64,000 nt of DNA from Flavobacteriales bacterium. GTDB lineage: Bacteria > Bacteroidota > Bacteroidia > Flavobacteriales_D > Sanyastnellaceae. Position numbers and translations under genes: made by a program. The notes under the pieces were generated by a model that made no database searches, was not told the origin of the DNA, and saw only the letters and a program-made list of their open reading frames with translations. The stretch's first letter is position 1, and the number at the start of each line of letters is the position of its first letter. The stretch spans positions 1 to 64,000 of the forward strand of contig JAIBBG010000005.1 of NCBI GenBank assembly GCA_019694805.1. The letters are read 5' to 3'. Positions 1 to 64,000 of this stretch are shown in pieces.

Positions 1-31
1 TGAGCACGGCGTATATCAAAGGTTGTTTCAT
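1..31 (-). CDS. 5' end of an unidentified gene (partial)
   Basis: Only the first ten codons are inside the window, reading MKQPLIYAVL. The ATG overlaps the TGA of the upstream gene in an ATGA arrangement (28-31), so the two are probably translationally coupled and in one operon. The short hydrophobic start could be a membrane anchor or signal peptide. The product cannot be named from this fragment. The cysteine-rich neighbours suggest a metal-related envelope protein, which is inference. Confidence 0.6.
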   Translation of the reverse strand, partial: MKQPLIYAVL

Positions 32-966
32 ATTTTCTGAAGTTTTTTATTTTTTTTTGTTTGAATGAAAATCATCACACGGGCTCCTGCGTGAAATTTC
101 ATTTTACTGTATCCATCTGACAATTCGCTTACGATAGGCATTCCTAATTCTAGCCCTGCACCGAAGTGTTCTGAGTAATAATCGGCACCGGCATTCCACG
201 ACATGAGATAGCCTCCGGTGTAAGCAGCCCTGATTTGGTATTTGGTATTTTCTATATTCGACTCATACTCCTCATAAGACAAACCAACCCAAGGCATGAT
301 TGTCGTTGAAGAGTCCTGATGAATGGTGGTGAATATTTTACTTCCTCCAGTCCATGAATTTCCCCAGTCATACCCAACTTTGGTTATTCCATTGTAACGG
401 TAATTTCCTTCAAGATTGATTCCCGCATTGCGGTATCTCAAAGTATAATTCAATCCAAACAGATAATCCCATGTTCCGCTACCAGCTTGCATGTTTGCAG
501 GATGGTCATGAGAAAAGGTGAATTTTCCAGTAGGAGCTTCGGCACCAGCGCTGATTTGTAACGCATGCTTCCAATCGCTGCAGCCCGGAAGTATGGGAAG
601 GTAATTTACCATGAGAGAGGCATCGCCTATTCCGGAATTGGTAAGTTTTTCGTTGGATTCATGACGAAGATTGTACCGATAGGGCATGGCTGCAGTGATC
701 AAAATCCTGCGGTTGATGGTCCAACGGCCAAAAAGATCCGCCTTATAGAAATAATCATCACCGGTGAGCATAGTTCCCTCTGCGGCATGATCGGCAGGAT
801 GCACACTATGATACTGTCTGTATTGAAGGCGGAGACCGACGAAGTGTACATTGTACTTCGGCATAATTCCCCAACTGTCGCCATTGATGCTGCAACCACA
901 GGCATCACATGACCATACTTGTTGTGCCGACGCCAAAAAAGCGACCAACACGAATATTCTTCGCAT
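28..966 (-). CDS. Exported CxxCGC-motif outer-membrane-like protein, probably metal related
   Basis: A 312-residue protein. I chose the ATG at 966 because MRRIFVLVAF begins a normal signal peptide, while the longer frame adds 20 residues without support. The mature protein starts with CDACGCS, a compact cysteine cluster. It continues as alternating aromatic/polar segments typical of a beta-barrel, and ends in an amphipathic strand followed by a short lysine-rich tail. The cysteine cluster suggests metal binding, and the preceding gene also carries a CC-x-x-x-C motif. No enzyme motif is visible. It lies between that small cysteine-rich protein and the coupled partial gene, all on the minus strand. 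Function as a metal (perhaps copper) handling or sensing outer-membrane protein is inference. Confidence 0.7.
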   Translation of the reverse strand: MRRIFVLVAFLASAQQVWSCDACGCSINGDSWGIMPKYNVHFVGLRLQYRQYHSVHPADHAAEGTMLTGDDYFYKADLFGRWTINRRILITAAMPYRYNLRHESNEKLTNSGIGDASLMVNYLPILPGCSDWKHALQISAGAEAPTGKFTFSHDHPANMQAGSGTWDYLFGLNYTLRYRNAGINLEGNYRYNGITKVGYDWGNSWTGGSKIFTTIHQDSSTTIMPWVGLSYEEYESNIENTKYQIRAAYTGGYLMSWNAGADYYSEHFGAGLELGMPIVSELSDGYSKMKFHAGARVMIFIQTKKNKKLQKI

Positions 967-1061
967 GATATGGAATGAAATAAATAGAAAGTAAGTTGAA
1001 TATTTTGCACCACAATACAGGTGCATCCCACATCAGTAGGACATTGTTGCAACAACAGGGA

Positions 1062-1448
1062 TCAACAACATGGAGGTCTTTCAGCAGCTTGCAAATCAGA
1101 ACAACTCTGCATTTCCAAATATGATTCCGGCATGATCGAATTGGAAACAACATCATGAGGAAATTGGAATTCTGCGAAACAATGCTCCCAAAGAATTTCT
1201 ATTTCGCCTGTGGCTGGCAATTGATCTTGAGAGGTTTCTTCAGTCACTTTGCCCAGTTCCTTATTCAATTGACAAGTTCCTTTGCAACAAGAATTGGCAT
1301 TTTCCTTTTCAACGCAAAGTTCTTTGGCAATACGATCGCGGTTGAGGTAAAAATGGATCAGCACAACATCGCGCATGACAATGGGAGCAAGCAATGCCAC
1401 AACAAGCGTATATGCGATCAGGTTTTTCAACAGGGCAATAATACGCAC
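1062..1448 (-). CDS. Small membrane protein with CCKGxC motif
   Basis: A 128-residue protein with one hydrophobic segment near residues 10-35, then a soluble part containing LCVEKENANSCCKGTCQL and a terminal PPCC. From memory, small Bacteroidota proteins of this shape (N-terminal helix, LC then CxGxCxL) are common next to heavy-metal or copper uptake genes, and their function is not established. It sits 95 bp upstream of the CxxCGC barrel-like protein on the same strand, so they are probably co-transcribed. The role in metal handling is inferred from cysteines and context only. Confidence 0.65.
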   Translation of the reverse strand: MRIIALLKNLIAYTLVVALLAPIVMRDVVLIHFYLNRDRIAKELCVEKENANSCCKGTCQLNKELGKVTEETSQDQLPATGEIEILWEHCFAEFQFPHDVVSNSIMPESYLEMQSCSDLQAAERPPCC

Positions 1449-1511
1449 ATGATTTTCTGCACTTCACAATTATTTATCAATTCTGTTCCATCTCATATTA
1501 TTTGAATTACA

Positions 1512-1529
1512 GACTGATGAAAATCAGTC
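1512..1529. promoter_or_regulatory. Perfect inverted repeat in the divergent promoter region before hmgA
   Basis: GACTGAT, GAAA, ATCAGTC form a perfect 7-bp inverted repeat with a 4-base spacer. It lies in the 162-bp gap between the minus-strand cysteine-rich gene (starts 1448) and hmgA (starts 1611). It could be an operator for the aromatic-catabolism genes or an mRNA hairpin. No T-tract follows, so it is not a terminator. I found no clear -7 box for hmgA here. Confidence 0.35.
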
Positions 1530-1610
1530 GCGTGGTTTCAATCAGGTCTGACCAAACTCATATACAGTATTGAATAGGCCGCGCTTCTTTACATCATCAA
1601 ACTATAAACC

Positions 1611-2780
1611 ATGCCCATTTATCAAAGACACGGAAATATACCAGCGAAACGACATGTCGTATTTCGCAACGGAGAAGGTCTCTTCCATGAAGAACTCTTC
1701 GGTACAGAAGGTTTTTCAAGCACATCCTCATTGGTCTATCATCTCTATCCACCGACCATGGTGAAAGAGCTTGGGCAGCCAGTGAATATGCGTCCGGAAG
1801 TTGCCATTGAAGACAACCTTCGCGCATTGAGTTTCACCAGTTTCGACATTCCCGCATGCGATGACTATATGGAATCCAGGAAGACATTGTTTCTGAATGA
1901 TGACCTGCAGATTGCCATTGCCAAGCCAAAGCAAAGCATGCATGATTACTATTTTAAAAATGCAGATAGCGATGAATTGATTTTCATCCATCAGGGTAGT
2001 GGTGTACTTAAGACCATGTACGGTTCAGTCGAATTCGAATATGGAGATTATATCGTGATCCCACGAGGTACCGTTTATCAATTGAAGTTTGTCAATGAAG
2101 AAAACCATCTGCTCATCATTGAATCGCATAGTCCAGTTCGTACGCCCCGCAGATACAGAAATGAATATGGACAAATGCTTGAGCATTCACCATTTTGTGA
2201 GCGCGATTTCAAATTGCCACAAAACCTCGAAACTCACGATGTTGAAGGTGAATTCAAGGTGATGATCAAAAAACGCGGCTTGATTTATCCGTACACATAT
2301 GCCACTCATCCTTTTGACGTTGTTGGTTGGGATGGATACAATTATCCTTATGCGTTTTCCATTTTTAATTTCGAACCTATCACAGGCCGCATCCACATGC
2401 CGCCGCCTATACACCAAACCTTTGAAGGTAACAATTTCGTGATCTGTTCTTTTGTGCCTCGTCTGTATGATTATCATCCGGACGCTATTCCTGCCCCTTA
2501 TCACCACAGCAATATCGACAGCGATGAAATATTATATTACGTCGATGGTGATTTTATGAGCCGCAACAATATTGGTAAAGGTCAATTCACCCTGCATCCG
2601 GCAGGAATCCCTCATGGACCGCATCCTGGCGCTATTGAAAGAAGCATTGGTAAAAAGGAAACCAAAGAATTGGCGGTCATGATAGACCCTTTCAAACCGG
2701 TGAAAATCACCAAAGAAGCACTCCAATTTGAAGTTAAAGACTATTATAAATCATGGATGTCAAAGCCTGTAACAGCTTGA
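1611..2780 (+). CDS. hmgA: Homogentisate 1,2-dioxygenase
   Basis: A 389-residue cytosolic Fe(II) dioxygenase that opens the ring of homogentisate to maleylacetoacetate, in tyrosine/phenylalanine breakdown. The start MPIYQRHGNIP and the cupin core match the family. The length fits the shorter bacterial branch rather than the roughly 440-residue animal form. By spacing to human HGO (H335, E341, H371, recalled from memory), H299 and H335 here are the histidine ligands. The acidic ligand position falls on D305, with E306 beside it, in a DSDE stretch. The HPAG..HGPHPG segment lies at 329-340. It is the first gene of a same-strand run; hpd follows after 17 bp. Fumarylacetoacetase and the maleylacetoacetate isomerase are not in the window. 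Confidence 0.93.
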   Translation: MPIYQRHGNIPAKRHVVFRNGEGLFHEELFGTEGFSSTSSLVYHLYPPTMVKELGQPVNMRPEVAIEDNLRALSFTSFDIPACDDYMESRKTLFLNDDLQIAIAKPKQSMHDYYFKNADSDELIFIHQGSGVLKTMYGSVEFEYGDYIVIPRGTVYQLKFVNEENHLLIIESHSPVRTPRRYRNEYGQMLEHSPFCERDFKLPQNLETHDVEGEFKVMIKKRGLIYPYTYATHPFDVVGWDGYNYPYAFSIFNFEPITGRIHMPPPIHQTFEGNNFVICSFVPRLYDYHPDAIPAPYHHSNIDSDEILYYVDGDFMSRNNIGKGQFTLHPAGIPHGPHPGAIERSIGKKETKELAVMIDPFKPVKITKEALQFEVKDYYKSWMSKPVTA

Positions 2781-2797
2781 CCTAAAAACAACACCAC

Positions 2798-3949
2798 ATG
2801 GACAATCTCACACAAGTAAAAGACTATCAGTATTCAGGTGAAAAAATTTTCCCTGAAGCGCAAGACTTCCTGCCAATCAATGGCACAGACTACGTAGAGT
2901 TTTATGTAGGCAATGCGAAACAGGCGGCACATTATTATAAAACAGCATTTGGTTTTCAATCACTGGCCTATGCAGGACTTGAAACCGGATTGAGAGACCG
3001 CACCAGTTATGTTTTGCAGCAAGGTAAAATCAGATTGGTGCTTACCACTTCATTCGATCCGGAAAGCGAAGTGTCCCATCACGTTCGCAAACACGGTGAT
3101 GGTGTGAAGGTCATTGCTCTTTGGGTTGATGATGCTCGCAAAGCTTTCGAAGAAACCACAAAACGCGGTGCAGAGCCATATCTCGAACCTACTGTGATCA
3201 AAGATGAACATGGTGAAATCGTGAAGAGCGGTATCTATACCTACGGTGAAACTGTGCACATTTTCATCGAAAGGAAAAACTATAAAGGCACGTTTCTTCC
3301 AGGCTTCGAAAAATGGGAATCTGATTACAATCCAGGTCATCTTGGATTTAAATACATCGACCACATGGTGGGCAATGTAGAGCTCGGCACCATGAACAAA
3401 TGGGCTAATTTCTATAACAGCGTTATGGGATTTGCCAACCTGATCACTTTCGATGATAAGGACATCTCCACACAATACACGGCTTTGATGAGCAAAGTGA
3501 TGACCAATGGAAATGGTCGCATCAAATTCCCAATCAATGAACCAGCCGCAGGATTGAAAAAATCACAGATCGAAGAATACCTGGACTTTTACCGCGGTGC
3601 AGGATGTCAGCACGTTGCCATTGCAACAGAAGACATTGTTCATTCTGTAGGTGAAATGCGCAAACGTGGGGTCGAATTCCTCCATGTTCCAGGAGAGTAT
3701 TATGATACAGTAAAAGAACGCGTCGGCATCATTGAAGAAGATCTCGAAGTATTGAAAAAACTGGGCATCATGGTAGACCGTGATGAAGAAGGATACCTTC
3801 TCCAGATTTTCACCAAACCTGTAGAAGATCGTCCGACGCTATTCTACGAAATTATTCAGCGCAAAGGAGCGAAGAGTTTCGGAAAAGGAAACTTCAAAGC
3901 TTTGTTCGAATCGATCGAAGCAGAGCAGGCGAGAAGAGGTACACTATAA
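2798..3949 (+). CDS. hpd: 4-hydroxyphenylpyruvate dioxygenase
   Basis: A 383-residue enzyme that converts 4-hydroxyphenylpyruvate to homogentisate, the substrate of the gene just upstream. It has two vicinal-oxygen-chelate halves. The Fe(II) ligands can be placed at H189 (YIDHMVGNV), H272 (CQHVAIAT) and E351 (LFYEIIQRKG). The C-terminal gating helix region with GKGNFKALFESIE is present. The length is usual for the family. It lies 17 bp after hmgA and 12 bp before the next oxygenase, so it is surely in the same transcript. Substrate specificity is firm because of both motif content and pairing with hmgA. Confidence 0.95.
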   Translation: MDNLTQVKDYQYSGEKIFPEAQDFLPINGTDYVEFYVGNAKQAAHYYKTAFGFQSLAYAGLETGLRDRTSYVLQQGKIRLVLTTSFDPESEVSHHVRKHGDGVKVIALWVDDARKAFEETTKRGAEPYLEPTVIKDEHGEIVKSGIYTYGETVHIFIERKNYKGTFLPGFEKWESDYNPGHLGFKYIDHMVGNVELGTMNKWANFYNSVMGFANLITFDDKDISTQYTALMSKVMTNGNGRIKFPINEPAAGLKKSQIEEYLDFYRGAGCQHVAIATEDIVHSVGEMRKRGVEFLHVPGEYYDTVKERVGIIEEDLEVLKKLGIMVDRDEEGYLLQIFTKPVEDRPTLFYEIIQRKGAKSFGKGNFKALFESIEAEQARRGTL

Positions 3950-3961
3950 ACCATCACATAC

Positions 3962-4930
3962 ATGTTGAAAGAAGTCACCATAGCGACCGTTGATTACAAC
4001 GAGTACATTTCCGGAGATCCGGCAAAGAAGGCGGCATTTATTCAGAAGATTGGAGATGCTTTCTCTGAAATTGGTTTCGCCATTGTTGCCAATCACGGCC
4101 TTCCTACAGAAGCAAAAGACAATCTTTATGATGCCGCTAAAAAATTCTTCGCCTTACCAGATGAAGTAAAGAAAAAGTATGAAGACCTGAACAACGGAGG
4201 TCAACGCGGATACATCAGCAAAGGACGTGAAACCGCAAAAGGTTATAAAAAAGCCGATCTCAAAGAGTTTTATCATGTAGGGCAAGAAGATTTGGGCAAT
4301 GATCCAATCGCTTCTGAATATCCCGATAATATCTGGACAACTGAAGTACCCGAACTGAAAGAAGCCAGCTTGCGTGTTTACAATGAATTCGAAAATGTAG
4401 GCCGCAATCTCCTCCGTGCGATTGCTGTGTACCTCAAGTTGGATGAAAATTATTTCGATGATAAAATCTATCATGGAAATAGTATTCTTCGTATTCTTCA
4501 TTACTACCCAGTTCAAAATCTGGATGATGTACCGGAAGGCGCAATTCGCGCTGGAGCGCATGAAGACATCAATCTGATCACCTTATTGATGGGTGCAAGT
4601 GCAAATGGATTGCAAGCCATGACCAAAGAGGGAAAATGGCTCAATGTCATGCCCGAACCGAATCAAATCGTGATCAACATGGGCGACATGTTGCAACGTC
4701 TCACGAATGGAAAACTGAAGTCAACCACTCACCGCGTCATCAACCTTGACCGGGAAGAAATGTTGAAACCACGTTTCTCAACACCTTTTTTCTTGCATCC
4801 AAGGTCAGACATGGACTTAACGTGTCTCGATTCATGTGTAGATGCTGAGCATCCCAAAATGTTCGAAGACATGACGGCAGGCGAATACCTGGATGAACGC
4901 ATTGGTGAATTAGGTCTCAAGAAAAACTAA
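3962..4930 (+). CDS. Isopenicillin N synthase-family 2OG/Fe(II)-type oxygenase
   Basis: A 322-residue member of the large non-heme iron oxygenase family that includes isopenicillin N synthase and plant 2-oxoglutarate oxygenases. The N-terminal DIOX_N-like part contains [11 protein letters not shown] (38-48). The iron triad is H200, D202 and H257, and RFS (271-273) matches the RxS motif that binds the carboxylate of 2-oxoglutarate. It is flanked within 12 bp on each side by hpd and paaA, so it probably acts on an aromatic acid or a related intermediate. The substrate cannot be told from sequence. The RxS motif makes 2-oxoglutarate dependence more likely than an IPNS-like reaction. Confidence 0.85.
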
Positions 4931-4941
4931 CAAGTAAAAAC

Positions 4942-5910
4942 ATGGAAACAGTCGAAAATACAAGTGCTGAATTGCTCGCGTTCGAAGCAAGATTAGCAAA
5001 AGACGAAGTGATTGAACCGAAGGACTGGATGCCCGCCGACTATGCCAAAACCCTGTTGCGACAAATTTCGCAACACGCGCACTCGGAAGTGATAGGTATG
5101 CAACCGGAAGGAAATTGGGTATTGCGGGCTCCAACTTACAGAGCGAAAAAAATACTCCTGGCCAAAATTCAGGATGAAGGTGGTCATGGACTCTATCTCT
5201 ATTCAGCAGCTGAAACACTTGGCATGGATAGAGCACAAATGATTGAACAACTTCACCAAGGTAAAGCCAAATACTCAAGCATCTTCAACTACCCCGCACT
5301 GAATTGGGCGGATATAGGTGCTATCGGCTGGTTGGTTGATGGCGCAGCTATTGTCAATCAGGTTAGCCTTCAACGCACATCATTTGGTCCTTATGCAAGA
5401 GCCATGGTGAGGATTTGTATGGAAGAGTCTTTTCACCAAAGACAAGGCTATGAAATCATGGTACGTATGATGCGAGGAAATGCAGAACAGCGACAAATGG
5501 CACAAGATGCCATGAACCGCTGGTGGTGGCCGGCTTTGATGATGTTCGGTCCGCATGACAAAGATTCCGCGCACACACAACAAAGCATGAAATGGAAAAT
5601 CAAACGCCAATCCAACGATGTATTGCGTCAGCGTTTCATTGATAAAACCATTCCACAGGCTCATTTCATTGGATTGAATGTTCCCGATCCAGATCTGAAA
5701 TATGATGAGGAAAACAAATCATATCAGATTGGTGAAATCAATTGGGCTGAATTCCAACAAGTCATCTGCGGCAATGGATTTTGTAACCATGCACGTCTTT
5801 CACACCATAAGAAAGTTCACCGCGAAGGTGAATGGGTGAGACAGGCAGCAGCAGCATTTTCAGTAAAACAAAAACAAAAACAACAAGACCTCGCAACCGC
5901 GATGGCCTGA
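4942..5910 (+). CDS. paaA: 1,2-phenylacetyl-CoA epoxidase, catalytic subunit PaaA
   Basis: A 322-residue di-iron subunit of the multicomponent monooxygenase that epoxidises the ring of phenylacetyl-CoA, the first step of aerobic phenylacetate breakdown. The ferritin-like metal ligands are visible: E49, E79 with H82 (DEGGHG), and E162 with H165 (EESFHQRQG). It starts 12 bp after the oxygenase gene and is followed by paaB after 15 bp. The order A-B-C-D is the classical one. The last residues are rich in K and Q and look like a flexible tail. Confidence 0.95.
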
Positions 5911-5925
5911 TAAATCCGCAACATC

Positions 5926-6222
5926 ATGTCAGAAAATAAAAACGATCAACTTCCATTGTGGGAAGTATTCATCCAAAAAAGCAACGGCGCTCCAATCAAA
6001 CATGCTGGAAGTATTCATGCTTCTGACAAGGAAATGGCGCTGCAAAATGCCCGTGACATCTATACCCGTCGCAACGAAGGAAGATTGTTGTGGTTGGTTC
6101 CTTCGAATGCCATCGTAGCAACAGTCATTGAAGACGAAGCAGATTTTTTCGATCCGGCAGATGACAAACCCTATCGCCATCCATCATTTTATGAAGTGCC
6201 TGAAGGCGTAACCAATATCTGA
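5926..6222 (+). CDS. paaB: Phenylacetyl-CoA epoxidase subunit PaaB
   Basis: A 98-residue small subunit of the PaaABCE monooxygenase. It has the family core of LPLWEVFIQ near the start, then a central DKEMALQNARDIYTRRNEG stretch. It bridges PaaA-PaaC heterodimers in the complex and has no catalytic residues of its own. It lies between paaA and paaC with gaps of 15 and 5 bp. Confidence 0.93.
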   Translation: MSENKNDQLPLWEVFIQKSNGAPIKHAGSIHASDKEMALQNARDIYTRRNEGRLLWLVPSNAIVATVIEDEADFFDPADDKPYRHPSFYEVPEGVTNI

Positions 6223-6227
6223 TCAAG

Positions 6228-6986
6228 ATGAATAACAACGAAAATCTCTATCAGTTCCTGCTGCGCTGTGCAGATGATAACCTCATCGCTGGTCAGCGTA
6301 TGGCAGAATGGTGTTCCAATGGTCCAATTCTCGAAGAAGATTTGGCCATGGTGAATATTTCACTTGACTTTCTTGGTCAGTCAGAATCCTTCATGGAATA
6401 TGCTGCATCACTGGATACAACAGGAAAAACATCAGATGATCTGGCTTTCGGAAGAAGCGAGCGCGAATATTATAATCACCTCCTGGTTGAACAACCCAAT
6501 GATGATTTCGCGGTATCTATGGTGAAATTGCTTTTCTTCTCTGCTTTTCAGAAGGAACTCTATACAGCCTTGATGGAAGGCAAGGACGAACGCATTGCTG
6601 CCATAAGTGCTAAGGCTGTAAAGGAAGCCCGCTATCATTATCGCCATGCTTCTGATTGGTTCGAAAGACTTGCTCTTGGTACAGATGAAAGCCTTCGTCG
6701 ATTGACCTATGCAGTGGAAGAATTATGGCCATTCACAGAAAATCTTTTCGAAACGGATGAAGTCTACAATTCGCTCTTTGCAGAGCAGATCGTTCCTGAT
6801 ATGAAGTCCATACGCGAAAAATGGATGACGACCATGCGCGAGGTATTCAGCAATGGTGGAGTTGATATACCTGCCAATGTTCACATGTATGCCGGTGGAA
6901 TCAACGGTTATCATACAGAACATCTTGGACATTTGTTGTGTGAAATGCAATACCTGCATCACGCACATCCCGGAGCGCAATGGTGA
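6228..6986 (+). CDS. paaC: Phenylacetyl-CoA epoxidase structural subunit PaaC
   Basis: A 252-residue ferritin-like partner of PaaA. It keeps the helical-bundle fold (DDNLIAGQRMAEWC, ISLDFLGQ, RYHYRHASDWFERL) and is structural in characterised systems. The reading frame ends GAQW and its last bases overlap the start of paaD, indicating translational coupling. The length is normal for the family. Confidence 0.93.
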   Translation: MNNNENLYQFLLRCADDNLIAGQRMAEWCSNGPILEEDLAMVNISLDFLGQSESFMEYAASLDTTGKTSDDLAFGRSEREYYNHLLVEQPNDDFAVSMVKLLFFSAFQKELYTALMEGKDERIAAISAKAVKEARYHYRHASDWFERLALGTDESLRRLTYAVEELWPFTENLFETDEVYNSLFAEQIVPDMKSIREKWMTTMREVFSNGGVDIPANVHMYAGGINGYHTEHLGHLLCEMQYLHHAHPGAQW

Positions 6987-7471
6987 ACATCGTAACCATA
7001 CCAAATCTCCAAGTTGCGCGTGATGTGCTCAACAACATACCTGATCCCGATATCCCGGTGATCAGTATCGTTGAGTTGGGTATTGTTCGCGACGTGGAGA
7101 TCAAAGAGAATAAGCTGGTGGTTTCCATCACTCCAACATATTCGGGTTGCCCTGCCATGTACTTTTTCAAAGAAGAAATTCCAAATAAATTACATGAAGC
7201 AGGTTTCCCTGATGTGGAGGTCAAGGTGACATTGTCGCCTGCATGGACAACCGACTGGCTCAATGACCAAACCAAAGAAAAGCTAAGGACTCATGGCATT
7301 GCCCCTCCAACGGGCAATGCCATGGAGCACCTGGCGAAGAAAAAAGTCAGTTGTCCACGTTGTGGTTCCTCACATACAGCATTGCGCAGTCAGTTCGGAT
7401 CCACGCCCTGTAAAGCTCTTTGGTTTTGTGACGATTGTTCCCAACCTTTCGAATATTTCAAATGCTATTAA
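6980..7471 (+). CDS. paaD: PaaD, DUF59/MIP18-type Fe-S maturation factor for the epoxidase
   Basis: A 163-residue protein. The N-terminal DUF59 domain carries the conserved DPDIPVISIVELGIVRDV and TYSGCPAMYFF. The C-terminal zinc-ribbon-like part has SCPRCGSS and FCDDCSQPF, two CxxC pairs. PaaD is thought to support maturation of the epoxidase, not to be a stoichiometric subunit. The ATG at 6980 overlaps the end of paaC; a GTG at 6983 is an alternative. No paaE reductase follows: a terminator and an unrelated queD-like gene come next. Confidence 0.92.
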   Translation: MVNIVTIPNLQVARDVLNNIPDPDIPVISIVELGIVRDVEIKENKLVVSITPTYSGCPAMYFFKEEIPNKLHEAGFPDVEVKVTLSPAWTTDWLNDQTKEKLRTHGIAPPTGNAMEHLAKKKVSCPRCGSSHTALRSQFGSTPCKALWFCDDCSQPFEYFKCY

Positions 7472-7485
7472 ATCAAGCAGAAAAG

Positions 7486-7514
7486 CGGTCTATCTTTGCA
7501 GACCGTTTTTTTTT
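7486..7514 (+). terminator. Rho-independent terminator closing the paa run
   Basis: CGGTCT and AGACCG form a perfect 6-bp stem around an 8-base loop, followed by nine T. It lies 14 bp after the paaD stop. The loop itself contains the start of TATCTTTGC, a Bacteroidota -7 box for the next gene. Confidence 0.85.
7491..7498 (+). promoter_or_regulatory. -7 box TATCTTTG inside the paa terminator
   Basis: A perfect match to TAnnTTTG, 27 bases before the queD-like ATG at 7526, a normal distance for this phylum. It is formed by the last base of the left stem arm and most of the terminator loop. No convincing TTG element is seen about 20 bases upstream. Confidence 0.55.
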
Positions 7515-7525
7515 GATCATCTGAA

Positions 7526-7981
7526 ATGTTCAACGATACCGTAAGAGTTACCAAGGTCTTCACATTCGATATGGCACATGCGCTTTTCGGATACGATGGC
7601 CCATGCAAAAACATCCATGGCCATACATACCATTTGCATGTGACACTCTCTGGTAAAATCAACCAGCAGGCGAATGATCCGGAACAAGGATTGGTGATCG
7701 ATTTTGGGGTGATCAAACAAATCACCAAAGACAAAGTGATCAGTCAATTTGATCACGCATTGGTCCTTCACAAAGACGCTCCATATTCGTTTGATGGGTT
7801 TTTACAGGATCATTTCGAAAAGGTCATTCTCTTGTCGTTTCAACCTTCATGCGAAAACCTCATGATGCATTTCCGCGATTTGATCGTGGCAGAATTGCCG
7901 AAGGAGGTGATGTTGGTTAAACTTCGACTGGAAGAAACTCCCACTTCGTATGCAGAGTGGTTTAAGGAAGATCAGGTGTAA
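7526..7981 (+). CDS. queD: 6-pyruvoyl-tetrahydropterin / 6-carboxytetrahydropterin synthase family protein (QueD-like)
   Basis: A 151-residue T-fold enzyme. The zinc ligands H18 (FDMAHAL), H31 and H33 (HGHTY) are present, with the catalytic cysteine C27 in CKNIHGH and the substrate-holding glutamate in LRLEETPTS. Members make 6-carboxy-tetrahydropterin for queuosine and other deazapurines, or tetrahydrobiopterin precursors. The sequence alone does not separate these, so the symbol is provisional. Tetrahydropterin is the cofactor of phenylalanine hydroxylase, which would connect to the upstream tyrosine pathway, but no hydroxylase is present here. It has its own promoter box. Confidence 0.85.
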   Translation: MFNDTVRVTKVFTFDMAHALFGYDGPCKNIHGHTYHLHVTLSGKINQQANDPEQGLVIDFGVIKQITKDKVISQFDHALVLHKDAPYSFDGFLQDHFEKVILLSFQPSCENLMMHFRDLIVAELPKEVMLVKLRLEETPTSYAEWFKEDQV

Positions 7982-8005
7982 TAAATACCTGAAATCTCAT
8001 CAACT

Positions 8006-8968
8006 TCAATCTTTGTAGTAAAGGAAATAATACGCTTCGACATTGTCGAGATATGCTCCGTCGAATCCAGCGTCTATGATCTTTTTGGTATATGATTCAT
8101 CATGACCATAGATGATGTCCTGCCATTCCTTATTCCAGAATTTGACCCAGAACTCATCATCGTAGCCTTCATATTTTCTTTTGATCCAATGAGGATGATG
8201 TCTGAACCATGTCTTTTTCCAGTAATAACGGTACTTTTCCGCTGAACCAATGTTCATGTAAGAGATCACAAGTCTTTTGCTGCCATTGGCTTTGGCCTTC
8301 ATCAAGGCGATTTCATCTGCGGTAAAGGCTTCATCGCCAAAAAACAAATCGATGATCACCAAATCAAAATTGGTAGCGGCGATGGCCTGTATCATAGCCG
8401 TCTTAGAATCAAAAGCATCTGAGCTGATGAGATAGAGATAGTTTTTCGCATCTTGTAATGTTTGAACATCCTGGTCATTTTCGTTATGCACGCTATCTGG
8501 AATGTAGAGATAGTCATAATCATTCGATCGACGTACGAAACAAAGAAAACCCTCATAGTCATTCGCATAATATGCATCATCGATCAACGCATCAGAATTG
8601 ACATATTCAGAAACAAGAACAGGCTTACTGCCCGACAAATCACGCAACATATCAAGCCGATAATCATCTCTGGAAGCATCACCATTGTAAAAAATTTCTT
8701 CCATACCCAATCCATCTACAGCAGCCAGATACTCTTGATGGAACTCGGATTCCGGGTCTAAGCCTTGATAGGCGAGTTCAGGTCCATTCTGTGGTATAAT
8801 GATGAAATCGGCATCTTTTTCGCGCGCATACTTGGCAATTTCCACCACAAATTCTTGCATTTTTTCTCCTGCTCTTTCAGAACGACGTTCACGAAAGCAA
8901 GAAGTGAAACACATCATAACCAGAATGATGGTAACCGCAATAGCGAGCCTTTGAATCATATTCTTCAT
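8006..8968 (-). CDS. GH114-type (endo alpha-1,4-polygalactosaminidase-like) lipoprotein
   Basis: A 320-residue protein starting at MKNMIQRLAI (8968); the frame extends eight codons further up but the lipoprotein signal begins here. The signal ends VMMCFTSC, a lipobox. The body has the TIM-barrel pattern of the GH114/TM1410 family: DFIIIPQNG, DASRDDYRLDML, LVISYMNIGSAEKYR and a terminal GFDGAYLDNVEAY whose aspartate is a likely catalytic residue. Family members act on galactosaminogalactan-like polymers, though most are uncharacterised. It is convergent with the queD-like gene. The substrate here is unknown. Confidence 0.8.
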   Translation of the reverse strand: MKNMIQRLAIAVTIILVMMCFTSCFRERRSERAGEKMQEFVVEIAKYAREKDADFIIIPQNGPELAYQGLDPESEFHQEYLAAVDGLGMEEIFYNGDASRDDYRLDMLRDLSGSKPVLVSEYVNSDALIDDAYYANDYEGFLCFVRRSNDYDYLYIPDSVHNENDQDVQTLQDAKNYLYLISSDAFDSKTAMIQAIAATNFDLVIIDLFFGDEAFTADEIALMKAKANGSKRLVISYMNIGSAEKYRYYWKKTWFRHHPHWIKRKYEGYDDEFWVKFWNKEWQDIIYGHDESYTKKIIDAGFDGAYLDNVEAYYFLYYKD

Positions 8969-9040
8969 TGGCAACAAATAACGAACGCGCATTTTTAAAG
9001 TTTATGTGAAAACGTCAACACCAACTCATCATCTCTTGTT

Positions 9041-10084
9041 TTATTCTGCGGTTTGAGGATTTCCGATTCGCTTTAGAAAGCCAATCAGACCCTCGAAAAA
9101 TACTTGTTGATCGTCGTACATACACATATGACTGCCCTGTGGACATAGCAAGAACTCACCTTGTGGGAACTCTTCGCTCATCCATTTCATGTATTCCGGA
9201 TCCATGGTATCATGTGTGGCACCAATCACCAATGTAGGAATAGCAATATGCTTCAACTCAGCGCTCACATCCCAATTTTCTAATTTTCCTGAAATACCAA
9301 ATTCACTTGGCCCTTGCATCATCACATACATTTCACCGTTCAATCTTCTGAACATGCGTTCAACTGGTTCTGGCCATTCTTCCATGCGACAAATGTGTTT
9401 TTTATAGAAATGATCTTTGAGCAACGACATATACTCTGGATCACTATATAAACCAGCAGCTTCAAGTTTCATGATGCGATCCAAAACGTCGGCCGACATT
9501 TGTTTTGAGAGGACATCGCTGGCATATTGGTCATATTTCGGACAACTGGCCATCATATCAGAAATGATCAGGCCTTTTAAATTTTGCTGGTATTTTAAAG
9601 AATATTGCATAGCAAGTATGCCTCCCCAAGAATGGCCATACAGAAAGAAATTGTTTTGATCCAAATGCAAGGCTTTCCTCACTTGTTCTACTTCTTCAAC
9701 GAAGCGATCAAGATCATACAGCGAAGTGTCACCAGGATTTTCAGAATTGCCACATGCCAATTGATCATAATAGATGAATTCAATGCCTTCCTGAGGCAAA
9801 AAACTGCTGAAACACTCCAGATATTCGTGAGTGCAACCGGGGCCTCCATGCAAAAGCAATACTTTGATCTGTGGATTATTGCCAACACGACGCGTCCAAA
9901 CTTTATAGGTGCCTTTCGGTGTTTCAACCGGAATCATTTTGACTCCTCCGGTTTGAATTCCTGATTCCGCCGGTTTATAATAATCGTCCAATGGCACTGG
10001 ATGTTGATCCGGATGATTACACGACATGATGGTCAGCACAATGAGGAATGGAAGTAAGAGAAATAGGTATTGTTTATTGTTCAT
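9041..10084 (-). CDS. Proline-iminopeptidase-family (S33) alpha/beta-hydrolase lipoprotein
   Basis: A 347-residue protein. I start it at MNNKQYLFLL (10084), since a lipobox ends at IMSC and the 18 residues upstream are not signal-like. The alpha/beta-hydrolase motifs are clear: oxyanion loop HGGPGC, nucleophile elbow GHSWGG, acid near ATHDTMDPEY and histidine in QGSHMCMYD. The HGGPG motif marks the proline-specific peptidase family, which removes N-terminal proline from peptides. Lipidation places it in the envelope, so it may trim peptides before uptake by the POT transporters at 46649-50062, which is inference. Confidence 0.85.
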   Translation of the reverse strand: MNNKQYLFLLLPFLIVLTIMSCNHPDQHPVPLDDYYKPAESGIQTGGVKMIPVETPKGTYKVWTRRVGNNPQIKVLLLHGGPGCTHEYLECFSSFLPQEGIEFIYYDQLACGNSENPGDTSLYDLDRFVEEVEQVRKALHLDQNNFFLYGHSWGGILAMQYSLKYQQNLKGLIISDMMASCPKYDQYASDVLSKQMSADVLDRIMKLEAAGLYSDPEYMSLLKDHFYKKHICRMEEWPEPVERMFRRLNGEMYVMMQGPSEFGISGKLENWDVSAELKHIAIPTLVIGATHDTMDPEYMKWMSEEFPQGEFLLCPQGSHMCMYDDQQVFFEGLIGFLKRIGNPQTAE

Positions 10085-10182
10085 GCACCGGATCATTTTG
10101 AATGAAAATAGGTTCCTGCTAAGTTCAGCGAAGTTCATTCGATTTTCTTCTCTCGGTCAAAACTTTTTGAAGATTCAATTTG

Positions 10183-10218
10183 AATGGAAAAAACAAAGGG
10201 GTGCAGTATGCACCCCTT
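10183..10218 (-). terminator. Strong terminator after the thiolase gene
   Basis: AAGGGGTGCA, GTA, TGCACCCCTT is a perfect 10-bp stem with a 3-base loop. Read on the minus strand, a T-rich run (TTTGTTTTTT) follows. It is placed directly after the stop of the thiolase at 10257. Confidence 0.9.
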
Positions 10219-10256
10219 GGCAGGCAAAATGTATTGCCTCAAATTATCCGTAATAC

Positions 10257-11435
10257 TTATACTTTTTCGATCACAACAGCGCTTGCACCACCGCCGCCGT
10301 TGCAGATACCCGCACCACCGATTTTGGCATTGTTCTGACCAAGCACATGAATCAATGTCACGATGATACGCGCACCGCTACATCCCAGAGGATGACCAAG
10401 TGATACAGCACCTCCATTCACATTGACTTTATTCGGATCGAGTCCCATTTTCTGGGTATTCACGATACCCACAACAGAAAACGCTTCATTCAATTCTACA
10501 TATTCTAAGTCTTTCATTTCGAGACCCGCCTTTTTCACTGCTTTAGGCAATGCGAGTGATGGAGTAGTGGTGAACCATTCTGGAGCTTGTTCCGCATCAG
10601 CATAACCGCGAATCTTCGCAATAGGCTTCAAACCCAATGCTTCCATTTTTTCTTTACTCATCAAAACAACGGCTGCAGCACCATCATTCATGGTGCTCGC
10701 ATTAGCAGCGGTCACAGTACCTTCTTTGCTGAAAGCTGGTTTCAATGCCGGTACTTTATCAAAATTCACGTTTTTATATTCCTCATCTTCGCTGATCGTA
10801 ATGACCTGACCTTTGCGATCAGTCATTTGAAGTGGAATAATTTCATCCGAAAATTTTCCAGCTTTCCAAGCAGCAGCAGATCGAGTGTATGACTCGATAG
10901 CAAACTTATCTTGATCTTCTCTCGAGATATTGCACTCACGAGCGCAGAGATCTGCAGCATTACCCATGGCATAATTGTGATATACATCGGTAAGTCCATC
11001 TTTTGAAAGACCATCGATCATACTCACATTACCATATTTATTGCCCCAACGCATGTTTTCAGAATAGAATGGAACCTGACTCATATTTTCCATACCACCG
11101 GCAACAACCACATCTGCATCTCCCAACATAATAGCTTGAGCGCCCTGCATGATGGCCTTCATGCCTGAAGCACACACTTTGTTTACGGTAGTGCAATTCA
11201 CTTCATTGGGCAATCCGGCAAACTTGGCTGCTTGTCTTGCTGGTGCCTGACCAAGATTCGCCTGAAGAACGCAGCCCATGATCACTTCATTGACTTCTTT
11301 GCCATCAAGTCCGATCCGATCAATAGCTCCTTTGATAGCCGCTGCACCAAGTTTAGTAGATGAAACCGATGCCAGTGAACCGCCGAAACTTCCCATCGGA
11401 GTTCGAACGGCTGATACGATAAAAACTTCTTTCAT
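10257..11435 (-). CDS. Acetyl-CoA C-acetyltransferase (thiolase)
   Basis: A 392-residue biosynthetic-type thiolase. The active-site residues are C88 (NKVCASGMKA), H348 (GHPLGCSG) and C378 (ICNGGGGASA). The size and the NGGAVSLGHPLG motif fit acetoacetyl-CoA thiolases, which join or split acetoacetyl-CoA. It could serve acetoacetate from tyrosine breakdown, fatty-acid metabolism or the last step of phenylacetate breakdown. The PaaJ-type substrate (3-oxoadipyl-CoA) cannot be excluded. A TATTTTCG -7 variant lies at 11454-11461, and a strong terminator follows, so it is monocistronic. Confidence 0.9.
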   Translation of the reverse strand: MKEVFIVSAVRTPMGSFGGSLASVSSTKLGAAAIKGAIDRIGLDGKEVNEVIMGCVLQANLGQAPARQAAKFAGLPNEVNCTTVNKVCASGMKAIMQGAQAIMLGDADVVVAGGMENMSQVPFYSENMRWGNKYGNVSMIDGLSKDGLTDVYHNYAMGNAADLCARECNISREDQDKFAIESYTRSAAAWKAGKFSDEIIPLQMTDRKGQVITISEDEEYKNVNFDKVPALKPAFSKEGTVTAANASTMNDGAAAVVLMSKEKMEALGLKPIAKIRGYADAEQAPEWFTTTPSLALPKAVKKAGLEMKDLEYVELNEAFSVVGIVNTQKMGLDPNKVNVNGGAVSLGHPLGCSGARIIVTLIHVLGQNNAKIGGAGICNGGGGASAVVIEKV

Positions 11436-11453
11436 TGAGAAAATTTTAGGCTG

Positions 11454-11461
11454 CGAAAATA
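11454..11461 (-). promoter_or_regulatory. -7 box variant TATTTTCG for the thiolase
   Basis: Minus-strand TATTTTCG, one mismatch from TAnnTTTG, 18 bases before the thiolase ATG at 11435. Confidence 0.4.
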
Positions 11462-11523
11462 AGCCGGCATAGCAAGTCGATCACATCCCTTTTGACCTAT
11501 TTTTCGCAAAACAAATCACCAAC

Positions 11524-11892
11524 ATGACACTCTTCACCAAATTGCTGATAGCTATTGTAGCCATCGAACATCTGTACATTCTCTGGTTGGAAATGTTCGC
11601 CTGGGAAACTGAAGGTAAAAAAGCTTTTAAAGGCAGTTTGAAGGAAGAATTGTTCGCACCCACCAAAGTACTCGCAGCAAATCAAGGTCTGTACAACGGA
11701 TTTCTTGCAGCGGGTCTCATTTGGTCATTAATCATCAACAATATCGAATGGAGTAGGAATATCGCCCTCTTTTTCCTCTTGTGCGTTGCTATTGCCGGTG
11801 TTTATGGGTCGTTGACGGCGAGTAAAAAAATCCTCTATATCCAAGCTTTACCTGCAGCCATAGCTTTGGCGGTGGTATATCTCACCAGATAA
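11524..11892 (+). CDS. DUF1304 family membrane protein
   Basis: A 122-residue protein with four hydrophobic segments. It has the family pattern IVAIEHLYILWLEMFAW at the start, ANQGLYNGFLAAGL in the middle and AGVYGSLTASKKILYIQALPAA near the end. Function is unknown in the family. It is divergent from the thiolase with an 88-bp shared promoter region. A TATTTTTC stretch at 11499-11506 may be its -7 box. Confidence 0.85.
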   Translation: MTLFTKLLIAIVAIEHLYILWLEMFAWETEGKKAFKGSLKEELFAPTKVLAANQGLYNGFLAAGLIWSLIINNIEWSRNIALFFLLCVAIAGVYGSLTASKKILYIQALPAAIALAVVYLTR

Positions 11893-12012
11893 AACTTTTA
11901 TTTCAGCTTTATCGACGAAAAACGAATGTTTAACCCAGATGATGATGCTCCTAAGCTTCAGATCTCTATGATTGATTCTTGGGAAAAAGCCACAATAAAA
12001 CCGTCATCACAC

Positions 12013-12020
12013 TAATTTCG
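12013..12020 (+). promoter_or_regulatory. -7 box variant TAATTTCG for tpiA-prmA
   Basis: TAATTTCG, a one-mismatch form of TAnnTTTG, 17 bases before the tpiA ATG. The 145-bp gap before tpiA holds no other gene. Confidence 0.45.
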
Positions 12021-12037
12021 CCTCAAATTCTACTGTC

Positions 12038-12793
12038 ATGCGTCAGAAAATAGTTGCCGGCAACTGGAAAATGAATAAGGACATTGACGAAGCCATGGAA
12101 CTCGTGGTGAGCCTCGAACAATACCGACATGATTTTCCCCAGGATGTCAAAGTGATACTCGCACCACCATCACTTTATCTCGCAAATCTCGGAATGGTGG
12201 AGGAAGCGTTTTACGAACTGTCTGCTCAAAATTGTAGTCATCATGATTATGGTGCATTCACAGGTGAAATCAGTCCGGCAATGTTACATGCTATGAATGT
12301 TGGTTTTTGCATCATCGGTCATAGCGAACGCAGACAATATTACCATGAGACGGATGAAATGATTGCCAAGAAAATCGATGCCTGCTTGAGAAATCACGTT
12401 CGCCCCATTTTCTGTTGTGGTGAAATGCTCGAGCAAAGGAATCACAAGCAGCATTTTATTACCGTCCTGCATCAAGTTGAAAGCGCATTGTATCACTTGA
12501 AAAAAGATGAAATGAAACAAGTGATCATCGCATATGAACCGGTATGGGCCATTGGCACCGGAGTTACTGCAACCACAGAACAGGCAGAAGAAATGCATGG
12601 GTTTATCCGCGATTCACTCATCAACCATTTTGGTGAAGAATTGGCCACTGAAATTTCCATCCTTTACGGAGGAAGCGTCAATGCAATCAATGCAGCCGAA
12701 TTGTTTGCGTGTCCCAACGTTGATGGAGGTCTTGTGGGCGGTGCATCTCTCAAAGCCAAAGACTTCGCTCAGATCATCATCGCCGCACAATGA
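12038..12793 (+). CDS. tpiA: Triosephosphate isomerase
   Basis: A 251-residue glycolytic TIM barrel that interconverts dihydroxyacetone phosphate and glyceraldehyde 3-phosphate. The catalytic residues K11 (GNWKMN), H95 (IIGHSERR) and E167 (AYEPVWAIGTG) are all present, and the phosphate-binding GGSVN and DGGLVGGASL loops are near the end. Its TGA overlaps the prmA ATG (ATGA at 12790-12793), so the two are translationally coupled. A single TAATTTCG promoter probably drives both. Confidence 0.97.
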   Translation: MRQKIVAGNWKMNKDIDEAMELVVSLEQYRHDFPQDVKVILAPPSLYLANLGMVEEAFYELSAQNCSHHDYGAFTGEISPAMLHAMNVGFCIIGHSERRQYYHETDEMIAKKIDACLRNHVRPIFCCGEMLEQRNHKQHFITVLHQVESALYHLKKDEMKQVIIAYEPVWAIGTGVTATTEQAEEMHGFIRDSLINHFGEELATEISILYGGSVNAINAAELFACPNVDGGLVGGASLKAKDFAQIIIAAQ

Positions 12794-13629
12794 ACTATAT
12801 AGAACTGGATTTTATCCTCGAGCCACTCATGCCAGCCAGGGATGTACTGGTTGCTGAACTCGCCGATGCAGGATTCGACAGCTTCGTTGAAACCGATGAT
12901 GGTGTAAAAGCCTATATCCCTGAGGAAAATTTCACCGACGATATCATGAAGGATATGATGGTCATGAAAATGCCTGAACTGTCCATCAGTTATGTCAAAT
13001 CGATGATCGAAGATCAGAACTGGAATGCAGAATGGGAAAAGAGTTTCGATCCCATCGATGTTGAAGGCAAATGCCTGATTCGCGCTCCTTTTCATGATGC
13101 CTCAGCCTCACATCTTTATGAAATCATCATTGAACCAAAAATGTCATTTGGTACAGGACATCATGCCACCACATATCTGATGATCGCCGAAATGATGGAC
13201 ATGGATTTGAACGGAAAAACCGTTCTGGACATGGGGTGCGGTACAGGTGTATTGGCCGTGATGGCAGAAAAACAACAAGCCTCTGACATAGATGCCATCG
13301 ACATCGATGAATGGGCATTTGAAAATACACTTGAAAATGTAGAGAGGAACCATTGCCATCATATACAAACCATCAAAGGGGGAGCGGAGGCCATTCCTTC
13401 TCAAAAGAGGTATGATGTGATCCTGGCGAATATCAACAGAAACATACTCACCAGAGACATGCATGTATATGTCAATGCCATGAACACTTCATCTCATATT
13501 CTGTTCAGCGGATTTTTTGTCACCGATCGACGGGATATCGAAACAGTGGCTACAAGTCTGGGTCTTCAATTTGTCCATCAGCGAGAGCGCGGTGAATGGA
13601 CATTGTTGCATTTCAGGAAGGAACAATAG
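12790..13629 (+). CDS. prmA: Ribosomal protein L11 methyltransferase
   Basis: A 279-residue SAM-dependent enzyme that trimethylates ribosomal protein L11. It has the PrmA hallmark SFGTGHHATT (119-128), the SAM-binding motif DMGCGTG (147-153), and NPxx-type NINRN in LANINRNIL. It overlaps tpiA by four bases, so synthesis of the two proteins is coupled. The length is typical. Confidence 0.93.
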   Translation: MNYIELDFILEPLMPARDVLVAELADAGFDSFVETDDGVKAYIPEENFTDDIMKDMMVMKMPELSISYVKSMIEDQNWNAEWEKSFDPIDVEGKCLIRAPFHDASASHLYEIIIEPKMSFGTGHHATTYLMIAEMMDMDLNGKTVLDMGCGTGVLAVMAEKQQASDIDAIDIDEWAFENTLENVERNHCHHIQTIKGGAEAIPSQKRYDVILANINRNILTRDMHVYVNAMNTSSHILFSGFFVTDRRDIETVATSLGLQFVHQRERGEWTLLHFRKEQ

Positions 13630-13671
13630 CAACTACTTTTCTTCTTTTGGATAGCTGAACTCTAGGTAATC

Positions 13672-14451
13672 TCAATGACCTGTGAGTCCGGCAATCATGG
13701 CCATTCCGAAAAGTATCAAGGAGATGCTGATCATCACATTCATGATTCGATGTTCCGTTTTTTTCATCCAAAGATTTCCAAAATAAGCTCCAACAAATGC
13801 CGCCAGTGTCGCCGCAATAACCAGCCAGGGTTCTATCATCGACCAACCTGTTTTGATTTGTATGGCGTAGACACTGATGCGTGTCAGATCCACCATGCAC
13901 GCGATTACCACCCGTGTTCCAATAAACGCCTCTTTACTCATACCGGACTTCATCAAAAATGCGCTGCGCAATGCACCTTGATGACCGGACAAACCACCGA
14001 AGAATCCACTGATCAATCCACCTGCCGGCAACCATTTGGCTCCAATGGTGATAGATTGAAAGCGAGGATGGATTTCCAAAAAAGCGAAGACAATGATCAA
14101 CATTCCGATCATGACATGGATACCATGAACCTCAAAATCATGGCCGGATATGGAATAATGAAACAATGCCGGCATCTGCGACACCAGAGTGAGCAACATC
14201 GCACCGATCAAAGCGCCAACAATGGATGTTAATCCAAACCGGATCACCATTTTGCCATCGGCTTGCTTACCAACCAGCCACAATTTGAACAGGTTATTGA
14301 GCATATGTACCACAGCAGTGGCCGCAATGGCGACATCAATTGGAAAGAAAATCAAAAATGCAGGGAGCAAAATCGTTCCCAGTCCAAATCCACAGAAGAA
14401 ACTGAGGCAGGACCCAATGAGCGCAGCTATGATAACTGGTATAAATTCCAA
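13672..14451 (-). CDS. TSUP family permease (TauE/SafE)
   Basis: A 259-residue inner-membrane protein with about eight hydrophobic segments. It has two half-repeats, including GLGTILLPAFLIFF near the start and GGLISGFFGGLSGHQGALRSAFL in the middle, both typical of the sulfite exporter TauE/SafE family. Members move sulfite, sulfoacetate or related anions; the substrate here is not evident. It is convergent with prmA, leaving 42 bp without a clear terminator. Confidence 0.88.
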   Translation of the reverse strand: MEFIPVIIAALIGSCLSFFCGFGLGTILLPAFLIFFPIDVAIAATAVVHMLNNLFKLWLVGKQADGKMVIRFGLTSIVGALIGAMLLTLVSQMPALFHYSISGHDFEVHGIHVMIGMLIIVFAFLEIHPRFQSITIGAKWLPAGGLISGFFGGLSGHQGALRSAFLMKSGMSKEAFIGTRVVIACMVDLTRISVYAIQIKTGWSMIEPWLVIAATLAAFVGAYFGNLWMKKTEHRIMNVMISISLILFGMAMIAGLTGH

Positions 14452-14476
14452 ATGAAGTACGATGTCTGTAGCCCGC

Positions 14477-14484
14477 CAAAGTTA
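14477..14484 (-). promoter_or_regulatory. -7 box TAACTTTG for the TSUP permease
   Basis: Minus-strand TAACTTTG, a perfect TAnnTTTG, 26 bases before the ATG at 14451. It shares a 243-bp divergent region with the helicase promoter. Confidence 0.6.
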
Positions 14485-14657
14485 GGAATGCATAGGCAAT
14501 CATTATGGATGAAAAAGCAAAGACACCATATTGCAACTCTCTTATTATGAACATTATAAGAATATTCTGAGGAAATTCTGCCTTGTTTTCCTCATCGTCG
14601 GTTAATAAAGATTAGCCCGGCGAAGCTGCCGATGACCTCTTTTCGTATATCCATGAC

Positions 14658-14665
14658 TATCTTTG
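14658..14665 (+). promoter_or_regulatory. -7 box TATCTTTG for the helicase gene
   Basis: TATCTTTGC is a perfect -7 box 30 bases before the ATG at 14695. It lies inside the longest open frame (from 14632), which argues that translation begins at 14695. Confidence 0.6.
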
Positions 14666-14694
14666 CACGATTTTTTAAGCCAGAGAGGACCAAA

Positions 14695-16212
14695 ATGACG
14701 TTAGAACCTATAGACCTGCTGGAGATCAAAGAGGGGAAGAAACTCTATGACTATCAGACGGACGCACTGGAAAAGATTTTTGAGCGTCTTAAGGAATTTC
14801 CCAAGAGTTACAACATGTGTTTCCAGTTACCGACTGGTGGTGGAAAGACTGTGATCTTTTCGGAAATCGCCCGACGCTATATCAAAGAAACTGGCAAAAA
14901 GGTCCTCATCCTCACACACCGTATAGAGCTTCTCGGACAAACATCCAGACACCTTTCTGATATAGGTGTCAAGAATAAAATCATTGTCAGCAAAGTAAAA
15001 GACCTGCCGGACGAAGAACAGTATACCTGCTTTGTGGCCATGGTTGAAACGCTGAACAATCGCCTTCGTGATGACAAGATGGATTTTGACAATCTTGGTT
15101 TGGTCATCGTGGATGAAGCACACTACAATAGTTTCCGCAAACTATTCAAATGGTTTGAAGAACAAGTCGTGCTCGGCGTAACGGCAACTCCGCTTTCCAG
15201 CAACGTTGAATTGCCGCTCTATGAGAACTACAAAGAACTGATCGTTGGAGAAAGCATTTCAAGCCTGATTGGTAAGGGGTTTCTTTCAAAAGCAACAACA
15301 TACAGCTATGATGTTAGTCTTCATTCTCTGAAGATTGGTATCAATGGAGATTATACCGTTAGCAGTTCTGAAAAGCTTTACGGTAATTTCTTCATGCAGG
15401 AAAAATTGCTTTATGCCTATGAACAAAAGGCCAAAGGCACCAAGACTCTGATATTCAACAACGGTATCAATACCAGTAAACTCGTGTATCAGATGTTCAA
15501 GGAAGCTGGTTATGAAATCAGACACCTTGACAATACACATAGCGAAGCTGAGCGTAAAGAAATTTTGGAATGGTTCAGGGAGAAGAAGGGAGCAATACTC
15601 ACTTCTGTTTCCATTCTGACAACGGGTTTTGATGAACCTACTGTTGAGACAATCATCCTCAATCGTGCGACAAAATCACTTACGCTGTATCATCAAATGA
15701 TTGGTCGCGGATCTCGTGTGATTCCAGGTAAGTCAACTTTTACGGTGATTGACTTGGGTAACAATGCCCGCCGTTTCGGACTTTGGGAATCAGATATCGA
15801 TTGGCAGGATATTTTCCGCAATCCTGACGCATACATCGAAGCCATCGTGAGCGATGAGCAGATGGAGAAAGAGATGGTCTATGAAATGCCTTCAGAAGTG
15901 AGGGAGCTTTTCAAGAATTCACCCTTCATCGACTTTGATATCCGCGAAGAATATTCAAAACTGATGCGCATGGGGGCCAAAACGAAGGATGTTTTGGACA
16001 AGTCCATTCAACAACACGCTACAATCATCAGAGAAAATTCTGAGGATTTTAATGCTGCACTTGAATTGGTGAAAATGCTTGAACCGGATATCAAAAGCCG
16101 CGTAAAGCATTACAGCTATTGCATCAGTAGATCTACCGAAAGTTATCTTCAGTGGATGCGTGATGAATACACCCGAAAACTTCAACAGGTGTTGAGACAA
16201 ATGTTTGCGTGA
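14695..16212 (+). CDS. Superfamily 2 DEAH helicase
   Basis: A 505-residue helicase. The start at 14695 is chosen because a TATCTTTGC promoter box sits 30 bases upstream. The motifs are: Q-like YDYQTDALEK, motif I QLPTGGGKT (44-52), DEAH (140-143), TATP (163-166) and motif VI HQMIGRGSR. It resembles the SSL2/RadD-like stand-alone helicases involved in DNA repair or nucleic-acid remodelling. No nuclease or methylase neighbour suggests a defence system. A weak stem TGCG/CGCA then six T overlaps the stop and may terminate it. Confidence 0.88.
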   Translation: MTLEPIDLLEIKEGKKLYDYQTDALEKIFERLKEFPKSYNMCFQLPTGGGKTVIFSEIARRYIKETGKKVLILTHRIELLGQTSRHLSDIGVKNKIIVSKVKDLPDEEQYTCFVAMVETLNNRLRDDKMDFDNLGLVIVDEAHYNSFRKLFKWFEEQVVLGVTATPLSSNVELPLYENYKELIVGESISSLIGKGFLSKATTYSYDVSLHSLKIGINGDYTVSSSEKLYGNFFMQEKLLYAYEQKAKGTKTLIFNNGINTSKLVYQMFKEAGYEIRHLDNTHSEAERKEILEWFREKKGAILTSVSILTTGFDEPTVETIILNRATKSLTLYHQMIGRGSRVIPGKSTFTVIDLGNNARRFGLWESDIDWQDIFRNPDAYIEAIVSDEQMEKEMVYEMPSEVRELFKNSPFIDFDIREEYSKLMRMGAKTKDVLDKSIQQHATIIRENSEDFNAALELVKMLEPDIKSRVKHYSYCISRSTESYLQWMRDEYTRKLQQVLRQMFA

Positions 16213-16324
16213 TTTTGCGCATTTTTTCCTCGGAAAATTCTTTCACGTCAAAAAACGCCATGCACATAGGTGTTGATTGACCTTTCGTAAAATCACCATG
16301 ATTCAACAAGCCAATGCGAATCGA

Positions 16325-17053
16325 TTACACCGAGGCTACGAAATAGTATTCCGCATTTGATTGATAACAGGTCTGCAATTGTTGTAGAGTTAGTGCAGTA
16401 TCATGCTTGATGAAAGCTTCCAGCGTAAAAATCCGGAGCTTACAATCATCCACAAGTAGCTTCCACATATCCAACGGTGTTGTATCATAGTGATTACTGG
16501 CACCTAGTCCAAACTCAAAAAGGATCAAAGGCTTACATCTGCGAATCGTTTCCCTTGCACCCTGGAGGACAAGATATTCAGCTCCCTCTACATCCAGTTT
16601 GATGAAATCAATTTTTTGATTGGCTTCTATCAGATCATCAAGCCTTTCCATCTTCACTTGAATCAATTGCACATCTGGTTGATCCGTTGCATAATCTCTT
16701 TTTCTTATGCCACTGTATGCTGGCGCATTTCTCACATGATGAAATGTAGTTTCTCCACGAGAAGATGACAACGCATAAGGATAAACGGTAACCTGTTTAC
16801 CAAATTTCCTTTCAAGTGCATCAAACATTGCTGGAATGGGCTCGAATGCAAAATGCACGCCTTGTGGCGCAAATTGCAAAATGTACTCCAGCATTTCACC
16901 TTCGTGACATCCGATATCAATACAATTGGATCCGGACTTCAACTCACGCTTCATGATGGCAAGTGTGAGCCTGTCATATTTCAAGTTGCGGGTTAAATCA
17001 AGATGCAAACCATTCAGAATTTTTCTGATGACTTGTTTCGCACCTTTCGACAT
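16325..17053 (-). CDS. FkbM family methyltransferase
   Basis: A 242-residue SAM-dependent methyltransferase. It has motif I DIGCHEGEMLEYI, then FAFEPIPAMFDAL and IDFIKLDVEGAEYLVLQG, the classic FkbM pattern. Three ATGs lie in the first five codons. A TATTTTTG box at 17070-17077 places transcription near the first of them, so I use the third (17053). Family members O-methylate sugars, polyketides or lipids, often in surface polysaccharide contexts. The target is unknown. It is downstream of the GH13 gene with a 21-33 bp gap but seems to have its own promoter. Confidence 0.85.
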   Translation of the reverse strand: MSKGAKQVIRKILNGLHLDLTRNLKYDRLTLAIMKRELKSGSNCIDIGCHEGEMLEYILQFAPQGVHFAFEPIPAMFDALERKFGKQVTVYPYALSSSRGETTFHHVRNAPAYSGIRKRDYATDQPDVQLIQVKMERLDDLIEANQKIDFIKLDVEGAEYLVLQGARETIRRCKPLILFEFGLGASNHYDTTPLDMWKLLVDDCKLRIFTLEAFIKHDTALTLQQLQTCYQSNAEYYFVASV

Positions 17054-17069
17054 ACCCATGGACATGTCG

Positions 17070-17077
17070 CAAAAATA
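17070..17077 (-). promoter_or_regulatory. -7 box TATTTTTG for the FkbM gene
   Basis: A perfect minus-strand TAnnTTTG, 16 bases before the ATG at 17053, in the short gap after the GH13 gene. Confidence 0.5.
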
Positions 17078-17086
17078 CCGTCACGA

Positions 17087-19450
17087 TCAGTAGAATACTT
17101 CGTGGCTCAATACTTTTCCTTTGACAGGAATAGAATGAATCACTCCATTTTCCATCGTAATACCAGTTCCACCAAGCGATTTCATCGGTGTTCTGTTGTA
17201 ATTGGCAGGCAATTCAAATGTCCATTCCTTGGTATGATTCTTACTGAATACAACAAAAACATGTTGACCAAAATAGGAGCGTACATAAATCATAGCATCC
17301 TCATCGTTTTTCAACACAAATAAATCACCATAGGTCAATGCCATATTATTTCGGCGCAAATGCACAAGTTGTTGTGTTCGGTCGAAAAGATTCTGTTGCT
17401 CACCATTCCAATCTCCAAAATGCATCATCCGTCGATTGTCGGGATCATTGCCTCCAGGCATGCCAATTTCATCACCATAATAGATGCAGGGAATTCCAGG
17501 AGTGGTCATCAAGAAAGCATTCAATGAAGCAAGCTTTTCGAACCCAACCTGACCTTGATTTTGAATATCTCTGGTCCATCCAACAAGTTTGGCATCCTCC
17601 GAAAATTCGATAGATCCATCGGCATAAGAGATAAATCTTGCCCTGTCCTGATTACCTGTGATATTGCCCATCAAATGGTGAGAACCATAATAGTGCATGC
17701 TTTCTTCCATCACGCGCTGAAGGTTTTTAAAATCGGTATTCGATTTCGCAAATGCATCGACAGCTGCATCATAAAGGTTGAAATCAAACTGAGCATCCAA
17801 TTCACCACTATTGATGTAAGAAGAGATCAACTCCGGATTGCCATAAGTTTCGCCAACCTGATAAATAGATCGCTCAGGATGTGATTCGCTATACTTTTTC
17901 ACTTTGGAGGTGAGTGTTCTCCAAAAGTCTTCTTCGATGTGTTTGGTAGCGTCATGTCGGAAACCATCCAATTCATAGTGTTCAACCCAATACATGGCGG
18001 TATCAGTAAGTGCCTCTACTACCTGGTGATCAGCAAATTTCCAGGTTGGCAAAAAAGTATCGAACCAGGTTGTGAGTCGGTGTTCATCCCATTTTTCAGT
18101 GTTCATGGTTCCATCCGGCAAATAGAGTGGGGTAGTCCATTCTGGTTTCTGTTTATACAAAGGATGTTCCTGATGAACATGATGAGCCACGTAATCCAAT
18201 ACAACATTCATTTGATGTTGGTGCGCAACATCGATGAGTTCTTTCAATGCAGCTTCATCTCCAAAACGATTATCAATTTGTCGGAGTGCAATAGGCCAAT
18301 AGCCATGATATCCTGAAAATTTGCTTTCAACACCTTTATTCCATAATCCCCATGCACCTTCCGCATTTTGGCAAACCGGTGAAACCCAAATGGTATTGAT
18401 ACCTAATTTTTCAAAGTAGCCATCTTTGATTTTTTGTGTGATTCCATGAAGATCACCACCTAGATTATTCGCTTTCGGAAGAATAGCAGGATCAGGTGTC
18501 GGACGATCATTACTGCTATTTCCATTTACAAAACGATCGACCATCATGAAATACATCACAGCAGATCTCATGTCCTTGCGATCGAGATTTTGGGCATCAA
18601 GAATAACTTCACCCGACTCAAGGGGTATCAGGATGTCATTGGTTCGCTGAACCGAATCAGACCCAAAAATCCGTATGTGTGAGCGCTTAAGTTTTTTAGC
18701 TTCTTCAGGAATACGAATGAGAAATGATTCACCCTGAACTGTGTATTCAATCAGTCGATTTTCAAAATATACTTCCAGTTTTACATCCGTTCCTGTAGAC
18801 TTGATTTCAATTTGTCCATCTTTGACAGCAGTAGACATCAATCGGTGAGCTTCCGGCATTCTTTCACCGGCAAAAAATGTATTGTTGAAAGCTCCCATAC
18901 CATTATCAATCTTATCGGGATTGTTTGCATCCATCATTTCCTGATCATCTTCCCAAATTCTGTATTGATAAAGGCCGCTATTCAAAACAAGATCAGTCAC
19001 AAACAGATCGCCTTCTTTACGAAGTGGAGTGGCTTTGCGATTCCAGCCATTCATGCTTCCGGACATGTCCACGCGAGCCACTTTATCCGAAGATGGTTTA
19101 TAAGTAAAATGATAAGAAGTTTTCTCAGTTGCGAAAACAGGAATATCATGCTTTTGCCCTTTAAAAATGACCATGAGATTTGAAATCTTTCCAACGGGTT
19201 TATTCTTGATGACAAGTTTACCTGCACCATCAACTTTCAATGCTTGGCCTTCGAATTCAATTTTTTCAATGCCAGAGATATCAGTAAAATAATCCGACAT
19301 CAGCACCGTCGTGCTATCGAATTTCAATCTGATAGGACTTGCCAGTCCAGAAATATAATTTTGTGAAGTTGAAGTGTGCTGTTGCACTGAACGCTCATGA
19401 CATGCGTTGAAAACAACCATCATCAGCACTAAAAAAAGGGCTCCTTTCAT
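17087..19450 (-). CDS. GH13 alpha-amylase-family lipoprotein with N-terminal starch-binding-like domain
   Basis: A 787-residue protein. The ATG at 19450 starts MKGALFLVLM with a lipobox ending FNAC; the longer frame uses TTG. A CBM48/E-set-like segment (DMSGSMNGWN...) occupies about 110-200, then the GH13 barrel. The nucleophile lies in GFRHDA (about 496) and the acid in VGETYG (about 533). The transition-state aspartate lies in TGNQDRARF (about 598), where the usual NHD histidine is glutamine. YYGDEIGMPGG is present. It likely acts on maltodextrins or cyclodextrins at the cell surface or periplasm. It follows prmC by 2 bp. Confidence 0.88.
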   Translation of the reverse strand: MKGALFLVLMMVVFNACHERSVQQHTSTSQNYISGLASPIRLKFDSTTVLMSDYFTDISGIEKIEFEGQALKVDGAGKLVIKNKPVGKISNLMVIFKGQKHDIPVFATEKTSYHFTYKPSSDKVARVDMSGSMNGWNRKATPLRKEGDLFVTDLVLNSGLYQYRIWEDDQEMMDANNPDKIDNGMGAFNNTFFAGERMPEAHRLMSTAVKDGQIEIKSTGTDVKLEVYFENRLIEYTVQGESFLIRIPEEAKKLKRSHIRIFGSDSVQRTNDILIPLESGEVILDAQNLDRKDMRSAVMYFMMVDRFVNGNSSNDRPTPDPAILPKANNLGGDLHGITQKIKDGYFEKLGINTIWVSPVCQNAEGAWGLWNKGVESKFSGYHGYWPIALRQIDNRFGDEAALKELIDVAHQHQMNVVLDYVAHHVHQEHPLYKQKPEWTTPLYLPDGTMNTEKWDEHRLTTWFDTFLPTWKFADHQVVEALTDTAMYWVEHYELDGFRHDATKHIEEDFWRTLTSKVKKYSESHPERSIYQVGETYGNPELISSYINSGELDAQFDFNLYDAAVDAFAKSNTDFKNLQRVMEESMHYYGSHHLMGNITGNQDRARFISYADGSIEFSEDAKLVGWTRDIQNQGQVGFEKLASLNAFLMTTPGIPCIYYGDEIGMPGGNDPDNRRMMHFGDWNGEQQNLFDRTQQLVHLRRNNMALTYGDLFVLKNDEDAMIYVRSYFGQHVFVVFSKNHTKEWTFELPANYNRTPMKSLGGTGITMENGVIHSIPVKGKVLSHEVFY

Positions 19451-19452
19451 GC

Positions 19453-20319
19453 TCAATCAATAAATCTGATTTGTAAAATTCTGTCTTTTCCCTGCATATC
19501 CTGATGGAAATGATATTCCACATTTACCATGGATTGCATGAGTGATATCAATGCTTCTTTGGAGTCTTCATGAATTTCAAACCAAACACTACCACCGGGT
19601 TGCAATTGGGTTGAAGCCAACCATAGAATTCTTCGATAGAAAATCAACGGATCTTCATCATCTACAAAAAGGGCAATATCTGGTTCGAATTGTTTCACTT
19701 GAACAGACATGCTTTCAGCTTCACGCCGAGGGATATAAGGAGGGTTGGAGACCAGCACATCAAATTGACCATCTGGTGACTCAGTAAGGATGTCCATTTG
19801 TTTGAAAGTGACATGTGCTTCAAGTCGTTTTGCATTGGCTGTCGCAATAGCCAATGCTTCAGCAGAGACGTCGCAAGCTTCTACACGCCAAACCGGCTTT
19901 AGTAGTTTTAAACCAATAGCAATACAACCACTGCCGGTTCCTACATCAAGGACTCTGGGCGCTGTTCTTTTTTCCTGCGCACAGATCATCTGCACAAGCT
20001 CTTCCGTTTCAGGACGAGGTATCAAAACGTTGGAATCAACTTTGAAATCAAAACCACAGAAGTATTCATGACCGGTGATATATTGCAATGGTTCGCCCGC
20101 CAGAAGTCGCTTTAGCGCGAAATGAAACTTGAGCATTTCCGATTCACTGATGCGATCGTCTTGCTTCAAAATCACATCAGCTTTCGACCAACCCAAAAAT
20201 TCCTGAAAAAGCAATTGAACGACATTACCGGCTTCTCGCTCATCATATCTAACGGAAAGCTTTTCAGTCAGATACTTCTTTAAAGTCCTGACGGCATTAT
20301 CAGCAATGATGTTATTCAT
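19453..20319 (-). CDS. prmC: Release factor glutamine N5-methyltransferase
   Basis: A 288-residue enzyme that methylates the GGQ glutamine of release factors 1 and 2. It has the SAM motif VLDVGTGSGCIAIGL and the catalytic NPPYIPR motif. The substrate-side N-terminal helical part is complete (LLFQEFLGW, GEPLQYITGHEYF, IPRPETEELV). It is tucked between two GH13 lipoprotein genes with 1- and 2-bp gaps on the same strand, so it is presumably co-transcribed with them. Confidence 0.95.
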   Translation of the reverse strand: MNNIIADNAVRTLKKYLTEKLSVRYDEREAGNVVQLLFQEFLGWSKADVILKQDDRISESEMLKFHFALKRLLAGEPLQYITGHEYFCGFDFKVDSNVLIPRPETEELVQMICAQEKRTAPRVLDVGTGSGCIAIGLKLLKPVWRVEACDVSAEALAIATANAKRLEAHVTFKQMDILTESPDGQFDVLVSNPPYIPRREAESMSVQVKQFEPDIALFVDDEDPLIFYRRILWLASTQLQPGGSVWFEIHEDSKEALISLMQSMVNVEYHFHQDMQGKDRILQIRFID

Positions 20320-20320
20320 G

Positions 20321-21724
20321 TTACTTCTTCACGAACACCTGATATCCATAAGCAGGCAATTCCTGATCGCCTTTATCAAAAAGTGTAAGTGACTGAGCAT
20401 TGAAAATGCTCAAAAATTCTCCTTGAGGCAACTCACTGATGAAGTCTACACTTCTTGGTTTATCCGAAAAATTGAGCAAAACGAGCACTTGATTTTGGTC
20501 TTTCGTTCTCAGAAAACAATACAATACATCATCACTGCTTGTTTTGATACGTCTGAAATCACCACCAAATTCACCATTCCACATTGCAGGATTGTCATGA
20601 TGAAGATGAAGAAGTTTACTATAAAAATCCTGATACTTGTAGTCGTTCCAATGAACAGTATCCTTTTCGAAGAAACTCAATCGATGTGCCTTGCCATCAG
20701 GATATTGTTCACCACCTTCCTGACCAGAATACATCAGTGGCATTCCTCCAATCGTGAACGCCAAAACGTCCATCACTTGTCGGGCATTGCCTAATCTTTC
20801 ATAGCCTGTTCCGTTCCATGAATTTTCATCATGATTCGTGGTGAAATACATACGGTATGCACTTCGAGGAAACGCTGTGTCTTGTTTCGCTATATAGTTA
20901 TCGATATCAGCAAGTGTTTTTTTCCCTTTAGCAAATTCGTTGGTGATATGCATGAATTCCCATGTATAACTCATATCAAAAGCTTTGAGGTGGTGCTCCT
21001 TTTTTTCTGCCTCTGCCAACATGAATACCGGTTTGATGCTATCCAATGCCATTCGTGCCTCATTCCAATATTCAGTTGGAACCTTTTCTGCTACATCACA
21101 TCGAAATCCATCCACATCACATTCACGAACCCAGAATTTGAGAGCATCAGTCATAGCAGTCCAAAGTGCTTTGTTTTCATAGTTCAATTGCGCTACATCC
21201 GTCCAGTCTGTTCCCAGCGGAGGCTGTATCTTACCTGCAGTATCGAGAAGGTAGTATTCCAAATGATCCTTCGTCCAGATATTGTCAAATGCACTGTGGT
21301 TAGCCACCCAGTCTATGATCACTTTCATTCCATGATCATGCGCGGTTCTTACCATACGCTTGAAATCATCCATCGAACCATATGCCGGATTGACTGCCTT
21401 GTAATCCTTTACACTATAATGACTTCCCAAACCTCCTTTGCGGTTGATTTCGCCAATAGGATGAACTGGCATCAACCACAATACATCCACTCCCATGGTC
21501 TTAAGGCGCGGAATATCCTTTTCAAAAGCAGAAAATGTTCCTTCCGGAGTATGTTGACGGATATTTACCTCATAAATCGTTGCATTCTTGGACCAATCAG
21601 GATGCTGAAGCACCCGAGTTTCGGTATGGCCCTTGATTTCTGCATTGGAAGTGTGATCGTGATTTCCTTCACCACAGGCATAGAGCACGCCAGCAGTGAG
21701 CATGATGTAGAAAAGTGTTTTCAT
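20321..21724 (-). CDS. GH13 alpha-amylase lipoprotein
   Basis: A 467-residue protein. It starts at MKTLFYIMLT (21724) with a lipobox ending LYAC; the ORF frame extends seven codons further but not past the promoter. The catalytic set is complete: nucleophile in GFRCDV (about 207), acid in LAEAE (about 237), NHD in TTNHDENSW (about 296). IDWVANHS gives region I. There is no extra binding domain. It probably hydrolyses alpha-glucans to maltooligosaccharides, feeding the second GH13 enzyme. It opens a three-gene operon with prmC and is preceded by a -7 box and an 8-bp palindrome. Confidence 0.88.
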   Translation of the reverse strand: MKTLFYIMLTAGVLYACGEGNHDHTSNAEIKGHTETRVLQHPDWSKNATIYEVNIRQHTPEGTFSAFEKDIPRLKTMGVDVLWLMPVHPIGEINRKGGLGSHYSVKDYKAVNPAYGSMDDFKRMVRTAHDHGMKVIIDWVANHSAFDNIWTKDHLEYYLLDTAGKIQPPLGTDWTDVAQLNYENKALWTAMTDALKFWVRECDVDGFRCDVAEKVPTEYWNEARMALDSIKPVFMLAEAEKKEHHLKAFDMSYTWEFMHITNEFAKGKKTLADIDNYIAKQDTAFPRSAYRMYFTTNHDENSWNGTGYERLGNARQVMDVLAFTIGGMPLMYSGQEGGEQYPDGKAHRLSFFEKDTVHWNDYKYQDFYSKLLHLHHDNPAMWNGEFGGDFRRIKTSSDDVLYCFLRTKDQNQVLVLLNFSDKPRSVDFISELPQGEFLSIFNAQSLTLFDKGDQELPAYGYQVFVKK

Positions 21725-21742
21725 CGTGTGACAAGTGTCCGA

Positions 21743-21750
21743 CAAATCTA
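21743..21750 (-). promoter_or_regulatory. -7 box TAGATTTG for the GH13-prmC-GH13 operon
   Basis: A perfect minus-strand TAnnTTTG, 19 bases before the ATG at 21724. It overlaps by two bases a perfect palindrome at 21749-21769. Confidence 0.65.
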
Positions 21751-21769
21751 AGTGTATTTTTTACACTTA
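21749..21769. promoter_or_regulatory. Palindrome TAAGTGTA-N5-TACACTTA, candidate operator
   Basis: A perfect 8-bp inverted repeat with a 5-T spacer on the plus strand. It occupies the -8 to -30 zone of the GH13 operon promoter. A bound regulator there would block RNA polymerase. No regulator gene is adjacent. Confidence 0.5.
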
Positions 21770-21805
21770 CGCCAGATCGATGGACAAAGTAAATTCATAA
21801 TTACC

Positions 21806-22699
21806 TCACCACCCAAAGACATTCACTTTTCTATCATCACCGCAACTGATGAGTTTTTGACCTTTACAAAGTAGTTTGTTCACGGAGTGGGTATGTCCAT
21901 CACTTCCAGGACCTATGCGTTGTAATGGCGTAAAATCCTGTGCGTCCCAAACTTTGATTGTTTTATCGCGCGATGCTGTAAAACAGTATTTACCATGCAT
22001 GTCAAAAACGATGGAATAGATCGCAAATTGATGAGCCGGAATGCTCAACACTTGACGAAATTGTTCATTGATGTTCCAACATTTGAGGTGAGCGTCCTTA
22101 CCACCACTCACCAATACAGGTTTTTTCGGATGCCAAGCTACCGATGTAGCACCATCCTCATGACCATCAATGGTACCAATTTCATTGAAAAAAATGAGAT
22201 CAGTAACTCGCACTTTGCCATCGCTACAAGCAATGGCAAGCATACTCAAATCTTCAGATAAGGCTAATCCACGAATCTTTTGTTCACAAAGTGGAATACT
22301 TCTGAGTAATCGAAAATCAGGAACAGACCAAATACTCAACGTACCATCACCACCAGCGATGATCAACTGATGATCAGTTCGATCATAGGCAAAATCATAA
22401 ATTCCATGGCGATGATGTTGAATATGACGAACCTCTTTCTTTTGATGTAAATCGATCACATGAAAATCGCCATTGCTCAACCCTGCAATCAACAAACCAT
22501 GATCCTTGAGATAGGTGATGGCATAAACAGCATATTCCATTTGAATGGCTAAAGCCTGCTGCGACAGTGGATCATCGTACCACAATACGGCATATCTATC
22601 CGCACTGCATGAAAAAAAATATCCTTCAGCGTGGTGATCACACAGGCCATAGACAGCCGATGAATGTGATTGATTGGAATGCAGTAAACGCAGGTGCAT
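21806..22699 (-). CDS. WD40 repeat protein
   Basis: A 297-residue cytoplasmic protein with no signal peptide. The start is MHLRLLHSNQ (22699); the longer frame begins at TTG. About seven blades can be followed by their closing motifs: SADRYAVLWY, IAGLSNGDFHVIDL, GGDGTLSIWS, CSDGKVRVTDL, GGKDAHLKCWN, SRDKTIKVWD and CGDDRKVNVFGW. This gives a complete propeller. It is probably a scaffold with an unknown partner. Similar stand-alone WD40 proteins occur in Bacteroidota, uncharacterised as far as I recall. Confidence 0.8.
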   Translation of the reverse strand: MHLRLLHSNQSHSSAVYGLCDHHAEGYFFSCSADRYAVLWYDDPLSQQALAIQMEYAVYAITYLKDHGLLIAGLSNGDFHVIDLHQKKEVRHIQHHRHGIYDFAYDRTDHQLIIAGGDGTLSIWSVPDFRLLRSIPLCEQKIRGLALSEDLSMLAIACSDGKVRVTDLIFFNEIGTIDGHEDGATSVAWHPKKPVLVSGGKDAHLKCWNINEQFRQVLSIPAHQFAIYSIVFDMHGKYCFTASRDKTIKVWDAQDFTPLQRIGPGSDGHTHSVNKLLCKGQKLISCGDDRKVNVFGW

Positions 22700-22963
22700 G
22701 AACACAAAAGAAAGCAAACCCCGCGAAAGACGTACGTTATATTTGGCCAAAAAAACAGAAGGACGCTTTTAAACCGAATCCTGTAGACGGAATGTCAAGA
22801 AGCGCTGAAAGCCAAAAAAGACAAGAGCTGCCACAAGGTTTTTATTTGAAATCGTAACATGATTACGAAGTAAATAAAATCAAGGAAAAGCTCGTCAATA
22901 AAGGGATTCAGCGCAGTTACACATTTTCGACTGCATCATCCGGGTTAAAGTCTTATACGAGCA

Positions 22964-24328
22964 ATGAATCAACCATCGATACCCAAAGGAACACGCGACT
23001 TTTCACCAGAAATCATGGTGAAAAGAAATTACATTTTCAGTGTAATCAGACAATCATTTGAACGATTTGGATATATGCCGCTCGAGACACCGAGCATGGA
23101 AAATGTAGAAACACTGACTGGAAAATATGGCGATGAAGGCGATAAACTCATTTTCAGGATACTCGATAGTGGCGATTACCTAAAAGAGGTATCGGATGAA
23201 CAATTACAGTCCAGAAACCTCAGTCAAATTACCAAAGGCATTGCGGAAAAGGCGTTGCGCTATGATCTCACTGTGCCGTTCGCACGTTTTGTGGTGATGC
23301 ATCAAAACAAAATCGCATTTCCATTCAAACGTTATCAGATTCAACCGGTTTGGAGAGCTGATCGGCCACAAAAAGGTCGTTATCGCGAGTTTTATCAATG
23401 CGATGCAGATGTAGTTGGAAGTGATAGTCTGCTCAACGAAGTAGAATTGGTTCAGATTTTCGATGAAGTCTTAACTAAACTACGTGTTCCATCCGTCATC
23501 AAAATCAACAACCGTAAAATATTATATGGCATTGCGGAAGTGGCTGGTATCGCAGATCGAATGATGGAGATGACGATTGCCATTGATAAACTGGATAAGA
23601 TTGGCGAATCTGGCGTCATTGAAGAATTGCGAACTCGTGAATTCAGCGATGAATCCATCAATGTGATCAAAGGTTTGTTCGAAATGACCGGCGACTACGA
23701 ATCAAGACTCAATGCCATTGCCGTGATGCTCCGCGGTTCTGAAACAGGATTGAAGGGCGTGGAAGAATTGCAGTCTATTTTCAACGATGTAAATACCTTG
23801 GGACTGAACGATTGTGAACTTGAATTGGATATCACCCTCGCTCGCGGACTCAACTACTATACCGGTGCCATCTTTGAAGTGAAGGCGAAGAACGTACAAA
23901 TGGGAAGTATCTGCGGTGGAGGTCGTTATGATGATCTCACGGGAATATTCGGACTAAAAGGTGTATCTGGTGTCGGAATTTCATTTGGTGCCGACCGCAT
24001 TTTTGATGTCATGACCGAATTGAATGTTTTCCCTTCTGGCACTGACTCAACAACCCGTTTGCTTTTTGTCAACTTCGGCAAAACGGAAGAATTGCATTGT
24101 ATGAAACTGCTCAGGGAAATCAGAAAAGCAGGCATCAATGCAGAGATCTATCCTGAACAAGGCAAACTCAAAAAGCAATTCAAATATGCCGATGATAAAG
24201 GAATTCCATTCGTTGCCACCATCGGTTCAGAAGAGATGAGTAAGGGAATAATCGCGTTGAAAGACATGAAAAGCGGCGAGCAAAAACACGTCAGTCTGCC
24301 GGATTTGATCCATTTGTTGAAGGCTTGA
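22964..24328 (+). CDS. hisS: Histidyl-tRNA synthetase
   Basis: A 454-residue class II synthetase. Motif 1 is near [11 protein letters not shown], motif 2 contains [23 protein letters not shown], and the histidine-binding LNYYTG and CGGGRYDDL motifs are present, as is motif 3 GISFGADRI. The C-terminal anticodon-binding domain starts near [10 protein letters not shown]. It has no operon partner nearby. The 264-bp region upstream to the WD40 start holds only a TATATTTG box at 22738-22745 and short frames, so a long leader is possible. Confidence 0.96.
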
Positions 24329-24418
24329 TTTCGCATTCACAGTTAGCAGCGAATAACTTCAATCTCTTTTCATATCATCATCAAAAGAGTTGTATGACAT
24401 TGCATGAAAATTTGAATC

Positions 24419-24868
24419 ATGCAGGACAATCAACTCTTGACCATGGTCGATCATCAAGCTTGGGCAGATGACAGGCTCTGCAATGCATTGATCGGCTTGA
24501 ATGGTATTCATGAAAAATCGAAAAAACTATTTGATCACATCCTCGCAGCTCAACATGTTTGGATCAGCAGAATAGAACAAAAGCCTGCAGAACTGGAAGT
24601 TTGGCCGGTATTGGCACTTGAATCCTGGCCACCATACATTCGATCGCATCATCAAATACTAACAGAAATCATTCAAAACAATCGGTTAGGAGAGATGATA
24701 ACATATAAAAACACAGCCGGCCAGCAATTCTCGAATAGTGTTGCCGAAATACTAATGCATCTCACCTTGCATTCGCAATATCATCGGGGTCAAGTGATTT
24801 CCTATTCTTTGGAAAAGTTTGAAAAAGCTCCTGTAGTGGATATGATTGCTTATCTGAGGACAAGATGA
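24419..24868 (+). CDS. DinB family protein
   Basis: A 149-residue four-helix-bundle protein. The likely metal-binding histidines are in KLFDHILAAQHVW and in LMHLTLHSQYHRGQV. The family includes thiol-dependent transferases and damage-inducible proteins, so function is not predictable. Its TGA overlaps the next ATG (24865), giving an ATGA-coupled pair with the FAD-linked oxidase. Confidence 0.85.
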   Translation: MQDNQLLTMVDHQAWADDRLCNALIGLNGIHEKSKKLFDHILAAQHVWISRIEQKPAELEVWPVLALESWPPYIRSHHQILTEIIQNNRLGEMITYKNTAGQQFSNSVAEILMHLTLHSQYHRGQVISYSLEKFEKAPVVDMIAYLRTR

Positions 24869-26271
24869 AATTTACGAAAATCACACAACAACATATTCTC
24901 GACCTGGAGCAAATCCTCGGCAAGGATAGCGTTTACACTCAAAGTGAAATACGCCAGGATTATGGAAGTGATGAGACAGAAGACTTATCCTTTCCACCGG
25001 ATGTCGTAGTAAAACCATCAACCACTGTTGATGTATCAGCGATCATGAAGTATTGCTACCAACACAACATCGCTGTTACGCCGATTGGAGCGAGAACAGG
25101 ATTGAGTGGAGGTGCGTTATCCGTCTATGGTGGAGTAGGCTTGAGCATGGAAAAATTCAATAAGATCATTGAAGTTGATACGCTCAATCAACAAGTCACC
25201 ACTGAAACTGGAGTAATCACCCAAGTATTACAAGAGGAAGTTGCCAAACACGGTCTGTATTACCCTCCGGATCCAAGTAGCAGGGGTTCATGTTTTATTG
25301 GAGGTAATCTGGCTGAAAATTCCGGCGGACCAAGAGCGGTGAAATATGGAGTCACCAAAGATTTCGTCCTGAGTCTCGAAGTGGTTTTACCAGATGGAGA
25401 AATCATCCAAACTGGTGCACGCACCCTCAAAAACTCAACTGGATATAATCTTACACAGTTGATGGTGGGCAGCGAAGGTACCTTAGGTATCATCACCAAG
25501 GCTACACTCAAACTTGTTCCTATGCCACGATACCAGTTGCTTCTGCTGGTGCCTTTTTATTCAGAAGAAAAAGCATGCGAAGCTGTATCAGCCATATTTC
25601 GTGCGGGTATTACGCCCAGTGCGCTTGAGTTTATGGAAAGAGATGCCATTGATTGGGTATTGAGATTTGTGGATGATGTCACAGTGCCTGTAGAAGCAGA
25701 TATTCGTGCCCATTTGTTGATTGAAGTAGATGGCAATCACCTCGAATCTTTGATGTTGGATTGTGAAAAAATCACTGAGGTCATTCAACAATATGACTGT
25801 GGCGAAGTACTCTTTGCCGATGATGATGCTCAAAAGAACCAACTCTGGAAATTGCGCAGAAAAGTGGCTGAAGCTGTGAAAGCCAACAGTGTTTACAAAG
25901 AAGAAGACACCGTAGTTCCACGTTATCAATTGCCTAAACTCCTGAAAGGCGTGAAGGAAATCGGCTCCAGATATGGTTTTCAATCTGTTTGTTATGGACA
26001 TGCCGGAGATGGCAACCTTCATGTGAACATCATTCGGGGCGATCTCTCGGAAAAAACCTGGGATGACGAACTCCCTAAAGCCATACGGGAAATCTTCACC
26101 CTATGCGTCAATCTTGGAGGCACACTTAGCGGTGAACATGGTATAGGGCTGGTTCAAAAAAACTACATGGATATCGCCTTCACAGAACGCTCCTTATCAG
26201 TAATGAAGGGCATCAAGGCCACTTTTGATCCTTTAGGAATCCTGAATCCGGGTAAAATAGTACCAGATTGA
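24865..26271 (+). CDS. FAD-linked oxidase, GlcD/D-lactate dehydrogenase type
   Basis: A 468-residue flavoenzyme of the vanillyl-alcohol-oxidase superfamily. The FAD-binding motifs are PIGARTGLSGGAL and GGNLAENSGGPRAVKYG; the C-terminal catalytic part has CYGHAGDGNLHVNI and GTLSGEHGIG. Substrates are 2-hydroxy acids such as glycolate or D-lactate. It lacks an associated GlcE/GlcF iron-sulfur subunit here. It is coupled to the dinB-like gene, and a candidate sRNA gene follows. Confidence 0.9.
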   Translation: MKFTKITQQHILDLEQILGKDSVYTQSEIRQDYGSDETEDLSFPPDVVVKPSTTVDVSAIMKYCYQHNIAVTPIGARTGLSGGALSVYGGVGLSMEKFNKIIEVDTLNQQVTTETGVITQVLQEEVAKHGLYYPPDPSSRGSCFIGGNLAENSGGPRAVKYGVTKDFVLSLEVVLPDGEIIQTGARTLKNSTGYNLTQLMVGSEGTLGIITKATLKLVPMPRYQLLLLVPFYSEEKACEAVSAIFRAGITPSALEFMERDAIDWVLRFVDDVTVPVEADIRAHLLIEVDGNHLESLMLDCEKITEVIQQYDCGEVLFADDDAQKNQLWKLRRKVAEAVKANSVYKEEDTVVPRYQLPKLLKGVKEIGSRYGFQSVCYGHAGDGNLHVNIIRGDLSEKTWDDELPKAIREIFTLCVNLGGTLSGEHGIGLVQKNYMDIAFTERSLSVMKGIKATFDPLGILNPGKIVPD

Positions 26272-26327
26272 ATTAATTGAGTATTAACACAATAGAAATA
26301 TCCGGTCATTTTCCGGCCAAATAAGTC

Positions 26328-26358
26328 TTGCATTCCTAAGGATGTTCTGTTACTTTAG
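26328..26358 (+). promoter_or_regulatory. Promoter TTG-N20-TACTTTAG for a possible small RNA
   Basis: TTG at 26328-26330, 20 bases, then TACTTTAG at 26351-26358, one mismatch from TAnnTTTG and spacing inside the range expected for Bacteroidota. No coding frame begins within 100 bases downstream. Confidence 0.45.
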
Positions 26359-26363
26359 GCGCC

Positions 26364-26491
26364 GTGTTTTGGTAGTGTACCGAATACACATTAGAGTTAG
26401 TTGAGTTGAGTCTTCACGACTCAAAACAATTACGATAGTTTTTAGTTTTTCAGTTTAAGCCATCAAGCCCCGCTATCGAGTGGGGCTTTTT
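26364..26491 (+). ncRNA. Candidate small RNA with three hairpins
   Basis: About 128 bases from the predicted start to the T-tract, between glcD-like and a T9SS-substrate gene. Hairpins: GTGTA/TACAC (26375-26389), TTGAGTC/GACTCAA (26406-26424, 5-base loop) and the terminator at 26466-26491. I see no tRNA, tmRNA, SRP or 6S hallmarks. It could also be an attenuating leader of the following gene, but that gene has its own TACATTTG box. Boundaries are inferred. Confidence 0.45.
26466..26491 (+). terminator. Terminator AGCCCCGCT/AGTGGGGCT
   Basis: A 9-bp stem with one G-U pair and an ATCG loop, followed by five T. It ends the candidate sRNA 106 bases before the next ATG. Confidence 0.85.
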
Positions 26492-26572
26492 GGTTCAATA
26501 CATTTGAAAGCTTTATCAGAGCTGGCTTTCAGACCACATGAAAAAAATCATTCCAAGCTCCATGCAAACGGA

Positions 26573-26580
26573 TACATTTG
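26573..26580 (+). promoter_or_regulatory. -7 box TACATTTG for the SprB-repeat protein
   Basis: A perfect TAnnTTTG 17 bases before the ATG at 26597. It supports this ATG over the longer frame starting at 26480, which would run through the promoter and terminator. Confidence 0.65.
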
Positions 26581-26596
26581 TAACAAACCAAAAATC

Positions 26597-28465
26597 ATGA
26601 GGAATTCTACACTCGTTCTTATCTTCTCTTTATTCCTTTTAAAAGTAAATGCCCAATGCAATACTGGCGAAATCGCGGTAACCATGCAGATCACCGTGGA
26701 TGCGTGGGGGCAGGAAACCTATTGGGAAATCGTCCCCAGCGGCAATGGATGTGGTAACGGTACCATAGCCTCTGGAAGTAATTTCAATGTTGGATGCGCC
26801 GGCGTTGATCCTGCCGATGGCAATGATGGATATCCCGACAATACTCTTGTCTCAGAAGGTCCCTTCTGTCTCACCGAAGGAGTGATGTACGATCTGGTCT
26901 TCGTTGACAGCTATGGTGATGGTGGTCTCACATTCGAACTATATGAAGATGGTAGCTATGCTCATGGATATCAGGGAACAGGCTCGGGCAATATTTGGAC
27001 ATTTGAAGCCGGCAACTCTGGCTTACCAGACAATGACTCTCCTTGCGGAGCATATGAAATCATTCCGAATGGACCCGCAGTTGCTATGGACAACACCGAG
27101 GCGATTGCACAATTCATAGAGCCTCATCCGAATGGCGGCGGTTGCGGAACTCCAGGCTTTTGGTGTCAAAGCGATTTCGCCATCACCAAAACAGTTTGGG
27201 CTTACTTCATCGCACAGGCGAATACCACCTATGAAATTACCACTTGCAACGAAAGTGAAGGATCGTTTGACACCCAACTTGCACTTTACCATGCAGCCGA
27301 TTGCAGTGACTTTAGTTCATTCTCTCTCATCAGTTCCAATGACGACATGAGCGGCGGATGCGCAGTTGCCAACGGCTATTCATCGCGCATGTTTGCTTCA
27401 TGTCTCCTGGAAGGTGATGTGTACTACATTCAATTGGATGGATGGGCTGACGCAAGCGGTGTATCAAACCTTACCATAACGACAACAACAGCTGCTCCAA
27501 CCATGAACGTGCAAGTGGGTAATGTGAATTGTCCATTAAATAAAGGTGAAGAAGCCAACGGTTCCTTAACACCTTATCTCAACAACAGTGGTGTCAACTT
27601 TACAACCTCCTGGACTGGTCCTGCGGGTTTTACCAGCACAGAAAATTATCCAACGGGATTACAGCCAGGTACATATAATCTCAGTCTGACAGATGCTTGC
27701 GGTTCCAGCTATTCCGGGTCATATACCATTACACAGCCGTTGCCATGGAATATCATCGTTTCAAGCACAGGTCCTCAATGTGAAACAAGTTCTGATGGTG
27801 TGATCGACCTTTCTGTGAGTGGAGCCACTGCACCTTATACATACAGCTGGGCGGCATTAGGCGGTTTTACAGCTGCCACAGAAGACCTCACCGATCTTGA
27901 AGTAGCTGAATACCAGTTGATCATTACTGATGATAATGGTTGCGAATGGCAACAGAACTACAATTTGACAGCAGCCAATAGTTTCAGTTTTGACCTTGGA
28001 GCAGATACCATTCTTTGTCAAGAAGATGATATCGTCATTTCCGGTCCTGCCGGACAGACTTACTCATGGCAGGATGGTAGCAACAACCAGTTTTTCTTGA
28101 TCAGTGGAGAAGATTGGCCTGTCGGTGCGAATAGTGTTATTCTTACTGCAACTACTGAACTCGGTTGCAGCTATTCAGATGCCTTCATTTTTACTGTAGA
28201 AGATTGTATTCTCGTGGATGAAAATGAAAATGAAATGGTTCAAATCTGGCCAAACCCTGTGAACGATGTCATCAACATAGCATTGAACAAAGTACAAAAT
28301 CAAATCAATTTGAGACTGTATGATGTCTCAGGAAAAATGGTCATAGACAAGGTGTTCAATAACACAAATCAGATCAATACTTCATTGAATATTCCTGCTG
28401 GACTTTACACACTGAATATGCAAAGTGATCGAATGAACTGGTCGAAAAAAATACTCGTTCAGTAA
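26597..28465 (+). CDS. T9SS-secreted SprB-repeat protein with type A sorting domain
   Basis: A 622-residue surface protein. The signal peptide MRNSTLVLIFSLFLLKVNAQ precedes a domain with repeated Y(G/T)DGGLTFE-like glycine/aspartate segments (about 60-130). Next comes a PPC-like domain with two cysteine-rich parts (about 155-300), then two SprB-type repeats around CETSSDGVIDLSVSGATAPYT. The last 80 residues hold VQIWPNPVNDVINIAL, LYDVSGKMV and PAGLYTLNM, a T9SS type A sorting signal. This addresses the protein to the outer surface through the type IX system. An adhesin or matrix role is likely, inferred from SprB repeats. Confidence 0.88.
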   Translation: MRNSTLVLIFSLFLLKVNAQCNTGEIAVTMQITVDAWGQETYWEIVPSGNGCGNGTIASGSNFNVGCAGVDPADGNDGYPDNTLVSEGPFCLTEGVMYDLVFVDSYGDGGLTFELYEDGSYAHGYQGTGSGNIWTFEAGNSGLPDNDSPCGAYEIIPNGPAVAMDNTEAIAQFIEPHPNGGGCGTPGFWCQSDFAITKTVWAYFIAQANTTYEITTCNESEGSFDTQLALYHAADCSDFSSFSLISSNDDMSGGCAVANGYSSRMFASCLLEGDVYYIQLDGWADASGVSNLTITTTTAAPTMNVQVGNVNCPLNKGEEANGSLTPYLNNSGVNFTTSWTGPAGFTSTENYPTGLQPGTYNLSLTDACGSSYSGSYTITQPLPWNIIVSSTGPQCETSSDGVIDLSVSGATAPYTYSWAALGGFTAATEDLTDLEVAEYQLIITDDNGCEWQQNYNLTAANSFSFDLGADTILCQEDDIVISGPAGQTYSWQDGSNNQFFLISGEDWPVGANSVILTATTELGCSYSDAFIFTVEDCILVDENENEMVQIWPNPVNDVINIALNKVQNQINLRLYDVSGKMVIDKVFNNTNQINTSLNIPAGLYTLNMQSDRMNWSKKILVQ

Positions 28466-28471
28466 TTCGGA

Positions 28472-29089
28472 TTATCCGAAAAGAACCTTTTTGACTTCAG
28501 ATCTTATCAATGCTTCATCTACGGGTGAAGCATTTCTTTTTTGACGCAAATAGTTTTTCCATGCAAGATGATCTGCAAGATGTCCAACTGTTTTAAGCCT
28601 GAACTGATTTCCAGTTTTGCCGAGGATGTAGATGATGACCGCACAACAAATCATCACAATACCGGCAAGAAACCAATCCATACCAATGGCTACCGGAATG
28701 CACGCAAACAATAGGAAAACAAAAAAGCCATAGACATAACCGTTTGGTTTTAGAACATCCACAGGAAATCCCAATTCTTCGCCCACCTTTTTCATCAAAG
28801 CTTTCCTTTGTTCTGTAGGAAACAGAACTGTCAACTCAGATTCCTGATGGATACTATCAGCACTTTTACCAGTAGCAACTGAAATGGCATTTCTCAGTTT
28901 ATGAAAGGCCATATCAGAGGTCCATTCACCATTCTTTTCATCACAAATCTTCTGAACCAGAATATCTTCAATACTCGAAGTGGAGTAGGAGGCACTCTTA
29001 AAATCTTCTTTCAACAAAGAGACTTTTAGGCTTGTGTTCAGCTTTTGAATGATATCGTGAAGTTGTGTCTGCGTTAATTCCTGACTCAT
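28472..29089 (-). CDS. Uncharacterised protein with two transmembrane segments
   Basis: A 205-residue protein. The ATG at 29089 is chosen over an upstream non-ATG frame because a TATGTTTG box lies at 29105-29112. The first 120 residues are soluble and helical, with a repeated SVATGKSADSIHQESEL stretch reminiscent of small helical carrier-like domains. I cannot confirm a phosphopantetheine site. Two hydrophobic segments follow (about 124-165). The tail is basic. I do not recognise the family. It is convergent with the SprB gene, and a TTCGGAT-T-ATCCGAA palindrome spans its stop. Confidence 0.75.
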   Translation of the reverse strand: MSQELTQTQLHDIIQKLNTSLKVSLLKEDFKSASYSTSSIEDILVQKICDEKNGEWTSDMAFHKLRNAISVATGKSADSIHQESELTVLFPTEQRKALMKKVGEELGFPVDVLKPNGYVYGFFVFLLFACIPVAIGMDWFLAGIVMICCAVIIYILGKTGNQFRLKTVGHLADHLAWKNYLRQKRNASPVDEALIRSEVKKVLFG

Positions 29090-29104
29090 ATGGACAAGTT
29101 TGCG

Positions 29105-29112
29105 CAAACATA
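29105..29112 (-). promoter_or_regulatory. -7 box TATGTTTG
   Basis: A perfect minus-strand TAnnTTTG, 15 bases before the ATG at 29089. Confidence 0.55.
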
Positions 29113-29172
29113 TTATACGATCAGAAATTTTTTAATGCCCGATTCAAATACTTTACAAACTCTTATCAGTGT

Positions 29173-32100
29173 CTATCGAACAAGAATGACATGTCCGCGG
29201 TAAACGCGTTCTTTATCTGAATTCTTCAATTGCACCACAATGAGCCAGTTGTATGCGTCATCTTTGGCATAGTACTCACCATTGCGAACATCACCGGTCC
29301 ACGCCATTTCCGGATCATCAGTCTCGAAAATCACTGTTCCCCATCTATCGAAAATCTGGAACTTGTAAGTTTCAATGAACGGGATACCAGTAAGCTTAGG
29401 TAAGAATACTTCATTGAGATCATCATTGTCTGGAGTGAATGCATTCGGTACAAACACATTGAAAATGTCGTTGACAACCACAATCTTACTGATGGTATCC
29501 GTGCAACCATAATTGGTAGCAACCTCAAGTGTTACCTCCCAAATACCAGCATCTGGGAAAGTGTGTCTAACGTTTTGTTGCGATACAGAGGTACCATCAC
29601 CAAAATCCCAATCCCAATGCGCAGCATATTGGCTATTATCAAAGAATGTCACCTCAGGAGAATAGATATCCGTCTCTTCCGGGTCAAAATAAAAATCTGC
29701 AACCGGTAAACGATAGGCGTGAATCATGTCATTCATGGTAACAGTATCCACACAACCTTCATCGGTTATTGCAATGAGCGAAACATCATACGCCCCGGCT
29801 ACTGAATACACATATTGCGGATTGGAAGCCGAACTTTGACTGCCATCACCAAACAACCACGTGTATGATGTCGCTCCAGTACTTTCATTGGAAAAAGCCA
29901 CAGTCAACGGCACACATCCTGCATCAGGTGCAACACTGAATGCCACTTCCGGCAATGGGTGTATGGTATATGTAGCTGTACTTGATGATGTACAGTTGAA
30001 TGAATTCGTAGACGTTAGATCGATTTGATGTGTTCCCACTTCATCGAAAATGAAAGAAGTATTCAGCAAGCCCGAATAATATTCTCCATCCAGATACCAC
30101 TCATAACCATTGGCAAATTGCGACATATTCGTAGCCGAAACGGTTTGCGGAAAATAGCATGATTCTTCAGCTGAAAGCGTGAAAGCACAAATCGGTTGAG
30201 GCGCAACGATGACATTCATTTCAAAAGTATCTGCGCACAACTGCATATCCTGTACAATCAAAGAAACGGTATAAATATCAGCGTCGCTGCTTTCGTTCGT
30301 GTATTCATTGCAAGCATTGGTTGTATTTGCAGTATTGCCATCACCAAAATCCCATGAATAAAAATTACCCGCGGTTGTTGTATTCGAGAAACAAACATTA
30401 AAAGGACTGCAGCCTATTTGATCCGGTATCGTAAACGATGCTTGCGGGCCATCGAATACAACGAAAGGATGAGATATGGTTGTAGTGCAGAGATTATCAC
30501 TAATGGCAGTCAATGTCACGGTATAATTTCCGCCATTCTCATATTCATGTATCGGTTGAGACAAATAGGAAGTATTGCCATCACCGAAATCCCATTCATA
30601 ATCAACTGCTCCATCAAGATCAGCAATAAATTCAACACTATTGTGCGAGCAGATGTTCGGAACATTCGGTTCAAAATCAATGTCAGGTGATGGGAAAACA
30701 TGAATCGTCACCTGTGCGGTATCATAACTACAGCCATTGTCAGCATATTGATAAATGGTGTAGGTACCTTCACTATAGGTATATGACGGATTGTCCTGAC
30801 CGGTATTTACAGGTCCAAGATCATAAGAGATCTGATTGGCACCATCGCTGAAGTCCGTGAATTGAACTGTAAGTGGCTCACATCCTTCCGTTACAGAAGT
30901 ATTGAAAAAGGCTGTCACAGTATTCGGGAATACTGTAATGGTATGACTTACGGTATCTGCTCCGCATTCATTAGAAACATAAAGCCAAATGGTATAATCA
31001 ACATTCACTGTATCTGCATAATAGACATGTTGACCTGGCTCCATGCTTGTGCCTCCAGTGCCATCACCAAAATCCCATTCATAAGTGTCCGGGAGTCCGG
31101 TGGAGGTATTGTTGAAATGAACTTCAAATGGAGAACAATCAGCATTTAAATCAGTACCAAAACCAGCGATAGGTTGAGGCATTACGGTAATGACATCATC
31201 ATCAGTAACTACGCCGCAGAAGTTCGTTACCGTAAGACTCACAGGATATTCTACAACATCATTTCCTTGTTGATAGGTCACAGGCAGAGGAATACTGTCT
31301 GTCGAAGTGGAAGTACTCAGATCCCAATTGAAAGTGGTATACAATCCAACAGATTGATTGTCGAAAGTAACCTGCAGCGGAGCACACCCCATAGCAGGAT
31401 CAATCAGGAGATCAGCTGTTGGAGGATTGATGATTTCATTTGAATTGGAAGCTGTATCAGCGCAACCGAAATTGTTGCTAGCAATCATGGTAATGTCAAA
31501 TACTCCCTGAGTCGGGGCAGGATAAGTATAAGAAGGCTCAAAACCATTGAGTTCATCCCCATTGCCAAATGCCCATAGATATTGTGTTGCACCGGTGCTG
31601 AGGTTATCAATAGCAACGGGAGAATTGGTACATCCTAATACAGGTACATTGAAATTCGCAACAGGAACCGGAGAGACATTTACCGTCGTGGTGGCTGTAT
31701 CCGAGCATTGGGTAGTTGGATCGGTGTACCAATAAATAAGATCATAAGTATTTGCACCAATGGAAGGATCGAATGTTCCAGTGGAAGCATCGATGATACC
31801 TGTTCCTTCCCAGGTACCTCCGGTGACTGGAACAAATCCTGTCAAATCAAAAATAGCCGCATTACCACATACCACTGCGCCCGGACCCGCTTGAACATTT
31901 GGCAATGGCAATACTTCCAATTCCATTTGATCCGAAGAATAGCATGTTCCTGTCCCAGTCTCAATCGTCAAATCCCAGGTACCTACACCGGCAAGTTCCG
32001 GATTGATAATACCATTCGTTGCATCGATGACACCCGGGCCAGACCATTCCAAATTGGTAACCGGATTAAATCCAGTAAGTGTATAAGCACCTTCATTGAG

Positions 32101-35100
32101 ACAAAGTGTCAAATCAGGACCAGCATTGGCGATCACAGGTGCAATGACAGTAACCTGGATAGAATCAATGCCCGTGCAATTGTTACCACCTGCTGTAAAT
32201 TCATAATATAACCAATAAGTTCCGATACCAGGACTCATGAACACTCCAGCTGGATCAACAATGCCGGTACCAAACCATTCACCTGTACCAGTTGTGTTAG
32301 CAGAGAATCCGGTGAGAGTTTCTTCGATAGCCTGATCGCAAACTGTTATGTTGTTACCCGCTTCCACGATGGGTAATCCATTGACAAAAACAGTTATCGC
32401 ATCCGTGTCGGTACAGTTATTATCATCGGTCAAAGTTCCTGTGAAAGTTGTGGTATTGACAGGAAATGCCAAAGTATTCAATGCTTGGTCATCAGAAAGC
32501 CATCCGGAAAAATTCCATGAAATATCGTATGGGGCAGTACCACCCGAAGCGACTGCTTGAATGGACGCTGTGTCATTGACGCAAATGGTAATATCCGTTC
32601 CAGCATCTAATGTTGGCAGTGGATTCACTGTAACTTCCACATCGTCTGTCGTCAAACATGTACCTGATCCCAATGTATAGGTGATGGTATAACTTCCAAC
32701 TGTAGATGGCGTGAAGACACCAGAGGTCGTTACTGGAGTACCCACTGGAGCGCTCCATGCACCGCCAGGTGTAGTTGTTGGCAAAGTCATGTTGCCTGAG
32801 TTCAAACATAGTTCTACGTCCGGTCCAGCATCTGCAGTGGTTGCATTCGTTATGGTGATGGTCATATCATCACATTTTTCACAACCTGTTGACGGATTCG
32901 TGTAGCAATAAGTCATTACAAATGATCCAGTACCTGTTGGTGTGAAAGACCCACCCGAAGTTATACCCGTTCCAGTCCATGTACCACCCGCCGGAGATCC
33001 ATTGATTTGTGTGGCAATAGGTTGATTGCACAAAGTCATATCCGGACCAGCATTGGTTGGAGGAAGTGGATTTACGAAAATGGTGATTTGATCGGAATCA
33101 GTGCAAGATTCAGCATCCACAAGGGTCAAATTGTACGTTGTGGTAGAATTCAATGGTCCTGTTGAAGGATCGCAACTCAATGCAGGACTTGATGGACCTC
33201 CTGTCCAGGTGCAAAATGCTGCGGGACCATTCGGACATGATGTACACACACCTGATAAATCAACGCTTTCACCAGCACAAATCGTCACATCAGGACCAGC
33301 ATCTGCAACCGGCAAAGGCAAAACAGTAACAATAGTTGTATCTGTAGTCGCACACGAACCTGTACCTTGTGTCACGATGACATCATCTACCATTGGAACA
33401 GTTGGTGTATAAACACCACTCGCACTTACGTTTGGAGATCCTGTCCAGCTACCAGCTGGTAATTGAATGGATCCAACACTCAAACATATCGTTGTATCCG
33501 GGCCTGCGTTCGCCGGAACCGGATCTGTCACGCATATCTGAATATTATCACAAGCATTACATCCTGTAGTGGCATAAGTAAAGCAATAGGTAAGGGTCAC
33601 ACAACCGACTCCTGCAGGAGTAAACACGCCTGATCCAGTGACGTTTGGACCACTCCATGTTCCAGAACCACCAGGACCGGTTCCTCCTGTTGTGGGCGAA
33701 AAGCCGGTAAGTTGCGTAGCAACAGGTTGATTACATAAATTGATGTCAGGTCCAGCATAGGTTGGAGGAAGTGGATTCACCGTAACTGGAACAGTTCCTG
33801 TGCCAATACATCCATGACTGTCAGTAACCTGTACACTGTATGATGTGCTGCTAGGCGAATTACAAACCGGATTTGAAATGGCATTGTTCGTCAAGTACTG
33901 ATTGGGAGACCAGAGATAAGTATTGTATGTACCTGAACCACCGGTGACATTCAAACTGAGTTGCTCATTTTGGCCAGCGCACATTTCAAATGTTCCTCCC
34001 GGATTTACAGTAGGAAGTGGATCGATGTTGAGCGTTATGGTGCCGGTATCAGAACAAGAACCGGATGTTCCGGTAACTGTATAAGTTATTGTTCCTGTGG
34101 GGTTTGATTGAACTGTGTTTCCAGTTCCTGAATAATTGGACAAATAAGTTGATGGAGACCAGGTATAACTACCAGCTCCGGTAGCTGTGAGAATCGTAGC
34201 CTGACCATTACAAATGGTATTATCAACATCTGAAGCAGTGATTTGAACGTCTGGTGCAGGTAAGACATTCATAACTCCTGTATCTGAACCAGTTCCGCAA
34301 GAATTTTGCGCTGTGAGTGTCACGTTGTAATTCCCAGGATTCGCATAGGTAACATTGGGTGCGGCAAGGGTAGATGCAGATGCCGGTGTACCACTTGGAA
34401 ATGACCAGGTATATTGTGTGACTGGCAAATTACAACCATCAACAACTCCAGTAGGTGTCCCTCCTGATGCCCCAACACAAACACTCGATGGTGTGGTAAC
34501 ATCCACAACAGGCACAGTATTCACTGTGATCACTTCGGTATCTTCAAATGTTCCGCAAGCATTGGTCATTTCAAGGTGTATGGTATAAATACCAACACTC
34601 GTTAAACTAAATTGTGGTTCCAATGAAGATGCCGAAGTACCACCGGTGTAACTATAGGTACCATCATCCGGATCACAAGGTAAGTCGCTATAAGTAAGAT
34701 ACCAGTTTGTACTTGTACTGCAAGAATTTGGACTCAGACTGGTATTATCTGTGGTAACGGCCATCGGAAAACAACCATCGTTGTCATTGACTGTGAATAT
34801 TGGTGTTGGTGCCGGCTCAATGCAAACCACATGAGTATCAGTAGAATTACCGCAAGCATTTGTAGCGGTCATGGTTACCGTATATGTCCCTGGTGTGGTG
34901 TACACATGCGTCTGATTGCTCAAGGTCGCAACTGTTACCGAAGGTGAGCCATCACCAAAATTCCAGGTATAGGTACCGGTCTGGGCACAACTGCTATTGT
35001 AACCTGCTGTTGAATTGTTGATGAAAGTAACGGTACTATTTACACAAGCAGGCACAGGAGTAGGAGTGAATGACGCAACTGGCGCGCTATAAACTTTCAC

Positions 35101-36237
35101 CGGAAAAATCGTGGCCACAGATTGATCACAGTTGTTGGTTGCTGTGATCGAAAAAGTATATCCCGAAGGGTTTGTAGCACAGGAAGACCCAGAATAAGTA
35201 TGACAAATTTCGGTTGGTGGCGGGTGGTTCAGTAATTGAGTTGGCGAGCCATCACCAAAATCAACCAAATAAGTAGTGGATTCATGGTTACCGGCATAGT
35301 TGTTCAGTGGAAAACAAATGTTTAATGGACCGCAACCCTGAGTGCCTCCCGGGTTTGCCGCTCCGATGGATGGGTTGGTAATATTTGAAACATAATAGGT
35401 TTCAGATACCGAACATCCATTGGGACCAGTCACCGTATATACCAAGTCAAATACTTCATTGCCAGTATAAACGTGATTGACACCTTGAGGTGAAGAGCTA
35501 CCCGTCCAATCTGAACTGCCATCACCCCAATCAATGGTGTAATTGGTATTACCGGTCGTCGTACCGGCATCAAAAACCGACAAACTAAAAGTTGGATCTC
35601 CAGAACAATTGGTAAAAGAGGAAATCGGATCGGTGAGTTCTACATCAGGAATTCGTTTCACCAAAATACCTGAAACATAAGTGTCCTCACAGCCATTAGC
35701 GGCCGTTACAGTAAGCGTTACGGTAAAATTCTGAGTACCTGTGCCAACTGCACTGCTAAAAGTGTGGGTCGGATTCTGCTGTGTGGAAATGGGTGATCCG
35801 TCGCCGAAATCCCATTCATAAGTACAACCCGTGCATCCTGTTGTGGTATTGGTAAATGCAATGGGTGTGTCAGCGCATGGTGTATTATTCGGGGTAAAAT
35901 TAAAATTCGCATTGGGTGAAGGCAGAACTGTGACCTGAACCTGATCGGTTTGGCCATTACACCCATTGCCACTCAAGGTAACTGTATATGTCGTGGTGGT
36001 TGAGGGTGTGGCAATAGGATTCGCGATGGTTGGATCGTTCAATCCTGTTGTCGGTGTCCAACTGTAGGAAACTCCCGGAGGTCCAGGATTCGGATCAACG
36101 GCGGTTGGATTGCCTCCAATCTGAACTCCCACGCCAGCGCAGGTTTGAACATTGGGGCCAGCATCAGCATCACACTGAGCGTGGATATGCATAGAAAACC
36201 CTACACACAGGAGTGTCAGGGCAACGATTCGTCGCAA
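29173..36237 (-). CDS. Giant PKD-repeat adhesin with T9SS type B (gliding-associated) C-terminal domain
   Basis: A protein of about 2354 residues. No ATG precedes the signal peptide. The likely start is the TTG at 36237 giving LRRIVALTLLCVGFSMHIHA; TTG at 36258 is an alternative. Blocks of PKD domains marked by WDFGDG/WNFGDG occur in the first 600 and last 750 residues. The middle is a run of about ten cysteine-containing units with AGPDxTxC and CNQPxATQ. The last 90 residues carry VFVPNAFTPDNDDLNEVF and IFDRWGTVIFET, the gliding motility-associated type B domain. It should be exported by T9SS and probably forms long surface fibres. No PorP/SprF partner lies next to it. Confidence 0.88.
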   Translation of the reverse strand: MRRIVALTLLCVGFSMHIHAQCDADAGPNVQTCAGVGVQIGGNPTAVDPNPGPPGVSYSWTPTTGLNDPTIANPIATPSTTTTYTVTLSGNGCNGQTDQVQVTVLPSPNANFNFTPNNTPCADTPIAFTNTTTGCTGCTYEWDFGDGSPISTQQNPTHTFSSAVGTGTQNFTVTLTVTAANGCEDTYVSGILVKRIPDVELTDPISSFTNCSGDPTFSLSVFDAGTTTGNTNYTIDWGDGSSDWTGSSSPQGVNHVYTGNEVFDLVYTVTGPNGCSVSETYYVSNITNPSIGAANPGGTQGCGPLNICFPLNNYAGNHESTTYLVDFGDGSPTQLLNHPPPTEICHTYSGSSCATNPSGYTFSITATNNCDQSVATIFPVKVYSAPVASFTPTPVPACVNSTVTFINNSTAGYNSSCAQTGTYTWNFGDGSPSVTVATLSNQTHVYTTPGTYTVTMTATNACGNSTDTHVVCIEPAPTPIFTVNDNDGCFPMAVTTDNTSLSPNSCSTSTNWYLTYSDLPCDPDDGTYSYTGGTSASSLEPQFSLTSVGIYTIHLEMTNACGTFEDTEVITVNTVPVVDVTTPSSVCVGASGGTPTGVVDGCNLPVTQYTWSFPSGTPASASTLAAPNVTYANPGNYNVTLTAQNSCGTGSDTGVMNVLPAPDVQITASDVDNTICNGQATILTATGAGSYTWSPSTYLSNYSGTGNTVQSNPTGTITYTVTGTSGSCSDTGTITLNIDPLPTVNPGGTFEMCAGQNEQLSLNVTGGSGTYNTYLWSPNQYLTNNAISNPVCNSPSSTSYSVQVTDSHGCIGTGTVPVTVNPLPPTYAGPDINLCNQPVATQLTGFSPTTGGTGPGGSGTWSGPNVTGSGVFTPAGVGCVTLTYCFTYATTGCNACDNIQICVTDPVPANAGPDTTICLSVGSIQLPAGSWTGSPNVSASGVYTPTVPMVDDVIVTQGTGSCATTDTTIVTVLPLPVADAGPDVTICAGESVDLSGVCTSCPNGPAAFCTWTGGPSSPALSCDPSTGPLNSTTTYNLTLVDAESCTDSDQITIFVNPLPPTNAGPDMTLCNQPIATQINGSPAGGTWTGTGITSGGSFTPTGTGSFVMTYCYTNPSTGCEKCDDMTITITNATTADAGPDVELCLNSGNMTLPTTTPGGAWSAPVGTPVTTSGVFTPSTVGSYTITYTLGSGTCLTTDDVEVTVNPLPTLDAGTDITICVNDTASIQAVASGGTAPYDISWNFSGWLSDDQALNTLAFPVNTTTFTGTLTDDNNCTDTDAITVFVNGLPIVEAGNNITVCDQAIEETLTGFSANTTGTGEWFGTGIVDPAGVFMSPGIGTYWLYYEFTAGGNNCTGIDSIQVTVIAPVIANAGPDLTLCLNEGAYTLTGFNPVTNLEWSGPGVIDATNGIINPELAGVGTWDLTIETGTGTCYSSDQMELEVLPLPNVQAGPGAVVCGNAAIFDLTGFVPVTGGTWEGTGIIDASTGTFDPSIGANTYDLIYWYTDPTTQCSDTATTTVNVSPVPVANFNVPVLGCTNSPVAIDNLSTGATQYLWAFGNGDELNGFEPSYTYPAPTQGVFDITMIASNNFGCADTASNSNEIINPPTADLLIDPAMGCAPLQVTFDNQSVGLYTTFNWDLSTSTSTDSIPLPVTYQQGNDVVEYPVSLTVTNFCGVVTDDDVITVMPQPIAGFGTDLNADCSPFEVHFNNTSTGLPDTYEWDFGDGTGGTSMEPGQHVYYADTVNVDYTIWLYVSNECGADTVSHTITVFPNTVTAFFNTSVTEGCEPLTVQFTDFSDGANQISYDLGPVNTGQDNPSYTYSEGTYTIYQYADNGCSYDTAQVTIHVFPSPDIDFEPNVPNICSHNSVEFIADLDGAVDYEWDFGDGNTSYLSQPIHEYENGGNYTVTLTAISDNLCTTTISHPFVVFDGPQASFTIPDQIGCSPFNVCFSNTTTAGNFYSWDFGDGNTANTTNACNEYTNESSDADIYTVSLIVQDMQLCADTFEMNVIVAPQPICAFTLSAEESCYFPQTVSATNMSQFANGYEWYLDGEYYSGLLNTSFIFDEVGTHQIDLTSTNSFNCTSSSTATYTIHPLPEVAFSVAPDAGCVPLTVAFSNESTGATSYTWLFGDGSQSSASNPQYVYSVAGAYDVSLIAITDEGCVDTVTMNDMIHAYRLPVADFYFDPEETDIYSPEVTFFDNSQYAAHWDWDFGDGTSVSQQNVRHTFPDAGIWEVTLEVATNYGCTDTISKIVVVNDIFNVFVPNAFTPDNDDLNEVFLPKLTGIPFIETYKFQIFDRWGTVIFETDDPEMAWTGDVRNGEYYAKDDAYNWLIVVQLKNSDKERVYRGHVILVR

Positions 36238-36446
36238 TTGGTTAGTAGTTGGCAACAAAGTAGAAGTTCAGTTTGTAAGCTTGTACAAATTAAGTAAACC
36301 TGCCGGTGTTTACAGTGGTCAAAGATAAGTCTTAAAAAGCGATAAAAAGGTTGCATGAGATCTGATAGATGTTAAAATAATTTGGTGGATTGAAGGAATT
36401 CGAAAATTGAGATTTTTGATTATCATTGTTTCCAAATCAACCCTTC

Positions 36447-38819
36447 ATGAAAACCAAATTTTTACGTTCTACAGCATTCGGATTATTATTTATCCTTCAG
36501 TTATTTGTTTTGACCACTGATACCAAGGCGCAATGTGCCGATGGTATGTCACAACTTGAATTGGAATTTACCTGCAACAGTTCAGATTGTGCCTACAGCT
36601 ATTATGTCTATTCTGTCGATTTCTCGGAAATGTACGGTAGCAACAGCTTTATGAATAACCCTACAGCTACTGACCAAATTTGCATTCCCAGCGACCAGTG
36701 TTTGTTGATCTATCTATACTACGACGGATTCGATTCTGCACCAACCATCACTTACAGCGCTAGTATTGATGGTGTGCCGGCTTCAAGCGGAGAAATGGTA
36801 GGTTGGTATACGCAGTTTTATGCAAATTGTCCAGCTGGTTCTATGTGCGGAGCTCCTATTACCCTGGAAACTGAAGGTACTTATACTGCTGATCTTGATG
36901 ATACTTGGTATGTTTTTGCGCCTTCAATTACCGGATTGTATCACATTTCAACTTGCAACGACAACACTTGCGACACCAAAATCTGGGTGTATGAAAATTG
37001 TCCGTTTGGAACAGCTCAGGAAGGTCCTCCTGGCACATATGCTTACAACGATAATGGCAATTGTGGTACCCAAGCGGATACTGATGTCATTTTTGAAGGC
37101 GGAAACACATATTATATCAGAATTGGTGATAACATGAACGCATGTGTTGTTCCGGTGACATTCACGTTGAGTTATGTGGGTCAAATACCGGGTTGTATGG
37201 ATCCTAATGCCTGCAACTACAATCCGCTGGCTCAAGTAGAGGCTCCATGTTTGTATTACCCTGATCCCAATTGCACTGGTCCAGATCTCATGATGAACGT
37301 GGATGTGCTATTATCTTCTATGACCATGATGAATGTCCAGGCCATGAACTGTGACGTCGTTGAAGGCATGGTGACTGGTGATGGCATGAGAGATGTTATC
37401 ACTTTTAGTGTAAGAATTGACAATATCGGCACTGCCGATTATTATATTGGAGATCCAACCAATAACCCTGAAATGTTCGAATTGGTCAATTGTCATGGCC
37501 ATACCCACTACGCTGGATATGGAGATTATCGGTTGATGGACATGCAAGGTAATATCATTCCAGCCGGTCACAAAAATGGATTCTGTGTCATGGACCTATG
37601 TGGATTCGGTCAATACAATTGTGGGCAAATGGGAATTTCAGCCGGTTGTTATGATGAATATGGCGCAGGAACAAGCGGTCAATGGTTCGACATTACCGAT
37701 GTTCCAGATGGCACTTATCGCGGACTCGTAACCGTGAATCCTCTGGAACTGCCTGACGCTCTCGGCCGACATGAAATGGATTATGAAAACAACACTTATG
37801 TGTTCTGCCTCGAGATTTACACCAACAATCAAGGATCACGTGCTTTCCAACTTTCAGAAAATTGCCCGCCATTTGTTGATTGCGCTGGAGTTGAAGGAGG
37901 AACTGCGACTCCAGATTGTGAAGGGGTATGCAATGGCCCATCTGTATGGGGAGATATCGTTAGCGACAACGACCTCAATCAAACAGATCTCGATCAGTAC
38001 ATCGATATTCTTTCTCAGGAAGAAATTATCGTCACAACGTGTAATGACTTGAGCGCAAATGGTTCATTGACAATTTATGACCTTTCATTGGCCAATAGCT
38101 GTATCGGTGCAAGTGAAACAAGCGCTTCATCTCAATGCTATTTTCCTCACAATGTCATCAGCACAATGGGGTCTGCAGGTCTCGCCATCAGCGATGTCAA
38201 CTTTGAAGAAGGTTATATCGATGTCGAAATCAAATCACAAATGCACGCCGTAGTTGCTTACCAATTCAATATTGGTGGCGTTATCATCAGCAGTGTAGAA
38301 AGCTTAGCCGATGGAACTTCTTTTCCATGCTCAACAGGATTCAACCCATTCACCAATGATGTTTTTGGACTTGGTGAATACGAAACAGAAATTTCGCCGA
38401 ATATCAATCCCCAGGCATTGATCAGAATTTATTATAGTCAAATTACCAGCAATACTATTTGTATCAATGGTATCATAGACATCGTGAATGATCAAAGATC
38501 AAGATTATCAAATTACGTATATGGTAATTGTTTTGATGCCACAGCTTTCAGCACAAATGAAATATATCATGCAGGTAACATCCTGGTTCGACCAAACCCT
38601 GCTCAAGATCAAATCACATTTAGCCTCACTCAATTTGTAGAAACACCGCGATCACTCATCATCAGGGATCACATTGGAAAGATCGTTCAGGTGATTTCTT
38701 TGCAAAACAACAATCATGTAATAACTCATGACATATCATCGCTACCTTCTGGTTTGTACACCATTGAGAGCGAAGGAAATGATTCAATCAAAGTGGTTAC
38801 TCGATTCACCAAGCTTTAA
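36447..38819 (+). CDS. T9SS-secreted lysyl oxidase-domain protein
   Basis: A 790-residue secreted protein starting MKTKFLRSTAFG. N-terminal cysteine-rich region (to about 275) ends in GCMDPNACNYNP. Residues about 279-457 match a lysyl oxidase: copper-site HGHTH (H350, H352, H354), GHKNGFC with K376, and GCYDEYGAG with Y405. K376 and Y405 correspond by alignment to the LTQ-forming Lys and Tyr (human K320 and Y355, from memory). QWFDITDVPDGTY follows as in animal LOX. A dockerin-like part, a cohesin-like part and a type A sorting domain (VRPNPAQDQITF) end it. It likely oxidises amines on surface or extracellular protein, which is inference. Confidence 0.85.
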   Translation: MKTKFLRSTAFGLLFILQLFVLTTDTKAQCADGMSQLELEFTCNSSDCAYSYYVYSVDFSEMYGSNSFMNNPTATDQICIPSDQCLLIYLYYDGFDSAPTITYSASIDGVPASSGEMVGWYTQFYANCPAGSMCGAPITLETEGTYTADLDDTWYVFAPSITGLYHISTCNDNTCDTKIWVYENCPFGTAQEGPPGTYAYNDNGNCGTQADTDVIFEGGNTYYIRIGDNMNACVVPVTFTLSYVGQIPGCMDPNACNYNPLAQVEAPCLYYPDPNCTGPDLMMNVDVLLSSMTMMNVQAMNCDVVEGMVTGDGMRDVITFSVRIDNIGTADYYIGDPTNNPEMFELVNCHGHTHYAGYGDYRLMDMQGNIIPAGHKNGFCVMDLCGFGQYNCGQMGISAGCYDEYGAGTSGQWFDITDVPDGTYRGLVTVNPLELPDALGRHEMDYENNTYVFCLEIYTNNQGSRAFQLSENCPPFVDCAGVEGGTATPDCEGVCNGPSVWGDIVSDNDLNQTDLDQYIDILSQEEIIVTTCNDLSANGSLTIYDLSLANSCIGASETSASSQCYFPHNVISTMGSAGLAISDVNFEEGYIDVEIKSQMHAVVAYQFNIGGVIISSVESLADGTSFPCSTGFNPFTNDVFGLGEYETEISPNINPQALIRIYYSQITSNTICINGIIDIVNDQRSRLSNYVYGNCFDATAFSTNEIYHAGNILVRPNPAQDQITFSLTQFVETPRSLIIRDHIGKIVQVISLQNNNHVITHDISSLPSGLYTIESEGNDSIKVVTRFTKL

Positions 38820-38840
38820 TTCATCATATACATATAAGAC

Positions 38841-38870
38841 AAACCCCGGTTTTCCGGGGTTTTGTTTTTT
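38841..38870 (+). terminator. Terminator after the lysyl oxidase gene
   Basis: AAACCCCGG, TTTT, CCGGGGTTT, a 9-bp perfect stem, then TTTGTTTTTT. It starts 22 bases after the stop. Confidence 0.9.
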
Positions 38871-38916
38871 ACGATATTCGTCGGGAAATTGACGATCCGC
38901 TGTCATCAAACGTGAT

Positions 38917-40422
38917 ATGAATATTTTGGAGGTTATCACCAACAGGTTGACCCAAAAACCGATTTTCCTTATTGGATTATTGACCCTCACCAATTTACTG
39001 GTGAAAGGTTTTTTCCTGGGCGAAAATTCACTTGGAGGTGATGAGCCTTTTAGTGTCTACCACGCACAAATGGACGTGCTTGATATCACCCGGATTCTCA
39101 CAAAGGGAAACAATCCGCCTTTGTATGAAATCATCCTTCATGGTTGGATTAAATTGTTTGGCATCTCAGAATGGTCAGTTCGGGTACCTTCATTGTTATT
39201 TAGTTGTGTTACCCTTATTTTCATCTATTTGATTGCATCCAAATGGATGAATCAAAATATCGCATTTTTTGCAGCATGTCTTTTCATTTTTTCCAACTAT
39301 CATATTTCATTCGCGCATGAAGCAAGAACCTACGCCTTATTGGGCATGCTTACTGCCATGTCGGTCTATTATTATATGCTGATATTTTTAGCTTCAACGG
39401 ATAAAATAGAAAGTTTCAGATCAGCAATCAGTTGGAAATTGCTCATATTCATTCTCGTGAATACAACGTTGATTTATGCTCATTACTTTGGATTTTTTGT
39501 TCTGATGGCCGAGTGTATCTTCTTCTTGTTTTATTCGCCAGCCAGACGAGTAGGAGTAAGCAAAGCATTGATTGTTGTTGTTTCCATGATGCTCTTGTAT
39601 TCGCCCATCATAAGCATACTTTGGGGAAGATTTACTAAATCTGCTACCAAGGGAACATGGATCAAACCACCTGATGGGCTTGAGAGTCTTTACAACATGA
39701 TCTGGGCTTTTTGCAATGCTCCAATAGTGGCCGTTGCTGCATTGTTGATGGTGGTTATGCTGATCGCAGCAAAACTTACAGGTTACTCCAGATCGACGCT
39801 AAGCCCAGGGGAAAAATTTATCACGTTCGCCTTTGCTTTCATTTTTCTTTTCATGTTCAGTATTTCATTTAAGGTCCCCATGTTCATCGATCGCTACCTG
39901 ATGCCGGCTGCCATCTTGTTTTGTCTTTTCCTTCCGATGGCCATTTTCCGCATATTCAACCAATCGACTCCAGGTCGATATGTCTCTTCCATATTGTTGG
40001 CCTTGTTCATTTTCACAAGTAAACCGAATGTGACAAACAAAAGAGAAGTAAGAGAGTTAGTCAAAACTGTACAATCCATGCAGAGCGACAACAGTGTGGT
40101 ATTGATTTGTCCGCACGACTTTATCCTCAATTATGTTTATTACGCACATCGAGAAGCATTTATGAATTGGAATGCCCATTCGATTTACAAGAATATGGAT
40201 GATGCTCTTCGTCAAAAGAACATATTCGGCATCAACCATATTTCCGAATTCCAACCAGAAAATAACGAACACATCATCTATGTAGATGCTGCTGCAAGTT
40301 TCACCCATCCAGAAAATCAAATCACGGAAACCTTAATCCAAACGCATCGCATAGAACAGCAGACAACCATTCCTGATATTTTCAACGTCATTTCGTATAG
40401 GAGTCTTTCAGTCACACCATAA
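38917..40422 (+). CDS. GT39-like glycosyltransferase (PMT/ArnT fold)
   Basis: A 501-residue polytopic membrane protein with about eleven hydrophobic segments. The first extracytoplasmic loop holds LGGDEPFSVYHAQ, the acidic pair typical of the catalytic site in protein O-mannosyltransferase and ArnT-type enzymes. NNPPLYEIILHGWIKLFG follows. Such enzymes transfer sugar from a lipid carrier to protein or lipid. Its position next to secreted T9SS proteins hints at glycosylation of surface proteins, which is inference. Confidence 0.8.
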   Translation: MNILEVITNRLTQKPIFLIGLLTLTNLLVKGFFLGENSLGGDEPFSVYHAQMDVLDITRILTKGNNPPLYEIILHGWIKLFGISEWSVRVPSLLFSCVTLIFIYLIASKWMNQNIAFFAACLFIFSNYHISFAHEARTYALLGMLTAMSVYYYMLIFLASTDKIESFRSAISWKLLIFILVNTTLIYAHYFGFFVLMAECIFFLFYSPARRVGVSKALIVVVSMMLLYSPIISILWGRFTKSATKGTWIKPPDGLESLYNMIWAFCNAPIVAVAALLMVVMLIAAKLTGYSRSTLSPGEKFITFAFAFIFLFMFSISFKVPMFIDRYLMPAAILFCLFLPMAIFRIFNQSTPGRYVSSILLALFIFTSKPNVTNKREVRELVKTVQSMQSDNSVVLICPHDFILNYVYYAHREAFMNWNAHSIYKNMDDALRQKNIFGINHISEFQPENNEHIIYVDAAASFTHPENQITETLIQTHRIEQQTTIPDIFNVISYRSLSVTP

Positions 40423-40456
40423 CATGGCATGGCCAAGCTCAAACCTTGAAGAGTAG

Positions 40457-40930
40457 ATGAAACCAAGATTCTCACATTTGAAAATAGACAGAACTGATTC
40501 CTCAAACACGGATTTTCAGCAACTGGTTGTACACCTGGATCAAGATCTTCGGATCAGAGATGGTGAAGATCATGCATTTTTTGCTCAATTCAATAAAATC
40601 GACCAAATCAAACATGTTCTGGTTGCGTATGTCGATGATGTAGCCGTAGGATGTGGAGCCATAAAACACTATGGTGACTCCATCGTGGAGATCAAAAGAA
40701 TGTTCGTTCTACCCGAATACCGAAAGCAAGGGATTGCATCAAGCATACTCTTTCAACTTGAACAATGGGCTTATGAACTTGGATATAAAAAGTGCATACT
40801 GGAAACTGGTAAAAAACAACCGGAAGCCATCGCTTTATACCAAAACTGCCATTACCAAATGATACCCAATTTCGGTCAATACATCGGGGTGGAGAATAGT
40901 GTGTGCTTCGAAAAATCACTAGATGACTGA
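40457..40930 (+). CDS. GNAT family N-acetyltransferase
   Basis: A 157-residue acetyl-CoA-dependent transferase. The acetyl-CoA pyrophosphate loop is in FVLPEYRKQGIASSIL (R/Q-x-x-G-x-A), and the ILETGKKQPEAIALYQNCHY end is typical. The start is MKPRFSHLKID. It lies 34 bp after the GT39-like gene and is probably co-transcribed. The substrate is unknown. Confidence 0.85.
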   Translation: MKPRFSHLKIDRTDSSNTDFQQLVVHLDQDLRIRDGEDHAFFAQFNKIDQIKHVLVAYVDDVAVGCGAIKHYGDSIVEIKRMFVLPEYRKQGIASSILFQLEQWAYELGYKKCILETGKKQPEAIALYQNCHYQMIPNFGQYIGVENSVCFEKSLDD

Positions 40931-40987
40931 TCAAACCATTTCATGCTCATGAATACTGCATGAATTGGGTTTAACCATATCCTTCAA

Positions 40988-41012
40988 ACAAAAATCCCGC
41001 TCATGGAGCGGG
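40988..41012 (-). terminator. Terminator CCCGCTC/GAGCGGG
   Basis: A 7-bp perfect stem with ATG loop; read on the minus strand it ends with a T-rich run. It follows the stop of the exported protein gene at 41063 and may also slow plus-strand transcription from the acetyltransferase. Confidence 0.75.
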
Positions 41013-41062
41013 CTTTAACTCCGATCAACCTGTCGGAATAGCATGGGATGGCTCAAAAAATC

Positions 41063-41608
41063 CTATTTGCCTTGAGCCATATAATACGGCTGAGCCAATT
41101 CATAGAATTTCTCCTTGGCCTTTTCTGTATACTCGATGTCCCATACCATTTCTCCATCTTGATAAGTACACTTAGCAAAAGGTTCCTTACAAAGACTTAA
41201 GAGACTATCGTCGTCCACTTTCTTAAAAAGTGACACATCGGTGAGACACTTCATGGCAGCATCGGTACCGTGGAATTTTACATCGGAACAATCAATTTCG
41301 AAGGTCTTACAGAAGTATCCATCTTTTTCAAATGTGACGCTGTACTTGGAACCGGCATCGAGTAATAGAGCGTAGAAACCAGTCTCTCGTGCACTGACCG
41401 TATTGATCAGGTCACCGCCTTTGTAAACAAAGACCTTAACATTTTTCAGTTTTTCCGGCGCTTTTTGGCGTTTACTCTTTTTTACATCGCCTGTGGGATC
41501 CACAAATACACCTTCTTCAATGTAGCCATAGAATAAAACCTGTGGGGTTTGTGCTGAAAGACATAAACCAATAAATAAAAATAGGGTGAACGTAATTACC
41601 TTTTTCAT
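41063..41608 (-). CDS. Exported protein with carboxypeptidase-regulatory-like beta domain
   Basis: A 181-residue protein. The start is MKKVITFTLFLF (41608), a signal peptide cleaved after CLSAQ; the frame extends eleven codons further up without support. A beta-sandwich of the carboxypeptidase-regulatory type is suggested by KLKNVKVFVYKGGDLINTVS and GFYALLLDAGSKYSVTFEKDGY. Two or more cysteines in the second half (CSD, MKCLTD, LCKE, KCTY) may pair. Function unknown; a separate strong terminator follows. Confidence 0.7.
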   Translation of the reverse strand: MKKVITFTLFLFIGLCLSAQTPQVLFYGYIEEGVFVDPTGDVKKSKRQKAPEKLKNVKVFVYKGGDLINTVSARETGFYALLLDAGSKYSVTFEKDGYFCKTFEIDCSDVKFHGTDAAMKCLTDVSLFKKVDDDSLLSLCKEPFAKCTYQDGEMVWDIEYTEKAKEKFYELAQPYYMAQGK

Positions 41609-41797
41609 GGAGGTATAGTTTGTTGCAGGTAGTTTTAACACGTAAACTCATAAAAAGGTTACACCCAGATTAATGATTTATTAATGGAGTAGTTAAAATC
41701 AACAAGTTATTCACAATCCAGAAGAAAGCGTGAAGACGCTGAAAAACAATAAAATAGATTAGATTTTAAGAAATGAAAGGAGGAATTCCCAGAACCA

Positions 41798-42820
41798 CTA
41801 TTCGTGTTCCCTGACTTTGAGTTTTTCGCGGGTATCAGCACCTTCTGTGCCTAAAGAATCAGCATCTGGGCCTTCATCTCGCAAAACGAATTTGGACAAA
41901 TCAGGCTGACCTGCATCAACCCAAGCGGTGTACCAATAGCTTCCCACAGAAACAACGGCTTTTCTCATCCTTCTCTCTACCTGACCATCCAGCATATTGT
42001 TATAAGCATCTGAGTATGCAGAGGAATACACTGTAACGTTCATTTGACCGCGCGATTCAAAACTGTATTTCTGATCTTCACTGTAAACTGAATTGAGATC
42101 ACGCTCAAAACCCAATACACTATCCACCGCGGCAAAACTTTCCTCAACACGATCCCAGATATAATTCAATGGAGCCTTGATGTATTGTGATTTACCCACG
42201 AAAAAATCATAGTCCTCCGAATAGAGTTCCGGTAATCTGCTTTCCCAGAAACCGTGAATTCCGCGCTGTCCTGTTTGTTGACCATTATAATTACTGGTCG
42301 TATGCAGAGGCACATGAGCATCACCGATATAGTGACCAAGCTCAGCAGATAATCTCAAAATCCGATTGATGTCTTCATTTTTGAATGCATTGGTCAATTT
42401 CATGGTGACATTATAGACATTCCAAGGAACAATGCCATGTTCACGCAATGAATCCTCGCTGAATTTTGCAACAGCATCGGTCCATCTCCTCGGAACGTTA
42501 TCAAATGGATTGGGAGACTCCTTCGTGATATAGTGGTCCATATCGATGTAGTGACATTCGGCTTCTCCTTTGACTGCATTACGTCTTTTGTCAGGATCCA
42601 CTGAATGTTCAATGAGATAGTTGATGTTCTCCTTATAAAAACCGAACATCTCCTTCGGTAAAGTGTAAACAGCCAGCTCATTGATTTTTTTATGTCCAAA
42701 AAATCCCCATGTGCCGGCGGATTCACCACAGCGGTGAGGTTTGCCGGTAAATGACGCAGTCACGATCAACACCACAATCAGAGAAGTAAACAATATGAAT
42801 ATTCTGCGGATGGAAATCAT
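41798..42820 (-). CDS. S1/P1-nuclease / zinc phospholipase C-like protein
   Basis: A 340-residue exported protein. The signal segment RRIFILFTSLIVVLIV precedes a Zn-binding helical fold: WGFFGHKKINELAVY, ECHYIDMDHY, LGHYIGDAHVPLHTTSNYNG and HGFWESRLPELY. This follows the metal-ligand pattern of S1/P1 nucleases and phospholipase C. A polar tail (from about 320) is unusual. The ATG overlaps the ComB-like gene's TGA (ATGA at 42817-42820). It could hydrolyse nucleic acid or phospholipid; the sequence does not decide. Confidence 0.82.
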   Translation of the reverse strand: MISIRRIFILFTSLIVVLIVTASFTGKPHRCGESAGTWGFFGHKKINELAVYTLPKEMFGFYKENINYLIEHSVDPDKRRNAVKGEAECHYIDMDHYITKESPNPFDNVPRRWTDAVAKFSEDSLREHGIVPWNVYNVTMKLTNAFKNEDINRILRLSAELGHYIGDAHVPLHTTSNYNGQQTGQRGIHGFWESRLPELYSEDYDFFVGKSQYIKAPLNYIWDRVEESFAAVDSVLGFERDLNSVYSEDQKYSFESRGQMNVTVYSSAYSDAYNNMLDGQVERRMRKAVVSVGSYWYTAWVDAGQPDLSKFVLRDEGPDADSLGTEGADTREKLKVREHE

Positions 42821-43602
42821 GACTTGGAATTCATTGAACCATTTTGGGCGTATTTCTGATCCATCACATCGTTTTCGAGTTTGATCAAAGCACCATCACG
42901 AAGAATTGGAATGCAGGGCACCGTATTTAATGTGAGGCAATACTTCACATCTTTCTGAATATTCAATTTGATCAATCTTCTGCGGTGCGAAGAAGACCTT
43001 AAGAAACTCCATAAATGTTCACGCGCGGATCGGTAAATAAATTTTGCGGCTACAGTGCTGTCTTCGTTACTCCGGAACTTGCGTGTTTCTAAAAGAATAT
43101 CAGCTATAGCACCACCACAAATGGTATCTTCCAGATTTACCTTATCCTTCCAGCCGGAAGCAAGGATCAAAGTGTTTTTATGTTGTGAAATCAAAAACTC
43201 ACACAAGAGGTCGAGATTATTGAGACAACCAATCACCACCAATTCCTTATCCTTGGCCATTTGTATGGCTTTGGTGCCATTGGTGGTTGTCAGAACAACA
43301 GATTTACCCTTCATTTTGGGATCCATATATGCATAGGGTGAATTCCCAAAATCGAATCCTTCCACTACTTGTCCGTCGCGTTCAGCGCCTGCAATAAATC
43401 CTTTGGATTGATAATCTCTTGCTTCTTCAACGGTAGCAACCGGAATGATTTTATCAACGCCATAGTGCAAGGCAGTGGTAATGGCACTTGTAGCCCTGAG
43501 CACATCAATCACCACAACAATGTCAAAACCTTCCTGGTACAGTTCATACTGGCCTGGGGTATAACATACCTCAACGAGTTTTCTGTCGGAAGGGTTAAGC
43601 AT
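42817..43602 (-). CDS. 2-phosphosulfolactate phosphatase-like protein (ComB family)
   Basis: A 261-residue protein. I start it at MLNPSDRKLVEV (43602), with a TAGTTTCG box at 43629-43636; the ORF extends 13 codons further. ComB-type signatures are VVVIDVLRATSAI, GNSPYAY, LTTTNGTKAI and EDTICGGAIADIL. In methanogens the family dephosphorylates phosphosulfolactate for coenzyme M; in bacteria it may produce sulfolactate. The coupled S1/P1-like gene shares its transcript. Role here is inferred. Confidence 0.82.
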   Translation of the reverse strand: MLNPSDRKLVEVCYTPGQYELYQEGFDIVVVIDVLRATSAITTALHYGVDKIIPVATVEEARDYQSKGFIAGAERDGQVVEGFDFGNSPYAYMDPKMKGKSVVLTTTNGTKAIQMAKDKELVVIGCLNNLDLLCEFLISQHKNTLILASGWKDKVNLEDTICGGAIADILLETRKFRSNEDSTVAAKFIYRSAREHLWSFLRSSSHRRRLIKLNIQKDVKYCLTLNTVPCIPILRDGALIKLENDVMDQKYAQNGSMNSKS

Positions 43603-43628
43603 GATCTCTATGGTTATCTGTGCATTGC

Positions 43629-43636
43629 CGAAACTA
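43629..43636 (-). promoter_or_regulatory. -7 box variant TAGTTTCG for comB-like gene
   Basis: Minus-strand TAGTTTCG, 26 bases before the ATG at 43602. Confidence 0.4.
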
Positions 43637-43704
43637 TGCAATAGCCATTCAGCTGCGGCAAGAACCGCGGCAAAATAATAAGGAAACGGTGAGTTTCACC
43701 AGTC

Positions 43705-44463
43705 CTACTTTGACTTAAACTTATTGATAGCTGCTCTTGTGAAATCAGAGAGCACAAGTCGGCCGCTGATACCAGCTCTTTCGACCAATAGGGTATCCCA
43801 ATCCTCTGTGCCGCGCCAGAATATTTTTTTCAACTCGCTCATTGCCTCAGGATTTGAAGCTGCCAGTTTCAATGCGAGTTTTTCAATGGCCGAATCCATA
43901 TCAGCTTCGTTTTCGAAAACATGGTTGTAAAGTCCCTTTTCTTTTGCCCAGGCAGCACTATGCCATTCTGTGGCGTCAATGGCCATTTGTGACATGGCAG
44001 AAAGACCTACTTTGCGCTCAACGGCAGGGCCAACCACGAAAGGACCAATGCCCACGGCTAACTCACTCAATTTGACAGAAGCCGCAGCGGTAGCAAAACA
44101 GAAGTCAACTGAACTTGCCAATCCAACACCTCCACCCACAGCTTTTTGATGAACACGACCAATGATGAGTTTATCACTTTTCCGCATTGCATTGATCACA
44201 TGTGCAAAACCACTGAAGAATTTCAAACCAGTTTCGATATCCTGAATTGAAATCAATTCATCAAAACTGGCACCCGCGCAAAATGCTTTTTCACCTTCAC
44301 TTCGAAGGATGATCACTTTTGTAGATACATCATGACTTACGCGGGTAATGGTATCTCCCAATTCACGCAACAATTGGCCGGGCAATGAATTGCTCTGGGG
44401 ATGAAAAAAAGAAACGGTACAAATACCGTCTCTTGTTGAGGTCGTTACTTTACCGTTTTCCAA
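43705..44463 (-). CDS. Enoyl-CoA hydratase/isomerase family protein
   Basis: A 252-residue crotonase-fold protein. The longest open frame overlaps citrate synthase, and no ATG exists before the fold begins. The probable start is the TTG at 44463 giving LENGKVTTSTRDGICTVSF. The oxyanion-hole region has FCAGASFDEL and GGGVGLASSVDFC. The second catalytic glutamate of classical hydratases aligns near AVGIGPFVVG and is not evident, so activity may be other than hydration. It follows gltA by 31 bp on the same strand and is probably co-transcribed, though a TATATTCG box lies at 44470-44477. Confidence 0.8.
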   Translation of the reverse strand: MENGKVTTSTRDGICTVSFFHPQSNSLPGQLLRELGDTITRVSHDVSTKVIILRSEGEKAFCAGASFDELISIQDIETGLKFFSGFAHVINAMRKSDKLIIGRVHQKAVGGGVGLASSVDFCFATAAASVKLSELAVGIGPFVVGPAVERKVGLSAMSQMAIDATEWHSAAWAKEKGLYNHVFENEADMDSAIEKLALKLAASNPEAMSELKKIFWRGTEDWDTLLVERAGISGRLVLSDFTRAAINKFKSK

Positions 44464-44494
44464 AATATTCGAATATAAGATTCGTCGTTGTTGA

Positions 44495-45784
44495 TTATCC
44501 GCGCTTCGGCATCGGAATATAATCGCGGAGCTCAGCGCCAACATAAATTTGACGTGGTCTTCCGATAGGTTCTCCTTGCTCAACCATTTCTTTCCATTGA
44601 GCAATCCAACCTGGGAGTCGTCCAAGTGCAAACATTACCGTGAACATTTCAGTTGGAATACCAATCGCTCTGTAAATAATACCAGAGTAGAAATCCACAT
44701 TCGGATACAGTTTACGCTCGATGAAGTATTCGTCTTTCAATGCTACTTCTTCCAGTTTCTTGGCAATATCCAGAACCGGATCATGAATTCCGAGTTTATT
44801 CAATACATCATCACAAGCTTTTTTGATAATCTTAGCGCGTGGGTCGAAGTTCTTATAAACCCTGTGACCAAAGCCCATCAGCCTGAATGAGTCATTTTTG
44901 TCTTTTGCTTTTGCTACCCATTTTTCAGTATCGCCGCCATCAGCTTTGATACGCTCCAACATTTCAATCACAGCCTGGTTCGCACCACCGTGGAGTGGTC
45001 CCCAAAGTGCCGCAATACCTGCCGCGATAGAAGAGTAGAGGTTAGATTGTGATGAACCAACAATTCTCACTGTTGAAGTTGAACAGTTTTGCTCATGGTC
45101 TGCGTGCAGTATGAGGAGTTTGTTCAATGCATCATCAATGACTGGATCAGTTTCGTACTCTGCTGTTGGCAATGCAAACATCATATGCAGAAAGTTCTGC
45201 GTATAGGTATACGAATTTTTCGGATACATGATTGGATGACCTATGCTCACTTTGTAAGCCTGTGCAGCCAATGTCGCCATTTTGGCAATCAAACGGTGCA
45301 TGGTCAACTCGATGTCCTTAAATGGTCGATTTGGATTTTGAGCCTCCGGATAAAATGTCGACATGCTCGCAATCATCGAAGAGAGTACACCCATCGGATG
45401 CGCTCCGGTAGGATATGCTTCGTAGAAGCGTTTCATGTCTTCATGCACCAGGGTATGGTGCGAAATACTCTTTTGAAAATAATCCAGCTCACGCTGAGTT
45501 GGCAACTCACCATAAATAACCAAATAGGCAACTTCTAAGAATGAAGCATATTCAGAAAGTTGTTCAATGGGATAACCGCGATAACGGAGAATTCCGTTGT
45601 CACCATCCAAAAAAGTGATAGCACTTTTTGTGGCACCGGTATTTTTATATCCGGTATCAAGGGTGATATAACCAGTAGTTTCAAGCAATTTACTGATGTC
45701 AATTGCTTTTTCGTTTTCTGTTCCGACTACAACCGGAAACTCGTATTCTTTGCCTTCAAGAATGATTTTAGCGTTCTCGCTCAT
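44495..45784 (-). CDS. gltA: Citrate synthase (type I/II, hexameric type)
   Basis: A 429-residue TCA-cycle enzyme starting MSENAKIILEG (45784; the longer frame adds eight unsupported codons). Catalytic histidines lie in LHADHEQNCSTS, GPLHGGANQ and GFGHRVYKNFDPRA, and the catalytic aspartate near NVDFYSGII. The C-terminal RPRQIYVG motif is typical of the Gram-negative type. A near-consensus TATCTTGC lies at 45821-45828 on the minus strand, about 37 bases upstream. Upstream (45785-46010) there is nothing else. Confidence 0.95.
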   Translation of the reverse strand: MSENAKIILEGKEYEFPVVVGTENEKAIDISKLLETTGYITLDTGYKNTGATKSAITFLDGDNGILRYRGYPIEQLSEYASFLEVAYLVIYGELPTQRELDYFQKSISHHTLVHEDMKRFYEAYPTGAHPMGVLSSMIASMSTFYPEAQNPNRPFKDIELTMHRLIAKMATLAAQAYKVSIGHPIMYPKNSYTYTQNFLHMMFALPTAEYETDPVIDDALNKLLILHADHEQNCSTSTVRIVGSSQSNLYSSIAAGIAALWGPLHGGANQAVIEMLERIKADGGDTEKWVAKAKDKNDSFRLMGFGHRVYKNFDPRAKIIKKACDDVLNKLGIHDPVLDIAKKLEEVALKDEYFIERKLYPNVDFYSGIIYRAIGIPTEMFTVMFALGRLPGWIAQWKEMVEQGEPIGRPRQIYVGAELRDYIPMPKRG

Positions 45785-46010
45785 TGAAAAAAGGTGGATT
45801 AATTGCAATAAAATCGGGCTGCAAGATACTCTTGCGTTTCAGGCTTTTCAAAATAATTCTGAAACGTTTTTTTACTTGCGGGCACGTTCTACGACTAAAC
45901 CATGAAAAGGTTCAGAAGTTCAGTAAAATCAATGCTTAGAAAAAGTTATCTGTGCTGATTTGCAGAGATGTGTAAATTCAAAATTGACTTTTATCAATGC
46001 GACAAGGTGA

Positions 46011-46589
46011 TTAATTCCAGGTTGGAACGAATTTTTTTTCGTATTCCTGCCATTGTTCGCTCGTTGTTATTTCAAGTTGTTTGTCTTCTGCGAAAAATTT
46101 CAAGAAGATCTCCAATTGAGCAGGAGTTCTGTATCCTGCAACCGGCCCCATGTATTGCCCTTTTCTATCCAAAAAAACCAATGTAGGATAGGCACTTACC
46201 TGAAGATATTGGGTGAATTCATGTACACCATTGCGACCAGGGTTGTTGGGAACATAGGTGGGATTCTTAAATACCATTCCACCGAAACTCACGCTATCCG
46301 GGCCTTCTGCATCAAACTTGACGCAATAAAAATTCTTATTGAGGTACTCCGCTACGCGTGGATCTTCAAAGGTGTTTTTCGACATCATTTTGCAAGGACC
46401 ACACCACTTGGTATAGACATCTATGATGACTGGACGGGGTTCTTTTTGAAGCGATGACATAGCTTCTTCTACTGTTACCCAATTCACAGCTTCGCCGCTT
46501 GAAGGTTTTTCTGGAGTGAATGAAATCAATGAGGATACCAATACAATCAGTAGTCCTGAGAAGAAGAAACCTTTCAGCAATTTATTCAT
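46011..46589 (-). CDS. Membrane-anchored thioredoxin-like protein
   Basis: A 192-residue protein with an N-terminal anchor or signal (GFFFSGLLIVLVSSLIS) and the thioredoxin site KWCGPCKMM. The second half has SAYPTLVFLDRKGQ with cis-proline. It is likely a periplasmic thiol-disulfide exchanger, acting in cytochrome c or envelope protein maturation. It is alone, between gltA and the POT transporters on the same strand. Confidence 0.88.
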   Translation of the reverse strand: MNKLLKGFFFSGLLIVLVSSLISFTPEKPSSGEAVNWVTVEEAMSSLQKEPRPVIIDVYTKWCGPCKMMSKNTFEDPRVAEYLNKNFYCVKFDAEGPDSVSFGGMVFKNPTYVPNNPGRNGVHEFTQYLQVSAYPTLVFLDRKGQYMGPVAGYRTPAQLEIFLKFFAEDKQLEITTSEQWQEYEKKFVPTWN

Positions 46590-46648
46590 GATCTAAATAT
46601 TTAAAAGTACCGATGACCAAACTAAACGAAAATCAAGCCATAAAGTTC

Positions 46649-48199
46649 TCAACGAACTTCTTGCATCAACTTTCTGATGAATGGTGAGATCACAATAAGC
46701 AACACCCCTGCAATGATGGCATACCAAGCAAAGTCATAATATCCTTGAGTATAGATATTCAGCTTCTCAATCGGTGTTGCATTTTCATCCGGTGAAATGC
46801 TTGCACCAAACAAACCAGCCACATACTGTCCATAAGCTGAAGCCAAAAACCACATACCCATCATGAATCCTTGAAGTCGTGCAGGCGCGAGTTTTGTCAT
46901 GATAGACAAGCCAATAGGCGAGAGGCAGAGCTCACCAAGCGTTACGACGAAATATGCCGCAGTGAAAACATCCAAGGACGATTTACCATCGCCGTCGGCA
47001 AAGAATCGACCTGTAAAGAAGGTGAAATAACCAAGCCCGAGGAAGAGAAAACCCAACCCAAATTTCACGACTGTATTCGGTTCCATTTTCCTGCGCGCCA
47101 TGGCAATCCAAATAGTTCCAACAATCGCGGCGAATAAGATGACAAAAAGAGAATTGGCTGCATTGTTGACGCCATTCGGATCAAGATGGATGAATCCGAG
47201 TAATTCTTTATTCAAGTGATTAGCCGCAAAAAGACTTAATGAACCGCCAGCCTGCTCGAAAATGGCCCAAAAAACAACAGAAAAGAGGATGAACAACATC
47301 GCCGCAATGAGCTTTTTGTTTTCACTTGCCGAGCTTTTCGTCATCTCAAAACCCAGATAAATCAAGCTAAAAGGGCCAATGCAATACATAAACCAATCGG
47401 TATACCTTGTATTCGCTACCATGACCATGATGAGTGGAATGCACAACAAGCCACCAGCATAAACAACATAATCAACCCATTTTTTGTCGGTGATTCCTTT
47501 GGCCTCAAATGGCGAAATTCCGATAGGTCCCAATGTCTTTCTTGTAAAGATAAACGTCACGAGACTAATGGTCATCACAACAGCAGCCAAGCCGAAAGCG
47601 ACATTCCAACGCAATCCTTCAGCAATGACAGAACCCAGAAATTCACCTTTTCCAATAGCGATGCAGAAATATCCTCCGAGAAGCGCACCGAGATTAATAC
47701 CTGCGTAGAATAAAGAAAAACCGGCATCGCGTCGGTTGTCACCAGCAGAATACAATTGTCCAACCATACTGGAAATATTGGGCTTGAAGAAACCAGTTCC
47801 CACTATATTGAAAGAAATACCTAAGAAGAAAAACTCTTTAGGATCAATAGCCAGAATAATGCTACCTGTGATCATCAGCAATCCACCCCAAAACAACGAC
47901 TTCCTGAATCCAAGAATTTTATCAGCGAAAAGCCCTCCAATAAAAGTAAAGGCATATACCCATGCCTGCGTAGCACCGTATTGAAGGTTGGCTGATTTGT
48001 CATCCATGAACAATTGATTCACCATGAAAAACGTAAGCATACCGCGCATTCCGTAAAAACAGAATCGTTCCCACATCTCTGAGAAAAACAAGGACCAAAG
48101 TTGTTTGGGAAATTTCCCCTTAAAGTCTTGAATGAGCAATAGTTCTTCCTGCGATGAATTCATGGATTGCTGTGCGTTCTGACTTTGGGCAGTTGCCAT
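46649..48199 (-). CDS. POT family peptide:H+ symporter
   Basis: A 516-residue inner-membrane transporter with about fourteen hydrophobic segments. The POT signature is FFSEMWERFCFYGMRGML (ExxERF), followed by the PTR2 segment FKPNISSMVGQLY. It imports di- and tripeptides with protons. It follows the second POT gene by 96 bp with a terminator between them (48221-48252), so it has its own transcript. An N-terminal QS-rich leader precedes TM1. Confidence 0.93.
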   Translation of the reverse strand: MATAQSQNAQQSMNSSQEELLLIQDFKGKFPKQLWSLFFSEMWERFCFYGMRGMLTFFMVNQLFMDDKSANLQYGATQAWVYAFTFIGGLFADKILGFRKSLFWGGLLMITGSIILAIDPKEFFFLGISFNIVGTGFFKPNISSMVGQLYSAGDNRRDAGFSLFYAGINLGALLGGYFCIAIGKGEFLGSVIAEGLRWNVAFGLAAVVMTISLVTFIFTRKTLGPIGISPFEAKGITDKKWVDYVVYAGGLLCIPLIMVMVANTRYTDWFMYCIGPFSLIYLGFEMTKSSASENKKLIAAMLFILFSVVFWAIFEQAGGSLSLFAANHLNKELLGFIHLDPNGVNNAANSLFVILFAAIVGTIWIAMARRKMEPNTVVKFGLGFLFLGLGYFTFFTGRFFADGDGKSSLDVFTAAYFVVTLGELCLSPIGLSIMTKLAPARLQGFMMGMWFLASAYGQYVAGLFGASISPDENATPIEKLNIYTQGYYDFAWYAIIAGVLLIVISPFIRKLMQEVR

Positions 48200-48220
48200 A
48201 CGTTGTTTTGTTTTAGAATA

Positions 48221-48252
48221 AATAAAAAGGCCTGAAACTCTTGTTTCAGGCC
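48221..48252 (-). terminator. Terminator between the two POT genes
   Basis: GGCCTGAAAC, TCTT, GTTTCAGGCC, a perfect 10-bp stem; on the minus strand a T-rich run follows. It ends the 588-residue POT transcript before the 516-residue POT gene. Confidence 0.88.
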
Positions 48253-48295
48253 TCCAAAATAGTGAGAATGCTAATTCTTTCTATCAGATATGTGT

Positions 48296-50062
48296 TTATG
48301 ACACATTGTTCTCTTTCATGACACTATTCAACCACTTGAGCATCATGAACAGAATGATGGCTGCCGCAAGCACCAAACCGAAGTTCAGGTAGAAATAATT
48401 TTCCTTTTGTGGGAACTTTTCCCAAAGACTAGAAAGCATACCCGAGAGTTTGTTACCAACTGAAATAGCGAGGAAAAATCCTCCCATCATCAAGGCTGTA
48501 ATTCGGGGTGGTGAAAGCTTTGATACCAGAGAAAGGCCCATTGGCGATAAACACAATTCACCAATGGTGATTACACCATAAGAAGCCATGAGCCACCAAG
48601 CACCTGCTTTGCCTGTGAGGTCATTGGTGGCGAAAACTGCCCCAACCATCACCAATGCCGACAAGGCTGTAATCACCAAACCGATAGCAATTTTAGTTGG
48701 AGTACTTGGTTCTTTGCCCTTTTTACGCATCATTCCGAAAATCCCCACAATTACTGGAGTGAGCACCACAACCCAAAACGGATTGATGGATTGGAACAAT
48801 TCGGTTGAATAGAGCTTCATATCAGTGCCTTGTGGAGGAATTTGGTCACCGGGAAGGGTAGAGAAGTATTTGTGTGACTTCTCAAGTTGGTCAACTTTCT
48901 TTCCATATTCAGTTTTTGCTTCAATTTCTTCTTTGGTAACAGCAGGCATAGATTTTTCTACCGCCCACATGCTGTCGATTTGGTGTTTGAATGATTCATC
49001 ATCCAGCGCTACCGTTTCATTGTTAACCACGATCTGCGCCATACCTAACTTCGAAGCAACATTGGCCACGGCATCAGGCATTTTACGATCAGTATGGTCT
49101 TCAGCCCAAACAGTAAGGGCATCACCGTTTTGGTGGAAAATGGCAAAAAAGAGGATTACACAAGTGAAAACAGCAAGCAATGCTTTGATAGCTCGGCGCT
49201 CTTTGGCAGAATCGTGTGAAGATGCGATATCGCCATCGATTCCCTTTTCTGCATGGCCTTTGGCGAAAGCGAGGTAAATAAAGAATCCAATGACCGGTAA
49301 ACAACCAATGATGAATGCATCGTTGGTATCAGTACCGAGAATGTTGCCCGGAATGAGATAACCCAGAATACCAAATGCAAACATTGGAAGTACAGTCATG
49401 GCGAGGATTTTCCCGGTAGGCATATCACCGGCTTTAAGCGGTTTCACCACATCCACATGTTTGATGTGTTTGGATCCTGAAATAAAAATCACAACGCCAA
49501 TAAGCATACCTACTCCGGCAGCAGCAAAAGCATGCCCCCATCCATAGTTGTTGCGCATATAGGCAGCTACGAAGTTGCATATGAAGGCACCAACATTGAT
49601 CCCCATATAAAATATGTTGTAACCAGCGTCTTTTTTGTCTTTCAATGCGTCGTTGCTATAGAGGTTACCAACCAACGTTGAAATATTGGGCTTAAAAAAG
49701 CCATTACCCAGAATGATCAGTAATAATGCGAGGTAGAAAGTGGTAATGCTGTGAATGGACAAACAGAAATAACCAGCAGCCATCATCAAACCACCGATGA
49801 TAATGGATCTGCGGTAACCAAGAACACGGTCTGCCAATAATCCACCGATGAAAGGAGTGAGGTATACAAGACCAAGATAGGTTCCATAAATGTCTGATTT
49901 TTGTGATGGAGCGAAACCCATACCTCCATTATTCCAGCCATCTAACATGTAGAGGGAGAAAATTCCCAACATGAGATAATAGCCAAATCTTTCCCACATC
50001 TCTGTGAAAAACAGAACGAATAGACCCTTCGGGTGCCCTGCATTGGGTGTTGTTGCTGACAT
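48296..50062 (-). CDS. POT family peptide:H+ symporter with large central loop
   Basis: A 588-residue transporter. The POT signature FFTEMWERFGYYLMLGI and FFKPNISTLVGNLY are present. About 70 extra residues lie near 330-400 (around KMPDAVANVASKL through KKVDQLEKSHKYF) as a hydrophilic insert that the neighbouring POT protein lacks. The family imports di/tripeptides. The insert could be a periplasmic or regulatory loop. It starts a run of two POT genes separated by a terminator. Confidence 0.92.
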   Translation of the reverse strand: MSATTPNAGHPKGLFVLFFTEMWERFGYYLMLGIFSLYMLDGWNNGGMGFAPSQKSDIYGTYLGLVYLTPFIGGLLADRVLGYRRSIIIGGLMMAAGYFCLSIHSITTFYLALLLIILGNGFFKPNISTLVGNLYSNDALKDKKDAGYNIFYMGINVGAFICNFVAAYMRNNYGWGHAFAAAGVGMLIGVVIFISGSKHIKHVDVVKPLKAGDMPTGKILAMTVLPMFAFGILGYLIPGNILGTDTNDAFIIGCLPVIGFFIYLAFAKGHAEKGIDGDIASSHDSAKERRAIKALLAVFTCVILFFAIFHQNGDALTVWAEDHTDRKMPDAVANVASKLGMAQIVVNNETVALDDESFKHQIDSMWAVEKSMPAVTKEEIEAKTEYGKKVDQLEKSHKYFSTLPGDQIPPQGTDMKLYSTELFQSINPFWVVVLTPVIVGIFGMMRKKGKEPSTPTKIAIGLVITALSALVMVGAVFATNDLTGKAGAWWLMASYGVITIGELCLSPMGLSLVSKLSPPRITALMMGGFFLAISVGNKLSGMLSSLWEKFPQKENYFYLNFGLVLAAAIILFMMLKWLNSVMKENNVS

Positions 50063-50143
50063 AGATTTACTTTTTGGTGTGTTGTTTTAGAAATCGGAAG
50101 AGGCCAAACCTACAAAAGTTTTGATACCGGCCTGCAACACCTA

Positions 50144-50176
50144 TAAAAAAGAAGAATCCGGCGTTTACCGGATTCT
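50144..50176 (-). terminator. Terminator after the T9SS propeller gene
   Basis: AGAATCCGG, CGTTTA, CCGGATTCT: a 9-bp perfect stem, with TTCTTTTTT on the minus strand after it. It lies just past the stop at 50191. Confidence 0.9.
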
Positions 50177-50190
50177 CTTTGCAAAACACA

Positions 50191-51768
50191 CTATGATTTG
50201 ACCAATCTGCCCGATCCCATTTTCCTCCCGCCGGAATCGGACAAATGCAACTGATAGATGCCTGATGAAAGTTCTGTGAGCGATATCTGATCGGAATGAG
50301 AGTCGATACGACCAGTTTTGACCAATGCCCCAGTCTGATTGAAAATTTCATATTGATAGAATGGACTGGCTATATCTAATATAACCCGAACCTGATCAGT
50401 AGCCGGATTTGGATAAACGCCAATATTGTTGAATGAACTTTCATGAACACCCTCGGCTTCGGTGTCGATCTTCACAACCCAGTTATCAGCATAGTCGCCG
50501 TATTGATTGTGAAGACCAGCCACGATGCCATCAGTCGAAGTGGTAAATCCCAATATGAAAAGTGTTGTCCCATTTTGGACACACATATCTACGGCACCAT
50601 CATTTGAAGATCCGCCCAGGGTTATTTTCCAATCGATGTTCATATCCTCATCCAATCTGGCCAACCATGCATTTTCATAGGAATCAAACTCTAATGGATC
50701 TACATCACCATCATCACTGCTGGTTGAACCCAACACCCAAATACTTCCATCACTCGTCATGCTCGCAGCGATACTTTTATCCATGCCTCCGCCACCAAAA
50801 CACTTTTGATTCAACAATTCTCCGTTTTCACTTACTGAAACGAAATGAAATGAACCATGTGCATTGCAATTGACATTGTCGTTCTGTAGTGAAGTCTGAA
50901 AACCCATGATAATATTCTCATCCGCGTCCAGACACAATCTTGATGATTGACCAATGCCATTCATTCCATCTGACTCGAATGAAATGGACCAATCTTCATC
51001 GCCATTGCCATCAATTTTGGTCAGCATTGCAGCACCATCTGAGGTGTTTTCTGCAGCGCTATAGGTTGTTCCAGAGATATAGAGCTCATTGTCGGGCGTT
51101 CGCAACATATCGAACAGTTCTTGCCTGGAATCATCACCATAAAATTCTTCTTGAATGACATTTCCATTGATATCGAGTTCTGCAATCCAGATGTCTGTAT
51201 TTTCAGGGATAGATCCAACCCCGGATCCTTCAATTTTCATCGTGCCTCCAAGAATGAGTCGGTTAGGATTCTTATAGATGATGTCGGCACCTGAGTCGTT
51301 TCCTTCAGTACCAAAACTTTTGCTCCACAACAATTCTCCTATAGGACTAATTCTGATACACCAGATATCACTGGTGAATGTAGAACCCGTGTGATCAATC
51401 ACATCCCCGTCATCTGAAAAACTCTTACCAGTAATGACATACTCTCCGGATGGCAATTCAGCTATACCGGTTGCAATTTCATCATCACTTCCACCATAGT
51501 TATGTTGCCACTCCATACCGCCTTCTACATTGAGTTTTGCGACGTAAAAATCCATACCTCCATGGGAGGTTGGAGAAACAATGCCATCAATAGGAGCGCA
51601 CAAACCAACAACAATAAAGCCTCCATCAGATGTTGGATGTATGCTGCTCGGTACTTCCATCTCGGGAGTGCCGATGCACTCTGATGTCACAACTGCTTGT
51701 GCTGACATACATGTAGGGGCGAACATGAGCGATAGGCAAATCGCCGGATAAATAATATTCTTCTTCAT
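50191..51768 (-). CDS. T9SS-secreted beta-propeller-like protein with type A sorting domain
   Basis: A 525-residue protein. The start MKKNIIYPAICL (51768) gives a signal peptide ending CMSAQ; the frame runs 21 codons further up. The body has repeated GGSDDE, SDGGFIVVG, SDDGDV and GSSNDGAVD segments of a propeller-like fold. The end has IGVYPNPATDQVRVIL, YEIFNQTGALV and LSSGIYQLHLSD, a type A sorting signal. It is probably secreted and surface-bound. The 5' leader contains a hairpin at 51793-51810. Confidence 0.85.
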   Translation of the reverse strand: MKKNIIYPAICLSLMFAPTCMSAQAVVTSECIGTPEMEVPSSIHPTSDGGFIVVGLCAPIDGIVSPTSHGGMDFYVAKLNVEGGMEWQHNYGGSDDEIATGIAELPSGEYVITGKSFSDDGDVIDHTGSTFTSDIWCIRISPIGELLWSKSFGTEGNDSGADIIYKNPNRLILGGTMKIEGSGVGSIPENTDIWIAELDINGNVIQEEFYGDDSRQELFDMLRTPDNELYISGTTYSAAENTSDGAAMLTKIDGNGDEDWSISFESDGMNGIGQSSRLCLDADENIIMGFQTSLQNDNVNCNAHGSFHFVSVSENGELLNQKCFGGGGMDKSIAASMTSDGSIWVLGSTSSDDGDVDPLEFDSYENAWLARLDEDMNIDWKITLGGSSNDGAVDMCVQNGTTLFILGFTTSTDGIVAGLHNQYGDYADNWVVKIDTEAEGVHESSFNNIGVYPNPATDQVRVILDIASPFYQYEIFNQTGALVKTGRIDSHSDQISLTELSSGIYQLHLSDSGGRKMGSGRLVKS

Positions 51769-51792
51769 AGTAAAAAGGATTTGGGATAAGTC

Positions 51793-51810
51793 CACTTCCC
51801 GCTGGAAGTG
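51793..51810 (-). promoter_or_regulatory. 5' leader hairpin of the T9SS propeller gene
   Basis: CACTTCC, CGCT, GGAAGTG on the plus strand, a perfect 7-bp stem with a tetraloop, 25 bases upstream of the ATG at 51768. If transcription begins just above it, it forms the 5' end of the mRNA. Confidence 0.35.
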
Positions 51811-51952
51811 TTTCCGAAAGATTACGTTCACCTCATAAGAATTGATTGCCGTTCATCCCTTTTAACAGCGCCTGTTTGCGTTCATTAACAGAACATGCAG
51901 CAATTAGCCAATTAATAAAAACGAACGTTAAGACATGAATATAATATTCATG

Positions 51953-51978
51953 AAAAAGGGACTGTGCAAACAGTCCCT
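51953..51978 (-). terminator. Terminator after the epimerase gene
   Basis: AGGGACTG, TGCAAA, CAGTCCCT, an 8-bp perfect stem followed on the minus strand by five T. It is 28 bases after the epimerase stop at 52006. Confidence 0.9.
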
Positions 51979-52005
51979 GGATGTGTCATCGTCAAGTTCG
52001 ACGAA

Positions 52006-53055
52006 TTAATTTTTTCCTGCTTCCAGTTTTTTCAATGCGGCCTCATACACACGACGCATCCCTTCCTCAACAGAAATCTTGGCTTTCCAGCCGAGTCTGT
52101 TTTCCACCCATGTCATGTCGCAATACCTGGAAAATACACCCACCGGTTTATCTAAAAGTGGTTTGATTTCAGGCTGATATCCAGCAAACTTGCAGAAGAC
52201 TTCAATGATTTCGCGGAATGATGTGAGTTTACCCATACCGATATTGATGGCTGTTCCATCATGAATATGATCCATTGCGAGCAAAATGCAGTCAATCACA
52301 TCATCAATATGTACGAAGTCTCTTCCCTGATAACCACTTCCCCAAACTTCAAATGGATCTTCTTTTTTCGCTGCCCTTGCAGCAATAGCTGGCACAGGAT
52401 AAGTGAGGTCCTGATCCTCACCATAACCGCTGAATGGTCTGATACAGGTGATTTTAAGTCCATAATGTTGAGCCGCAATTTTCGCTAAAAATTCTCCGGT
52501 CAATTTTGTCCAGCCATAAGTCATATCAGGCTGCCCCATCTTCTTAAAATCGATATCACTTTCTTTGAGTTGAATCGCATTGCCTTCTCCTTGTAAATCT
52601 ACCGGATATGCAGCACTACTGCTCGGATAGAGCATTCTGGCGGGTTTATAGCGACAAGCCCAATAGAAGATTTCAGCATCGATAGCAAGATCCAATGCCA
52701 CGGCCATTGGATCACCATCGATCATAGCACGACCACCAACTATGGCAGCAAAATGAAACACATCATGAATCCTTCCACAAGGGAAAGCATATCTGGTTTG
52801 AAAAAAAGACTCATCCTGCCCCAAAGCTCGAATCACTTCACGGGCATCTCCTTTGATGAATAACAACCTCCCTTGATCATAGATAGCGAAATCGCCCTGA
52901 TCTGAATCCTTTTTTGCTTCGAGCCAGGTGTCGGGATGGGTACCAACCATCAAATTGTCGATGAAAATGATTTGATCAGAAGTGGTGCGATGCAGTCTTT
53001 TAACCATGTTGCGACCAACAAATCCGCAACCGCCGGTAATGAGATGTGTTTTCAT
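52006..53055 (-). CDS. NAD-dependent sugar epimerase/dehydratase
   Basis: A 349-residue extended SDR protein starting MKTHLITGGCGFVG (53055, confirmed by a TATTTTTG box at 53066-53073). The NAD-binding GGCGFVG, the SSSAAYP segment and the catalytic YGWTK (YxxxK) are all present. HIDDVIDCILLAM and GRDFVH fit the GDP/UDP-sugar epimerase branch. It makes or interconverts nucleotide sugars for polysaccharide or lipopolysaccharide. The specific sugar cannot be named. Confidence 0.87.
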   Translation of the reverse strand: MKTHLITGGCGFVGRNMVKRLHRTTSDQIIFIDNLMVGTHPDTWLEAKKDSDQGDFAIYDQGRLLFIKGDAREVIRALGQDESFFQTRYAFPCGRIHDVFHFAAIVGGRAMIDGDPMAVALDLAIDAEIFYWACRYKPARMLYPSSSAAYPVDLQGEGNAIQLKESDIDFKKMGQPDMTYGWTKLTGEFLAKIAAQHYGLKITCIRPFSGYGEDQDLTYPVPAIAARAAKKEDPFEVWGSGYQGRDFVHIDDVIDCILLAMDHIHDGTAINIGMGKLTSFREIIEVFCKFAGYQPEIKPLLDKPVGVFSRYCDMTWVENRLGWKAKISVEEGMRRVYEAALKKLEAGKN

Positions 53056-53065
53056 AGGCTTTTTG

Positions 53066-53073
53066 CAAAAATA
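53066..53073 (-). promoter_or_regulatory. -7 box TATTTTTG for the epimerase
   Basis: A perfect minus-strand TAnnTTTG, 10 bases before the ATG at 53055, a rather short leader. Confidence 0.5.
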
Positions 53074-53104
53074 GAAGATGTGATGCTTGTGACATCTATG
53101 GCCA

Positions 53105-54139
53105 TCATCCACCTATCATTTCAGATTGCCAAATCATATCTATGAAATGATCATAGTTCCTGATTCCATCTTCAATTCCCATCATCTTCAGATAACGGTC
53201 ATTCATTTTTTCCTGGAGTCCGGGAAAAAACTCAGGATACTGCAATGCATTGGCTTTGGTCTTTTTGATCAGATCCATCACCTGAATGCTCTGCATAGAA
53301 TCGAGTTGTATTCGCAATGAATCATTCAGCATATGAAGTTGAGAACGAATAGCCCTGTACAACTCAAATTGAGCAATGCATTGCAATCGTTCATCTTGTG
53401 CATGATACAACGCCATGAAGGCCACAAAATCCGCATCAGACTCCGCCGATATACCATAGGCATGGGCCAATTCGTGAGCTATTATGAACGCTTTCGTTGG
53501 TGCTAAAAAACTTCCATCGATGTGGGCTTGACCGCTAAAAGGGAGGTAGATCCCGGCCACTCCATTTTTTCTCATCAATCCATGCAATCCAACCTCATAA
53601 AATGATGGCTTGCCATAGCAGGGAATTTCTTTGGTCGACAAATAAGCAACAACTGCATCTTGTATTTCTTCGTGAGAAATGGTCAGATTTTCATCCAAGA
53701 AAGGAGCTGGATATTGTTGCAGCAAGGAAGTTGTTCGGCTGCCGAGTTCATAGAGTTCATCTTGACTCAAAGCTTTTGCATCGTGTTCCACAAAGGGCGA
53801 TTGACCTGTGTAATGAAAACCCCAAAACCACATGAACCCTGTGAGGAGCCAACCAACGATGTTCAATGGCAACCATGTCAATCTTGATCTAATTCCCTGA
53901 AATTTTTGCGCATAAAACCAAATCCAGAGTGGCAATAATGCCACCAGAATATATATGAATGGAAAGGGGAGAAGCCCGATGGTGAAATCAAGAATGTACC
54001 TGACGCAAGGAAAAATTAACTGGACAAAAATGACCTTTTGAAGAGTTGGAAAAAGAAGAAACAACATCAACATGAAAAGGGTGAGCAACAGCAATCCAAT
54101 CCCTTTGTTTTTGACCAAAAAGGATGAAAAGGACTTCAA
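53105..54139 (-). CDS. DUF3810 membrane metallopeptidase-like protein
   Basis: About 344 residues. The start is the TTG at 54139, one base after the apaG stop, because no ATG precedes the first membrane segment. Three hydrophobic segments lie in the first 120 residues. A zinc-peptidase motif IAHELAHAYG (HExxH) follows with E in SAESDAD a likely third ligand. This is the DUF3810 layout, a Bacteroidota family of unknown substrate. It is translationally linked to apaG upstream. Confidence 0.8.
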   Translation of the reverse strand: MKSFSSFLVKNKGIGLLLLTLFMLMLFLLFPTLQKVIFVQLIFPCVRYILDFTIGLLPFPFIYILVALLPLWIWFYAQKFQGIRSRLTWLPLNIVGWLLTGFMWFWGFHYTGQSPFVEHDAKALSQDELYELGSRTTSLLQQYPAPFLDENLTISHEEIQDAVVAYLSTKEIPCYGKPSFYEVGLHGLMRKNGVAGIYLPFSGQAHIDGSFLAPTKAFIIAHELAHAYGISAESDADFVAFMALYHAQDERLQCIAQFELYRAIRSQLHMLNDSLRIQLDSMQSIQVMDLIKKTKANALQYPEFFPGLQEKMNDRYLKMMGIEDGIRNYDHFIDMIWQSEMIGG

Positions 54140-54140
54140 A

Positions 54141-54527
54141 TCAATTTTTGCTGTATGGAACTTCCAATGAGAACATTGGAATTTTAACCTGAATGAACTC
54201 TCTGTGTCCCGGTTGTTGCATCGTGTAGAAACCACTCATGGTCCCGCGCATTGAACGCAGATCACAGGCGCTGGAATAACGATAAAAATCACCTGGCATG
54301 ATGACAGGCATTTCACCAACGACTCCAGGACCTTCAACTTCGCGTTTGATGGCTATTGAATCGAAAATATGCCAATGTCTGCGTAGAAGTTTTACCGGAA
54401 AATCATTCTGATTTTCAACGGTAATGTGATACGAAAAAACGAAACTTTCCATCAAAGCACTGCTGAGGTTTTCCTCATACCGCACTTCAACAGAGATTCT
54501 GATTCCTGATGTAACTTCTGTAAGCAT
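54141..54527 (-). CDS. apaG: ApaG domain protein
   Basis: A 128-residue beta-sandwich protein. It has the ApaG pattern YHITVENQNDFPVKLLRRHW, SACDLRSMRGTMSGFY and a terminal F(S)LEVPYSK. In enterobacteria ApaG affects cobalt resistance; its biochemical role is unknown. A TATATTTG box lies at 54542-54549, and a palindrome ATCCGTTCGGAT sits at its expected transcription start. DUF3810 follows with no gap. Confidence 0.92.
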   Translation of the reverse strand: MLTEVTSGIRISVEVRYEENLSSALMESFVFSYHITVENQNDFPVKLLRRHWHIFDSIAIKREVEGPGVVGEMPVIMPGDFYRYSSACDLRSMRGTMSGFYTMQQPGHREFIQVKIPMFSLEVPYSKN

Positions 54528-54541
54528 ATCCGTTCGGATTG

Positions 54542-54549
54542 CAAATATA
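54542..54549 (-). promoter_or_regulatory. -7 box TATATTTG for apaG-DUF3810
   Basis: A perfect minus-strand TAnnTTTG with TTG candidates 18 and 21 bases further upstream, 14 bases before the ATG. Confidence 0.6.
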
Positions 54550-54642
54550 GTTACAGAATCAAGTTTTCAACAATGCCGTCCCCATTTTAAACATCAAAAC
54601 AAGACTACACCAGCAAGTGCGGATGTTCCCCTCGTGGGATAG

Positions 54643-54674
54643 ACAAAAAAAATCCCCGAACATGTCCGGGGATT
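54643..54674 (-). terminator. Terminator after the giant PD40/SPOR gene
   Basis: AATCCCCG and CGGGGATT form an 8-bp stem around an ACATGT-containing loop; eight T follow on the minus strand. It is just past the stop at 54693. Confidence 0.88.
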
Positions 54675-54692
54675 ATGATGAGGTTGATCATA

Positions 54693-57600
54693 TTATTTAG
54701 CTAAAATGGAAGCGCCATTTTCTTTCAAGAGTCTGTCTGCTTCTGAAAGTGTGATTCTGCGTCCATTGTAATAAGCTGTAATGAATGCGTCTTTGATACC
54801 AAGATTCTTCGCTTCACTGCGTTTCTCAACTGCAGCCATCATTGAGTTGAAACGTCCTGCTGTGTAGCGGATTTTCTTCGACTCTGTCAACTCGCTGTTG
54901 AGGTTTGAAATATTGTACATGTTTTTCGAAGCAACTGGCTTGCTGTAAACACCCACCTGCACTGTGAAGAACAGACCTTTGATGGTTTCTACCTGGGTTG
55001 CAGCTACTGCATTAGGTGTACCCTTGTAGTAATCAGGCACTGTAGGCAGTGGTTGATTCAAAGCTACACCGTTGTTGTTAGATGTTGAAGTCGCATTGCC
55101 ACCAGAGTTCGCTTTTGTCGCATTAGAATTGCTGTTTCGTGTTGCTGCAGGATCTTCTCCTTTATCACCATACACATATTCCTTTTCAACCGCTGCAACG
55201 AAATCAGCTCCATCGGTTTTACCCATAGCCTCATACAACGGAATGCGTTTTCCATCGCGATACGCTACAACAAATGCATCTGAGTAACCAATAGATCGGA
55301 TTTCCTTTTTGATCTGATCAGCACTTGCATATGTCATAAAGAAACCAGCAGTGTATCTTGTGATTCCATTGCCAACACTTTCTCCAGAAACAGGAGCAAA
55401 TTCATCATACAAGTTCTGTGGGATATCATTTCTGAATGCCCCGATCTGAACTTTATAGTATACTCCTTTAGGCATGGTCATGTCCACAGGAATTGGCTTC
55501 GCTTCTGAATAGACCGCACGTGTTGTTCTCTTGAATAAATCTGCAACAAGCACTTCTGGCATGGAGTAGTAATAATCTTCTGCGTTCGCTGAAGCGCTGG
55601 AAGCTGCTTTTGCTGATCCCGCACTTGGATTCGATGCAGCATTTCTTGATAATGCTCCAGCGTCAGCAACTGGTTGAATGGCTGCCTTTTCAAGGCTACC
55701 GTCAGTGTTTAAAGTTCCGGCATTTCTCACATCAGCAACAGGCTGAACATTTTCTTTCAGTTGATTTGAATTGCTGTTGTTGCCTTGATCCGCAAGCATA
55801 GAACGCTCTGTTGTGGTGTTCATAGCGGCACCATTGTTTCCAGCTTGGTTACCCGAATTCGAGGAGGTGTTTATCTCTGGTGCGGATGCAGTTACCGTTT
55901 TGCTATCAGTAACAGGAACATCTGCGCGGATATTCATGCTGATATTGCCATCTGGTTGGGCAACTACCGTTTTGCTATCGGTAACGATATCACCCGAAGC
56001 AGAAGTAGAGAATGTCATGACCTGATTGGCTGAGCCATCACCTGCCGATTTCAAATCGGCTGTTTCTGGCTGCGCAGCTACATTGGAATCGATGCCAGGG
56101 CTTTCAGTCGATGTGGAAGAACCATCAGCAGTGTTGGCCGCAATAGACGATTCGGTTGGTTGATCACCTGCAGATTCTTGAGAATCACCCGCATCACTTG
56201 TTGAGGTGTCGGTTGCGTTCGCATCAGTACTTGAAGCCAGATCGGTAGATACGCCAGTTTCTGTAGTATTCGTTTCAACCGGAGCAACTGATTCGCCGCT
56301 CTCCAAAGCCGCAATTAGCCTATCTGAAGGCACCTTACCAGATCTCAACTGAGCAAGATCTGTTTCGCTATATTTCAACAGAAGGTCTACATTGTCGCTG
56401 ATGACTTGTATCTTTTTCAAGTTGTCGATCGCAGCAGCTTCTTTAGCAAATGCGCGACGATAGAAGTCTGCTTTTTCAATATCATCCATCACAGCCGGAG
56501 CAGAAGACCTGATTTCTTCGGCATTGCTCATCAATACATCTGCTTCGCGTTTCAGTTTTTTCACCTGATCGCGGATCATGATGCGGCTTTCAATTTTTTC
56601 ATTGTTTTCTGCGATCGCTTGATTCGCTTTCGCTAATTCTTCATCATATTCTACACGAGTCATTTTTGCAATAGCACCAGCATTATCGATTTCAATCAAT
56701 GAACGCTTCAAGTACAATTGTTCTGCTTTATAATCCAGTTTTCTGAGTTTCGAATTATTCGTTTCATTCTCCATCTCAGCCTCAATCAGGAAAATATTGT
56801 CATTGATTTCACGAATTTTTTCCCTGTTCTTGAGTTGAGTATCTGCAGTCTGGTGCTGCGCTACGATCTCTTCGAAAGATCCTGATTCATATGCGAAAAT
56901 GGATTCACCTTCTTCTTGTGCTTTGAACATTTTTTCAATGTTCTTAGCATCTTCCTCAACGGTTGTTTCTGGAATGTCGCTTACCGGAGCAGTTGATGTG
57001 CTGCTTTCCTGTGCATCATTCTTGACATCTCCGTTATCAGCCATCATGGCTTCAACATTGGTAGAGGCAGCTTGATCATTACCAGTCATTGATTTCGGCT
57101 CAGTTGCAGAAGCTGTTAATTGCAAATCATGACGATATGCATCCAGTTTCTTAAACATCGTCTCAGATTCTCCTTGAATTTCCGCAATCTGCGCATTCAG
57201 TGAGCCTCTTTCTTCCTGCGTGGTAGCAGTTTGAAGTTCTTGCTGCTTTTGTACTTCTAAAAGTTTAAGCGCTTCGATATAAGATTCAGTAACTGTGATC
57301 TGATCTTGCAGTTTTTCACCATATACATGGTCACTTTCGATAATGGTCTTATTTTCTGAGTCGTATGCTGCACGAACTTGATTCATGTCGCCCGATTCGT
57401 TGGAAAGAGCGAGTATCGCAGCCTCATATTGAGCATCAGTCTTGCCCAACTCACTCAGTGCGGCTGGATCCTGGGTTGAATTTGCTTTAGCAGCATTGGC
57501 CAATCTCGCAGACTGAAGTTTTTCTAAAGTGCTGCGTTTGTATTCCATCATTTTGATGGCTTGCTCAATCTCATTACCTGGACCATTGCTGATGTTTTGA

Positions 57601-60581
57601 ACACGGACATCATATGTTGGATCCACGCTGGCGTAAGTACTACGGATCACTTCAGGGGCAACAGCGCCCGGAGCATTTTCAGTCAGATTGAGGTTGGTAC
57701 GTGTTTCATTTCTGAAAGCAGTTAATTCACTCAATTTGGCATTGTCCGATTCCGAAAAAGTACCATTGGCCTTTTTCGATTCAATCTTCTTGATTTCGTT
57801 TTCAGTTTCAATCAAACTTTGTGAAAGCACCATTCGGCGTGCTGGGGCCATTTCTGGCTGTTTGCCAATACTGGCCAGCATAGTATCACGTCTTCCTTTG
57901 ATTTCTTTGAGTTCTGCACCGGCGGTGGCGTTGACTCCAACTGTTGCAGGTGGGGTAGTAGACTTGGATTCCACAGAGGTAGTTTCCGTTGATGAGGATG
58001 AAGTGTTACCACCGTTTGGGGTATTGGATGCTACACTTCCACCAGAGTTTGTGCTACCGGATTCATGAGCAGCAGATGCTGAATTACCTGTTGTCTGAGT
58101 ACTTTGATGAGAAGCGACATCAGAAGAAGCATCGGTGATGAGGGCGAGCATTTGTGGATCTTTCAATTCCATGGCATCCACACGATTGGTCATCTCATCA
58201 AGTCGCATAGCAAGTGTTGACTTGTCAGTTGGTGAAACCTTCACCATATCTGCCGGCTGAAGTCCATAGTTCGAATCTTCTGAAACAGCCATGAAATAAT
58301 TGACATTGGCCTGAGCCATTTTGGCATCAAAGCCAGCCTTTTCTAATTTGGCTTGTTGTTGAGCGATTCTCTTTCTGGTGCCGTCAAGATTTGCTTGAGC
58401 ATTGGCTACTTCAGTAGAAGCGGCCTGCTTTTCTTTGTCTTTTTTAGCTGCACTGAGGTTGTTCTGAGCAGTAACAAGATCTGCTGCTAATGCTTTTTCT
58501 TCGGTGCGCAGGTCTTCAAGTTTACTTTCTTCTCTTGCACGTTCTGATTCTCTCGCTTTAGCTTTAGACTGAAGTTCAGCCACAGGTGAGTTACCTGTGC
58601 CATCGCGCAAAGCAGTCTGACGATCCTTCTCAGCTGTCATGATGGTAACAGCCTGATCATAATTTCCCGCAGATTCTGCCTTTTGCAGTTCAGCTACCTG
58701 AAGGTCTAGTTGATTTGCACGTTCACCTTCAGAAACTTTGTATCGTTGAATGGACTCAGCAGCATTCATGGCAGCTTTCGCTTCCATCTGAAGTGTGGCA
58801 GCCTTGTCGGTAAGCTCTACAGATTTTCTCAATTTACGGATGTCGTCATCATTGCTGATGGTTCCGAGTGATTTTCGTATGGTTTCAGCCTCCGTGAGAG
58901 CAGCATCAGCTTCCTGATATCTTTTCTTGGCAAAAGCAAGACTGTTGGCATACTTCTGATCCGACTCGCTGACAAACTTCTTGATTTGTCCTGATTCTTT
59001 CTTCATGCCTTCACTCACAGTCGCGATGGTGGTACCATTGGCAAAGCCTGCCGCAATGGGAGCGTTGGTGATATTTTTCTCAAATGTGGTCAATTCACCA
59101 TCGTTTCCTGATGTCGACTCGGACTTATTGGAAGCAATTGGTTCTGAACTTTCAGTGTTCACATCAAGTCTGGATTTCTTGCGAAGCATTTCTGCGGCAA
59201 GCACTGAGAGATCTTCTTCCAATGGTGTTTCGAAGTGATTGGTTACAATCAATTTATCCTGACCGTTTTCACTAACTAAGCGCATTTCCTGCCTCAAGGC
59301 TACTGGTCTGCCAAAAGATGGAATGCTCACATTCACATCATGGATTTTCGGACTGTTTTCAGTTACAACTTTGAAATTGTAATCACCGGATTTCGGAACG
59401 TACATCAAGTAATTGCCTGATGGTCCGCCTGAAATTCCATCGCAAACCATCCTATTGCTAGCGGTTTCAAAAATTTTGATCCCTGCCTTATGTTGGTCGG
59501 GATTAATATCACTGAAGAATTCTCCTTTGATGTAAACAACCTGAAGCGGAGTGCTTTCAACCATTACGTTATAAACGTTCAAATGGCTCATGTCACTGGC
59601 CCTGCCACTGGCAAAATAAGCCTTCTTATTCAGAGAGTCGGCGATATAGAAAATATCATCATCCGGAGTATTGATGGCAAAGTCAAGATTGATAGCAGGA
59701 CCAAATTCCTGTGACTTAGGATCATATTCACATTTAAATATGTCATATCCTCCCATGCTATTGTGGCCCTTTGACGCGAAATAGAGTGTCTTGCCATCGC
59801 TATGCATGAAACAATAATCTTCGTCGTATTTGGTATTCACGCCATCACCAAGTTTCACCGGAGTGGAAAACTTCCCATCTGGCAGCACTTGAGCTTTATA
59901 AATGTCTTTACCAGTGGCGCCATCTTTTCCATACGAACTGAAATAAATGGTTGTGCCATTTCCCGGGTAGTGAATGACTCCAGGATCGGTGCTTTTTTGA
60001 TCCAGTTTTGATTTGAGTTCTTCCGGAACGGTTAGAATTTTACCACCGATGGCTTCCAAATTGAAATAACGGAAGAAGTTTGCCTTATCAGCTTCTGTTT
60101 TGCTGATAACTGAAATATCTTTTACGTTGGCTAGCAGGTTAGAACCATAAATACAGGTTTCAATTTCGCGCTGAGCATCAGTTTTAGCCGCGACTTTGGG
60201 ATCCGCATTACGAAGAAAAGTCTCATAAGCCTTAATGGCATCTTTGAACTGATAATTCAGGTGATATGCCTTTCCGAGGTAATACCACGCCATTTTATCT
60301 TCAACGCCTTTTGCAGTCGCAATGGTCAAAAACTTGACAGCTTTGGTTTTGTCCTGATCACTATAGATGGCGCATGCACCAAATCTGTAGTTATAGTCCG
60401 GATGATTCGGGTACAAGGAGACCAATTGTGAATACAATGGGAATGCCTTCAGGTATTGACCCGAATTGAAATAACCGTTGGCCTCCTTGATCAGTTGTTC
60501 TTCATTGCCTTTTTGGGAAAAAGCAGTTTGAGTCACAAACACGGCCAATAGGGCGATAACCAGTGTTTTAGTGCATTTCAT
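54693..60581 (-). CDS. Giant TPR / PD40 propeller / coiled-coil / double SPOR-like envelope protein
   Basis: A 1962-residue exported protein; signal peptide MKCTKTLVIALLAVFVTQTAFS. TPR repeats (about 28-150), then PD40 propeller strands (TIYFSSYGKDG, TLYFASKGHNSMGGYDIFK, KAYFASGRA; 190-345), then a carboxypeptidase-regulatory-like domain (350-430). Long alanine/glutamate coiled coils follow (about 530-770 and 890-1370), then a serine/threonine/asparagine-rich stretch (1430-1640). Two SPOR-like units end it: VYYKVQIGAFRN (about 1701) and LFFTVQVGVYSK (about 1866). TPR-PD40-CRD order is as in T9SS PorE, but without its OmpA domain; SPOR domains bind denuded peptidoglycan, so an envelope anchor is likely. 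Confidence 0.85.
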   Translation of the reverse strand: MKCTKTLVIALLAVFVTQTAFSQKGNEEQLIKEANGYFNSGQYLKAFPLYSQLVSLYPNHPDYNYRFGACAIYSDQDKTKAVKFLTIATAKGVEDKMAWYYLGKAYHLNYQFKDAIKAYETFLRNADPKVAAKTDAQREIETCIYGSNLLANVKDISVISKTEADKANFFRYFNLEAIGGKILTVPEELKSKLDQKSTDPGVIHYPGNGTTIYFSSYGKDGATGKDIYKAQVLPDGKFSTPVKLGDGVNTKYDEDYCFMHSDGKTLYFASKGHNSMGGYDIFKCEYDPKSQEFGPAINLDFAINTPDDDIFYIADSLNKKAYFASGRASDMSHLNVYNVMVESTPLQVVYIKGEFFSDINPDQHKAGIKIFETASNRMVCDGISGGPSGNYLMYVPKSGDYNFKVVTENSPKIHDVNVSIPSFGRPVALRQEMRLVSENGQDKLIVTNHFETPLEEDLSVLAAEMLRKKSRLDVNTESSEPIASNKSESTSGNDGELTTFEKNITNAPIAAGFANGTTIATVSEGMKKESGQIKKFVSESDQKYANSLAFAKKRYQEADAALTEAETIRKSLGTISNDDDIRKLRKSVELTDKAATLQMEAKAAMNAAESIQRYKVSEGERANQLDLQVAELQKAESAGNYDQAVTIMTAEKDRQTALRDGTGNSPVAELQSKAKARESERAREESKLEDLRTEEKALAADLVTAQNNLSAAKKDKEKQAASTEVANAQANLDGTRKRIAQQQAKLEKAGFDAKMAQANVNYFMAVSEDSNYGLQPADMVKVSPTDKSTLAMRLDEMTNRVDAMELKDPQMLALITDASSDVASHQSTQTTGNSASAAHESGSTNSGGSVASNTPNGGNTSSSSTETTSVESKSTTPPATVGVNATAGAELKEIKGRRDTMLASIGKQPEMAPARRMVLSQSLIETENEIKKIESKKANGTFSESDNAKLSELTAFRNETRTNLNLTENAPGAVAPEVIRSTYASVDPTYDVRVQNISNGPGNEIEQAIKMMEYKRSTLEKLQSARLANAAKANSTQDPAALSELGKTDAQYEAAILALSNESGDMNQVRAAYDSENKTIIESDHVYGEKLQDQITVTESYIEALKLLEVQKQQELQTATTQEERGSLNAQIAEIQGESETMFKKLDAYRHDLQLTASATEPKSMTGNDQAASTNVEAMMADNGDVKNDAQESSTSTAPVSDIPETTVEEDAKNIEKMFKAQEEGESIFAYESGSFEEIVAQHQTADTQLKNREKIREINDNIFLIEAEMENETNNSKLRKLDYKAEQLYLKRSLIEIDNAGAIAKMTRVEYDEELAKANQAIAENNEKIESRIMIRDQVKKLKREADVLMSNAEEIRSSAPAVMDDIEKADFYRRAFAKEAAAIDNLKKIQVISDNVDLLLKYSETDLAQLRSGKVPSDRLIAALESGESVAPVETNTTETGVSTDLASSTDANATDTSTSDAGDSQESAGDQPTESSIAANTADGSSTSTESPGIDSNVAAQPETADLKSAGDGSANQVMTFSTSASGDIVTDSKTVVAQPDGNISMNIRADVPVTDSKTVTASAPEINTSSNSGNQAGNNGAAMNTTTERSMLADQGNNSNSNQLKENVQPVADVRNAGTLNTDGSLEKAAIQPVADAGALSRNAASNPSAGSAKAASSASANAEDYYYSMPEVLVADLFKRTTRAVYSEAKPIPVDMTMPKGVYYKVQIGAFRNDIPQNLYDEFAPVSGESVGNGITRYTAGFFMTYASADQIKKEIRSIGYSDAFVVAYRDGKRIPLYEAMGKTDGADFVAAVEKEYVYGDKGEDPAATRNSNSNATKANSGGNATSTSNNNGVALNQPLPTVPDYYKGTPNAVAATQVETIKGLFFTVQVGVYSKPVASKNMYNISNLNSELTESKKIRYTAGRFNSMMAAVEKRSEAKNLGIKDAFITAYYNGRRITLSEADRLLKENGASILAK

Positions 60582-60786
60582 GCGATATTGTCTTAGACGA
60601 TTTTCATTTAAAAAGAAGCCTTTATGAGCGACTTTTCTTGGCGTTTTTACCGCTTATTGGCGTTTCGGTTCACCCAAAAAGCCACTAAGTAGTTCTTCGC
60701 TTGAACGTGGATCGTCCTGAACGGGTTACAATTTCATTGAATTTCAGACCATAAAATTCGGTTCAACCAAATTTCCATCACCAAAC

Positions 60787-60806
60787 CATTGTGAATGAAC
60801 ACAATG
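60787..60806. promoter_or_regulatory. CRP/FNR-like palindrome CATTGTG-N6-CACAATG
   Basis: A perfect 7-bp inverted repeat with a 6-base spacer. It contains TGTG and CACA at the spacing of CRP-family operators. It sits between the divergent giant envelope gene and gyrA; which one it affects is unclear. Confidence 0.4.
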
Positions 60807-60875
60807 AGTCAAAGTGTTGATCGCTGTGCAGACTGACATTCATTTTTAGTTTCCCGCATCAATATTAATAAGAGT

Positions 60876-60907
60876 TTATCCACAGTGGATACCGTCGGTG
60901 TGAATAA
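60876..60907. promoter_or_regulatory. Pair of facing DnaA-box-like sequences
   Basis: TTATCCACA on the plus strand and, 14 bases on, TGTGAATAA (TTATTCACA on the minus strand). Both match TTATNCACA. They lie about 155-180 bases upstream of gyrA. Confidence 0.4.
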
Positions 60908-60949
60908 AAAACAATTCACTAAGAGTGCTGCATTTCACATAACGCGGGT

Positions 60950-60957
60950 TAAATTCG
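60950..60957 (+). promoter_or_regulatory. -7 box variant TAAATTCG for gyrA
   Basis: TAAATTCG, one mismatch from TAnnTTTG, about 100 bases before the gyrA ATG, leaving a leader of roughly 95 bases. Confidence 0.4.
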
Positions 60958-61057
60958 CGAGCCTTTTGGACGGAGACCAAATTCTATGCTCTTTAACCTA
61001 AAAAGTCGCTGATCCCGAAGGCTTTACAACGAATTACCAGACAATTCACATCATAAC

Positions 61058-63598
61058 ATGGCAGAAGGAGAAAAGATAATTCCCATTAACATTGAGGATG
61101 AAATGAAAACGGCCTACATCGATTATTCGATGTCGGTAATCGTCAGCAGGGCACTACCTGATGTTCGTGACGGAATGAAGCCAGTGCACCGCCGGGTACT
61201 TTATGGGATGCTCGAGTTAGGAGTACTTTCAAATCGCCCGCATAAAAAATCTGCCCGTATCGTCGGAGAAGTACTCGGAAAGTATCACCCTCACGGTGAT
61301 GGCGCCGTTTACGATACCATGGTCCGCATGGCACAGGACTGGACACTTAGATATCCATTGGTAGATGGTCAGGGTAACTATGGCAGTATGGATGGCGACC
61401 CACCGGCAGCTATGCGATATACTGAAGCCAGACTGCGAAAAATAGCTGAAGAATTACTTGAAGACTTGGATAAGGAAACCGTTGATTTTCAACCGAATTT
61501 CGATGATTCCCTGGAAGAACCAAAGGTGATGCCGGGCAAGGTGCCCAACCTCTTATTGAATGGGGTAAGTGGTATCGCTGTGGGTATGGCCACCAACATG
61601 CCACCTCACAATTTGACTGAAGTGTGTGAAGGTATTAAAGCCTACATCGATAATCGCGATATCACCATCGAAGAATTGATGAAATACATCAAGGCTCCGG
61701 ATTTCCCAACAGGCGGTATGATCTATGGCCTTGAAGGAGTTAAGAGTGCTTATGAGACAGGTAGAGGTAGAGTAGTTATCCGCGCCAAACACGCCATCGA
61801 AGAAGTTGACGGCAGAGAGTGTATTGTGGTGACTGAAGTACCTTACCAGGTCAATAAAGCTGAAATGCAGAGCCGTCAGGATGCCATGATCAAAGAAGGT
61901 AAACTGGAAGGCATCAGTGAAATCCGCGACCTGAGTTCACGTGAAGGAATTCGAATTGAATATGAAATTAAGCGCGATGCAATCGCCAATGTTGTATTAA
62001 ATAATTTATTTAAGCACACATCATTACAAACCTCATTTTCAATAAATAACGTCGCTTTAGTTGGTGGTCGTCCTGAGATTCTGAATCTCAAGGATATGAT
62101 TGTTCACTATGTGAACCACCGTCATGAAGTGGTGACCCGCAGAACGCAATTTGAATTGCGTAAGGCTGCAGAAAGAGCTCACATCCTCGAAGGACTTTTG
62201 ATCGCTCTGGATCATTTGGACGAGGTTATTGCATTGATTCGTGGCAGTCAAACGCCAGATGTGGCAAGAGAAGGATTGATTTCTCAGTTCAGTCTCAGCG
62301 AGATACAAGCAAGAGCTATTCTGGATATGCGTCTGCAAAGACTTACCGGTCTTGAGCGCGATAAGATCCGCGATGAGTACAACGAACTCATGGCCTTGAT
62401 CGCCAGATTGAATGAAATCCTTGGTAGTGAAGCACTTCGCATGCAGATTATCAAAGATGAACTCACTCACCTGATCGAAAAATTCGGTGATGAAAGAAGA
62501 TCAACCATTGAATACAGCAGTGCTGAACTGAATATAGAAGATATGATTCCGGATGATCATGTGGTCATCACAATTACCCATGCCGGCTATATCAAACGCA
62601 CGAATATTACGGAGTACCGCGCTCAATCGCGCGGAGGCGTGGGAGCGAAGGGAACGGTTGCGAGACAAGAAGACTTCGTAGAACACATTTTCACAGCCAC
62701 CAATCACGAATGGCTGTTGATTTTCACCAAAAAAGGACGCTGCTTCTGGATGCGTGTGTTCGAGATTCCAGAAGGTGCAAAAGCATCTAAGGGCAGGGCA
62801 ATTCAAAACCTGATTCAAATCGAACAGGATGATAAGTTATTGGCTTACATACCTGTTAAAGATTTGATGAACGAAGATTACGTCAACAATAACTTCGTTA
62901 TTCTCTGCACCAAACAAGGACTTATTAAAAAGACTTCACTCGAAGCCTATTCACGACCAAGATCATCTGGTATCAATGCCATTACCATTGTTGATGGTGA
63001 TGAGCTCCTGGAGGCCAAACTGACCAATGGTAAATGTGAGATCATCATGGGAACGCGCGAAGGAAAGGCTATCCGCTTCAATGAGAGCACAGTAAGGGCA
63101 GTAGGTCGTACTGCTCAGGGTGTGAAAGCGGTGACATTAGAAGGAGACCACAATGAAGTGATCGGCATGGTTTGCGTTGATTCTCCGGAACGCGATATTC
63201 TGGTAGTCAGCGAAAAAGGATTTGGTAAAAGGTCAGCTCTCGAGGATTACCGCATTACCAACCGAGGTGGTAAAGGGGTAAAAACCATCAATATCACCGA
63301 AAAAACAGGTGCACTCATTTCCATTTTGGCTGTTGACAATGACCATGATTTCATGATCATCAACAGAAGCGGAATCACCATCAGACTTCGCGTGGATGAA
63401 TTGAGGGTTGTTGGACGTGCGACACAAGGTGTTAAGCTCATCAATTTGAGAAATAACGATGAGATTGCGGCCGTTTGTACGGTGTTGAAAGACGAAGAGG
63501 AAGAACAGGATTTGAATGCGGCCGATCTCGAAAACCTGCCAGGTGATTTGAATCAGGATGATTCAAATAACATGGAATCTTCGGATGAAAGCAATTGA
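61058..63598 (+). CDS. gyrA: DNA gyrase subunit A
   Basis: An 846-residue type II topoisomerase subunit that cuts and rejoins DNA to introduce negative supercoils. The winged-helix region VHRRVLYGM, the PPAAMRYTE segment with catalytic Y121 and the GGVGAKG motif in the C-terminal propeller ([10 protein letters not shown], a variant of the GyrA box) are present. In the quinolone region, [10 protein letters not shown] has G82 where E. coli GyrA has S83; D86 corresponds to D87. The acidic tail (DEEEEQDLN...) is as in many GyrA. ParC is excluded by the full set of propeller blades and the box variant, though a topoisomerase IV role is not wholly ruled out. Confidence 0.93.
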
Positions 63599-63611
63599 AA
63601 ATGAATAATTC

Positions 63612-63645
63612 AAAAGCCGCAATGCCTCTGCATTGCGGCTTTTTT
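63612..63645 (+). terminator. Terminator after gyrA
   Basis: AAAAGCCGCAATGC, CTCT, GCATTGCGGCTTTT, a 14-bp perfect stem ending in T-run. It begins 14 bases after the stop. Confidence 0.95.
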
Positions 63646-63690
63646 ATGCCGGATACACTAAGAATAATTGCAGATGAATTGGCAAGGAAC

Positions 63691-63723
63691 TTGGTATGGC
63701 GGCCATACGAAACAATACATTTG
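63691..63723 (+). promoter_or_regulatory. Promoter TTG-N22-TACATTTG
   Basis: TTG at 63691-63693 and a perfect TACATTTG -7 box at 63716-63723, 30 bases before the ATG at 63753. Confidence 0.65.
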
Positions 63724-63752
63724 TACAGATTAAAAATCCCCAATAACACGCA

Positions 63753-64000
63753 ATGAAAAAAAACGGTTTGCTCTTCGCAATGCTTATCGCAGGTACGATC
63801 GCATTCGCGCAACCAGATGTTACATCAGCCTACAATGCCAACAAAAGTGGTGAATATGATGTGGCAGTAAATTATATCGAGAAAGCCATCACTGATCCTA
63901 AAGCTTCTGCCAAAGAGAAGGTTTGGAGATATAGAGGTGCTATTTACCTGAACGTTGCTTCAAGTCCGAAGTATGCTGCTATGTTCCCCAATGCGATTCA
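63753..64000 (+). CDS. TPR protein, exported (partial, 5' end)
   Basis: The first 82 codons start MKKNGLLFAMLIAGTIAFAQ, a signal peptide. The mature part begins a helical TPR-like pattern (SAYNANKSGEYDVAVNYIEKAI, then KVWRYRGAIYLNVA). It has its own promoter after the gyrA terminator. The 3' end lies beyond the window. Confidence 0.8.
   Translation, partial: MKKNGLLFAMLIAGTIAFAQPDVTSAYNANKSGEYDVAVNYIEKAITDPKASAKEKVWRYRGAIYLNVASSPKYAAMFPNAI

Follow-up and report, generated by a model that had tools for sequence, protein, structure and literature searches.

A multidomain protein of the lysyl oxidase family with a type IX secretion sorting signal in uncultured Bacteroidota

A gene of a Flavobacteriales bacterium, found in the window (the whole 64,000-nucleotide stretch of contig JAIBBG010000005.1 that was analysed), encodes a large modular protein of the lysyl oxidase (LOX) family. 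Sequence comparison supports this membership and predicts intact copper-ligand histidines and an intact lysine tyrosylquinone (LTQ) residue pair. The protein is probably a copper amine oxidase that is exported through Sec and then through the type IX secretion system (T9SS) to the cell surface or the medium. The proposed mechanism has four steps. (i) The LOX domain would bind copper through H350, H352 and H354. (ii) K376 and Y405 would self-process into LTQ. (iii) The mature enzyme would convert primary amines to aldehydes with the release of NH3 and H2O2. (iv) Attachment of the enzyme to a surface, or its inclusion in a complex, most likely falls to the PPC-like, dockerin-like and cohesin-like modules. 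The most probable substrates are lysyl groups or other primary amines from outside the cell (of proteins or polymers, or small amines); the products of the adjacent genes are less probable. The multidomain T9SS architecture is common within one group of uncultured Bacteroidota and is no one-off.

The open reading frame begins with the ATG at 36447, ends with the stop codon at 38817-38819 and specifies 790 aa. Its features are collected in table 1. Pfam detects PF01186 at residues 313-461 with an E value of 4.9e-23 (score 82.3 bits, cut-off 20.4), and human LOXL2 (5ZE3) is the sole PDB sequence match (phmmer, E 1.9e-15). This profile search had been proposed as a check in the initial annotation, which recognized a LOX core from its motifs, and the match is significant. 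The motifs are HGHTH (350-354), GHK (374-376), CYDEYG (401-406) and QWFDITDVPDGTY (412-424); in the translation, every residue that had been named is found at its number. In the alignment with LOXL2, the three histidines H350, H352 and H354 fall on H626, H628 and H630. K376 corresponds to K653 and Y405 to Y689, so the pairing with the animal LTQ residues that the initial annotation proposed is borne out. H375 of GHK is the counterpart of LOXL2 H652, and F379 that of F656, the residue that stacks on Y689 (PMC9659206). The Gemmatirosa row of this alignment is in the wrong reading frame and was disregarded. No substitution at any of the five catalytic residues is seen in 39 LOX domains of related genomes or in the 78 domains of a named-contig set; the same residues served to predict competence in a 2015 survey of the family (PMC4448552).

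Structure prediction agrees with the sequence match. The core was modelled poorly in the full-length AlphaFold2 (AF2) prediction, with pLDDT below 50 in places, and the LOX domain was therefore refolded alone. With 78 sequences, this model reached a pLDDT of 89 and a pTM of 0.85. Foldseek placed 5ze3_A at the top (E 2.5e-14), and VIA-align aligned 191 residues with LOXL2 542-763 at a Z of 21.1 to 5ze3_B (rmsd 2.9), the runner-up scoring 8.0. The overlay on human LOXL2, also suggested at the outset, thus favours the assignment. It supports the sequence match without being fully independent of it, because AF2 was probably trained on 5ZE3. A wide spacing of K376 and Y405 in an apo model, named at the outset as grounds for rejection, would not count against a LOX, since Lys653 and Tyr689 lie 16.6 A apart in the crystal structure of the LOXL2 precursor (PMC9659206).

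Table 1. Features of the LOX gene and its product, in window coordinates.
Feature	Position	Strand	Basis
Whole gene, multidomain lysyl oxidase family protein, probably T9SS-exported	36447..38819	+	ORF, translation, Pfam; 790 aa
Putative signal peptide, residues 1-28	36447..36530	+	Sequence; cleavage site by eye
N-terminal beta-sandwich, residues 34-126	36546..36824	+	AF2 pLDDT about 80
PPC-like / ColG collagen-binding-domain-like fold, residues 129-243	36831..37175	+	VIA-align, fold resemblance only
Short Cys module GCMDPNACNYNPLA...C, residues 249-276	37191..37274	+	Cys invariant in two alignments
Lysyl oxidase catalytic domain, residues 277-470	37275..37856	+	PF01186; AF2; 5ze3_B match
M308, site of LOXL2 Cys579	37368..37370	+	LOXL2 alignment
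Predicted copper-ligand motif H350-G-H352-T-H354	37494..37508	+	LOXL2 alignment; invariance, 78 sequences
K376, predicted LTQ lysine (= LOXL2 K653)	37572..37574	+	LOXL2 alignment; invariance, 78 sequences
Y405, predicted LTQ tyrosine (= LOXL2 Y689)	37659..37661	+	LOXL2 alignment; invariance, 78 sequences
G411, site of LOXL2 Cys695	37677..37679	+	LOXL2 alignment
Dockerin-like region, residues 503-556	37953..38114	+	Sequence; Pfam Dockerin_1 in relatives only
Cohesin-like beta-sandwich, residues 571-704	38157..38558	+	VIA-align to type I cohesins
T9SS type A C-terminal sorting domain, residues 707-790	38565..38816	+	PF18962; NucA fold match
Intrinsic-terminator-like hairpin and T tract, closes transcription unit	38841..38862	+	Fold z -5.2

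The protein has a putative export leader at its N terminus and a sorting signal at its C terminus. The hydrophobic leader (residues 1-28) is likely, as judged by eye, to be cut between ...DTKA and Q29C. This putative cut would expose a Gln, as in the Q-rule of Bacteroidetes, by which Gln is exposed after signal-peptide cleavage (PMC5837995). At the C terminus, PF18962 (Por_Secre_tail) matches residues 716-780 with an E value of 8.1e-9 (Pfam), and residues 707-790 have a fold like that of known T9SS sorting domains, among them NucA's (8glk_D; 27% identity, Z 8.2) and PorU's. The Pfam match and the NucA-like fold together confirm the type A sorting signal that had been read by eye from the sequence. 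The NCBIfam model TIGR04183 gives 22.8 bits in this protein, slightly below its cut-off of 23, and matches 17/17 clade members at E 0.01 or better. T9SS tails occur in all 17 full-length members of the clade and in 27/36 wider, diverse relatives. The secretion machinery was searched for by SprA: the same genome has a full-length SprA (open frame of 2541 aa) that scores above the cut-off, together with at least 150 T9SS-type tails.

The remaining modules are resemblances in predicted fold or sequence, and all are putative binders. The accessory folds were called on the full-length AF2 model, which has a mean pLDDT of 68; in the Pfam scan of the 790-aa protein, nothing appeared beyond Lysyl_oxidase and the T9SS sorting tail. 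Residues 129-243 superpose on the collagen-binding domain of ColG (2o8o_A) with a Z of 11.7 and an rmsd of 2.5 over 100 residues (VIA-align), at 12% identity; a PPC domain was without a Pfam match in this protein. The initial annotation had not named this part. It had named a cohesin-like part, which stands at the level of predicted fold: VIA-align superposes residues 571-704 on type I cohesins with a Z of about 11 (11.2 to 6kgf_C), and no cohesin sequence match was found in this protein. Its dockerin-like part fares less well. A few relatives do match Dockerin_1 (2/17 clade members at E < 0.1, and 8/36 wider relatives), and the stretch is more typical in relatives (DLNGDG...D), whereas in the window copy the Ca loops are degenerate and Pfam finds no Dockerin_1. 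The N-terminal beta-sandwich is missing from the approximately 682-aa members of the clade (alignment).

LOX is frequent in the immediate lineage. A match was found in 31/36 other sampled genomes of the same family and in 7/23 others of the order. An even sample of the phylum yielded a match in 4/392 genomes, two of them in the same family. A pattern scan of species-representative genomes recovered 437 stretches encoding a LOX relative; the best 80 of the 437 all carry labels of Bacteroidota groups, except one labelled 'bacterium'. The pattern scan of viral contigs recovered no LOX relative. Clade members come from environmental metagenome-assembled genomes. The recurring architecture, of about 780-800 aa, consists of a leader, a variable N-terminus, LOX, dockerin-like and cohesin-like parts and a T9SS tail. 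A recent foreign origin of the gene was considered on grounds of composition and rejected, its GC and GC3 resembling those of its neighbours. In 2/7 same-genus genomes, gene order matches the window as far as the SprB-repeat gene at 26480, past which no synteny was found.

The genome encodes a second LOX protein of 2237 aa (G000:C60, L032:1735-8445). The two share a LOX domain and a T9SS tail; the paralogue differs in adding PKD and 17 PF11617 repeats, and in belonging to another LOX clade that is shared across the family. These repeats are matched with an E value of 1.3e-170 by PF11617 'Cu-binding_MopE', a putative metal-binding motif. Two LOX genes in one genome were found in 0/7 sampled same-genus genomes, several of which are incomplete. 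Among other relatives, L096, L100, L110 and similar stretches encode LOX proteins of about 1160 aa ending in ...NDRDPILVNIGG...QLP. A MAM domain is present in L100, and no T9SS tail was seen there.

Animals use a related lysyl oxidase for the stiffening of collagen. The catalytic fold, the HxHxH copper site, the LTQ Lys/Tyr pair and, near the Lys, the equivalent of F656 (F379 in the window domain) are common to human LOXL2 (5ZE3), animal LOX and the window domain, which is 29% identical to LOXL2 over 191 aligned residues. Animal LOXL2, LOXL3 and LOXL4 carry N-terminal SRCR domains, whereas the Pfam scan found none in the window protein. Unlike LOXL2, the window protein has a T9SS tail and PPC-, dockerin- and cohesin-like modules, and lacks the Cys579-Cys695 pair. 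HTU-LOX of the archaeon Haloterrigena turkmenica has the same catalytic residues and is a prokaryotic precedent with tested activity (PMC6452851). When expressed in E. coli, this enzyme requires Cu, is inhibited by BAPN and acts on lysine polymers as well as on numerous small amines (PMC6452851); these properties support the step from fold to activity that is taken here. HTU-LOX is called cryptic in its host. Its N-terminus is hydrophobic, and the available text of that report mentions no T9SS tail or extra modules, in which it differs from the window protein (PMC6452851).

The initial annotation had LOX domains known in a few bacteria, which is too narrow: the 2015 survey by Grau-Bove et al. 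found LOX in five bacterial clades, Bacteroidetes included, and in archaea (PMC4448552). Those bacterial proteins share their Pfam family and, in part, their phylum with the window protein. They are mostly LOX-only, with or without a signal peptide, and a multidomain or T9SS-bearing Bacteroidetes form is not described in the available text of the survey (PMC4448552). A literature search, with subscription papers mostly outside its reach, returned no relevant link of LOX with type IX secretion, Flavobacteriales or dockerin. LOX of Bacteroidetes has thus been known since 2015; no description of a multidomain form exported by T9SS turned up in the literature searched.

The window copy departs from its relatives at two positions of the catalytic domain. 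In LOXL2, Cys579 and Cys695 form a disulfide (PMC9180022). Both positions are Cys in 77/77 other named-contig sequences and are Met and Gly here; in the set from related genomes, too, the window copy alone is without either Cys (alignment). Since the two sites are the ends of a known disulfide, the losses fit the loss of one bond. Two separate sequencing errors in the draft assembly are an unlikely cause. In the tree, the protein lies in a fully supported 23-row clade and has the longest terminal branch there (0.75). Summed branch lengths from clade base to tip are about 0.93, compared with 0.64-0.71 for the L076-L094 group, and its root-to-tip path is the longest in the clade, about 1.4 times the next. 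The root across phyla was left unplaced, the human branch being too long (6.4). The window copy is faster-evolving, yet not extreme. Paired Cys loss and a long path would both be expected of a decaying or repurposed second copy, one that folds and may bind metal yet has little or no activity in this organism, and the other LOX of the genome could make it dispensable. This is nevertheless unlikely, because the reading frame, the catalytic residues, the T9SS tail and the terminator are all intact, the base composition is in line with that of the neighbouring genes, and disulfide number is highly variable among LOX proteins (PMC6452851). Disulfide rearrangement is itself debated for LOXL2 (PMC9694262, PMC9180022).

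The surroundings of the gene bear on its substrates. The PKD gene (29173-36258) is divergent from the LOX gene, and a strong terminator follows LOX, which makes LOX a probable single-gene transcription unit. The PKD protein carries a CHU_C T9SS signal and has 9 Lys in 2361 aa (0.4% lysine, 0.4% arginine). The SprB-repeat T9SS protein (26480-28465) has 2.0% Lys; other proteins of the window mostly have 4-8%. Across 40 stretches of the same genome chosen for their T9SS tails, mature cargo contains 1.0% Lys at the median, on which a mispicked non-cargo ORF (L187) has no material effect. Several cargo proteins (L168-L207) lack lysine altogether in their mature portion. Lysine depletion of the cargo as self-protection from LOX was rejected, because family members without LOX are equally Lys-poor (median 0.95% vs 0.98%, p 0.87, small samples). 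The PKD gene was also rejected as a conserved partner: at the relatives' LOX loci examined, no PKD homologue passed the coverage filter. The SprB-repeat family is found 5-20 kb from a LOX gene in 10/36 genomes, more often than random placement would give (about one or fewer, by a rough estimate), and this proximity may be inherited gene order in related genomes. In another LOX clade (L037:5600-11082, L147:2657-10616), an S46 peptidase flanks LOX, and a T9SS protein with CotH kinase / lamin-tail domains (LTD) follows closely, the ORFs overlapping. Neither the peptidase nor the CotH/LTD protein was found beside LOX in the window. A minus-strand frame at 41063-41641 encodes a secreted-looking, Lys-rich protein (192 aa, 12.5% Lys) with no Pfam match.

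These observations weigh against a matrix crosslinker acting on the cell's own surface proteins, in which lysine aldehydes formed on, for example, the neighbouring PKD and SprB-repeat proteins would join them into a surface matrix. Surface export and the cohesin- and dockerin-like modules suit a scaffold, and the recurrent proximity of SprB-repeat genes points the same way. The flanking proteins and the cargo in general are nevertheless poor in lysine, likewise in LOX-free family members; LOX is probably a solitary transcription unit; and the PKD gene is absent from the relatives' LOX loci that were examined. On this evidence, crosslinking of own surface proteins is distinctly unlikely, and the earlier proposal that the flanking PKD and SprB-repeat proteins are the targets is not upheld. 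Being Lys-poor, the organism's own cargo is improbable as the main target of lysyl crosslinking. The same scarcity fits a nutrient or chemical-warfare oxidase, which would oxidise small amines or amine polymers to gain NH3 and release H2O2 and aldehydes. HTU-LOX, broad on small amines, offers a parallel, its authors proposing that it scavenges nitrogen or acts on amine antibiotics (PMC6452851). This alternative is tenable, if tentative: no amine-metabolism partner was recognized adjoining the LOX gene, and the modular architecture suggests a larger binding target. It shares its enzymatic step with the preferred reading, an exported amine oxidase of extracellular lysyl and other primary amines, and differs in substrate class alone. 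The ColG-like fold could also be taken to anchor the enzyme to host or detrital protein of an animal or algal matrix, such as collagen. PPC folds occur widely, and most of them are not collagen binders. With sequence identity to ColG so low and clade members drawn from environmental genomes, such a role is very improbable indeed.

For the lineage, the near-ubiquity of LOX in the family, the secretion tag and the recurring multidomain architecture point to a LOX role of likely importance to the cell. A family so rich in LOX makes the role of bacterial lysyl oxidase testable. Because the copy with the paired Cys loss is otherwise intact, it offers a natural test of whether LTQ can form without the Cys579-Cys695 bond. 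On a further reading, held to be very unlikely, this lineage, almost all of whose members carry LOX, would have a bacterial version of animal extracellular-matrix maturation: T9SS would deliver the copper/LTQ enzyme to the cell surface, cohesin-dockerin-like contacts would join it into a scaffold, and its aldehydes would form covalent links within a biofilm or gliding matrix.
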